Positions 1 to 36,053 of a DNA stretch of 36,053 nt are shown here, one piece after another. The translations under genes and the position numbers were made by a program. This stretch comes from a virus, in the IMG/VR virus record IMGVR_UViG_3300026512_000040, positions 1-36,053 of that record. The stretch is one strand, 5' to 3'. Numbering within the stretch: the stretch's first letter is position 1; each line of letters opens with the position of its first letter. The notes under the pieces are model-generated. The model did not search any database, was not told the origin of the DNA, and was given only the letters and a program-made list of their open reading frames with translations.

Positions 1-178
1 GCATTGTAGTTACAAAACTAGCTATTAGTGTAGCCTTTAGCTGATTTTTAATTTGCTCTAAAAGATTTCTATTTCTTTCTCTTTCATCATCAGAAGTAAA
101 TAGATTATCTGCGGCTTTCCCTACGCTATCTACTACTTTATCAACTCCGCCTGAAATAATATCTGAAAACCAACTCAT
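1..178 (-). CDS. Partial N-terminus, probable 3-TM phage/GTA-type holin
   Basis: Only the first 59 codons are in the window; the gene runs off position 1. The protein starts MSWFSDIISGGVDKVVDSVG and continues with a charged stretch rich in Glu and Arg (residues 28-45) before a hydrophobic segment begins at about residue 50. A short amphipathic start, an acidic linker and then membrane segments is the layout I recall for the 3-TM holin family (PF11351). Its ATG overlaps the stop of the preceding gene by four bases (ATGA), so it belongs to the late operon. The membrane part is not visible, so the holin call is an inference. Confidence 0.5.
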   Translation of the reverse strand, partial: MSWFSDIISGGVDKVVDSVGKAADNLFTSDDERERNRNLLEQIKNQLKATLIASFVTTM

Positions 179-432
179 AGCATATCCTTAATTGTTTCAA
201 GCAAAAACAACATCATAGGCATACTTATAGTAGCTAAAATGTCATTAGCCTCTGCATCGTGTTTAGTTGTAAAACTATCGTATATCTCTTTACATGTAGC
301 TACAATAACTACTACACTTAATGCAATAAGAGAAGAACTAAATATAGTGATTATACTATATAAAGCTAATCCATAGAGTGCATGGTTAGCTTTATCTTGT
401 GGTAAGTTTATAATCTTAAAAAGACTCTCCAT
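175..432 (-). CDS. Small two-TM membrane protein, lysis region
   Basis: 85 residues with two hydrophobic segments, about 17-46 (possibly a long segment or hairpin) and 64-82, separated by a charged stretch KEIYDSFTTKHDAEANDI. The N-terminal pattern DKANHALYGLALYSI followed by a KEIYD motif resembles the DUF2279/YfiM-like family of small envelope proteins often found near phage lysis genes. It overlaps both neighbours (17 nt upstream, 4 nt downstream), so it is translationally coupled. It could be an accessory holin or antiholin; no catalytic residues are evident. Confidence 0.6.
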   Translation of the reverse strand: MESLFKIINLPQDKANHALYGLALYSIITIFSSSLIALSVVVIVATCKEIYDSFTTKHDAEANDILATISMPMMLFLLETIKDML

Positions 433-652
433 TCATGCTCTCCTGCTCATCTATATTTTTAATACAATGTTTTGACTGTATCTTCCTCAAAAACCAACAT
501 ATCACTTTTTCTACAATATTGGCTTTGTTGGTTTTTATCTTACGCCCTATAATTCCGCTTATCGTTTCATCAGGGCAGTATGCACCTATATACACAAGGA
601 CTTGACAAAATTGGTCAAGTCCTATAAGTATATTTGTAAGTCTTTTTTTCAT
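416..652 (-). CDS. Small conserved phage protein of the lysis region
   Basis: 78 residues. The N-terminal half is hydrophobic (ILIGLDQFCQVLVYIGAY) and is followed by the motif PDETISGIIGRK. A short membrane-associated N-terminus followed by PDETIS and an arginine is a pattern I recall from small proteins encoded beside the endolysin in many tailed phages, where annotations are poor and sometimes wrong. The function is unknown. The start ATG shares ATGA with the stop of the gene before it. Confidence 0.55.
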   Translation of the reverse strand: MKKRLTNILIGLDQFCQVLVYIGAYCPDETISGIIGRKIKTNKANIVEKVICWFLRKIQSKHCIKNIDEQESMNGESF

Positions 653-1008
653 ATCCTCAAATCTTCTACAACTTTTAACAATTTTTCAAAAGTCTTACAA
701 GCATTTACCTTACTTTCAAGTTTATTGTTAGCACCTCTAAGGGTCTCTCTTTGTGTTAAAATGTCTGCATATTTCTTTTTAACCGCTTCTACATCTCCTC
801 CAATAACTTGAATTTCGGCTATCTTTGTAACAACCCAATCGGTTTTTTTAAGGTGTCTTTCAGCACCCCATCTGATTGTGGCGAGTGCAACTTTTTTAAG
901 TCCTTCTAGTGTATTTGGAATATTCCAAAGTTTCTCTTTGTTTTCGTCTGTATGATACGGTTCTATATTTTCATAAATACTGTTTTGTATTTTCAATCTT
1001 TTTATCAT
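649..1008 (-). CDS. Probable tail-fibre assembly protein
   Basis: 119 residues with no membrane segment. The central segment has an Arg-x-x-Leu-x-x-x-x-Asp-Trp core (HLKKTDWVVTKIAE) and a later KKKYADILTQRETLR. This matches the layout of short tail-fibre assembly/chaperone-like proteins, in which an R-LL-TDW motif precedes a YR-LR helix. It lies directly downstream of the putative receptor-binding protein, as those chaperones usually do. AGGAG lies just upstream of the ATG. The assignment rests on motif and position. Confidence 0.45.
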   Translation of the reverse strand: MIKRLKIQNSIYENIEPYHTDENKEKLWNIPNTLEGLKKVALATIRWGAERHLKKTDWVVTKIAEIQVIGGDVEAVKKKYADILTQRETLRGANNKLESKVNACKTFEKLLKVVEDLRI

Positions 1009-1019
1009 TTTATTTCTCC

Positions 1020-1976
1020 TTAATCACTAAAATTTATATTAGATAAGACATTTATAGGATTTCCACTGTCTGCGTCTTTTACTATACCATCTATGATATC
1101 ATTCCAACCTATGCTGTTATCATCATGGTCTTTTATATCCGTACCATACACATTAAGACTTATAGTACCCGCACTATTGTAATTATGTATAATTTTATTA
1201 TCTTGTGAAGCATTTTCTTGTATTAAGTGTATATGACTGAAAGTTACAGAAGTATGAGTAACATAAGTATTACGTATACACACATTAATTATATTACTTT
1301 CTCCCTCATCACATGTAATACCATCTGCTGAGGGATAGCTACCAAAAAATATACTATTATTACCTCCATACGTGTTAATTACTCCCGCATGATGCCACGA
1401 CCAACCTATATCAGTGTTGTTTTTTGGACTAGATTTTACTTTTAGTCGTCCATGTAGTGTATACACTAGCAATGTAGTATTATATAATAAAAACCCTTGA
1501 CAATAATTATAATTATCATTGGATGTTACAGAAGGTTGTATAACACTATATGTATCGTCCCGTGGATATAATTGTATGTATTTAGAAGTACAGAGAATAT
1601 CTATATCTGTATATACTACAGGGTTATCCTCGTCATCGCTTCCTTTTATGTATATTATACCTCTACCTCCGACAGGAATACTATCACAAGCCTTTTTTAT
1701 AGTTTTAAAAGAATTTGACGAACTTCCATCGTTGTCATCATCTCCATCAACATCATCAACATAAAAACTCCTATCAAATTGCCCTAAAGCACCACCTACA
1801 TCATCCCAAATTTGTTGTTTGAATTTTCCTCTATTTGCTACCGTCTTTGTTGATATATTTCCATCGTTATCTTTTTGTTGAATAGATACATCTTTAGATG
1901 TACTATCAAAGATGTCGTTATAAGCATTTGCAAAATTCACTAAGTTAAAATTTGCTATGTCAAAAGGTAAAGCCAT
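1020..1976 (-). CDS. Putative receptor-binding tail-fibre/tailspike protein
   Basis: 318 residues. About 75 N-terminal residues probably attach to the tail. Around residue 80 begins FYVDDVDGDDDNDGSSSNSF followed by KTIKKACDSIP and GGRGIIYIKG. A 'G-N-DG-S---PF-TI--A----G--I-I--G' opening is typical of right-handed beta-helix (pectate-lyase-like) phage adhesins. The rest is rich in Asn, Ser, Thr and short beta strands. No clear catalytic glycosidase site is seen, so it may bind rather than cleave surface sugar. It should be a main determinant of host range. Confidence 0.6.
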   Translation of the reverse strand: MALPFDIANFNLVNFANAYNDIFDSTSKDVSIQQKDNDGNISTKTVANRGKFKQQIWDDVGGALGQFDRSFYVDDVDGDDDNDGSSSNSFKTIKKACDSIPVGGRGIIYIKGSDDEDNPVVYTDIDILCTSKYIQLYPRDDTYSVIQPSVTSNDNYNYCQGFLLYNTTLLVYTLHGRLKVKSSPKNNTDIGWSWHHAGVINTYGGNNSIFFGSYPSADGITCDEGESNIINVCIRNTYVTHTSVTFSHIHLIQENASQDNKIIHNYNSAGTISLNVYGTDIKDHDDNSIGWNDIIDGIVKDADSGNPINVLSNINFSD

Positions 1977-1977
1977 T

Positions 1978-2391
1978 TTATTCTCCTATTATTATTGAAA
2001 TCTGAGCTTGCTGAGCTACTGTTTGTGTTAAAAGCCCGTTTAGAGCCACCTCTAAGTCATCAAGACTATATGTAGCCTCATCAGGTATCACTACTGCTTC
2101 AGCACGATTTGCCGCACTCTCAGCAGATACTTTGTAGCCATAAGCAAGATTTTTACTATTTGAAGCATCATTCCTATAACTTAATGCACTATTTTTATAT
2201 CCCTCTGCAAGCCCCGTCCAATAATTTACATTACTCCACTTATCTATTAAATCATCACTTAAAGTATTTGCTTGACTTATAAAAGTAGGCAAATCATTAT
2301 TAAGAAACGCCGTAGTTTTACTGTTAAAAACTGTTGGACTCTGTGTATTCGGGTTGGGAATATTTTGTATATTATCTATATGTATCGCCAT
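1978..2391 (-). CDS. Tail-fibre-associated protein, helical repeats
   Basis: 137 residues. A central Ala/Ser/Tyr-rich stretch has repeated units of the form AYGYKVSAESAANRAEA and GYKNSALSYRNDASNSKNLA, typical of the trimeric coiled stalks of phage fibres. The C-terminus (LNGLLTQTVAQQAQI) is also predicted helical. It sits between the tail protein and the putative adhesin, so it is probably a stalk or connector subunit of the fibre. There are no enzymatic motifs. It shares one base with the upstream stop region and lies 1 nt before the next gene. Confidence 0.5.
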   Translation of the reverse strand: MAIHIDNIQNIPNPNTQSPTVFNSKTTAFLNNDLPTFISQANTLSDDLIDKWSNVNYWTGLAEGYKNSALSYRNDASNSKNLAYGYKVSAESAANRAEAVVIPDEATYSLDDLEVALNGLLTQTVAQQAQISIIIGE

Positions 2392-3731
2392 TATATCACT
2401 CCATTTATTTCAAGATTGTAGTCGCTAAATACTGGGTTGCTTTTAGTCATATAGAGGTCTTTATACCATCCAAAGACACTCTCGCCGTCTTCTAAAACAT
2501 ATAAGCATAAAGTAGAGCTTAACTCCTGCAATAAGTTAAAGACTTGTGGGGCTAAATCGTTGTGTATCTTTAGTTTAACTACATATTTTTTAGTTTTATT
2601 TCCTTCCTGTAAAAAGTCATATCCACTTGAATTTGTAACTTTTTTAGAAAAATCTCTACTTCTTTTTTCATATCCAAAAAGAGCATCGCCGATATAATGA
2701 GATTGTCCTACAATACAAGTGCCGACTTTGTTAGCGTCCCCTTTAATTTTTATAGCTATTTCATTTATATTTATAAAGGGAGAGCTATCTATAACAGAAT
2801 TTACAGGATTGAAAGAGCTATAAAAGTAATCGTGAAAACTATCTACTACTCTGTAATGTAAATCAAAAGTATTTGTAGTGGTTGTTTCAGTATTGTGCCA
2901 ACTAACCTCTACTTTTGTGCCATCAACTCCTAAAACCGCTACAGTATCGTAAGTGGTATCAACGCCATCAACATCGCTGAATATAAATTGTATATCTTGA
3001 TTAAAAGAAGTCCAAGATGTGCTAATAAACTTGTCAAATACCGCTAATTGGTTAAAGTAAGGTTGCGCCTCCCACATTAAAGGGTTTTTTAAAGGATTTA
3101 CACCTTTATTATCACCAAGAGCCTTAAAAAGAACTGTGCGGTTTGCCTCCACCTTTAAATTAGACCCTGTAGATGGATTGTATTTGCTATAGTGTAAATC
3201 TAAAACTACCAAATCTCCTACATAGTAATCTTCACTCTCATTCCATGCTGGAAAGCTTGGTAATAAAAGCATATATACGGCATCTCCTACATCGTCGATA
3301 GTAGCTATATTTTGGGGAGATGTGTCAGCCCCTCTGTCTCGATAAAAATTTATCTCATAAGTGTCATCATCGTTTAAATCTTCTCTTTTAAAATATAAAC
3401 CCCCTTGCGGTGTAATATGATAATTTTCTTTATACACTTTAATATCGTACAAAGGGTCTATTTTTTCCCCATAGTATTTTTTATCAACAATAAACAAACC
3501 CTCTGTGGGATTTTCAAAAGTAGCAGCATGCATACCCATAGCTACTTGATAGTTCTCATCGTCTAATATCCGTACATCTCCTACATTTTGTATAGTATCT
3601 TTTGGTACTAATAAATTGTCATAGAAATATATGTTGTAAGGAAATAGAAACATCCCGTCAAGAGATGTTCTTTTTCCTGTGCTATCTCTCACTATTACAT
3701 TATCTTGTTTTTTAGGCACTACTACTTTCAC
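2391..3731 (-). CDS. Tail tip/baseplate protein of unknown fold
   Basis: 446 residues, directly downstream of the tape measure, where distal tail or tip proteins are encoded. The middle segment (FNQLAVFDKFISTSWT and the 200 residues after it) looks like the beta-sandwich/carbohydrate-binding region of phage tail proteins, in which 'W--FD' is followed by long strands. The probable start is GTG, overlapping the tape measure stop (GTGA), with GGAGG about 8 nt upstream. No single known tip protein can be named. Confidence 0.5.
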   Translation of the reverse strand: MKVVVPKKQDNVIVRDSTGKRTSLDGMFLFPYNIYFYDNLLVPKDTIQNVGDVRILDDENYQVAMGMHAATFENPTEGLFIVDKKYYGEKIDPLYDIKVYKENYHITPQGGLYFKREDLNDDDTYEINFYRDRGADTSPQNIATIDDVGDAVYMLLLPSFPAWNESEDYYVGDLVVLDLHYSKYNPSTGSNLKVEANRTVLFKALGDNKGVNPLKNPLMWEAQPYFNQLAVFDKFISTSWTSFNQDIQFIFSDVDGVDTTYDTVAVLGVDGTKVEVSWHNTETTTTNTFDLHYRVVDSFHDYFYSSFNPVNSVIDSSPFININEIAIKIKGDANKVGTCIVGQSHYIGDALFGYEKRSRDFSKKVTNSSGYDFLQEGNKTKKYVVKLKIHNDLAPQVFNLLQELSSTLCLYVLEDGESVFGWYKDLYMTKSNPVFSDYNLEINGVI

Positions 3732-6700
3732 GATGCAACCTCCATTATTATTCCACTCTCCCCTTCATTTCGACTTAAGACTCTCTCCATTCTTGTTATT
3801 TTCTCGCTTTGAAATTCGGTAACTCTTCTAAGTTCTCTTAACTCTTCTACGACTGCACTTTGGTCTATTCTTACGGGGATATCACTTCCATTTCGCATGG
3901 GGATAACTGCCTCTGGATACCCTGCTTCCCCTATAAGTCCAACTGTCGGAGATGTTACGATACCACCGTCTGCATATTTTTTCAAATCTACATAGTCATC
4001 AACAGGAATAGGATGTTCTTTGTAGTAGTCAGAATAATACTCTATTTCTTTTTTTACATACTCTTCAAATTTATCAACAGTATTATATTTCTTAAGCAGC
4101 CAATCCCAATGCCAAGCTGTACTGCTTTCTGTGTCAAAGCTAGTCATCTTAAAATCTTTGTCAGTTGCGACTAAACGATTTCCCCCTGTGTTGTTTGGTA
4201 ACACTTTAAGAACTTTCGATATATCCGCAGGGGTAATTCCTAACTCACTAAAAGAAAAATACTTCTCTAAATCACTATCGGTTAAAACACTTTTATTTTG
4301 TAAAAGAGTCTTTTTATCTATCTTTTTACTATCATAAAGAAAAGTAAAAACATCCCTACCCATAATATCGCTATTTTCCACGCCAAGCTCTTTTAAAAGC
4401 CCTAGTGTTTTTGTTATATCTTTAATGTCGAGATTTTTAAGATAATCAGCACCTTCCCACTTGATATTTCCTAATATGTTCACCCATTTATCAAGCTCTT
4501 CTACTGTTTTAGGTTTTAAAATATTAGCGAAAGCTTTTATGTCTGTTGGCGTCATCATAGATTTATCGGTGTAAAAGTCTGATAAATCTAAACCATCATC
4601 TACACCGAATTGAGTGTTGATAGCACTTGTATATTTGTTTATAGCATCTGTTAAATCACTTGTAGTAGCATCTTTAGTTATGCCTGTGGTATCTCCGGCG
4701 ATTATAACTTTCATAGCTTGTTCGCTTGTATCAAAGATGTTATAGAAACCCTGCATATCGTTTGAAACACCGTTCAAGACACTATCAAGCAACCCATTAT
4801 TTTTTGTGGCTATTGCACTTGTTTTAAGACTGTTTGCTACTGCTTCTAGTGATGTTAATGTATTTTGTGCATTAACATTATCACCAATAGCCACTTCACT
4901 ATTTAGTTTGCTTTTAAGTTCGTTATAGCGTCTTGCATAAAACTCATAAGAGACATCAGCACTGTATCCCGTACTGTGCCAACTATCTAAAAAGTTCCTC
5001 ACATTGTCTTTTAAGCTTTTAAAAGTATTTATCAAAGAGAGTTTAAAGTTTGTTTCGCTCTCTTGTAGTTTAGCATTAAGAGATAACATATACTCTTTGT
5101 ATTTGCTTTCATCATTAAATTGTGCTAGTGTGGCGTCTTTTAATGCTTTTGCAGCATTGGTGGCAGATTCCAAAGCATTGCCTAAATCTTCCCATTCTTT
5201 TAGTGTTTGAGGTGTAAGATTTTGTTTAAAAGCTTTGTCAAATCTATCAGCAAATTCGCTAACTGTAATACCTATAACACCTAAATTTTCTTCTAGTATT
5301 TTAAGGTCTTTGTTTAGATAATCTGCTCTGTATTTCAAAGCTCCTGCTGTATCTCCGCTATTTACAAGTGAATACTCTGCGAATTTTCTTTTATCTGTAA
5401 TAAATTGACTGATTTGAGAGTAAAAAGCTTCATAAACTTTTTTATCAATGCTCTTTGCGTAATCTACCCATACTTGATAAATCTTGCTATCGTTTCCTGT
5501 GGCATCTATAAAAGCTTTAGTAACTCCTCCACTTAAAAAATCGTCAATACTATCAAATCTACCGCCTTTTACAGTGAGTTTCTTTACTATATCCATCTCT
5601 TGCAAAAGGTAGTCATAAGAGCTTATAACGGACTCTATGCCTCTCTTTTCAGATTCTGTAAATGCTTCGTCTTGCTCTTTAGACCATTTCTTAGTATGAA
5701 ACCAACTCTTCTTTTTGTAAAAAGTCTTTAAAAAGTCTTGCCCACTTACACTATTGGCGGTAGCATCTCCAAAGATGTCTATACCTTTTTGTTGCCCTGT
5801 AACTTTTGTTTTTCCAAAAAGTCCACCTAAAAGACTTCCTACGAGACCACCGAGTAATGTACCAACACCCGGTATAGCACTACCTATAGCCGCTCCCAAA
5901 GCTCCACCTACACCAGCGTGAGTATCTGCTCCAAGTATCATATCACCGATGCTTCCTATACCAAAACCAGCTAAACCAGCGGTAGCTAAACCACCTGCAG
6001 TAGATGCAAGACTTCCGGTTAAAGCACTTCCGCCTCCAAGAACATTAGCACCACCAGCAACAAAACTACTAGCACCTGTGTAGCCTGCACCGTAAAGCTG
6101 TCCCGCTATTTGCCCCATATATGCACTAGGTGCTAAAAGCATCGCGCTAGGGTTTGCTATGGCACTAAAAGCTGTTTTGACACCACTTATAGTACCTAAT
6201 ACATTTGAAGGTAATGCTGATTTTCCTTGTAATACTTTGCCGTCCGCTCCTACTTTTACGGCTGTTCCTTTGACATTTCCGCTCCAAGTGCCATCTTTTC
6301 CTAGAGACAACCCAAGGTCTTTTAGCTGTTTTGCCATAGTTGATTTTTGCGTGCTAAACAGAGATGCTACTGAATTTGTCAAATAATTGCTCGTTCCTTT
6401 TATTAGAGGATTAAAAGCAGTTTTTGCAACATTGCTAAACATCCCAAATTTAGAGTATAGACTGTCAAGCGATTGATTTATCTTATCAAAAAAGGAGTTA
6501 TTAGCACTCTCGTAAAGTGATGAAACAAAATCATCCCAAACGGTAGTTGTTTTTTTAGTCTCTTTTTTAAATTTATCAAAGAACTCTTTTTTGTAAATTG
6601 AAACTAATCCTTCTAACTCTTTTGGAAGCAGATGTTTATAATTTTCTCGTATCTGTTTCTCTTTAATCGCCCAAGCTTTAGCATAGTCGCCTATTGTTTT

Positions 6701-8056
6701 ATAGTATGTCAAATACTCGCTTGATTGTTTTTTTAAATTTTCTTCGATTTGCTTTATGTCAGCAAGCGGATTAGCGTATGATCTTGTCTCTTCATAAAAT
6801 CCGACTATTGCTTTTGTTGTTTTTTGTAAATTTTCTTTGATTATCTCAGTAGAGCTCTTTACTTTTTTATTAGTTTTAGTAGTTTCGTTTCCAATTTCTA
6901 TCATTGAAGATTTAAAATTTTTCATAAACTCACCAGCAGTAATTCTGCCGGTACTCATACCTTTTGACAAATCTTTGATTGTCTGTTTTGTTTTTTCTAT
7001 CTTTTTGTTTACAACATCTATATCTCGTAGAGGAATTAAATCTATCTTTTCCCCTCTTATTGAAGATGGGAGTGAGTTGTATAGACTTATCGCTTTATTT
7101 CCTATTTGATTTGCTTCATTAAAGGCACTCACAATTCCTTTAACAAAATACAAAAAGCCTAACTTTGCAGTATCTAATACACTTTCAATTCCACTTACCG
7201 CATCTTTTATAAAACCAAAGCTATAAACTACATTACCTATGGCAGTTACTGCAATAGACTCATAGTTCTTCATCTTGTCTTTGGCAGAAGTGCCGAAGAT
7301 ATCATCTATCATCTTTAGTCCAGCCCTACTTGCGGCATCCATAGGTTTTATAAGTCCAAAAGATATAGACCTCTCCATACCTTTTACTCTAGCACCTATT
7401 CTATCCATGGTATCGTGATAATCAGCTGCCATTTGATATGTGCTTTGAGAGACTACAAGTCCTATTCTTTGTGCTTCATCGCCGAATTTTTTTAAGTCAC
7501 TTGCTGTAATTCTCAATATACTACTTGCACTTTTAGAAAAAATATCCTGTGCAATAGCAGTTTTTCTGAATCCATCTGGCATTTTTTCAAGGCGTTTTAA
7601 AATCTCTTTGAAAGCGATGTCTGTGCTAGTAAAATGCTCTCTTGCATAGCCAGCACTTATACCAAGCTCTCGCATAGCTTTTTTAGCAGCACCTCCGCCA
7701 TCTCTTTCAAAATTATTTAATCGTCGCACCATTGCAGATAATCCAGCGTTTAGCTCCCCTGTGCTAACCGCTGAAAATTTAGCAGCATATTGGTATTTAG
7801 ATAATGCAGTTACTGAAATTCCGAGTTTTTGAGCTAATTTACCTGTTGCATCTGCGGCATCAATAGAGTCGTCTATCATACTTTTAAATGCTTTGACTCC
7901 CTTGATGCCAGCATAAGCAGTCGCCATAGATATAATCGCTTTTTTTATATTGTTTATGGATTTTTTAACTGACCTCTCAGCTCTGTCCATCCCATTAACA
8001 AGCTTGGCAGTATCTGCTTTTACATCTATGATGACTGTTCCGACTTTGTAACTCAT
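3728..8056 (-). CDS. Tail length tape measure protein
   Basis: 1442 residues, by far the longest gene and in the usual place after the tail assembly chaperone. The N-terminus has a TMP-type coiled region with a tail-tape core (AADATGKLAQKLGISVTALSKYQ, shown here in pieces: TGKLAQKLGISV, then FSKSASSILRI). The middle holds a long Gly/Ala-rich hydrophobic part including GAGYTGASSFVAGGANVLGG and IPGVGTLLGGLVGSLLGGLF. The C-terminus has YADGGIVTSPTVGLIGEAGY with PEAVIPM, a motif common at the ends of tape measures. Its length implies a tail of about 200 nm by the usual 0.15 nm per residue rule, which is an inference. Confidence 0.92.
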   Translation of the reverse strand: MSYKVGTVIIDVKADTAKLVNGMDRAERSVKKSINNIKKAIISMATAYAGIKGVKAFKSMIDDSIDAADATGKLAQKLGISVTALSKYQYAAKFSAVSTGELNAGLSAMVRRLNNFERDGGGAAKKAMRELGISAGYAREHFTSTDIAFKEILKRLEKMPDGFRKTAIAQDIFSKSASSILRITASDLKKFGDEAQRIGLVVSQSTYQMAADYHDTMDRIGARVKGMERSISFGLIKPMDAASRAGLKMIDDIFGTSAKDKMKNYESIAVTAIGNVVYSFGFIKDAVSGIESVLDTAKLGFLYFVKGIVSAFNEANQIGNKAISLYNSLPSSIRGEKIDLIPLRDIDVVNKKIEKTKQTIKDLSKGMSTGRITAGEFMKNFKSSMIEIGNETTKTNKKVKSSTEIIKENLQKTTKAIVGFYEETRSYANPLADIKQIEENLKKQSSEYLTYYKTIGDYAKAWAIKEKQIRENYKHLLPKELEGLVSIYKKEFFDKFKKETKKTTTVWDDFVSSLYESANNSFFDKINQSLDSLYSKFGMFSNVAKTAFNPLIKGTSNYLTNSVASLFSTQKSTMAKQLKDLGLSLGKDGTWSGNVKGTAVKVGADGKVLQGKSALPSNVLGTISGVKTAFSAIANPSAMLLAPSAYMGQIAGQLYGAGYTGASSFVAGGANVLGGGSALTGSLASTAGGLATAGLAGFGIGSIGDMILGADTHAGVGGALGAAIGSAIPGVGTLLGGLVGSLLGGLFGKTKVTGQQKGIDIFGDATANSVSGQDFLKTFYKKKSWFHTKKWSKEQDEAFTESEKRGIESVISSYDYLLQEMDIVKKLTVKGGRFDSIDDFLSGGVTKAFIDATGNDSKIYQVWVDYAKSIDKKVYEAFYSQISQFITDKRKFAEYSLVNSGDTAGALKYRADYLNKDLKILEENLGVIGITVSEFADRFDKAFKQNLTPQTLKEWEDLGNALESATNAAKALKDATLAQFNDESKYKEYMLSLNAKLQESETNFKLSLINTFKSLKDNVRNFLDSWHSTGYSADVSYEFYARRYNELKSKLNSEVAIGDNVNAQNTLTSLEAVANSLKTSAIATKNNGLLDSVLNGVSNDMQGFYNIFDTSEQAMKVIIAGDTTGITKDATTSDLTDAINKYTSAINTQFGVDDGLDLSDFYTDKSMMTPTDIKAFANILKPKTVEELDKWVNILGNIKWEGADYLKNLDIKDITKTLGLLKELGVENSDIMGRDVFTFLYDSKKIDKKTLLQNKSVLTDSDLEKYFSFSELGITPADISKVLKVLPNNTGGNRLVATDKDFKMTSFDTESSTAWHWDWLLKKYNTVDKFEEYVKKEIEYYSDYYKEHPIPVDDYVDLKKYADGGIVTSPTVGLIGEAGYPEAVIPMRNGSDIPVRIDQSAVVEELRELRRVTEFQSEKITRMERVLSRNEGESGIIMEVAS

Positions 8057-8379
8057 TTTCCATCTCCAAATGCACTTATAAGCAGATTGGCTATATCTGA
8101 TTGTTTCATCTCATCATTCGCTAAAGATGCTTTTTTAAAATCTTCATCACTCATCGCCGTAAATCTGCCTACTCCCATAATTATATGAGTATAATGTTTT
8201 CTCGACAAACCACTCCATTTCAAATTATCTTTTACACTCATATACTTATACCCCATAGCTCCGTTAAATCCATACTCAAACTCACACCGGCTTGATGCCT
8301 GTGCAAGAGCTACTTCAAATGGCTGTAACTCTTTGCACCTAGCCCTCTTTTTTAGGCAGTTGGCTACTCTCCAAATTGC
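8053..8379 (-). CDS. Frameshift extension of tail assembly chaperone (lambda T-like)
   Basis: Read in the -1 frame after the slippery site, the sequence is open from 8379 to the stop at 8053: 108 residues, giving a 262-residue fusion with the first 154 codons of the short form. The extension begins AIWRVANCLKK and runs without a break into the frame containing MGYKYMSVKDNLKWSG. It ends overlapping the tape measure ATG by four bases. An independent start at 8256 is possible but has no good ribosome binding site, so the fusion is preferred. Confidence 0.75.
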   Translation of the reverse strand, partial: AIWRVANCLKKRARCKELQPFEVALAQASSRCEFEYGFNGAMGYKYMSVKDNLKWSGLSRKHYTHIIMGVGRFTAMSDEDFKKASLANDEMKQSDIANLLISAFGDGK

Positions 8380-8840
8380 TTTTTTTCAAACTCTGCTTTT
8401 TTAAAATCCAACGCTTTTAGGATTGTGATGTAGCCTTTTATCTCTGCATAATCCCTAAGCTTTTCTTTATCAGAGCCATTTACTAGCAAATTAAATCTTT
8501 TTTTTGCCATCTTTTCTTCAAAGCTGTCTCCACCGAGGAGTTCTAGCTCTTCATCTAACTCTTCGGATGTCTCATAAATTCGTTCTCTCTCTTCGATAAA
8601 TCCTAAAGCCTTATCAAACTGGTCTGCTTTTTCACAAAGGTCTATCTTTTTATTCAGAGTCATCTCTTTTTTGCTTAATTTGTTTGCTTTTTTAAAGAGT
8701 TGCTTGAATTTTGCAATTATTTTTTCTAGCTCTCTTTTCTCTTTAACAGTATAATCTCTGTAAAATATTTCTAGTTTTTCTTTTGTCTCTCCCCCCTCTT
8801 GAATTTCAAGAGGGATTTTTACATCAAGAGTTAACTTCAT
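8364..8840 (-). CDS. Tail assembly chaperone, short form (lambda G-like)
   Basis: 158 residues, mostly helical and highly charged (long Lys/Glu stretches), between the tail tube and tape measure genes. The final codons read E-K-K-Q-F-G-E-stop, and the heptamer A AAA AAG lies in the zero frame at 8385-8379, four codons before the stop region. As in lambda G/GT, most ribosomes should stop at 8364 and give this protein. A minority would shift -1 and add the extension described in the next entry. Chaperones of this type coat the tape measure during tail assembly and are absent from the virion. Confidence 0.8.
   Translation of the reverse strand: MKLTLDVKIPLEIQEGGETKEKLEIFYRDYTVKEKRELEKIIAKFKQLFKKANKLSKKEMTLNKKIDLCEKADQFDKALGFIEERERIYETSEELDEELELLGGDSFEEKMAKKRFNLLVNGSDKEKLRDYAEIKGYITILKALDFKKAEFEKKQFGE
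8379..8385 (-). promoter_or_regulatory. -1 ribosomal frameshift slippery heptamer
   Basis: On the coding strand the heptamer is A AAA AAG, with codons GAA AAA AAG in the zero frame. This is the same sequence that drives -1 slippage in E. coli dnaX. The zero-frame stop (TAG, 8366-8364) follows closely, and the -1 frame stays open for 108 codons. I did not establish a downstream pseudoknot; the AAGAGGGCT segment just after could take part in a stem. Confidence 0.75.
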
Positions 8841-8841
8841 A

Positions 8842-9282
8842 TTATGCCGCCGCCGTTACAGTAGGCTTAGTTGTTTGCTCTAAACTTACTACAGATTTTG
8901 GGAAACCATTTTTTTCTAATCCTGCAACCTTATAACTTGGTACTATCGCAGTAAAAGTAAACTGTGTGCCATTTGTGCCGCCGCTATTTGGAAGTTCAAT
9001 TCTTACCTCTATAGGTGTAGTTGTACTTGCATCAAAAGCCGCTTTTATCACTCCATTGCCCTCTGGTTCTGTTGGGTCATAAACATAACTCAAATCCAAA
9101 GCTCCAAGTTTCAGTGTGCCTAGAACTTTCTCTATGTTTTCATTATCGAGGCTATCGATAGTGATCACTTCTCTACTTCCAAAGTCTATATCCCCAAGAG
9201 TTTGTATATCCCCTGCGAGTTTCCAATTAGTACCGCCATCATCGCTAACGCTTAGTGTTGTATTTTGTGATTGAATTGCCAT
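8842..9282 (-). CDS. Major tail (tube) protein
   Basis: 146 residues, beta-rich, in the standard position between tail terminator and tail assembly chaperone. It begins AIQSQNTTLSVSDDGG and contains DIQTLGDIDFGSREVITIDSL, followed by LGALDLSYVYDPTEPEGN, the arrangement of lambda gpV/phage tail tube proteins: an early strand pair, a 'DVTS/IDSL' turn and a 'f-g---p-q' turn. An Ala/Thr-rich C-terminus (TVTAAA) follows. Good AGGAG ribosome binding site upstream, as expected for a high-copy virion protein. Confidence 0.82.
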   Translation of the reverse strand: MAIQSQNTTLSVSDDGGTNWKLAGDIQTLGDIDFGSREVITIDSLDNENIEKVLGTLKLGALDLSYVYDPTEPEGNGVIKAAFDASTTTPIEVRIELPNSGGTNGTQFTFTAIVPSYKVAGLEKNGFPKSVVSLEQTTKPTVTAAA

Positions 9283-9285
9283 TTT

Positions 9286-9615
9286 TTATCTCCTAATTTT
9301 AAAATCTAATAACTCTCTGTAAAGTTCTATATCATCTTCATATAAATCTTGAACTGATATATCACAACCTCTTAACTCAACTATTTTTTCTATAACTTCA
9401 TCTTTTAAACCCTTAACCTCGCTATAACTTTTAGCAAAAATATCAACTTGAAATCTTATAGAGTTCATAAACACATTTCCATACAGACTCTGCTCGTTTA
9501 TATCTGCAATAACCATATAAGTGATAGCTGGATAACTTGCATCTTGTGGCATTTTGATTGGATACACTCTATCGCACACATTTTTTAATGTGGCAAACAA
9601 ATCTTTTTCAATCAT
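9286..9615 (-). CDS. Tail terminator/completion protein (DUF3168 family)
   Basis: 109 residues. The opening (IEKDLFATLKNVCDRVYPIKMPQ), then YPAITYMVIAD and, after a loop, IRFQVDIFAKSYSEVKGLKDEV, are the conserved elements of DUF3168 tail completion proteins (lambda gpU/SPP1 gp17-like), which cap the tail tube and set its join to the head. The ATG overlaps the stop of the HK97 gp10-like gene (ATGA). Confidence 0.8.
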   Translation of the reverse strand: MIEKDLFATLKNVCDRVYPIKMPQDASYPAITYMVIADINEQSLYGNVFMNSIRFQVDIFAKSYSEVKGLKDEVIEKIVELRGCDISVQDLYEDDIELYRELLDFKIRR

Positions 9616-10085
9616 AATTTTGCCAACTCCTTATCAACTCGTTTTTTCATATATTCTCTAACAAAATTTATTGACTCTTCGCCCTTTTTCTCAAAGGCTG
9701 GACGCATGAAAGGATGCGGTCTTATCCCTAATCCTTTTGCAACTATTTTTCTTCTTCTTTTGCCAAGTTTTCCAGTTCTCTGTTTTTTCATAGGATGGTC
9801 AAGTTTTGCATAAGTTCCAAACTCAACAAAGTGAGCATACCATCCACCTTTTTTGACTCTTGGTGTAATTGAAAAGTGAATAATGTTCTTATTTTTACTT
9901 TTTCGCTTTACCGCTCCAATGCTTTTTTTCAGTGTTCCTGTATTTGTTGGAACTAATGCCTTCGCCTCCTTTGCAATTGGCTTAGTGCCTGCACGAACTG
10001 CACCGACAACTACATTCTTTTGAATACGCTCAGGTAGTTTTTTTAGTTTTTTTAGTATCTCTTCCATACCTATAACTTCACTCAT
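9612..10085 (-). CDS. HK97 gp10-family tail completion protein
   Basis: 157 residues if translation starts at the ATG at 10085, which is preferred: AGAGG lies 7 nt upstream and the ATG shares a base with the stop of the previous gene (TGATG). An in-frame start at 10103 has no such support. Family features are GMEEILKKLKKLPERIQK, RAGTKPIAKEAKALVP, HFVEFGTYAK and the C-terminal HPFMRPAFEKK. The 'VEFGT' and 'PFMRPA' signatures are diagnostic for the HK97 gp10/phi13 family. Confidence 0.88.
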   Translation of the reverse strand: MSEVIGMEEILKKLKKLPERIQKNVVVGAVRAGTKPIAKEAKALVPTNTGTLKKSIGAVKRKSKNKNIIHFSITPRVKKGGWYAHFVEFGTYAKLDHPMKKQRTGKLGKRRRKIVAKGLGIRPHPFMRPAFEKKGEESINFVREYMKKRVDKELAKL

Positions 10086-10399
10086 CACGCAACCTCTGTG
10101 CAAATCAATTGTAAAGTTTTGTTTGCTTCACGGATATTTAAAACACTCTCTATATTAAACTTACGGGTACCGTACATTACCCGCATTTTCGGCTTTACCC
10201 CATCTATATATCGTATTTCAATTTTATGAGATACTTCTGCTTGTACTCCTGCCTTATAATACTCTTTAGCACTCAAAGGAGTGATAGAGGCATAGGCTGT
10301 TTTAAAATTTTCCCAACCTTTTACAACCTCGCCAAAATCATTCTGTGTTTCAGAATATGTTTGAATGACTATCTTGTGTTTTAGACTTCCTGCTCTCAT
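10085..10399 (-). CDS. Head closure/head-tail adaptor protein
   Basis: 104 residues. It starts MRAGSLKHKIVIQTYSE, has DFGEVVKGWENFKTAYASI in the middle and then LSAKEYYKAGVQAEVSHKIEIRY. The pattern 'AG-L-H-I-IQ ... W-----W A-I-PLSG-E' is the phage head-tail joining family (PF05521; SPP1 gp16, HK97 gp7-like), a small beta-barrel that closes the portal/connector after packaging. It is coupled to both neighbours by overlaps. Confidence 0.85.
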   Translation of the reverse strand: MRAGSLKHKIVIQTYSETQNDFGEVVKGWENFKTAYASITPLSAKEYYKAGVQAEVSHKIEIRYIDGVKPKMRVMYGTRKFNIESVLNIREANKTLQLICTEVA

Positions 10400-10959
10400 A
10401 CTGTTCTCACTCTGTATGGAGTTAGTAGATTTTCTATGAATTTATTTCCAAAATCAGAGATTGAAGCACCTATAACATATTGCTCTCTATTCTCAAACAA
10501 TGTTGAAATTTTTACTTTAATGTATTGTTTCACTGCTTCTGGCACTGTTTCATACCCAGCGGTAAAAGTAATTTTTACGGCTTTTTTGTGATCTTGTAAA
10601 GAGGGGAAAGTCGAACTTATTAGTTCTATGTATTTTATGTATGAAATACCGTTGTTTTCATACACATAATAATTGACGGAGTTAAGAGTCTGATAATTTC
10701 CACTTTCATCCAAATACTCAATTTTATCAACTGTCTGTATAGGGTTTTTTGGTAGCTTTGAAACAAAATCATCTGTATAAAGTTCAAAAGTAGCACTCTC
10801 TAACTGTCTGTTTGTTACATTTTCTACATGCTCACGCACTGCAACAATTAAAGATGATATAAGAGCGTCACTATCATTATCTAAGACTCTTAAAAAATCT
10901 TTAGCTTCTGATAACGATATAGGCTCTTGTGTTGGCACTACTGTTTGGACTAACTGCAC
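10396..10959 (-). CDS. Head-tail connector (gp6-like)
   Basis: 187 residues. It opens with PTQEPISLSEAKDFLRVLDNDSDALISSLIVAVREHVENVTNRQL, the all-helical connector core that forms a 12-mer under the portal (HK97 gp6/phiE125 gp8 type). The 'P(V/I)SL-EAK--LRV----D-LI--LI-AAR---E' signature is clear when read in pieces. A C-terminal beta-rich half follows, with FTAGYETVPEAVKQYIKVKI, also typical. The start is GTG, overlapping the upstream TAG. Confidence 0.85.
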   Translation of the reverse strand: MQLVQTVVPTQEPISLSEAKDFLRVLDNDSDALISSLIVAVREHVENVTNRQLESATFELYTDDFVSKLPKNPIQTVDKIEYLDESGNYQTLNSVNYYVYENNGISYIKYIELISSTFPSLQDHKKAVKITFTAGYETVPEAVKQYIKVKISTLFENREQYVIGASISDFGNKFIENLLTPYRVRTV

Positions 10960-11339
10960 TATTTACCCCTTGCTTTTTTTATAACCGTTGCATCTCTCTT
11001 GATAAGCTCTTCAACTGCATTAAAGATTTCATCTTCACTTAACACCTCACCGTTGAGTTCCGCTTCTTTAAGCACCGCTTCTTCGTATAGTTTGTTTAGT
11101 TCGTTTTGAATTTTGCTCTTTTCTAAAATAGCCTTTGATTTTGCTTCATCTTCAAGCTTTTTGGCTTTTATACCATCAACTTTTTTTAGAAATACATCTA
11201 ACTCTTTTTTGGTTTTAGGCTCTGCAATGCCTTTTTTGATAAAGGCTACAGCTTGTATATCTGTAACCTCTATCTCTTGTCCGACTTCATGAACACCACT
11301 AGCACCGCTAAGGTGCTGTTTTAAGATAAGTTTCATCAT
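10959..11339 (-). CDS. Hypothetical head-region protein
   Basis: 126 residues. The first 45 residues (KLILKQHLSGASGVHEVGQE, then IEVTDIQAVAFIKKGIAEP) have the form of a small beta domain that I recall at the N-terminus of short phage proteins beside the capsid gene (DUF7210-like). The rest is a Lys/Glu-rich helix. It lies between the capsid and connector genes. It could be a head-decoration or assembly factor; the function is not established. Confidence 0.55.
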   Translation of the reverse strand: MMKLILKQHLSGASGVHEVGQEIEVTDIQAVAFIKKGIAEPKTKKELDVFLKKVDGIKAKKLEDEAKSKAILEKSKIQNELNKLYEEAVLKEAELNGEVLSEDEIFNAVEELIKRDATVIKKARGK

Positions 11340-11345
11340 TTATCC

Positions 11346-12491
11346 CTAAGACGCTGCGTTTTGACCTGCGTTAAATGCTTCACCAACAGTTGCTTTTCCA
11401 TCGACACGAACAGTTACTTGAAAGCCAACCATTCCAGTACCAGCGTATAGCTCGTTAAGTCTTTGGATAGTCATTGCCCCTCTATCTGCGATTTGATAGT
11501 AAGAGAAGTCACCAAGAACGATGAACTTATTACCCGCTCCTAAATCTGCCATTGAATTATCAACAACTACAGGACGACCTTTGATAGTAGGGTTTGTTCC
11601 ATCCGCAAGAGTTGAAAGGATGTAATTCCCGTTTCCATCTTTTAGCTTATCAATTGCTTTAAAAGTTCTATCATTCATTCTCCAAGTCGAAGTAGCTCTA
11701 TACTCTTCTTTTAAATCGTAGAAGATGTCAATGATTTCATCTGCTGTAACTGCATCTGTTGCCGCTGTTGTAGAACTTGCTCCAACTGTAGCACTAACTG
11801 TATAACCGGTAGGCTTTTTAACACCATCACCGATTGCAAATGCTGGAGACTCTGCTTTATCTACACCTCTAGCGATTTGACCAGCCATATATGCTTCGAA
11901 GTTAATAGCCGTATCTGCTAACAACTCACGAGAAACTTTGATAATCCCACCAAGCTTCCAAGCACCAAGCTGAACATTTCCAAATGTAGATTTTGTTTGA
12001 CCATATGTACCCTCTTCATCAATCCAATTAAAAGTTGGTGCGTCGCCCTCAGTTGGAATGTTTGTTGTAGAGGTTGTACCTAGTACGCTAGATATTGAAC
12101 GAGTACGACCTAAAGCGTTTAGTTTTTGGATAACAGTATTTTGATAAGTTTCTGGCACTGTGTAACCACCATCAGCGTCAACACCCTCAGTCATTGAAGC
12201 AACTGCATCATTTAAGTTTGCACCTGCAAGATAGTTATCAAATGCTTGTCTGTACTCTGCGTTTGCTTCAACCGCTCCATGAGTAGCAGATGGAATAACA
12301 TCATCTACATCCGATTCAAGCTTTGCCTCAGTCTTTGCAATTTCTACATCACGGTTAAGCTTTGTAAATTCTGCATGTAGTGCATCATAACTCGCTTGTA
12401 CTGTTTCATCCATAGTTGGGTTGGCATCATTAAGGGCTTTCATTTCACCCAACTTTGCAGCTCTTGCTGCGATTAATTCTTGTAAATTCAT
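11346..12491 (-). CDS. Major capsid protein, HK97 fold
   Basis: 381 residues. Residues 1-70 are a coiled-coil delta/scaffold domain (ELIAARAAKLGEMKALNDAN and the Glu/Lys-rich helices after it), expected to be cleaved off by the adjacent protease. From about 105 the HK97 fold begins: GGYTVPETYQNTVIQKL, GAWKLGGIIKVSRELLADT, then an E-loop region and a C-terminal IADRGAMTIQRLNELYAGTG with FQVTVRVDGK. Start and stop overlap neighbours closely, and AGGAG precedes the ATG. Most abundant virion protein by analogy. Confidence 0.95.
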   Translation of the reverse strand: MNLQELIAARAAKLGEMKALNDANPTMDETVQASYDALHAEFTKLNRDVEIAKTEAKLESDVDDVIPSATHGAVEANAEYRQAFDNYLAGANLNDAVASMTEGVDADGGYTVPETYQNTVIQKLNALGRTRSISSVLGTTSTTNIPTEGDAPTFNWIDEEGTYGQTKSTFGNVQLGAWKLGGIIKVSRELLADTAINFEAYMAGQIARGVDKAESPAFAIGDGVKKPTGYTVSATVGASSTTAATDAVTADEIIDIFYDLKEEYRATSTWRMNDRTFKAIDKLKDGNGNYILSTLADGTNPTIKGRPVVVDNSMADLGAGNKFIVLGDFSYYQIADRGAMTIQRLNELYAGTGMVGFQVTVRVDGKATVGEAFNAGQNAAS

Positions 12492-13189
12492 AAATTTACT
12501 CCTTGTTCTAAGATAAAAAGCTCTCTGTCTCTTTTTTGTTGAGCGGATAAATCCACCACCTTTGGTTGTTTGACTTCTTCTTTTGGTAAAAGTTTCGCAA
12601 CTGCCTCCATTTCAAGAGTTTCATTTTTAATTATTGCATTATTGCAAGCTTTTAAACTCTCGATAGTCAAAGAATATGCAGATGCCTTGTCTGTTTGTGA
12701 TTCGACTGTAATAATGTCATCCACAAAACCAGCATCTAGCATTTCAGAACCATAATAAAATGACTCACTTTCCATAAGACTTATAACTTTATCTTTTTTC
12801 ATATTTGTCTTAGCTACATAAGCATTTGCAATAATTGAAGACAATCCCTCGCTAATATTTGCACCCTTTCGCAAATCAATATAATTTCCGTTAATAGGCA
12901 AAGATGCAAGATGTATCATATAGACACTATTTGAGTGAGCTGTTACTTTATCCCCTGCAAGTGCAATATAAGAAGCTATACTTGCCGCTACTGCTCCGAT
13001 TTCTATAGTTACAGTGCCTTTGTTGTACTCTTTAAGTGCATTAAATATTGAAATTCCACCAATCACACTTCCACCAACTGAATTTAATTTTACTTTTAAA
13101 TCTTTCGTTGCATTAGAAATTTGATAAACAATCTCTTGTGGGTCGGCTTCCCACATACCTATCTGCCCATCAATTATTATTTCATCCAT
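12488..13189 (-). CDS. ClpP-like prohead maturation protease
   Basis: 233 residues, S14/ClpP-type phage protease. Visible features are the oxyanion loop LNSVGGSVIGG near residue 36, nucleophile Ser70 in AVAASIAS and catalytic His93 in YMIHLAS. An acidic third residue lies further on in the ISEGLSSI/AKTNMKKDK region and cannot be fixed by eye. The C-terminal tail after residue 190 is less conserved and may be a self-cleaved extension. It lies between portal and capsid, as in HK97-type head modules, and processes the capsid delta domain. Confidence 0.9.
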   Translation of the reverse strand: MDEIIIDGQIGMWEADPQEIVYQISNATKDLKVKLNSVGGSVIGGISIFNALKEYNKGTVTIEIGAVAASIASYIALAGDKVTAHSNSVYMIHLASLPINGNYIDLRKGANISEGLSSIIANAYVAKTNMKKDKVISLMESESFYYGSEMLDAGFVDDIITVESQTDKASAYSLTIESLKACNNAIIKNETLEMEAVAKLLPKEEVKQPKVVDLSAQQKRDRELFILEQGVNL

Positions 13190-14393
13190 TTTGACCTACT
13201 TTGTTTTGATTTTCATTTACTGTTTTAAGCGTCGCTAAATTTAACTGCACATAAGTTTCATCCCCAGCTTCAAGTTGGTTTTCGTCTTCATAAGCTCTTA
13301 TCTCATTTGGAGTTATCGAGCCGATATTAAATCGTGTTTGGTAGTATGATGCTCTTGTCGCCGTATCAACTCTTAGCATTGCATTAAATTTGAATTTAAA
13401 AACTGTAAAGCGTTTTTCATCTTGTGAAAGAAGTGAGCGTCTAAACTGTTCTTCTATGATTGTGGTAAGTGGTAAAATTGTACCGCTGTAGAACTCTAAA
13501 TATTTTTGTTCTAAATTTCCATAAGCCGTATTAGCAGCATCATTTAGCATCGCAACAGGTACGCCAAAGATTGCGGCAACTTCTTCGCGGTTAAATTTTC
13601 TACTTGCCAACCATTCCGCATCACTATTTTTGATTGATAAAGGCTTGAACTGAAGACCACCCTCTAAAAGAAGTGGAGTTCCTGCGTTTTGAAGCCCTGC
13701 GTATTTTTCCTGTAAATCTTCTTTTAATCGTTCGTACGCCTCGTCGCTTAACTCTCCGTCCATTTCAAATGCCCCAGAGGGTGCAGTGGCATTTTTGAAT
13801 ATATCGTTTCCATATTGCCCTGCATTTTTAGCAAATTTTAAAGCCTCTTTTGCATACTCAATACGAGATAAGCCTTTAAGCCCTTGCGCGTCTGGTATGT
13901 CGTATATGTGTAAAATTTTGCTTGAATGAATTACTTTGCCATTGTATGTGTATATCTTTTTACCATTTTTTGAAAGTGATACTTCCATACTGTCTGCAAC
14001 GAGTGGATAGAGTGATATAACTTCGCCTAACCCGTTTCTTATTATTTGTGTGTAATGATTGCCTCTTAAATCTAAATCTTGGCTAATCATCTTTTTATAC
14101 ATAGAGGCTGTGAGTTCTGGGTTTGGTTGGTATCTTAGAAGTTCGTATAATTTTGAGGAGTAATAATCCTCTTTGCCTTTTTTAGTGCGGATATAAGTTT
14201 TGAAAGGGATAACTGCGAGTGCATTCGCTTTGATATTTACGCAACTAGCAACGATTGCTATCTTTTGTGCATTGTTAGCAGTTATTGAAGCATCAGCCCT
14301 GCCAAAGAACGCTTTTATAGCCTCTTTATCAGTAGTGCTGACTTCTGCTTTCGCTTTTGAAAAAGGATTAAGTTTATTTAAAAAATTTCTCAT
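13182..14393 (-). CDS. Portal protein, HK97 family
   Basis: 403 residues, full length for the family. Markers are ASCVNIKANALAVIPFKTYI, LLRYQPNPELTASMYKKMI, LRGNHYTQIIRNGLGEVISL, and later RKFNREEVAAIFGVPVAMLN with TLNPLT-like TILPLTTIIEEQF. These are the standard blocks of the phage_portal HK97 family, a 12-subunit ring at the packaging vertex. It overlaps the protease gene by 8 nt. Confidence 0.95.
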   Translation of the reverse strand: MRNFLNKLNPFSKAKAEVSTTDKEAIKAFFGRADASITANNAQKIAIVASCVNIKANALAVIPFKTYIRTKKGKEDYYSSKLYELLRYQPNPELTASMYKKMISQDLDLRGNHYTQIIRNGLGEVISLYPLVADSMEVSLSKNGKKIYTYNGKVIHSSKILHIYDIPDAQGLKGLSRIEYAKEALKFAKNAGQYGNDIFKNATAPSGAFEMDGELSDEAYERLKEDLQEKYAGLQNAGTPLLLEGGLQFKPLSIKNSDAEWLASRKFNREEVAAIFGVPVAMLNDAANTAYGNLEQKYLEFYSGTILPLTTIIEEQFRRSLLSQDEKRFTVFKFKFNAMLRVDTATRASYYQTRFNIGSITPNEIRAYEDENQLEAGDETYVQLNLATLKTVNENQNKVGQNG

Positions 14394-14424
14394 AATGAAA
14401 CTATATCACTATTAGAAAAAATGG

Positions 14425-14667
14425 TTAATTTTGTTTACTTTTATAAACATTGAAGAGAAAATCATCAATATTTAAGCCATTTTTTCTACAAAATATAATT
14501 ATCTTTACAATTGGAGGCTTATTTTTCATAATATTTATTCTCAGTGTGGAATATGAAATATCAAGCGCATCTGCAACATGATAGTCATATACAAAGCCGT
14601 CAGTATCTTTGCTTATTACATCCTTTATTCGTTCTATCATCTCTCTTGCTTCTACAAATACACTCAT
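14425..14667 (-). CDS. Orphan CI-type helix-turn-helix protein
   Basis: 80 residues with no peptidase domain. Residues 28-70 (VADALDISYSTLRINIMKNK followed by KIIIFCRKNGLNIDDFLF) match the phage CI repressor HTH layout: helix, turn, recognition helix and the 'I--FC---GLNIDWLL' block. Its ATG overlaps the terminase stop (ATGA), and it precedes the portal gene by 31 nt, an unusual place for a DNA-binding regulator. It may be a late regulator or a packaging accessory; neither is demonstrated. Confidence 0.65.
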   Translation of the reverse strand: MSVFVEAREMIERIKDVISKDTDGFVYDYHVADALDISYSTLRINIMKNKPPIVKIIIFCRKNGLNIDDFLFNVYKSKQN

Positions 14668-16280
14668 AAGTCTCTGATACCTCTTTTTTCATACACACTT
14701 GTACTCTCTTCTGTTTTACTTGATATAAGGTATGCCAAGACATTTATAAAAGCAGCTGGACCGTCTATCTTTGCGTTTGGTCTTGATTTGTTTGGCTTAA
14801 TGTTTCCGCTTGCATCCGTGAGGATAGAAAGATTGCTTATCATCCAGTTAAAAACAGGATTGTTTGGATGGATGATTTTTTTATCCCTTACCAAGTCGAG
14901 GAAATATTTTGTAGGAGACGAGAGTGTCAGATAACCTTGTCTGATAGGGATACAATTTTCAAAACCAAACTCTTTTTCCAATTTATTTACAATCACACCA
15001 GCTTTGTATGGATCATAACAAAAAGCTTCACATGTAGATAGATTTTTTTCTATATCTGCACATATAAAATCGTAATCTATGCTATCTCCATTGGTTGCGG
15101 TTATATATCCGTCTCGCACCCATGCGGACAATGGCACTCTCAACTCTCTCTCTCGCTCATATATGCGGTTTTTGGGAATATAAAACTTTGGATTTAGATA
15201 TATATATCCGTTTTTTTCATATACAAAAACGCTAGAGCTAAAATCATCTGTGATAGAGAGATCCTCACCTATGATATTTGTTTCAAACGGTATCATCTCT
15301 CCTGCACAATCCATCCATTTATCGTAAGGTAGATATGATTGCGCAGCATTTGTCCAACGATTAAGTCGCTTCACTAAAAAATTATTTAACTTTTCTGGTC
15401 GCTCTTTTGCCTCTTTTGCTGCCTGAGCAAACTCATCAGGGCTGATGCTTATACCGTAGTTTGGATTTGCATCTCTCCATGCGTTTTCTTTAAAAGGATC
15501 GTCTTTTGTATTTGATTCTGCGATAAAAGCGAAAAAATTATCATCTTCTATCACTCCCTCCAATATCTGTTTAGCATATACATACAGACTGTAAGCCGGT
15601 GATTCTATATAAAATCCTGCTGTTGTGATAGATATCATCAGCGGTTGTTTTCTCGCCCCTTGCGAACTCTTGACAACATCCCATAGTCTGTCATCAGGAT
15701 GTGCGTGATGTTCGTCTGCTACGCCGACAGTTATATTTAAACCGTCTTCACTCTCACTATCTCGCCCCAAAGTGGAAAATGTAGTATCATTTTTGGTAAA
15801 AGTAAGCTTAGAGTATGCCTCTTTTACATACTCTTTTAACTCCTTATTGGAAGTCAGCATCTTCTCTGTACCGTCCCATGCAAGTTTGGCTTGTGCTCTT
15901 TTTGTAGCAAAATATATAACCTCACCGCCCTGCTCTCCCCGAACGATACTATCTGCGATGCTAAGCCCACTAGCTAAGATCGTCTTTCCATTTTTTCTAG
16001 GTAAAAACAAGAACACCGTGTTAAATCTCCTCACCCACTCCCCCTTGGAGTTTAACTTTTCCCACCCAAAAGCTATCATGATGACTTTCTTTTGCCAATC
16101 TTCTAGTTTTATATATGTGCCTGCCCACTCACCTTTATAGTGTTTAAGTTGTTCGATGATAGCTATATATGCAAAACCTAGTTTTTTATTAAATCTAAGA
16201 TTTGATTTTTCACCTCGCTCAACATCAGCTAAATCTCTTTTGTGTCTAGCAAATGTTTTTTCGTAGTATGGTTTAGACAT
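14664..16280 (-). CDS. terL: Terminase large subunit
   Basis: 538 residues. ATPase: Walker A-like PRKNGKT (94-100), Walker B with catalytic acid in VGVADEHHAH (Asp189-Glu190), and coupling motif SITTAG near 217. Nuclease: GEDLSITDDFSSSVFVY supplies the first acidic residues near 340, and CYDPYKAG and the late NIKPNKSRPNAKIDGPAAF follow, in the order seen in HK97-type terminases. It packages DNA into the prohead and cuts it. The start overlaps the terS stop by 8 nt. Confidence 0.95.
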   Translation of the reverse strand: MSKPYYEKTFARHKRDLADVERGEKSNLRFNKKLGFAYIAIIEQLKHYKGEWAGTYIKLEDWQKKVIMIAFGWEKLNSKGEWVRRFNTVFLFLPRKNGKTILASGLSIADSIVRGEQGGEVIYFATKRAQAKLAWDGTEKMLTSNKELKEYVKEAYSKLTFTKNDTTFSTLGRDSESEDGLNITVGVADEHHAHPDDRLWDVVKSSQGARKQPLMISITTAGFYIESPAYSLYVYAKQILEGVIEDDNFFAFIAESNTKDDPFKENAWRDANPNYGISISPDEFAQAAKEAKERPEKLNNFLVKRLNRWTNAAQSYLPYDKWMDCAGEMIPFETNIIGEDLSITDDFSSSVFVYEKNGYIYLNPKFYIPKNRIYERERELRVPLSAWVRDGYITATNGDSIDYDFICADIEKNLSTCEAFCYDPYKAGVIVNKLEKEFGFENCIPIRQGYLTLSSPTKYFLDLVRDKKIIHPNNPVFNWMISNLSILTDASGNIKPNKSRPNAKIDGPAAFINVLAYLISSKTEESTSVYEKRGIRDL

Positions 16281-16836
16281 CTATATCCTCAATTTGCTGA
16301 TTTATATCCGCAACAAAATCAAAGATACTAGGCTCATTTTCTCTCTGTTTACTACCTAGTTTTAGGTTTAGGTTTTTTCTACTTATCATCGACAACCCCA
16401 ACTGATTTGCATAAGTGAGCAATGTCTTTTGTGTCATCTGCAGTGCGTTAAACTTTGGATTAAGATAAGTCGCCAAAGTTTTAGGAGACCTGGACACAAC
16501 ATTTTCACTGCTTAACTCTTTTTCCAACTCCAAATATCTCTCATACGCTTTAGCATACACAACTATCAAAGGCTCATCAACTTGACTATAATGTTTGCCT
16601 AACTCTTTTTTTATTTCCTCTATTTTTCGAAGTGCGGTTTTACCTAGAATTTCCACATGTTCCTTTTTTTCCATACTATTGGTGGAACTTTTAGTAGCAG
16701 GCACATATCTCTTAAATTCCCCACTTTTGATTTTTTTGTTGATGGAAGTATGACTCACTCCAAACTCTTTCGCTATGGAACGAATAGAGGCAGAACTTCC
16801 CTCTACTCTTACTTTTATGTCGTCCCAACTAATCAT
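16273..16836 (-). CDS. terS: Terminase small subunit, P27-like
   Basis: 187 residues. The N-terminus holds an HTH (ASIRSIAKEFGVSHTSINKKIK, residues 16-37 read in parts), which should recognise the packaging site. The middle is helical with YAKAYERYLELEKEL, and a conserved segment LNPKFNALQMTQKTLLTYANQLGLS follows. That layout (DNA-binding domain, oligomerisation helices, 'L-----P-------L-R---ELGL-P') is that of P27-type small terminases. It lies directly before terL. Confidence 0.82.
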   Translation of the reverse strand: MISWDDIKVRVEGSSASIRSIAKEFGVSHTSINKKIKSGEFKRYVPATKSSTNSMEKKEHVEILGKTALRKIEEIKKELGKHYSQVDEPLIVVYAKAYERYLELEKELSSENVVSRSPKTLATYLNPKFNALQMTQKTLLTYANQLGLSMISRKNLNLKLGSKQRENEPSIFDFVADINQQIEDIDV

Positions 16837-17266
16837 TAACCCTACCCCCTCGTGTAGGAGTTTGTAAAAATTTGGGAGTAGTGTCGGTGAATGAAGATGT
16901 AGGATGTGAGAATTTTACCGTACCCTCCCTCCCTTGTTTCTGTGTATTGGTTTTTATATTATGACAAGAAGTGCAAAGACTTTGTAAATTATTTAGCGAT
17001 AGTTTAGCTCCACCATCTCTAATCTCAACTTTGTGATCCACTATGTTTGCTGGGCGACCGCACATCTTGCACAAAGGAAACTTAGAGAGTTGCAATCCTC
17101 TTACTCTTCTCCATTCTCGGCTGTGATAAAATTTGTCGCTCTCTTTGTTTCGGTAGCTCTTGTCATACTCTCTGGTTTTTGTCTGTTTGCACTTTGGACA
17201 ACCTGTTTTTTCATACTTCTCTTTGGTATATAGTCCGTGGATAGGACATATTCTTTTTACAATCAT
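16829..17266 (-). CDS. HNH endonuclease
   Basis: 145 residues. Two Cys pairs near the N-terminus (CPIHG ... CPKCK) form a zinc ribbon. The HNH core is FYHSREWRRVR, LCKMCGRPANIVDHK, GGAKLSLNNLQSLCTSCHN, giving the expected ββα-metal fold with DH (first His), the central Asn and C-x2-C-H-N at the end. Nucleases of this kind sit beside the terminase in HK97-type phages and are needed for cos cleavage in several (HK97 gp74 is the known example). Confidence 0.9.
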   Translation of the reverse strand: MIVKRICPIHGLYTKEKYEKTGCPKCKQTKTREYDKSYRNKESDKFYHSREWRRVRGLQLSKFPLCKMCGRPANIVDHKVEIRDGGAKLSLNNLQSLCTSCHNIKTNTQKQGREGTVKFSHPTSSFTDTTPKFLQTPTRGGRVND

Positions 17267-18063
17267 TACGCTACTCTCATCTTTTTAGTTATGGCTATCT
17301 CTCCTAGGGCTAGCATCTTGGTGAACCTCTCTTTGTCTATCGTGTATTTGATATTGTCATCGGTGATTACAGTGCCGTTTTCCTGGTCGTAGTATCCTAC
17401 TATCAGTTTGCCATCTTTTTTTATTTTTATTTGTGGATTTAGATAATTTAAATATGCTTGTTGCTTCATAAAGTTTGTGAGATTGTATGTCTTGCCGTTT
17501 GTCTTCGGATCGTTTGCATGTAGCATATAAGCATAAGCCATATCACTATGCGATATATGTTGATGATTTGCCATATACTCTTGATATGCTAACTCTTTAT
17601 TTCCAGTATATTTAGATGAGTATCTGCATCTAAAGTACATATCTTCAAAATCTTTGTCAAACTGTTGAAATGCTGTATTATTATTTATATTAAATACTTC
17701 GTTCGGTTGGTGTTCGGTGCTGTTTATCATTTGCCCTAAACTATGGGCTTGGTGGGTGTTCGTTTTGTTCGGTTGGTGTTCGGTTGGATTTTGCGCGTAG
17801 TTGTAGTGTTGTCTATTTTTTATGGTCCAATGCGATAAAAATATATCTATCTCTTTGTTAAATTCATTTATCCAGCTGTGTGCTGTTGAGGAGCTTGTTC
17901 CCCAGGAAGTAGCATAAAACCTTATGCTGTTGTGGTCGCCGTGTTCCATATCATCCCAATACTCCATAAAGGTACGAGCTTTTTTTCTACCTCTCACACC
18001 TCTTTCTGTTTTTAACTGCTGTATATAGTCTGTTGGATATGTTCTGTAATTCATCCTACTCAA
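17266..18063 (-). CDS. Replication protein with internal origin (lambda O-like role)
   Basis: 265 residues. The N-terminal ~90 residues (FMEYWDDMEHGDHNSIRFYA then STSSTAHSWINEFNKEIDIF) look like a winged-helix DNA-binding domain of phage replication initiators. A low-complexity linker follows (PTEHQPNK ... STEHQPNEVF), then a C-terminal domain that may contact the helicase. Sequence similarity to a named family is not certain; position just downstream of a DnaB-type helicase and the internal repeats support the role. TTG at 18063 is preferred as start, with GGAGGT 5-6 nt upstream and overlap with the helicase stop (TTGA); ATG at 18054 is poorly spaced. Confidence 0.6.
   Translation of the reverse strand: MSRMNYRTYPTDYIQQLKTERGVRGRKKARTFMEYWDDMEHGDHNSIRFYATSWGTSSSTAHSWINEFNKEIDIFLSHWTIKNRQHYNYAQNPTEHQPNKTNTHQAHSLGQMINSTEHQPNEVFNINNNTAFQQFDKDFEDMYFRCRYSSKYTGNKELAYQEYMANHQHISHSDMAYAYMLHANDPKTNGKTYNLTNFMKQQAYLNYLNPQIKIKKDGKLIVGYYDQENGTVITDDNIKYTIDKERFTKMLALGEIAITKKMRVA
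17672..17784. other. Candidate phage replication origin: iterons plus AT-rich block
   Basis: Inside the replication gene, the 18-bp sequence GTTCGGTTGGTGTTCGGT occurs twice without change at 17701-17718 and 17767-17784 (66 bp apart). Each copy contains two GTTCGGT heptamers, and a related GTGTTCGTT lies at about 17757. Immediately left, 17672-17699 is almost entirely A/T and could be an unwinding element. Iterons next to an AT-rich block inside the initiator gene is the arrangement of the lambda origin. Confidence 0.55.
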
Positions 18064-19400
18064 ATCACACCTCCAACTTGGACGGTTTCGCCCTCATATT
18101 CGTACACTTGTACCGAAACATCTGTGAAGCATGTGTGTGGTCCGTCAAAGAAGCATTTGGCACATCCACTTTTCCCGTCTCTGTTTTTTAAGATTAAGAT
18201 TTCGGCTGGGTTTATGGGTTGCTCGGCGGTGCTTGGGTCGTTTCTGTTGTAGTAGCTCTCTCTGTGAAGTGCTAGAACTATCTCTGCATCCTCTTCCACT
18301 GCTCCGCTCTCTCTGATGTTGCTTAAAAGCGGGCGTTTGTTTTGCTGTCCCTCGTTCGCTCTGTTTAGTTGAGAGAGAAGAAAAACTACTACGCCATACT
18401 CTTTTGCTGTTTTTTTGATAAGTTTGGTTATCTCGCTTATCTCTTGTGGGATATTTTTGCCATCTTTTTTAATATATCGTAGATGGTCGATGATCCAATA
18501 CTTTACATGTGGATTTTTTCTAAAGATTATGCTCGCTTTTGCTACAAGCTGATGTATGCTGATGTAGCTTTGGTCGTGGATGATGATGTTTTTGCTGTAT
18601 CTTAGTTCATCCAAAGAGCGTTTAAATCTATCTGGATTTCGCATCAAACCTCTTTTGATGTCGCTCAAACTCTCGTCTGCTCTTTGGGCGTGGAGTCGTC
18701 TCAATATTTGCGTAGCGCTCATCTCAAGAGAGTCAAAAAGAACTCCATCACCATTTTTGTCTGCATAGTTTGTGATGGTCGTCGCAAAGCTGGTCTTGCC
18801 CATACTTGGTCTTGCGGCAACTACTACCAAATCACCAGGGCTAAAAGCACCGATGATGCCGTCGAGAGCTCTTATACCACTTTTATAGCCGATATAGTCC
18901 TTATGTTTATAAGCCTCTTGGAACTCTTTTTCAAACTCTTCTACTATCTCTTTTATATCTTTAGACTTTTTGGAGAGGGATTTATCGGCTATCTCGTTTA
19001 GGGATTTGCTTATGAAGCCTAATATATCGTACACCGCCTCGGACTCTCCTAGCTTGTTCTTGACTTCGCTCATCATCTCAACAGTTTCTCGCCTCTGGCT
19101 TTTGTCTCTTAGCTCTTCTATGTATCCGTCCAGACTTGGGAGTGGATTTGTAGAGGTTATCTCCAGCATCGCCGTTTCATCCCAACGGTTTTGCTTTTGT
19201 AGCTCCATAGCGATAAACTCTTCGTCTATCGGTTTTTCTGCTCTCTCTAACTCTATCATCACTTCATACATGTAGCGATGTGCTGGTAGATAAAAGTCCT
19301 CTGGAGCGAGTTTTGCCATAGAGAGTATAAATATCTCTGGATTAAACAAAAAACTAGATAGTACCGCTCTCTCTATATTTATGTTGTGCAGGTTATTCAT
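18060..19400 (-). CDS. dnaB: Replicative DNA helicase, DnaB type
   Basis: 446 residues. N-terminal domain (RAVLSSFLFNPEIF, LAPEDFYLPAHRYMYEVM) followed by linker and RecA-type ATPase with Walker A ARPSMGKTSF at 196-205, the H2 segment DSLEMSATQILRRL, Walker B IIDHLRYI, and the arginine/glutamine motif LSQLNRANEGQQNKRPLLSNIRESGAVEEDAEIVLALHRE. It unwinds the phage origin with the adjacent replication protein. It overlaps its neighbours in both directions. Confidence 0.95.
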   Translation of the reverse strand: MNNLHNINIERAVLSSFLFNPEIFILSMAKLAPEDFYLPAHRYMYEVMIELERAEKPIDEEFIAMELQKQNRWDETAMLEITSTNPLPSLDGYIEELRDKSQRRETVEMMSEVKNKLGESEAVYDILGFISKSLNEIADKSLSKKSKDIKEIVEEFEKEFQEAYKHKDYIGYKSGIRALDGIIGAFSPGDLVVVAARPSMGKTSFATTITNYADKNGDGVLFDSLEMSATQILRRLHAQRADESLSDIKRGLMRNPDRFKRSLDELRYSKNIIIHDQSYISIHQLVAKASIIFRKNPHVKYWIIDHLRYIKKDGKNIPQEISEITKLIKKTAKEYGVVVFLLSQLNRANEGQQNKRPLLSNIRESGAVEEDAEIVLALHRESYYNRNDPSTAEQPINPAEILILKNRDGKSGCAKCFFDGPHTCFTDVSVQVYEYEGETVQVGGVI

Positions 19401-19642
19401 CGCACACTTCTTGAAAAATGTACTCTGTTTTTTTCTAGCTTTTCAGGCGGTATGAGATACTTGCAGTAGCTTTTGCCCTCAACCGGCACGGAGATGACAT
19501 CGAAACCCTGCTCTATGAGTTCAGGTACTCGACTTCGCAAGTTATTGCTGACAAATCGCTGGCAGGCTTCCGCAGCACTCAAAGGTCCATCGTTCAAAAG
19601 GTGTCTTACTATCCTAAAAGATTCACTGTCTCTTTTTATCAT
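19397..19642 (-). CDS. Small helix-turn-helix protein
   Basis: 81 residues. IVRHLLNDGPLSAAEACQRF followed by VSNNLRSRVPELIEQGFDVISVPVEGKSYCKYLIP gives a winged-helix layout: two helices, recognition helix with Arg-x-Arg, then a beta hairpin. Small proteins of this type occur in phage early operons beside replication genes and probably regulate them. It overlaps the next upstream ORF by ATGA. Confidence 0.6.
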   Translation of the reverse strand: MIKRDSESFRIVRHLLNDGPLSAAEACQRFVSNNLRSRVPELIEQGFDVISVPVEGKSYCKYLIPPEKLEKNRVHFSRSVR

Positions 19643-19764
19643 CTTACTGCCTCCTTTAGTCGTTTTCTTAGGTACATGATAAGAGTGATCTTATCTCCTG
19701 TACTCTTAGCTGAATTTTTTACCGCCTCGATGAGTTGCAAAATCTCTTTAACCGAGGACTTCAT
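19639..19764 (-). CDS. Small ORF, 41 residues
   Basis: MKSSVKEILQLIEAVKNSAK then STGDKITLIMYLRKRLKEAVR. One amphipathic helix plus a basic C-terminus. It overlaps the gene before it by 17 nt and the gene after it by 4 nt (ATGA), the tight packing of the operon, and an AAAGAG/GGAGG-like site is near the ATG. The reading frame uses normal codons for the operon. No known family. Confidence 0.55.
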   Translation of the reverse strand: MKSSVKEILQLIEAVKNSAKSTGDKITLIMYLRKRLKEAVR

Positions 19765-20251
19765 CTAGTTTGTCTTCTATGGCTCGAAGTTTTTTTCGCA
19801 TATCGACTGCTATGTGTTTTATTCTCTTCGCCTCTTTTTCATCTATTACACCGTCTTCTAAATCATAAATTACTTCATCAGCGAGGAGTCCGAGCATACC
19901 TTGTACTTCTAAAACACCTATTTGCATAGATTCTTCTACTGGTGTAGCTTCATCTGCTTTTGGAGCTGATTTTATAAAAAAGCCAAATTTGCCCACTATG
20001 GCATCGAGGATATTTTTTTGCTCCTCTTTATCCATTTCATTTAACATAATGAGTAATTCATCTAATTTGATAAATTTTGTAGTTTCGTTTGAGGAGAGTC
20101 TTTTATAGAGCTGTATGTTTTTGCTTTTCCCACACAGTCCTAAAACTTCCGCCATATAGCTGACACCGTTGATGTCGTTTTTCTTGCCAAATATAGTTAT
20201 GTTCTCTTTGATGATGTCGTAGAGAAACGGATCCTTATAAATATTGTGCAT
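19748..20251 (-). CDS. Phage regulatory protein, CII/CP76-like
   Basis: 167 residues from the ATG at 20251, chosen because AAAGGGTTGGAT stands directly before it; the longer frame to 20326 would run through a hairpin. The N-terminal half reads KDPFLYDIIKENI, then GVSYMAEVLGLCGKSKNIQLYKRLS, KFIKLDELLIMLNEM and ILDAIVGKFGFFI. The order of an HTH followed by a 'L-L-EL--L---' helix and 'ILDAL----G' resembles the phage CII family (PF06892) of P2/186. First gene after the leftward promoter, so probably a lysis-lysogeny or replication regulator. Confidence 0.6.
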   Translation of the reverse strand: MHNIYKDPFLYDIIKENITIFGKKNDINGVSYMAEVLGLCGKSKNIQLYKRLSSNETTKFIKLDELLIMLNEMDKEEQKNILDAIVGKFGFFIKSAPKADEATPVEESMQIGVLEVQGMLGLLADEVIYDLEDGVIDEKEAKRIKHIAVDMRKKLRAIEDKLDEVLG

Positions 20252-20264
20252 ATCCAACCCTTTG

Positions 20265-20325
20265 TGATACTTCAAGACAACCTGCAAAAAGGGTTGAAAA
20301 ATTTGCAGGCTGACTTGAAGTATCA
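20265..20325 (-). promoter_or_regulatory. Long hairpin in leader of leftward operon
   Basis: Outer arms GATACTTCAAG (20266-20276) and CTTGAAGTATC (20314-20324) are perfect complements, with an extra T-A pair outside. Inner arms CCTGCAAA (20281-20288) and TTTGCAGG (20302-20309) are also perfect, separated by a symmetric 4/4 internal loop. The element ends 13 nt before the ATG and next to the ribosome binding site of the CII-like gene. It could be an RNA hairpin or a split DNA operator. Confidence 0.6.
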
Positions 20326-20358
20326 AAAATTTACAAATGTTTCCATTCGCATTTTGGA

Positions 20359-20387
20359 ATTATATATTAATCTATATATATTGTCAA
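20359..20387 (-). promoter_or_regulatory. Leftward early promoter (PL-like)
   Basis: On the minus strand TTGACA (20387-20382), a 17-nt spacer, and TATAAT (20364-20359): an exact sigma-70 consensus. Transcription should start near 20352 and run into the CII-like gene and the whole replication/late operon. The 19 nt ATTAAAAACTATTGACAAT around the -35 (20398-20380) are identical to those at the rightward promoter by the CI gene. Confidence 0.8.
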
Positions 20388-20489
20388 TAGTTTTTAATAT
20401 ATAAACTTTATTTTATCTTTAAAATAACTGCCATTTATATTTTGTTTAATAAATATTAAAGTAAAATAAAAAGAAAAGGGGTTGAAAAT

Positions 20490-21098
20490 ATGGAGAGTGA
20501 TATAGAGCGTTCAAGACATGTCATAGAGTACATCGTAAAGCACATACATCTTCAAAGTGCATTTTATATAACAGCGATGATTTCCGTAGCTATCGTCGCA
20601 CTACAATTTAGATATATCACAAAATGGAATAAAAAACAGTTAACAATCAAAATGCTATATGAGTTAAAGGATAGTCTAAAGATTCATTTTGATTTTTTGC
20701 ATAAAACCTTTAAATATAGAGATTTGACCGAACCTATAAGCTGTGATACTATACATAATGCAATGGGTGGGTTTTTAGAAGATGAAGCAAAGACAGAGGG
20801 AGATTGTAAAGTAAGTGAAGTAGTAAATATCTCAGGTAAAAAATTTGTTTATCACGATGATGGTAAAAATATAAAACTTAAACTGGGTAATTTTTTAAAT
20901 GATCTTGAAGCTTTTGCAACAGGAGTAAATGATAAAACTTTCGACGAGAAACAATCAAAAAGATTGATGAGAGGCATAATCGTAAGAGCTTATAAGTATT
21001 TCAAACCATATATCATACATCTAAGAGATGATCACAAAGAAGTTAGTCAACTTGCTTATAGAGAGTTATTTATATTGGGTGAAAAATGGAGTGAATAG
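20490..21098 (+). CDS. Membrane-anchored protein of unknown function
   Basis: 202 residues. A single membrane helix at about residues 22-42 (LQSAFYITAMISVAIVALQF) is followed by a basic KWNKKQ stop-transfer and a soluble helical domain (FLHKTFKYRDLTEPI, LGNFLNDLEAFATGV, YKYFKPYIIHLRDDH). The layout (one TM, then a helical 'L--FLN--E-la-gv--g--d' domain) resembles DUF4760-like proteins seen in mobile elements. Strand opposite to the replication operon, with AAAAGGGGTTGA upstream; probably lysogenic cargo, possibly exclusion. Confidence 0.55.
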   Translation: MESDIERSRHVIEYIVKHIHLQSAFYITAMISVAIVALQFRYITKWNKKQLTIKMLYELKDSLKIHFDFLHKTFKYRDLTEPISCDTIHNAMGGFLEDEAKTEGDCKVSEVVNISGKKFVYHDDGKNIKLKLGNFLNDLEAFATGVNDKTFDEKQSKRLMRGIIVRAYKYFKPYIIHLRDDHKEVSQLAYRELFILGEKWSE

Positions 21099-21169
21099 AT
21101 TATACTTAAGCTTTAATTTAGTTAGATTAGCTTAAAATATGGAAGATGGATACATAAAAAAGGGGTTGA

Positions 21170-21235
21170 ATGATGTACTTATACATAGACAGTAAAAACT
21201 TAGACAGGATAGTTGAAGAGTGGCCGTCGTGCTAA
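21170..21235 (+). CDS. Tiny ORF followed by terminator
   Basis: 21 codons encoding MMYLYIDSKNLDRIVEEWPSC. The extended site AAAAAGGGGTTGA directly precedes the ATG, the same element used by several confirmed genes here, so translation is likely. A strong terminator hairpin begins 13 nt after the stop. It could be a short leader peptide or a functional small protein; the sequence alone does not decide. Confidence 0.45.
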   Translation: MMYLYIDSKNLDRIVEEWPSC

Positions 21236-21247
21236 CCCACTAAACTG

Positions 21248-21293
21248 TAAAAACCCTCAGGCTGGTTAAAATCGGTCTGAGGGTTTTTGTTTT
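21248..21293 (+). terminator. Rho-independent terminator
   Basis: AAAACCCTCAG ... CTGAGGGTTTT form an 11-bp stem followed by TGTTTT on the plus strand. The loop is about 16 nt. It should stop transcripts from the plus-strand genes at 20490-21235. Confidence 0.85.
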
Positions 21294-21483
21294 AAAACTC
21301 CAAAAATATAAAAGATATATACAACTATAGAGAAAAAATCATAAAAAGTTTAGAGATATTTGAAGTAGATTAGCTTAAAACTTAAATATAGATTAAAGTA
21401 AATGAAAAATAAAGCATTTTTATGGTATTATATTATCCATATGAAAACATGGATATAAGAAAAATAGGAAAGGAAAACTCGAA

Positions 21484-21699
21484 ATGTGTAATAAAATAGA
21501 AGCGAAAACAGTAAGAAAAATTAACTATTTTATAAATGGTTTTAAAAATGCTTTCGTTCCTAATTATGATGATTTTTTAGTTGAAGCACCGGGACACTAT
21601 CTCAAAAGTGTCAGCAAAAAGAGAAAAAAGAAACTAAGTACCTATGAAAAAAACAGAAATAGACAAAAAAGTACAGCAGATAAAAGAATCACAGCCTAA
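21484..21699 (+). CDS. Small basic protein
   Basis: 71 residues, MCNKIEAKTVRKINYFINGF followed by a very basic C-terminal half (SVSKKRKKKLSTYEKNRNRQKS). AGGAAAGG lies 10-15 nt upstream of the ATG. It overlaps the next gene by 56 nt. No recognised family. The basic tail could bind nucleic acid or the inner face of the membrane. Likely same transcript as the DUF2335-like gene. Confidence 0.45.
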   Translation: MCNKIEAKTVRKINYFINGFKNAFVPNYDDFLVEAPGHYLKSVSKKRKKKLSTYEKNRNRQKSTADKRITA

Positions 21700-22102
21700 A
21701 TATAAGCCTAATACTGCGATACAAAACAACTACTATCACTATGAGATAAATATATCACCCAAAGAATTAAGTACGCTCGCACAAAAAGATCCCAAATCTG
21801 CCCAAATGTTTTTAGAGTTGCAAAAAAGCCAACTAGAACACGCAAAAGAGGTAGATCGAAGGATACTAACACTAGAAGAAAAAGAGCAGGACATGAGACA
21901 CAAAGAACTGCCATATGCAAGGAGGCTGTATGCAAGAGGTCAGATTTTTGCTTTTGTAACTATTTTGCTAGGCTTTTTATCTGCAGTTGGATTTGGATAC
22001 TTAAAAATGGAAAAAGCAGCTATCGTCAGTATCGCCATAGCAGGCGGCACGGTTGTTGCACAGTTTCTAGGGAACAGCAAACCAAAAACAGAAGAAGAGT
22101 AG
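21644..22102 (+). CDS. DUF2335-like membrane protein
   Basis: 152 residues. The first ~95 residues are charged and helical (QMFLELQKSQLEHAKEVDRRI, then EEKEQDMRHKELPYARRLYARGQ), followed by two membrane helices at about 102-121 and 124-142 separated by a short loop and an acidic tail. A soluble coiled part with 'R---------R-----G' then paired TM helices with a Gly-rich second segment is the DUF2335 pattern. In phages such cargo is sometimes linked to superinfection exclusion, which is only a possibility here. Confidence 0.6.
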   Translation: MKKTEIDKKVQQIKESQPKYKPNTAIQNNYYHYEINISPKELSTLAQKDPKSAQMFLELQKSQLEHAKEVDRRILTLEEKEQDMRHKELPYARRLYARGQIFAFVTILLGFLSAVGFGYLKMEKAAIVSIAIAGGTVVAQFLGNSKPKTEEE

Positions 22103-22110
22103 TCTCTTCT
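22084..22110 (-). terminator. Possible terminator after the CI gene
   Basis: AGAAGAG (22093-22099), loop TAGT, CTCTTCT (22104-22110); on the minus strand the stem is followed by TCTGTTTTT. It would end the leftward repressor transcript just inside the 3' end of the convergent DUF2335-like gene. The stem is short and only 3 G-C pairs strong. Confidence 0.4.
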
Positions 22111-22132
22111 GTAAAAAAATCACCCATAATAC

Positions 22133-22738
22133 TTATACTATACTCCTCGATACCTTGCCAAATATCCTAAAAGTGCTTTGGTCATCCAAGGATGTGGTGT
22201 AGCTTTCGTAATCTTTGTTTGTGCTTATGATGCGTAAATGTCCATTTTCATTTATCTGTAGGAGTTTTACCATGAGGGTGTTTCTGAAGTTTAGCACATA
22301 GAGCCCCTCTCCTATATACTCTTTGATACTGCTGTCAAAAACTACCCAGCTGTCCGGAAAGAGCAGAGGGATCATACTGTAGCCGTCCACCTGCATGGCA
22401 AAAAGAGCTGTTGGAGGTGTGGTTTTGAAGACGGCTAAGTCTAAAATCAACTCGCCCACTTTTTCCACACTGTCTATCGACTCTACATTTACACCGCCAC
22501 CTGCTCCAACTCTTGGAGATAATTTTGTGACTGATATAGTATTTTTACTATTTACAGGTGTATAAATTAAATCTTTTATTTTAAATCTTACCTTATCATT
22601 GAAACCATTACTATACCAGTTATTCGCTGTTCCCTCTGAATATTTAAGAATTTTAGCCAGTTCTTTAAGGCTACTAATATTTAGTATTTTTTTAGCATCT
22701 TCAAATAACAATTTATCTTCTTTTGTCATTTTTTTCAT
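22133..22738 (-). CDS. CI-like prophage repressor with S24 peptidase domain
   Basis: 201 residues. Residues 10-60 form the HTH (ISSLKELAKILKYSEGTANNWYSNG). The peptidase domain has cleavage site Ala79-Gly80 (RVGAGGG), nucleophile Ser121 (DGYSMIPL) and general base Lys158 (LMVKLL), all intact. So it should be self-cleaved through activated RecA, leading to induction. The gene is divergent from the rightward early genes across a large palindrome, the classical immunity layout. It is the main candidate for keeping lysogeny. Confidence 0.9.
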   Translation of the reverse strand: MKKMTKEDKLLFEDAKKILNISSLKELAKILKYSEGTANNWYSNGFNDKVRFKIKDLIYTPVNSKNTISVTKLSPRVGAGGGVNVESIDSVEKVGELILDLAVFKTTPPTALFAMQVDGYSMIPLLFPDSWVVFDSSIKEYIGEGLYVLNFRNTLMVKLLQINENGHLRIISTNKDYESYTTSLDDQSTFRIFGKVSRSIV

Positions 22739-22766
22739 TTTTCCACCTTAAAACTATTAAAAACTA

Positions 22767-22795
22767 TTGACAATCTATATAAAATACTATATACT
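22767..22795 (+). promoter_or_regulatory. Rightward early promoter (PR-like)
   Basis: TTGACA (22767-22772), 17-nt spacer, TATACT (22790-22795). Start of transcription expected near 22802, inside the palindrome. The same 19-nt box as at the leftward promoter surrounds the -35 (22756-22774). Confidence 0.75.
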
Positions 22796-22841
22796 TTCAT
22801 CATATTTGCATTATCATAATACAAATATAATGAAAGTATAT
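22789..22841. promoter_or_regulatory. 53-bp operator palindrome between CI and early genes
   Basis: Left arm ATATACTTTCATcATATTTG (22789-22808) and right arm CAAATATaATGAAAGTATAT (22822-22841) are complementary at 19 of 20 positions with a 13-nt centre. The left arm contains the -10 of the rightward promoter; by symmetry the right arm puts a TATACT in the leftward direction. Two mirrored repressor sites controlling divergent promoters is the most likely reading. Confidence 0.7.
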
Positions 22842-22874
22842 TACAAAATGCCTTAAATATGAAAGGAAGATGTC

Positions 22875-23135
22875 TTGAAATTTAGCCAAAATGTCTCATT
22901 TTTGAAAAACATTGAGTTTGGATTGTGGGAAAAGAACAGAGATTTAGAGGATTTATGCAGTAGTTGCGATGCAAAGCTATCCAGCGTAAAGACCAGACTG
23001 TATATGATAAACCTATATAGAGAGCTATACACCCCACTAGACAAAAAGCTACACACCTACCTACTAAAAAACTGCAAAGGCTACAAAGAGTGGGCAAAGG
23101 AGATAAAGATAGGTGAGTTATCTAGTAAAGTCTAG
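22875..23135 (+). CDS. First gene after rightward promoter (Cro position), unknown
   Basis: 86 residues, basic, four Cys. The start is TTG at 22875, with AAGGAAG 5 nt upstream; the nearby ATG at 22870 stops after two codons. Features are DLEDLCSSCDAKLSSVKTRLYMINLYRELYTPLDKKLHTYLLKNCKGYKEW. It has no obvious classical HTH, but its position matches Cro. It may be a small regulatory or host-takeover protein. Codon use is like neighbours. Confidence 0.5.
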   Translation: MKFSQNVSFLKNIEFGLWEKNRDLEDLCSSCDAKLSSVKTRLYMINLYRELYTPLDKKLHTYLLKNCKGYKEWAKEIKIGELSSKV

Positions 23136-23139
23136 TAGC

Positions 23140-23320
23140 CATTGAGTTAAGTTCTACATGTAAAGCTTAACTGAGTGTGAAAACTCAAAGTTTTTTAATT
23201 TACCCCTCGCTTTCCACGACCAAAGCGAGGCACTTTTGAAGTGATGTCACGATGAACAGAACCCAAGCTAGGGGATGGAAGCTTGAGGAGCTTTTTATAC
23301 CTGCTTATAAAGTAGGCAGA
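23140..23320 (+). ncRNA. Highly structured RNA/leader region upstream of tiny TM peptide
   Basis: Six short hairpins in series on the plus strand: AGTTAAG/CTTAACT; GAGT/ACTC; CCTCGCTTT/AAAGCGAGG with 7-nt loop; CACTT/AAGTG with 3-nt loop; AAGCT/AGCTT followed by TTT; and CTGCTTA/TAGGCAG (one G-U pair). Part of it (23187-23269) is repeated at 32647. It ends at the AAGGAG site of the ORF at 23333. No Rfam family recognised from memory. Confidence 0.45.
23187..23269 (+). repeat. 83-bp structured direct repeat, copy 1
   Basis: Matches 32647-32729 at 82 of 83 positions (C at 23262 against T). It contains the CCTCGCTTT/AAAGCGAGG and CACTT/AAGTG hairpins. Both copies are preceded at some distance by TCTACATGTAAAGC (23152 and 32525). 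The two copies flank the 9.4-kb accessory segment. Confidence 0.85.
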
Positions 23321-23332
23321 TATAAGGAGTTG

Positions 23333-23395
23333 ATGATGGATTGGTGGTTAATCATATTTTTAGTGTTTATGACACTATGGCTGTTTGATGAGTAG
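23333..23395 (+). CDS. 20-residue hydrophobic peptide
   Basis: MMDWWLIIFLVFMTLWLFDE: one membrane helix flanked by an acidic/aromatic start and an acidic end. AAGGAG lies 4-9 nt before the ATG codons at 23333/23336. Size and composition resemble type I toxins of the Ibs/Fst kind or small phage membrane regulators. The long structured leader makes riboregulation plausible. No antisense promoter was identified with confidence. Confidence 0.5.
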   Translation: MMDWWLIIFLVFMTLWLFDE

Positions 23396-23418
23396 AGGGA
23401 GCGTATGCCCCCCTCTAG

Positions 23419-23547
23419 CTACTTTTTGGTAGCAGGTTTTGGTTTTGGAACTTGCTCTTTGTCCTTTTGTTTAGATTTGGTATCCTCATAGACATCTCGC
23501 GTACTGTGTCCGCCCGTGTTGACGGTATTGATAGGCTTGTCACTCAT
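23419..23547 (-). CDS. Small hydrophilic protein, 42 residues
   Basis: MSDKPINTVNTGGHSTRDVY then EDTKSKQKDKEQVPKPKPATKK. GGAGGTGA precedes the ATG by 6 nt, a strong site. The C-terminal half is Lys/Pro-rich and probably disordered. It follows the 3-TM protein gene on the same strand and may be co-transcribed. No known function. Confidence 0.55.
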   Translation of the reverse strand: MSDKPINTVNTGGHSTRDVYEDTKSKQKDKEQVPKPKPATKK

Positions 23548-23565
23548 CTAGCATCACCTCCTTTT

Positions 23566-24042
23566 TTAGTTAGATAGTATGAAAGCTAGGTATATGACAT
23601 TTATAATGCTAAATATCGTAGCTATGTTTGTCAAATCACTTCTTCTGTTTTGGTTTTTTGTATTGCTATCTATGGCAGCTCTAGTGGAACTTAAAAAATC
23701 AAATAGAGCTTGTGATTTAGTCCATTTATCGTCTTTGTATTTTGACATTGCCCGCAAATCACTTAAGCCACCAAGCTGAATATCTCTAAAAAATGCCATA
23801 GCAACCAAGCAGATGACGATAGAGAATACAGCCAAGACAACAAACCCCATAATAGATTGATTCCAAGACGAGTGGTATAGCTGGGCTATTATGCCAAGCA
23901 TCAAGAAGTTTACCCACAAGATAGTTTTGATAATCGATATTTGATTTGGCATCACCGTTCTTGTAAGGGCATCTAACACTCTGTTTTCAGATGCAAGATG
24001 AAGCTTAAGATTGTGTTCGTAGTTTTCTACTTCAGTGTTCAT
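23566..24042 (-). CDS. Three-TM membrane protein of unknown function
   Basis: 158 residues from the ATG at 24042 (AAGGAG 5 nt upstream; a GTG two codons earlier is poorly spaced). Membrane helices at about 38-55 and 63-84, then a cytoplasmic-like segment LGGLSDLRAMSKYKDDKWTK, and a last helix at about 139-157. Two TM, helical linker, one TM resembles SLATT or Pycsar-type membrane effectors in layout only; no motif proves it. Transcribed against the surrounding early genes, which suggests lysogenic cargo. Confidence 0.5.
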   Translation of the reverse strand: MNTEVENYEHNLKLHLASENRVLDALTRTVMPNQISIIKTILWVNFLMLGIIAQLYHSSWNQSIMGFVVLAVFSIVICLVAMAFFRDIQLGGLSDLRAMSKYKDDKWTKSQALFDFLSSTRAAIDSNTKNQNRRSDLTNIATIFSIINVIYLAFILSN

Positions 24043-24153
24043 TTTCACTCCTTAAGTTTAGTTTGGAGTTGTTGTTTAGTTTTCGTCAAAACATTATACC
24101 ACAACTCCACAGTGAACTTTTAAAGAGTTGATAAAAACCAATAAAAGGGGTTG

Positions 24154-24246
24154 ATGGTGAAAAACATAGTCAAGTTCTTGCTACTTCTACTAGGAGCAGT
24201 AGCATACAGTAAAAAAGAGTTGCACCAAGCAGGTGTCAAGTTATGA
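24154..24246 (+). CDS. Small exported or membrane peptide
   Basis: 30 residues, MVKNIVKFLLLLLGAVAYSK then KELHQAGVKL. AAAAGGGGTTG directly precedes the ATG. A Leu-rich hydrophobic segment (residues 5-18) followed by a charged tail. It overlaps the next short ORF by ATGA. A possible small membrane protein; no family known. Confidence 0.5.
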   Translation: MVKNIVKFLLLLLGAVAYSKKELHQAGVKL

Positions 24247-24290
24247 ATATAGATAGTTTAGAATTTAAAAGAGGAGGACAAAATGTCTGA
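24243..24290 (+). CDS. 15-codon coupling ORF
   Basis: MNIDSLEFKRGGQNV: the start overlaps the stop of the 30-residue ORF (ATGA) and the stop lies inside the first codons of the next gene. It contains that gene's AGGAGGA ribosome binding site. Most likely it passes ribosomes on to the downstream gene rather than making a functional peptide. Confidence 0.3.
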   Translation: MNIDSLEFKRGGQNV

Positions 24291-24603
24291 AGAAGCAGTA
24301 GTTTTACCAAAACGGGTTGAAGCATTTGTAAATGCTTTTCAAGCACTAGGTGGGGGAGACCTATCTATACAAGCAGGAGATAAGCTCTCAAAAGCCATCA
24401 AGGCAACTATGATAGAGGGTAAAAAATCAACAGTTACCATCACTCTTGGCATATCGAGAACAAATGATGAGATGATTACGATAGACGGAGCGGTGAAAGC
24501 TACACTTCCAACTCCTAAAGTCACAGGTGCTTTCTTTGTGGATTGCCAAAACTACTTACCAAGTAGAAACAGACCTGACCAGCAGGTCTTAGACTTAAAA
24601 TAG
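24283..24603 (+). CDS. Early phage protein of unknown function
   Basis: 106 residues. PKRVEAFVNAFQALGGGDLS, DKLSKAIKATMIEGKKSTVT, then a beta-rich TITLGISRTNDEMITIDGAV and TGAFFVDCQNYLP. A helix pair followed by strands. It lies 8 nt before the YfdQ-like gene and may act with it in host takeover or replication. AGGAGGA upstream. No match recalled. Confidence 0.55.
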   Translation: MSEEAVVLPKRVEAFVNAFQALGGGDLSIQAGDKLSKAIKATMIEGKKSTVTITLGISRTNDEMITIDGAVKATLPTPKVTGAFFVDCQNYLPSRNRPDQQVLDLK

Positions 24604-24611
24604 GATATACA

Positions 24612-25370
24612 ATGTTTGAAAAATTGATAAAATTGGTACAGAGACCGTCCGAGCAACTAGATGGTAGAGTTTTAGTACATAAAGATTATGAGGTTAGAAC
24701 AGATACAAACTACAAGCCGCCTCTGGCTAGAAATGTTATCGCTCAAACCATACTGGATAAGTATGATTTTATAGAGTTTGTAAACGAGTATAAAAACAAA
24801 CAGACCAAGCTCTTCTACAATGAAGACCAAATCAAAGCGGTGTTTAACTATCCACTTGAAGACAAGGCTGACTATGGTGACTCTTACTGCACTATGGGGC
24901 TTAGATATACAGATGTTTTTAGCCGTTTTGTTTCAATGCTGGATAGAAAAATGAGCCAAAAAGAGTTCGTAATGATGTTAAAAACACTAGAGCCTTATAT
25001 AGTAGGCTTTGACGGTAAAAAAATAGACAATATGAGCATAATAGAGATTGCCGAAAATCTACAAGCTACGAAAAACATAAACAGCATACAGAGAAACACA
25101 CAACAAAAGTTTACACTTGATGTTGAAATCAGCACCGGGCATAGCGAGATGACAATACCTAGATACATATCGTTTGAGTTCCCTATCTTTAAAAATGATT
25201 TGCAACTTAAGACCAGATTTGAAGTTGAATTGTTTTTGAGTGGAAGCGATAGCGGATTTGAAGCGGTACTTGTATGCTACAAGTTGGACCAGCAAAAAGA
25301 AGAGGCGTTGAAAGAGCTAACCAACCAGGTACAAAACGGAATAGATGGAGTAGATAGCTTTATGAGCTAA
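24612..25370 (+). CDS. YfdQ/DUF2303-like prophage protein
   Basis: 252 residues. HKDYEVRTDTNYKPPLARNV, then IEFVNEYKNKQTKLFYNEDQIKAVFNYPLED, then a middle block SRFVSMLDRKMSQKEFVMMLKTLEPYI and a beta-rich end (YISFEFPIFKNDLQL). The 'vP--y-v --l------P-R--g------ sF--yv------ ti-ad------a--dyh' order is that of the DUF2303/YfdQ family found in many prophage early regions. Biochemical role unknown. Confidence 0.65.
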   Translation: MFEKLIKLVQRPSEQLDGRVLVHKDYEVRTDTNYKPPLARNVIAQTILDKYDFIEFVNEYKNKQTKLFYNEDQIKAVFNYPLEDKADYGDSYCTMGLRYTDVFSRFVSMLDRKMSQKEFVMMLKTLEPYIVGFDGKKIDNMSIIEIAENLQATKNINSIQRNTQQKFTLDVEISTGHSEMTIPRYISFEFPIFKNDLQLKTRFEVELFLSGSDSGFEAVLVCYKLDQQKEEALKELTNQVQNGIDGVDSFMS

Positions 25371-25393
25371 ATTAATATACAAAAAGAAACCAA

Positions 25394-25582
25394 ATGAAAG
25401 TCAAGAATAAAGACAAGTTAAAAGCGATAGAGATGTTTATTAGTGAGCAGACAGATAAAACAATAAAGAGATTGATAAGTATCCCCGAAGAAATAGATAC
25501 AGGCGAAGATGAAGTTGAAATAACGAATGTTCTATTATTAGCGATGAACTTACATTATTCGCTTCTAAGAGCTGTAAGTTAG
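25394..25582 (+). CDS. Small early protein, 62 residues
   Basis: MKVKNKDKLKAIEMFISEQT, then DKTIKRLISIPEEIDTGEDEVEITNVLLLAMNLHYSLLRAVS. Acidic middle and a hydrophobic helical C-terminus. No strong ribosome binding site (AAAAAGAAACCAA before the ATG). No known family. Followed at once by a structured intergenic region. Confidence 0.45.
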   Translation: MKVKNKDKLKAIEMFISEQTDKTIKRLISIPEEIDTGEDEVEITNVLLLAMNLHYSLLRAVS

Positions 25583-25589
25583 CCCATTC

Positions 25590-25776
25590 ATCAGACCTCT
25601 ACATGTAGAGGTCGATTGAGTGTATTTATACTCAAAATTTATCGTCTCTCTTTGGAAGACGTACATGCAATAAAAGTCATGCACAACCTCCTTTTTTTAA
25701 ATTTTTACAACGCAACAATCACAACACAAAATGTTGCATGTGCATCGTCCAAAGAGAGACTAAAAAGGGAGATACT
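25590..25776 (+). promoter_or_regulatory. Structured leader, candidate riboregulator of the 48-residue gene
   Basis: A perfect 20-bp palindrome (GACCTCTACATGTAGAGGTC) is followed by GAGT/ACTC, then a long-range stem GTCTCTCTTTGGA (about 25644-25656) with TCCAAAGAGAGAC (about 25747-25759). Inside are ACATGCA/TGCATGT and ATGCACA/TGTGCAT pairs and an unpaired CCTCCTTTTTTT that could cover the AAAAAGGGAG ribosome binding site of the next gene. The first two hairpins are also present at 23145-23186, suggesting a shared element. Confidence 0.5.
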
Positions 25777-25923
25777 ATGGAGTATATAAGCAGAGACGGC
25801 AAGAGAAAAGTTACAGTTATAAAGATAGCGGATGGTTATGTTTATTTCAGGTTAAATGGCATAAATCAAGTCGTAAATGAAAAGAGATTTTTAGCAATTT
25901 ATGAGGAAGTCAAAGATGACTAA
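25777..25923 (+). CDS. Small early protein, 48 residues
   Basis: MEYISRDGKRKVTVIKIADG, then YVYFRLNGINQVVNEKRFLAIYEEVKDD. Four beta strands with basic turns, like a small DNA- or RNA-binding barrel. Start at 25777 chosen for the AAGGGAG site; the longer in-frame start has none and lies in the structured leader. Overlaps the next gene by 8 nt. Confidence 0.5.
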   Translation: MEYISRDGKRKVTVIKIADGYVYFRLNGINQVVNEKRFLAIYEEVKDD

Positions 25924-26137
25924 AACAGAGTATCTATATGGTAGAAACTTTAGTGCTGATATGCTAAATCAACAGTTAAATATCTGCAACTATAAACTAG
26001 AGAGACTAAAGCTACTGTTAGATGAACTTTTGAGTGTCAGCATGTACGCTAGAGACGAAGCGAGGATAAGAAAGGTGCTAAGGGCAAGAGAATGGAACGA
26101 AAATTTAAAAACTGAATGTGAGGAGATGTTGAGATGA
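25916..26137 (+). CDS. Helical early protein, 73 residues
   Basis: MTKTEYLYGRNFSADMLNQQ, then LNICNYKLERLKLLLDELLSVSMYARDEARIRKVLRAREWNENLKTECEEMLR. Almost fully helical with a leucine-rich middle, probably a coiled coil. Start at the ATG inside the end of the previous gene (GATGACTAA). Coupled to the next gene by ATGA. Confidence 0.5.
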   Translation: MTKTEYLYGRNFSADMLNQQLNICNYKLERLKLLLDELLSVSMYARDEARIRKVLRAREWNENLKTECEEMLR

Positions 26138-26400
26138 GAGACCATACAGAGTTGTATGAAGATATAAATAAATACGAACAAGAGTTGTGCGAAAGAGTGG
26201 TGGAGATATTGAACATAAAAGAGACATCCTTTTATGATTTACCTGCAAATGTAGGTAGGGCATCTTCGAGAGCTGCCCATCTCATAAAAAGGCTAAATCC
26301 AATGGTGAGAGCGATAGCCTCTCTTACTGCCAACGAAGCAAAAGTTCTTGAGTTTCTGCTGGAGGAGTATAAGTCAGTCCAAGGTGATACTCTACCGTAG
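26134..26400 (+). CDS. Helical early protein, 88 residues
   Basis: MRDHTELYEDINKYEQELCE, with LPANVGRASSRAAHLIKRLN and SLTANEAKVLEFLLEEYKS. ATGA overlap with the gene before it and GAGGAG upstream. Helical throughout; the last helix resembles a start of a winged helix ('L--nE--vLe-L'). Its last 77 nt overlap a convergent minus-strand gene. Confidence 0.55.
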   Translation: MRDHTELYEDINKYEQELCERVVEILNIKETSFYDLPANVGRASSRAAHLIKRLNPMVRAIASLTANEAKVLEFLLEEYKSVQGDTLP

Positions 26401-26557
26401 TATTTCCATACTCATCGGCATATCTTGATACAGCGATAATCTTACCTTGATATTGCTGTATCAAGTCATTTACTAAAGATAGTTTGGTAAATGAGAGGAC
26501 GAATTTTATATCTTGTAGCTCTTTTAGAGAGAGCAACTCGTTTTGTAGATTTGTCAT
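26324..26557 (-). CDS. Convergent small gene overlapping the preceding one
   Basis: 77 residues from the ATG at 26557, where CAGGAGG precedes it by 6-8 nt; longer versions of the frame lack this. MTNLQNELLSLKELQDIKFV, then LSFTKLSLVNDLIQQYQGKIIAVSRYADEYGNTTVEYHLGLTYTPP. The part from 26424 to 26465 (CTTGATACAGC ... GCTGTATCAAG, 11-bp arms) is an inverted repeat inside the gene. It reads against the operon and overlaps its 3' end, so it may be a lysogeny gene. No known family. Confidence 0.5.
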   Translation of the reverse strand: MTNLQNELLSLKELQDIKFVLSFTKLSLVNDLIQQYQGKIIAVSRYADEYGNTTVEYHLGLTYTPPAETQELLLRWQ

Positions 26558-26613
26558 TGATGAGCCTCCTGCGTTGTTTTTGCAGTGTATTATAGCACAA
26601 AGGAGGTTTTTCA

Positions 26614-26640
26614 ATGAACAAAAAGGAGCAAAATAAATGA
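26614..26640 (+). CDS. 8-codon mini-ORF coupled to next gene
   Basis: MNKKEQNK with AGGAGG 7 nt upstream. The stop (TGA) overlaps the ATG of the next gene, and AAGGAG inside the mini-ORF is that gene's ribosome binding site. Probably a reinitiation leader. Confidence 0.35.
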   Translation: MNKKEQNK

Positions 26641-26879
26641 TAAATAAATTAGAATTGATGGATATGGTAGAGGAAGAGCTAAGGCTGGATGCACAAACAC
26701 TCATATCAAAACTTCCCCTTGTGCCGATAAAGTTTGAAATCATAAATGGCAGAAAAGTGTCCGTATATGAAAAAAATAAGGTGCTAAAAGCTCTAAAAAA
26801 AAGAAAATCAAGAGAGGGAAGCACCGCATTGAGAATTAAGATAGAGATGATCAAGGTATTAGGCAATGAGCAAAGATAA
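26637..26879 (+). CDS. Small basic early protein, 80 residues
   Basis: MINKLELMDMVEEELRLDAQ, then TLISKLPLVPIKFEIINGRKVSVYEKNKVLKALKKRKSREGSTALRIKIEMIKVLGNEQR. Acidic helix, beta hairpin, then a Lys-rich segment. Overlaps the next ORF by 14 nt. Possibly nucleic-acid binding because of the basic segment; otherwise unknown. Confidence 0.5.
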   Translation: MINKLELMDMVEEELRLDAQTLISKLPLVPIKFEIINGRKVSVYEKNKVLKALKKRKSREGSTALRIKIEMIKVLGNEQR

Positions 26880-27042
26880 GTTGCTCTCTGAGTTAAAAGA
26901 GCTCAATAAGAAGTTGGAAAATGCCATATATCTACTCAAAGAGTACCAGGGACAACGGGTAGAAGATATAGAGACAGATAGAGATATAAAAGAGTACAAG
27001 ATGCTCAAAACCATAGTAAAAACTTTAGAGGAGGTAGCGTGA
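26866..27042 (+). CDS. Coiled-coil early protein, 58 residues
   Basis: MSKDKLLSELKELNKKLENA, then IYLLKEYQGQRVEDIETDRDIKEYKMLKTIVKTLEEVA. Regular Leu/Ile heptads give a coiled-coil dimer. Overlaps both neighbours (4 nt GTGA at the end). No family recognised. Confidence 0.55.
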   Translation: MSKDKLLSELKELNKKLENAIYLLKEYQGQRVEDIETDRDIKEYKMLKTIVKTLEEVA

Positions 27043-27200
27043 AAAAAAATCCAAGAAAAGAGGCAGAGTTAAAGAGATTGTATAAAAAGCTCGAAAATCT
27101 AAAACAACAAAAAAATAAAGTAATCAACCAAATAGTAGCCTTGGAGCTGGTAAACGAGTATGATATATCAGAAGAGACAAAAAAAATACAAGGAGTATAA
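27039..27200 (+). CDS. Coiled-coil early protein, 53 residues (GTG start)
   Basis: Starts at GTG overlapping the previous stop (GTGA), with GAGGAGG 5 nt upstream. MKKNPRKEAELKRLYKKLEN, then LKQQKNKVINQIVALELVNEYDISEETKKIQGV. Basic N-terminal coiled coil. Ends just before the MerR-like gene. Confidence 0.5.
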   Translation: MKKNPRKEAELKRLYKKLENLKQQKNKVINQIVALELVNEYDISEETKKIQGV

Positions 27201-27201
27201 G

Positions 27202-27387
27202 ATGGAAGACGGATGGATAAGTAAAAAAAAGTTAGCAAAGTGGCTGGGTGTATCTGGTTCTACCGTACTAAGGATGGAGAAAAGAGGAGTCTTACCAAAA
27301 GCTTGGCGACCAACCACAGGGATAACTCTGTTTGACTTCGGGAAATGTAAAGAGTACATAAATAATCACTCCAAGGCAACAGCTTAA
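27202..27387 (+). CDS. MerR/Xis-like small DNA-binding protein
   Basis: 61 residues from the ATG at 27202 (AAGGAG upstream). MEDGWISKKKLAKWLGVSGS then TVLRMEKRGVLPKAWRPTTGITLFDFGKCKEYI: HTH with recognition helix STVLRMEKRG, and wing RPTTGITLFDF. This is the MerR/AlpA-type fold of excisionases and small regulators. A directionality factor for the integrase is a reasonable guess. Confidence 0.7.
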   Translation: MEDGWISKKKLAKWLGVSGSTVLRMEKRGVLPKAWRPTTGITLFDFGKCKEYINNHSKATA

Positions 27388-27409
27388 AGTGATAAAAAAA
27401 GGGGTTGAT

Positions 27410-27604
27410 ATGAAAGTTGATTTTATAAAAGAACTATTAAACCAACAAGATAGTTTATCTACGCATAAAACTTTAAATATGATTTTAGAGTTTATAAAAG
27501 GATATGGCGATGAAAAAGGATTGCATAAAAATTTACATAAATTTATTCAAACAAAATTAAAGGAAAGTAAATATAAGCAAGATAGTTCAAAAGCATTTAG
27601 CTAA
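27410..27604 (+). CDS. Small early protein, 64 residues
   Basis: MKVDFIKELLNQQDSLSTHK, then TLNMILEFIKGYGDEKGLHKNLHKFIQTKLKESKYKQDSSKAFS. Helical, basic C-terminus. Start at 27410, where AAAAAAAGGGGTTGAT abuts the ATG. No known family. Confidence 0.5.
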   Translation: MKVDFIKELLNQQDSLSTHKTLNMILEFIKGYGDEKGLHKNLHKFIQTKLKESKYKQDSSKAFS

Positions 27605-27636
27605 AAACTTCGATATTTCACTTCCAGCAATGAGAC

Positions 27637-27655
27637 CAGATTAAGCAATAATCTG
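27637..27655. promoter_or_regulatory. 19-bp palindrome before XRE-like gene
   Basis: CAGATTA-N5-TAATCTG, perfect 7-bp arms, 28 nt before the ATG of the XRE-like regulator. Operator for autoregulation or short hairpin in its leader. Confidence 0.4.
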
Positions 27656-27682
27656 ATAAAATAATAGAGAAAAGGATGGGAT

Positions 27683-28168
27683 ATGAACGATATATCATTA
27701 TGTGATTTTTACAAAGAATTAGAGAGCCTACTCAAAGAATACGATAAACATATAACCATAGGTGAAGATAAAGCAAAAATAGACTTTGAACACTGGCTAT
27801 TTGAAGCAAATAATAAATCTGTAAAACAAAAAAAAGCAATAAGAGAGTGGTTCAAAGAAGAACATCTTGACGAAAAAGAAAGAGATATGTTTGCAAATGG
27901 CTATAAAAGCATAATGACCGAGTATGTAAAAAATAAATATTGCAATATAGTAAAACTTACATGTAAAGAGTTAGGCATCACTCAAAAAGAGTTAGCTTCT
28001 TTGATGGGGGTCAATGATGGAACTCCAGCACAATGGAGCAGTAAGGGAGATATTCCAGATATGGCAAAAAATTTTATGAAAACTTTAATTGATTATAAAA
28101 AGACAAAGAATAAACTTGACAGAGTATCAAAAGCACTTTTAACACTTGACGAGATCAAGGTGTCGTAA
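27683..28168 (+). CDS. XRE-like regulator with C-terminal HTH
   Basis: 161 residues. The N-terminal 95 residues are helical and charged (FEHWLFEANNKSVKQKKAIREW). The HTH is at about 99-135: KLTCKELGITQKELASLMGV then NDGTPAQWSSKGDIPDMAKNFM. The HTH lies at the C-terminal side, unlike a standard CI. Three matching operator sites begin 19 nt after its stop, so it may control the antirepressor operon downstream; this is inferred from position. Confidence 0.65.
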   Translation: MNDISLCDFYKELESLLKEYDKHITIGEDKAKIDFEHWLFEANNKSVKQKKAIREWFKEEHLDEKERDMFANGYKSIMTEYVKNKYCNIVKLTCKELGITQKELASLMGVNDGTPAQWSSKGDIPDMAKNFMKTLIDYKKTKNKLDRVSKALLTLDEIKVS

Positions 28169-28186
28169 TTTTCACAACCCCCTAAA

Positions 28187-28298
28187 ATGATTATTTATCA
28201 TATCTAGTTTCACAAAAAACGATAAACAATCATATAATTACTTGACAAACATTATAAATTAGCATATAATTTCATACAAATATGATTATTTATCATAT
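28187..28298. promoter_or_regulatory. Three operators with motif ATGATTATTTATCAT
   Basis: Site 1 at 28187-28203, site 2 inverted and imperfect at 28220-28235 (ATATGATTGTTTATCG on the minus strand), site 3 at 28280-28298 (ATATGATTATTTATCATAT). Sites 1 and 3 share 17 identical bases. They surround the promoter at 28242-28270: two upstream of the -35, one at the transcription start. Typical of a phage-repressor operator set. Confidence 0.75.
28242..28270 (+). promoter_or_regulatory. Consensus promoter of antirepressor operon
   Basis: TTGACA (28242-28247), 17-nt spacer, TATAAT (28265-28270): exact consensus. Expected start near 28277, inside operator site 3. It should drive the two small membrane protein genes and the BRO-type antirepressor. 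Confidence 0.85.
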
Positions 28299-28351
28299 TT
28301 GTTCTTTAAAAAAGGATTGTTAAAGTTTAGTTTTTGTGGTACAATCAAACA

Positions 28352-28525
28352 ATGAAAAAAGTTTATACTTAGACTGGTAAATATCTCTATGATATTTCTA
28401 AGATAACTTTAGGTGTAGCAGTTATAACACCACTTGTAAAAGGTGGCAGTATGAGTATGGTTTCGCTAGGTATAGCACTTGTTATGTTTATAACAGGTGC
28501 ATTTCTCATAAAAAAAGGAGAATAA
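28352..28525 (+). pseudogene. Small membrane protein gene with in-frame amber codon
   Basis: Frame reads MKKVYT-TAG-TGKYLYDISKITLG, then VAVITPLVKGGSMSMVSLGIALVMFITGAFLIKKGE. TAG at 28370-28372 is codon 7. After it 51 codons stay open and encode two membrane helices ending in KKGE, very like small DUF6722-type phage/bacterial membrane proteins that begin MKK-Y-TGKYL. No good internal start is seen. So it is a recent nonsense mutation, a sequencing error, or suppressed by readthrough. Confidence 0.6.
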
Positions 28526-28636
28526 ATGGACACTCAAACGCTTATAGGACTTGCTATTTTTACTGTTGCAGTAGTAGCAACGGTTCTTATAATGGGTAAA
28601 CTAGATAAAGACAAAAAGACACACCACAACCACTAA
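28526..28636 (+). CDS. Small single-TM protein, 36 residues
   Basis: MDTQTLIGLAIFTVAVVATV then LIMGKLDKDKKTHHNH. One membrane helix (residues 6-24) with a basic, His-rich cytoplasmic tail. The ATG follows the previous stop directly, with AAAGGAG upstream. Probably co-expressed with the frame before it. Confidence 0.6.
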   Translation: MDTQTLIGLAIFTVAVVATVLIMGKLDKDKKTHHNH

Positions 28637-28673
28637 ACCTCAAACAATCCTTTTAAAATTTTAGGAGGATTAT

Positions 28674-29351
28674 ATGCAAATCATCACATTTCACGACACA
28701 CAACTACATCTGCAACCAGATGAGCAACACGAGTTTTTACTTACCAATAAAGAGGTGGCTTTAGGATATGGCACCAATATTCAAAATTTAGCACACACAA
28801 AAAATAACAATTCTGACGAACTTATAGAGAACAAACACTGGATACGAAAAACCGTAAAAACAAACGGTGGAAAACAAAAAGTCATACATTGGACAAAAAA
28901 AGGCATAGTGAGACTTGGCTTTTTCATAAAATCACAACAGGCAAAAAAGTTTCGTGACTGGGCGGAAGACTACATCATCTATAAAAAAGCGGACATAAGC
29001 AACCCACACCAAATAGCAGGCTACAAAGGTATGATAACAAAGCAAAAAAACGAAATCAAAAAACTAAAAGAGTTAAACACCTCATACTACGAGCAGATGA
29101 GCGAGGCGAAGATGCAACTGCAAAAGGTAAAAAACTCACTCGGAGTCGATGGAGCTGCATTTAGAAACGAGAGTAGAGACAGAGTGGTTGACCTCTTTTT
29201 GCTCTTTTATAAACAGGCAAACGAGTTTGGGGATTTGGCGGAGCAGATGAAAAACAGAGCCAAACGAAGCAGAGAGTTTCTAAACTCCTTAGAAAAGTTC
29301 CTAAACATAAACGCAGACAAATACAAAAACAGCCCGGGACCACTAGGGTAA
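28674..29351 (+). CDS. BRO/ANT-type phage antirepressor
   Basis: 225 residues. N-terminal BRO-like domain: HEFLLTNKEVALGYGTNIQN, GGKQKVIHWTKKGIVRLGFF, then SQQAKKFRDWAEDYII at about 88-103. The middle is a coiled coil (MITKQKNEIKKLKELN ... MQLQKVKNSLGV), and the C-terminal domain is helical. Proteins of this type bind and inactivate repressors. AGGAGG upstream. Its last residues overlap, on the opposite strand, a fragment of the integrase 3' end. Confidence 0.75.
   Translation: MQIITFHDTQLHLQPDEQHEFLLTNKEVALGYGTNIQNLAHTKNNNSDELIENKHWIRKTVKTNGGKQKVIHWTKKGIVRLGFFIKSQQAKKFRDWAEDYIIYKKADISNPHQIAGYKGMITKQKNEIKKLKELNTSYYEQMSEAKMQLQKVKNSLGVDGAAFRNESRDRVVDLFLLFYKQANEFGDLAEQMKNRAKRSREFLNSLEKFLNINADKYKNSPGPLG
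29007..29160 (+). repeat. 154-bp direct repeat, copy 1 (in antirepressor)
   Basis: Matches 29525-29678 at 152 of 154 positions. It encodes the coiled-coil part HQIAGYKGMITKQKNEIKKL to SLGVDGAA. The copy 2 differences are C to T in GCTAC/GTTAC and A to G in the KKL/KRL codon. Confidence 0.9.
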
Positions 29352-29437
29352 AACTGTGGCGGGACAAAGCGAGTGGAGAAAAGCACTCCACCACTGCATC
29401 AGCTCTATTCTCTCCGTGATATGCTCTGCTTTTTTAT
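29343..29437 (-). pseudogene. Integrase 3'-end fragment
   Basis: On the minus strand encodes AEHITERIELMQWWSAFLHS then LCPATVLP-stop, the last 30 residues of the integrase at 33018, with one change (F to L near the end). The direct repeat of which it is part spans 29313-29437 against 32989-33112, nearly identical after the antirepressor tail. It marks a duplicated junction of antirepressor end and integrase end. Confidence 0.85.
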
Positions 29438-29680
29438 CAAAAGCACTTTCGCAAATGGGCTTCTAAGCTGATAACAGAGATGAAAAAACAGTACAAAACC
29501 CCTCAAATACCACTATCCAACAATCACCAAATAGCAGGTTACAAAGGTATGATAACAAAGCAAAAAAACGAAATCAAAAGACTAAAAGAGTTAAACACCT
29601 CATACTACGAGCAGATGAGCGAGGCGAAGATGCAACTGCAAAAGGTAAAAAACTCACTCGGAGTCGATGGAGCTGCATAG
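29434..29680 (+). pseudogene. Remnant of a second BRO-type antirepressor
   Basis: Begins with FIKS, then after a frameshift FRKWASKLITEMKKQYKTPQ, which aligns with FIKSQQAKKFRDWAEDYI of the intact gene, then a 154-bp nearly identical coiled-coil region (29525-29678), then an immediate TAG. Both the N-terminal domain and the C-terminal domain are missing. An ATG at 29480 could still give a 66-residue fragment, which might interfere with the full protein through the coiled coil. Confidence 0.75.
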
Positions 29681-29690
29681 AGCTTAAATA

Positions 29691-29729
29691 AGTACTTTAT
29701 GTACTACTTTATATGATACAATATGTACT
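29691..29729. promoter_or_regulatory. Operator pair for second repressor (left side of cargo)
   Basis: AGTACTTTATGTACT (29691-29705) and GATACAATATGTACT (29715-29729), 24 bp apart. Both fit AGTACA-N3-TGTACT, and the same motif occurs at 32564 and 32599. A weak -10 TATGAT (29712-29717) lies between or within them. Position directly before the repressor gene suggests autoregulation. Confidence 0.65.
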
Positions 29730-29742
29730 TTTAGGAGGAGTT

Positions 29743-30411
29743 ATGCATTTTGCAAAAACTTTTAACTCGGTAATGAAAAGTCTAAACATAACAAACAAGC
29801 AATTATCCGAGATATTAAAAACACAATACAACTATCAAATAAGCAAAGAGAGTATTGGCAAATATAGACAAGGAGCTAGAACTCCAAATCCTACTTTTAT
29901 AGAATTATCTGCTAAAGTTCTTAATATTTCAACCGATTATCTACTAGGTGTGCAAAATAAAGAATATTTTATTAAAAAAATACCTATTATAGGCACGGCA
30001 TCTTGTGGCAGAGCTGATAGAAACCATTTTCAAGACACCAGTGCATTCACTCTATATAATGGAGAAAACTATAAACATAATCTATATTGCGTCATCGCAA
30101 ATGGGGACAGTATGGCACCAGAGATAGAAGACGGTGACGAGGTTATATGCGACCCTACCGCGGAAGTGCAAAACGGAGATATCGTTCACTATAAGCTTTT
30201 GGGAGAGAGTGCTATAAAGGTGTATTATAGAGATGAAGATGCCTTTATCGTACAGTTTATACCATACAATCCAAATCAAAACTTCAAAACCAAAACCATA
30301 AGACTAGATGAAGAGCTAGCAAATGAGCTGGAGATATCCAAAGTAGTAGCAGTAAATAAACTAAAATTTAACAACAGACTAAGCAGACTAAAGCTGATAG
30401 GAAAGGCATAG
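29743..30411 (+). CDS. Second LexA/CI-like repressor with S24 peptidase domain
   Basis: 222 residues from ATG 29743 (AGGAGG 29733-29738; the longer frame starts inside an operator). HTH at about 1-65: MKSLNITNKQLSEILK ... YRQGARTPNPTFIELS. Linker, then cleavage site Cys88-Gly89 (IGTASCGR), Ser123 (NGDSMAPE) and Lys159 (SAIKVYYR), all present. One nucleotide separates it from the kinase gene, so the two are co-translated. It probably stands where HipB stands in HipBA, but with RecA-dependent inactivation. Confidence 0.85.
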   Translation: MHFAKTFNSVMKSLNITNKQLSEILKTQYNYQISKESIGKYRQGARTPNPTFIELSAKVLNISTDYLLGVQNKEYFIKKIPIIGTASCGRADRNHFQDTSAFTLYNGENYKHNLYCVIANGDSMAPEIEDGDEVICDPTAEVQNGDIVHYKLLGESAIKVYYRDEDAFIVQFIPYNPNQNFKTKTIRLDEELANELEISKVVAVNKLKFNNRLSRLKLIGKA

Positions 30412-30412
30412 T

Positions 30413-31195
30413 ATGGATATCTTAAGGATAAAAAGAGTTTTAGGACAACCTGATTTTGGAGGATGCAAGCCTGTATGGATTAGGGCGGATGACGGAGTTG
30501 AGTATCTATTAAAATTTCGATACGACGGCAACGAGATGGATATATCAAATTTCAACGAATACTTATCTTATAGAATCACAGATATGCTAAATTACAAGAT
30601 ATCCCCTCAAGGTATCAAGTTTATAACTATACATAGTGATGATATCATCCTTTTTGAAAATGCAAAGGTAGATATAGAGTCTGTTGAATTTGCAAAAAAA
30701 TCTTTAGGTACAAATCTTGGCATACAGAAGATACCTTTTGCACAAAAAGCAGAGAGCGTAACAAACAGTACCTTTAAGAAGCAGGTGGCAAACATAGACA
30801 ATTATGTACTGAATTCGGATAGAAATAAAGAGAATCCAAATCTTTTATTTAACAAACAAAACAGTAAATATTATGCCATAGACTACGGATTGGCTTTGTT
30901 GTCTCATAGAGTATATGAGAAGATAAAAGATGGTGACGATATCGGGCAGTATGTGATGCAACTACAAAACTGCAATGTCACGGAAGATATGTTTTATGTA
31001 TTTAAAAATCAAAAAAAAATCCAGATAAAAAGTGAATTTAAAGAAGTTTTAGATAAGATTTTAGCTATAATAGATGAGTGTCCGAGTGAGTGGGAACCAA
31101 CAAAATATAGAGAACAGATAGCAGAGATAGTTGCATTTAGAATGCTAAACAGAAGATTGTTTGATAAACATAAATGTCCAAGTGAGTTATACTAA
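30413..31195 (+). CDS. HipA-family Ser/Thr kinase (HipA_2 type)
   Basis: 260 residues. Lys34 in EYLLKFRYD, following GGCKPVWIRADDG, is the ATP-anchoring lysine. The catalytic loop is NSDRNKENPNLL with Asp136 and Asn141, and the metal-binding motif is AIDYG with Asp157. This is the compact HipA-like fold (PF20613) without the N-terminal HipA-N1 domain. All catalytic residues appear intact. The substrate is unknown; HipA itself phosphorylates GltX. Overlaps none, but its stop is 1 nt from the next ATG. Confidence 0.8.
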   Translation: MDILRIKRVLGQPDFGGCKPVWIRADDGVEYLLKFRYDGNEMDISNFNEYLSYRITDMLNYKISPQGIKFITIHSDDIILFENAKVDIESVEFAKKSLGTNLGIQKIPFAQKAESVTNSTFKKQVANIDNYVLNSDRNKENPNLLFNKQNSKYYAIDYGLALLSHRVYEKIKDGDDIGQYVMQLQNCNVTEDMFYVFKNQKKIQIKSEFKEVLDKILAIIDECPSEWEPTKYREQIAEIVAFRMLNRRLFDKHKCPSELY

Positions 31196-31196
31196 A

Positions 31197-31940
31197 ATGA
31201 AAAATATAATGAATTATGAAATCATACACTACTACCCTAACAAAACTACACTAGAGTTTATAAACATAGGAGTTATAGGGTACAGTTCTAATTTTTTCTC
31301 TTTTAGACTACTCGATGAAGAGATAGAGCATCTTAACTGTTCATTTATAAATATAAAAGCACTGATGGGGACTGTAGAGCTTTTAAAATCAAAACTACAA
31401 AACTGTAAAGGCATAAAAGAGCTAGCAAGAAGCGATATGTACTTTGATGATTTTGGATTTAGCAAGACTATGCTAACTAAAGTATATGGGGATTATCAAA
31501 AAGAGTTGGACTCTGTATATGGGGATTTTATATCTTATAAGTTTGAAAAACCAAAGATTGTCCACGATAGAAGAGAAGAGATAAAACTTCTCTCAAAAGA
31601 GATAATCAAAAAAGAGTTTAAGGGCTCCGTATCTTTTATGGAAAATCCATATTTTGATTTTGTATTGAACATAAAAGATGGAAAAAAAATCAAACAGTAT
31701 CCGACTATAATAGGAAGTCTATTTAACAGTGCAGATACTTCAAGAGCACTAAGACTACTGATAGAAACAGATATAACAAAAGGTATATACGGATATATAA
31801 ATCATACCGAAGAGATCATAAGACACTCAAAAGTGGCTAAAAAAACTCTGTCTATCCTAGAAGAAAAGCTAAACTTTAATGCCAAGAACTTCAGTAATGA
31901 AAACACTATCATAGACTCCATAGCTACTCTAGCAGCATAA
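31197..31940 (+). CDS. DUF3037 protein, partner of the kinase
   Basis: 247 residues from ATG 31197 (ATG 31209 also possible). The N-terminal block MNYEIIHYYPNKTTLEFINI then GVIGYSSNFFSFRLLDEEIE matches DUF3037 ('Y-v-r--P----E-vNvGVvl'). The C-terminal part has FKGSVSFMENPYFDFVLNI and HSKVAKKTLSILEEKL. I recall DUF3037 genes adjacent to HipA_2 kinases in many bacteria; the role is not established. It could be the antitoxin, a substrate or an effector. Confidence 0.75.
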   Translation: MKNIMNYEIIHYYPNKTTLEFINIGVIGYSSNFFSFRLLDEEIEHLNCSFINIKALMGTVELLKSKLQNCKGIKELARSDMYFDDFGFSKTMLTKVYGDYQKELDSVYGDFISYKFEKPKIVHDRREEIKLLSKEIIKKEFKGSVSFMENPYFDFVLNIKDGKKIKQYPTIIGSLFNSADTSRALRLLIETDITKGIYGYINHTEEIIRHSKVAKKTLSILEEKLNFNAKNFSNENTIIDSIATLAA

Positions 31941-31973
31941 TACATACTCTAATATATTTGTTTTTATCTAACT

Positions 31974-32471
31974 CTAGTTAAAGATATCGTTTATTTTTTT
32001 TATTTTTGCTTCAGCTGTGTTTTTTATATTTTCCAACTGTTTTGCGAAGTTTATTATCTCTTTTTTACCATCTAACCTAAATGAACCATCCTCTACTGCC
32101 AAATTGTCAGAAGTGCCGTGAATAGTAACAGATATAGAGCTTCCTTTTTTGGACGAACTAAACTCTACACCAAGACCTCTTGTGGTAATCGGTATGGTTT
32201 TTTTAAAATCCATCTTGGCACTTTTTGCCTTGTCTGCCCAAATAGATGTTTTACGAAGTTTAGCTATCAATCTTGCTAGTTCCTCTTGAGAAATAGCATC
32301 AGAATACCTTTGTATAAAAAGCATATTATTGTTTAAGGTAAGGGAATATTTTTTATCATCACAATAGTTCATCTTAAATATTCTACCAATACCATCTTTT
32401 TGCTTTAGCATATTTGTACATGTTGCAAACATACCTGAACACATAATTATAAGAAACACGAAAGCTTTCAT
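31974..32471 (-). CDS. Secreted protein of unknown function
   Basis: 165 residues from ATG 32471 (AAAGGA upstream). A signal peptide MKAFVFLIIMCSGMFATC with probable cleavage near residues 16-18; Cys18 could make it a lipoprotein, but the lipobox is poor. The mature part is beta-rich (YSLTLNNNMLFIQRYSD, GLGVEFSSSKKGSSISVTIHG) with a helical C-terminus. Transcribed against the kinase operon from a promoter carrying the same operator motif. Probably a lysogenic conversion or exclusion factor in the periplasm. Confidence 0.65.
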   Translation of the reverse strand: MKAFVFLIIMCSGMFATCTNMLKQKDGIGRIFKMNYCDDKKYSLTLNNNMLFIQRYSDAISQEELARLIAKLRKTSIWADKAKSAKMDFKKTIPITTRGLGVEFSSSKKGSSISVTIHGTSDNLAVEDGSFRLDGKKEIINFAKQLENIKNTAEAKIKKINDIFN

Positions 32472-32558
32472 AAATATCCTTTTTAAAATTATAGCGTACT
32501 TAAAATTTAGCATACTTAAACAACCTCTACATGTAAAGCAAAAATAAAGATATTTTAG

Positions 32559-32613
32559 ATTATAGTACAATATGTACCTTTTTTAAGCTTATTTTAAAAG
32601 TACACATTGTACT
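32559..32613 (-). promoter_or_regulatory. Promoter and operator pair for the secreted protein
   Basis: Minus-strand TATAAT (32564-32559) with a poor -35. AGTACAATATGTACC (32564-32578) overlaps it, and AGTACACATTGTACT (32599-32613) is a perfect AGTACA-N3-TGTACT palindrome upstream. The motif matches the sites in front of the second repressor, so this promoter is probably under the same control. The leader to the ATG at 32471 is about 80 nt and includes TCTACATGTAAAGC. Confidence 0.65.
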
Positions 32614-32646
32614 ATTTCATCATAGCTTATAAAACATAAGCCATAA

Positions 32647-32729
32647 AAAGTTTTTTAATTTACCCCTCGCTTTCCACGACCAAAGCGAGGCACTTTTGAA
32701 GTGATGTCACGATGAACAGAATCCAAGCT
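32647..32729 (+). repeat. 83-bp structured direct repeat, copy 2
   Basis: 82 of 83 positions identical to 23187-23269. The hairpins are kept, but the sequence after position 32729 is a dUTPase remnant and not the terminator and tiny ORF found after copy 1. Confidence 0.85.
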
Positions 32730-32977
32730 CAGATTGTATAGCGTCTTATAGTAAAGGATGGAATGATGCTCTAACTAAAAGAGAGGATGTTACAAATAGG
32801 GCAACATCTATGAGTAAACAACTGCAAAATTTAAAAGATACAATTGAAACGGGTAAATTTCAAATCAAAAAAGGCGACAAAATAGCTCAAATAACACTAT
32901 TAGAACACAAATCATATCTATTTGGTATAGACACCAAAGAAGAACCTAAAGGTGGATTTGGGAATACAGGGATATAA
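32729..32977 (+). pseudogene. C-terminal remnant of a dUTPase-like gene
   Basis: Open frame without a start, ending at TAA 32975-32977. It encodes KFQIKKGDKIAQITLLEHKS then YLFGIDTKEEPKGGFGNTGI: the 'GD-IAQ' strand motif and the C-terminal 'GGFG-TG' motif of dUTP pyrophosphatases. The N-terminal motifs are missing; the 5' break coincides with the end of the 83-bp repeat. An internal ATG (32810) could give a 55-residue piece without activity. Confidence 0.65.
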
Positions 32978-32988
32978 AACAGCGAGAT

Positions 32989-33021
32989 GCAGACAAATAC
33001 AAAAACAACCTAGGACACTAG
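32989..33021 (+). pseudogene. Antirepressor C-terminal fragment
   Basis: GCA to TAG codes ADKYKNNLGH-stop, matching ADKYKNSPGPLG at the end of the intact antirepressor. It abuts and overlaps the 3' end of the intact integrase on the other strand, as in the first copy at 29313. Direct repeat partner: 32989-33112. Confidence 0.7.
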
Positions 33022-34217
33022 GGAAAAACTGTGGCGGGACAAAGCGAGTGGAGAAAAGCACTCCACCACTGCATCAGCTCTATTCTCTCCGTGATATGCT
33101 CTGCTTTGTTATATACTCCAGCCGTTCCGCCCTCTACATGTGCGAGTTGTCTCTCTATGGCATCTGATATGATACCGTGGATATAGATATTTTCGTGAAG
33201 GATAGTGGAAGCGGTATGTCTAAAGCCGTGGGCAGTCTGTTTGCCCTTATATCCAAGTCGTTCTAAAGCTCTGTTCATCGTGGCATCACTCATTATCTTA
33301 CCCCGGGGTGTTTTAAAGACATACTCTTCGGTATGATTTATCTCTTTTGCTTTTTTCAATATCTCTATGACCTCTTTTGAGAGAGGCACTAGGTGCGCTC
33401 GTCTGGTTTTCATCTTTTCAAGCTCAATTGTTATCATCTTTTTTTTGAAGTCTATCTCATCCCAGCGTAAAAATCTAACATTGTATGGGCGTAAAAATGT
33501 GTGAGCGCTAAAAAGCAAAGCTAACTTGACTATCGGCGTGATGTCAGAGCGAACTATATCACACAATAAACGCTTTAATTTTTGAGGACTTGTAGTGTGT
33601 GCAAAGTTTTTAGAAGCCACTTGGGGGATGATAGCGAGTCTGTCAACATCATTTGGAACATTGTGTTCTACATATCCAAGAGCTAGAGAGTACCGCCAAA
33701 TCCTTTTGCAGAGATTGTGTGCAAGTTTTACAGTATGGTTTACGCCTCGACTGTTTATATCCATCAAAAAATTAGCTATATCAAATCGGTCTATATCTCG
33801 TATATCCCTCTCTCCAAAATATCGCAAGATATCTCTATCTATCACACCACAATTTCGCTTATAAGTGCTAGGAGCCAAATCACTTTTCATAAATGTCTTA
33901 AAACCGGGTACTATATCTTTTATCTTTTTTATGTTATCATCTCGTTTTAGTTTGGGATCTACTCCCTCGAAGAGTTGTTTTTGCAAATCAAACCGCTTTT
34001 CTCTGGCTTTAGCGAGAGACAAGATAGGATATTTACCTAAAGTAATCTTTTGGTATTTTTTTGTCATAGGTGATTTGTATCTAAACTCAAACACCTTAGA
34101 GCCTGATTTTTTAACAGTGAGTTGAAGCCCACCACCATCATAGATACAAAACTCTTTATCTTTTGGCTTCAAACTCTTAATCTGCATGTTACTTATACCC
34201 TTAACAATTCTAGACAT
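33018..34217 (-). CDS. int: Tyrosine-recombinase integrase, P4 type
   Basis: 399 residues from ATG 34217, where AAAAAGGGTTGGAT precedes it. N-terminal DUF4102 domain (KEFCIYDGGGLQLTVKKSGSK, ITLGKYPILSLAKAREKR), then a core-binding SAM-like domain, then the catalytic domain with Arg243 (TFLRPYNVR), the Lys in KMKTRRAHLVPLS, His330-x-x-Arg333 (HGFRHTAS), His360 (LAHVEG) and nucleophile Tyr369 (AGVYNKAEH). It should recombine at the tRNA-derived site 150 nt upstream of its start. Confidence 0.95.
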   Translation of the reverse strand: MSRIVKGISNMQIKSLKPKDKEFCIYDGGGLQLTVKKSGSKVFEFRYKSPMTKKYQKITLGKYPILSLAKAREKRFDLQKQLFEGVDPKLKRDDNIKKIKDIVPGFKTFMKSDLAPSTYKRNCGVIDRDILRYFGERDIRDIDRFDIANFLMDINSRGVNHTVKLAHNLCKRIWRYSLALGYVEHNVPNDVDRLAIIPQVASKNFAHTTSPQKLKRLLCDIVRSDITPIVKLALLFSAHTFLRPYNVRFLRWDEIDFKKKMITIELEKMKTRRAHLVPLSKEVIEILKKAKEINHTEEYVFKTPRGKIMSDATMNRALERLGYKGKQTAHGFRHTASTILHENIYIHGIISDAIERQLAHVEGGTAGVYNKAEHITERIELMQWWSAFLHSLCPATVFP

Positions 34218-34233
34218 ATCCAACCCTTTTTCC

Positions 34234-34461
34234 GTTACTAAATGCGTTATTAAAATAGTGAACACTCTTGCGAGTGTCTGAAAAGGTATGATAGCATAAA
34301 ATCCCATAAAATCGAAGAAAGAAGCGTTTTTTAAAAGGTTTAGACAAGCATAGAAAAGGCTAAATGGTGTCCCGGACGGGATTTGATTTATCTTTAATAT
34401 GCCTATTTCTTGGGATTTTAAAATTGTTTTTTTCTTAAATGCGTTACTAAATGTGTTATTG
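34234..34461. other. Phage attachment region: tRNA 3'-end core with arm-type repeats
   Basis: Core: minus strand 34387-34366 reads as a tRNA 3' end (T-loop TCAAAT, T-stem CCCGT, acceptor CCGGGAC, then A and CCA). No tRNA body lies upstream, so this is an att copy and not a gene. Around it AAATGYGTTAYT occurs three times: 34240-34251, 34438-34449 and 34450-34461, and an 18-bp match GTTACTAAATGCGTTATT (34234) with GTTACTAAATGTGTTATT (34444). These are likely integrase arm-binding sites on both sides of the core. Confidence 0.7.
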
Positions 34462-34477
34462 TATTTTTATTTTTTAA

Positions 34478-34879
34478 TTAGGGGGTGCTCATAAGTTCAC
34501 TGTTGTCCTCGCAACGACTAGGCACCTCTCGGCACAACCGACTGTCTTTTAGCTCTCTCACCGACTCTTGCCAATCTCCCTTTTTTATTGCTCGTATCAT
34601 CTTTTTGAACTTCAAAAAACTAGGTTTCCCCAATTGAAATATTATATCTATCAGTGATGTCTTTTTGTTTTCATCAAACAGATCAAAGTGATCAAATATC
34701 TCTCTAAGTTCACTCTCGCACCTTTTTATATCGTTTTTTAGTATGTATATAGCCTCATCAGTGCTTATACCGTTGTCCTCGATGTTTCGTCCAACTCCGA
34801 TTGTAAGCTTGCCAGCTGGGCAAAGATAAGGTTTTAGTTTTATCCCCTCGTGTTTTATGATGTATTCTTCAGTGATCAT
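34478..34879 (-). CDS. Endolysin, T4-type lysozyme (GH24)
   Basis: 133 residues. Catalytic triad spacing E-8-C-5-T: Glu11 (IIKHEGIK), Cys20 (PYLCPAG) and Thr26 (KLTIGVGRN). Cys in place of Asp at the second position is known in active T4-type phage lysozymes. Further family marks are STDEAIYILKNDIKRCESEL, SLIDIIFQLGKPSFLKFKKM and IRAIKKGDW. No signal peptide, so a holin is needed. The C-terminus (PSRCEDNSELMSTP) is unusual and ends 90 nt from the att core. Confidence 0.88.
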   Translation of the reverse strand: MITEEYIIKHEGIKLKPYLCPAGKLTIGVGRNIEDNGISTDEAIYILKNDIKRCESELREIFDHFDLFDENKKTSLIDIIFQLGKPSFLKFKKMIRAIKKGDWQESVRELKDSRLCREVPSRCEDNSELMSTP

Positions 34880-35240
34880 TTTTAGCCTTTTTATTTACTT
34901 CGGCATTTATACCTGTAAACTTTTGTAATAGCACTTGTGCAAATCTACTCTCTATAATTCCTAAAATTGCATAACTAGATACACCTATGAAGCCAATTAT
35001 ACCATCTCTACCGTTTAAATCAGCTGGTATGAAACTTCCTAATGCATTAGCTGTAAATCCACCCAAGAAGGCATTTATAGCCATAGCACTATTGCTCCAC
35101 ACCACATCATTATTCATTTTCTTTTGCTTTGAATAATCGTACATATATGCTACTACTCCTCCAAAACTTCCTAAGATAATATCTTTTGCTGTATCTAAAA
35201 ACTGTAGCATAAAATGTACATAATTACTATTTGGTATCAT
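34869..35240 (-). CDS. Holin (LydA/phage holin family)
   Basis: 123 residues from ATG 35240 (AGGAG 6 nt upstream; ATG 35255 lies inside the previous gene without a site). Membrane segments about 16-35, 49-70 and 82-100 (LGSFGGVVAYMYDY, MAINAFLGGFTANALGSFIP, GIIGFIGVSSYAILGIIESRF). The pattern Gly-rich TM, FLGGF-A--LG, then GIIGF-G is like the P1 LydA-type holin family. Overlaps the lysozyme by 11 nt. Confidence 0.65.
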   Translation of the reverse strand: MIPNSNYVHFMLQFLDTAKDIILGSFGGVVAYMYDYSKQKKMNNDVVWSNSAMAINAFLGGFTANALGSFIPADLNGRDGIIGFIGVSSYAILGIIESRFAQVLLQKFTGINAEVNKKAKNDH

Positions 35241-35940
35241 CTCTTCTCCTACCATACATTATTGAACTTGAACTTAGTAGAAGATTTAAAAATATCATCA
35301 TAAATCCGATACCATACACTACTAACCTAAACCATTTATATCTTGTCATCATCTCTTTTTCACTGACACCTTGCACAACCACTATTTGTTGAGGCTTCAC
35401 TACACTAGATTTAGATAAGCCTCCAAAACCTATATCCTCATCAGGTAGCACTCGCCACTCTAAATACTCTTTATCGTGTTTAAATAACCAACTATACCCC
35501 ATCCAAGTTGAGTCAGTACCACTACTCATAATTGTTACTAATTTATGACACCACTCTTGACTGTTTTTACATATTTTCTTTTTAGTCCAATATCTGTCTT
35601 TACCATAAGAGTATTTAGGGTTACTATCAAATACATATTTTTTATCTTGTAGATTAAATGCCCACACACTACCACTATTACTAACTTTCATGTGCCCTGC
35701 ACAAGTATGCAAAGCCTTATGTATTTCTTTTTCAGACTTTATACTATGCCTAGTGTAGAGTCCATCTTTATCCATTAATAGCAAATCATTTACACACATC
35801 TTTATCTGTGATAGATTGTATTTAGCTTGTGTTCTAGCACTGTTTTCTAAGCTAATTCTCCAAGCTGTATCAATTGTTAGTGTAGAAATAATTGTTAGTA
35901 ATATAAACAATACAGATTTAGTAGAGTATTTATGTTTCAT
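35227..35940 (-). CDS. Membrane protein with Cache-like periplasmic domain
   Basis: 237 residues from ATG 35940 (GGGAAGAG upstream). TM at about 9-29 and 210-230. In between is a periplasmic domain with GSVWAFNLQDKKYVFDSNPK, DRYWTKKKICKNSQEWCHK and SWLFKHDKEYLEWRVLPDED, which resembles single-Cache/PAS-like sensor domains, and several Cys that could form disulfides. There is no output domain. Located in the lysis cassette. It may sense the periplasm and act on the holin, but this is a guess. Confidence 0.55.
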   Translation of the reverse strand: MKHKYSTKSVLFILLTIISTLTIDTAWRISLENSARTQAKYNLSQIKMCVNDLLLMDKDGLYTRHSIKSEKEIHKALHTCAGHMKVSNSGSVWAFNLQDKKYVFDSNPKYSYGKDRYWTKKKICKNSQEWCHKLVTIMSSGTDSTWMGYSWLFKHDKEYLEWRVLPDEDIGFGGLSKSSVVKPQQIVVVQGVSEKEMMTRYKWFRLVVYGIGFMMIFLNLLLSSSSIMYGRRRDDTK

Positions 35941-36053
35941 TGTTACTCTTCCCAACTAACTTTATTTTAGCCCCATTTCTAGCACAAGACTTTTTAAATA
36001 TCTTTAATATTGCCTCTGCTTCTTCTGAAATGTTTCCTAAATCTATCTCTAAT
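35930..36053 (-). CDS. Partial C-terminus of an unknown protein
   Basis: Runs in from outside the window and stops at TAA 35932-35930. The visible end is LEIDLGNISEEAEAILKIFK then KSCARNGAKIKLVGKSNNET. A helix and a strand, no family evident. It overlaps the next gene by 11 nt, so it belongs to the same operon. Confidence 0.6.
   Translation of the reverse strand, partial: LEIDLGNISEEAEAILKIFKKSCARNGAKIKLVGKSNNET

Follow-up and report, generated by a model that had tools for sequence, protein, structure and literature searches.

A HipA_2-DUF3037 pair behind a CI-type repressor as probable lysogenic defense cargo in the manner of cI-rexAB

The sequence analyzed here, called the window throughout, is the whole 36,053-nucleotide stretch of IMG/VR virus record IMGVR_UViG_3300026512_000040. 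It carries three genes on the plus strand that lie 1 nt apart at each junction, a spacing described in the first-pass annotation and confirmed by the ORF coordinates. The first gene (29743 to 30411) encodes a CI/LexA-type repressor (S24/CI), as indicated by its ORF, family search and motifs; we favored the ATG at 29743 over the earliest one in the frame (29713) because of the AGGAGG at 29734. In Pfam, the protein matched Peptidase_S24 with 58 bits and HTH_3 with 21.8 bits, the latter 1.2 bits below the cut-off, and the Cys88-Gly89 cleavage site and the Ser123/Lys159 dyad are both present, as had been proposed. The second gene (ATG at 30413, stop at 31195) encodes a compact kinase of 260 aa, assigned by ORF, motifs and family search to HipA_2 (PF20613, 59.2 bits), to the HipAD kinase PDC-M66A of PADLOC (1.5e-6) and to PHROG phrog_3162 (1.4e-27). 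Its Lys34, Asp136, Asn141 and Asp157, earlier read as intact, are invariant in an alignment with nine homologues. The third gene (ATG at 31197, stop at 31940) encodes a DUF3037 protein, presumed to be an antitoxin from published work (PMC12548924). Its Pfam score (22.4 bits versus a cut-off of 22.6) would be borderline alone, but the assignment is backed by PDC-M66B (3.1e-5), phrog_5137 (8e-8) and the alignment; no Pfam match to DUF1829 was found in this protein. Structure predictions with five sequences per protein reached pLDDT values of 51.8 (kinase) and 37.9 (DUF3037), too poor for any structural claim. The fold search with the kinase gave no match at an E value of <0.001, only weak kinase-like ones, and PDB sequence searches gave no relative of either the kinase or the DUF3037 protein. 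Among the viral contigs, a single-sequence search found no close relatives of P0002, and scans with the DUF3037 profile and with P0005 gave no match.

Four putative operators flank this block. O1 (AGTACTTTATGTACT, 29691 to 29705) and O2 (GATACAATATGTACT, 29715 to 29729) precede the repressor gene and have one and two mismatches to AGTACANNNTGTACT, respectively, while O3 (AGTACAATATGTACC, 32564 to 32578) and O4 (AGTACACATTGTACT, 32599 to 32613), the latter a perfect palindrome, match it at the other end. O2 adjoins a TATGAT -10-like hexamer ahead of the repressor, followed by the AGGAGG, and O3 adjoins the TATAAT -10 of a leftward promoter belonging to a gene on the minus strand (31974 to 32471), whose product has a signal-peptide-like N-terminus and no Pfam or PADLOC match, with only a weak match in PHROG. 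The first-pass annotation had placed operators of one type at both ends of the block, and this held: palindromes of the form AGTACAnnnTGTACT make two close pairs, one per block end, with no pairs elsewhere in the window. Allowing up to two mismatches, AGTACANNNTGTACT occurred six times in the window versus 1.98 expected, four of the six falling in the two close pairs, and no close pair was found in 100 simulated windows. The two palindrome pairs, together with the adjoining -10 elements of both units, suggest that a single repressor probably controls both the cargo operon and the divergent gene. A scan of the viral contigs for operator pairs returned many repeat arrays and few matches close to S24 genes; similar GTACAnnnTGTAC pairs were found near S24 genes in unrelated contigs. 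In several phages, secreted nucleases (thermonuclease- or Dns-like) are encoded after or near the kinase-DUF3037 pair (L018:295-723, L212:290-733, L004:5483-6136 and L002:4151-4582); the window has a different secreted protein instead.

Both edges of the block carry repeated sequence. On the left there is a fragment of a second antirepressor copy (29525 to 29678, plus strand; 98.7% identical to 29007-29160), and on the right a repeat of the antirepressor 3' end and the integrase 3' end (32989 to 33112; 95.2% identical to 29313-29437). The simplest reading is that, between the antirepressor and the integrase, the middle part of a second copy of the antirepressor was exchanged for the block 29679-32988. 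The cargo unit of the window looks transplanted, and we infer that it originated as a cI-cargo segment of another prophage. Self-comparison also found an 83-bp repeat (23187-23269 and 32647-32729, 98.8% identical), which holds the hairpin CCTCGCTTT-ccacgacc-AAAGCGAGG.

Relatives of the repressor with 45 to 60% identity are encoded in six viral contigs, where they are typical CIs, mostly accompanied by a small divergent cro-type gene and in several cases by cII-like and DnaB-like genes beyond (labels given from sequence appearance and gene order). The cargo behind the CI is different in each of these contigs, for example, an HSDR_N protein in L039. In the window, no divergent cro-type gene was found beside 29743, and the cargo unit lies away from cII-dnaB rather than at the lytic switch. 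A second S24 protein, the CI encoded at 22133-22738, is present, and a 45-bp inverted repeat (20355-20399 and 22755-22799, 87%), which is a probable shared operator/promoter, is common to its promoter region and to that of the CII-like gene (20326). This CI is a likelier lytic-switch repressor than the product of 29743-30411, and the operators of the two differ. The terminase of the window gave distant matches. Another record, PV052265.1, although classed as Rountreeviridae, has genes for an integrase and a CI repressor.

The kinase and DUF3037 genes correspond, by family, catalytic residues and adjacency, to a known defense pair, named PDC-M66 in PADLOC, DS-6 or HipAD. DS-6 has been renamed HipAD and needs a catalytic residue of its kinase (PMC13092281), and a reference title in the same paper reports HipAD from E. 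coli prophages. As in these systems, a HipA_2-like kinase is followed by a DUF3037 protein, without HipB; in contrast to them, the pair in the window shares an operon with the S24 repressor that precedes it, and DS-6B adds a DUF1829 domain. The same pair forms part of Retron-Sda1, where deletion of the kinase led to loss of defense against Bas51, which was unchanged without the HTH gene, the ncRNA or an active RT, and where deletion of DUF3037 was toxic, from which the authors concluded that DUF3037 neutralizes the kinase (PMC12548924). There the pair defends alone, embedded in a retron operon, and an S24 repressor is not mentioned. These phenotypes make it very likely that the antitoxin role is filled by DUF3037 and not by the repressor, so that the earlier suggestion of a repressor standing in for a missing HipB gives way to the third gene of the operon. 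With HipBA and HipBST, the likeness lies in the Pfam family name of the kinase and its catalytic residues; the window has neither HipB nor HipS, its kinase is compact and its partner different, and the upstream HTH protein is of the S24/CI type, with repressors that exchange freely (see below). The HipA phylogeny published in mBio in 2021 makes no mention of DUF3037 or S24.

S24 repressor genes immediately precede the pair in Campylobacter prophages, mostly with a 4-nt overlap. Kinases that are 94 to 100% identical follow repressors with four unrelated N-terminal DNA-binding domains (18 to 32% identity), and a further N-terminal type accompanies the kinases of L007 and L036 (84 to 87% identical). 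The C-terminal domain of the repressor is common to most Campylobacter cases; hence, L012 alone, where this domain is also unrelated (26%) and a 30-nt gap precedes the kinase, argues fully against contact between repressor and kinase. We also surveyed 56 loci with related Campylobacter repressors (L051-L106), of which 48 were readable, with at least 1.5 kb behind the repressor. The pair followed the repressor in 7 of these 48 and other cargo in the remaining 41, amounting to 33 cargo architectures and 16 first-gene clusters; since the set comes from one repressor query, with related immunity types only and many near-identical strains, the counts show exchange and not population frequencies. 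This cargo includes PDC-M24A/B, a PDC-M29A-like ATPase, SocA_Panacea and HATPase proteins, often with a secreted nuclease next, as well as uncharacterized proteins of 351, 306, 298 and 430 aa. The slot directly behind CI is therefore an exchange site for defense cargo in Campylobacterota prophages.

The trio is conserved elsewhere: according to the survey of neighborhoods, Campylobacter phages and genomes have it, as do prophages L045/L018 and L221/L212, while the pair also occurs without S24. The kinase profile was matched by 12 of 397 Campylobacterota genomes, in ten of them across most of its length, and G403 was added by family search. An intact or near-intact S24 gene lies directly upstream of the pair in G001, G193, G074 and G403, and in the last three, which have enough flanking sequence, the pair is found among phage-type genes. 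In G171 (L046:9684-10130; L046/L019), an internal deletion removes the catalytic Ser of the repressor, while the kinase and DUF3037 genes are intact and no phage genes are nearby; this unit is possibly domesticated, and the remnant shows that the pair can be retained even behind a repressor that looks uncleavable. No S24 gene lies directly upstream in G015, G210, G139, G385, G202 and G148, several of which adjoin type I restriction genes (G148 is listed with a DUF3037 frame that is not intact), and the same holds for L038. The pair occurs by itself, without S24, in two plasmid records from Bacteroidota, and in Sulfurimonas phage SNW-1 it stands behind a small HTH gene and one further gene; the SNW-1 kinase (OP810509.1, 35267-36049) is annotated as an "aminotransferase." The Bacteroidota DUF3037 partners have 127 aa, which, together with the Campylobacterota proteins, suggests that DUF1829 is not a defining feature of HipAD. 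The DUF3037 protein is shortened or altered at its C-terminus next to an intact kinase in L008:5764-6303, L007:3179-3706 and L003:6764-7117; given the 127-aa Bacteroidota partners, its N-terminal part may be sufficient for the antitoxin role, or else some of the short forms may be sequencing errors. In L037:3618-4366, the kinase gene is frameshifted into two frames behind an intact repressor.

Several explanations of the operon have to be weighed against this distribution. An HTH protein 1 nt upstream of a HipA-like kinase invites the idea of a HipB-like antitoxin that binds the kinase and frees it upon cleavage, as the first-pass annotation had it, but near-identical kinases behind unrelated repressors, the 41 of 48 related repressors that lack the kinase, the pairs without S24 and the toxic DUF3037 deletion (PMC12548924) all speak against it, and we regard it as highly improbable. 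It is also rather improbable, though far less so, that the extra CI serves as a second immunity, repressing incoming phages with the same operators while the kinase and DUF3037 are merely passengers. The lytic-switch CIs among its relatives, operators unlike those of the CI at 22133-22738 and the GTACAnnnTGTAC pairs near S24 genes in unrelated contigs would fit, but the catalytic residues of the kinase are conserved, the pair is found repeatedly as cargo of unrelated prophages, and no phage turned up that combines this repressor with matching operators.

With the cleavage site and the dyad both intact, SOS control is possible, and SOS-dependent derepression of the operon is plausible from its sequence. 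A reading in which RecA-driven cleavage of the S24 repressor, upon damage to DNA or infection by a phage, lets the kinase outrun DUF3037 and arrest the cell draws further on the paired putative operators at the promoter, the position of the kinase gene ahead of DUF3037 and the recurrent S24 association in prophages. We nevertheless consider it unlikely, as toxin and antitoxin share one transcript, the L046/L019 repressor shows that cleavability is dispensable there, and Campylobacterota islands carry the pair with no S24 gene. Since kinase and DUF3037 are cotranscribed, derepression alone would raise both, and a net release of kinase would need differential stability or translation of the two. 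A little more doubtful still is a DNA-damage-gated HipAD, in which a self-cleaving CI-type repressor that has its own operators and lies off the lytic switch would tie both the kinase pair and the secreted protein to SOS, so that induction of a competing prophage or phage DNA damage would arm abortive infection.

The reading that we prefer, and hold to be probable, is that the block is a HipAD-type toxin-antitoxin defense pair that the lysogen carries as cargo behind a CI-type repressor, much as in cI-rexAB. In lambda cI-rexAB, defense genes lie behind the prophage CI-type repressor and have a common promoter with it. The position downstream of cI is known as a defense and mosaic site from the bstA paper, and in P. 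putida, the RexABpp defense genes likewise follow a CI-type repressor. In all three cases (lambda cI-rexAB, BTP1 cI-bstA and RexABpp), the promoter of the repressor is shared, although their effectors are unrelated to the present ones and the CI unit of the window is separate from the lytic switch. The exchange of repressors and cargo, together with pairs lacking S24, points to such an arrangement, with the cargo sharing the promoter of the prophage repressor. In the window itself, CI and cargo are adjacent, but the unit is off cII-dnaB and the phage has a second CI; the lytic-switch arrangement is seen in the relatives, so the analogy with rexAB rests on them. The first-pass annotation's view of one regulated cargo module with a likely exclusion or abortive-infection function is thus supported, but not its proposal of a new kind of system, as both the pair and the placement of defense genes behind cI are known. 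It had overlooked that the pair is a named defense system, that the phage encodes another S24 repressor (22133-22738) and that duplicated antirepressor sequence borders the block.

According to the cI-rexAB-like model, the repressor would bind O1/O2 at its own promoter and O3/O4 at that of the divergent gene, and would set the level at which its own gene and those of the kinase and DUF3037 are transcribed. In the lysogen, the kinase would be kept inactive by DUF3037 until infection by another phage upset their balance through some trigger; the kinase would then phosphorylate some target, and the infection would abort. RecA cleavage of the repressor during SOS would derepress the operon and raise both kinase and antitoxin, which by itself would not amount to toxin release, contrary to the earlier suggestion that cleavage frees the kinase.

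What is new, as far as the literature consulted shows, is the recurring S24-HipA_2-DUF3037 operon, the exchange that it shows in Campylobacterota prophages, and a copy that has its own putative operators and has moved off the lytic switch. A recently validated defense pair, HipAD, is thereby placed in the classical rex position. The natural swaps of repressors amount to a natural experiment that separates the role of the repressor from that of DUF3037, and the exchange slot downstream of CI offers a simple rule for finding new defense genes in Campylobacterota prophages.
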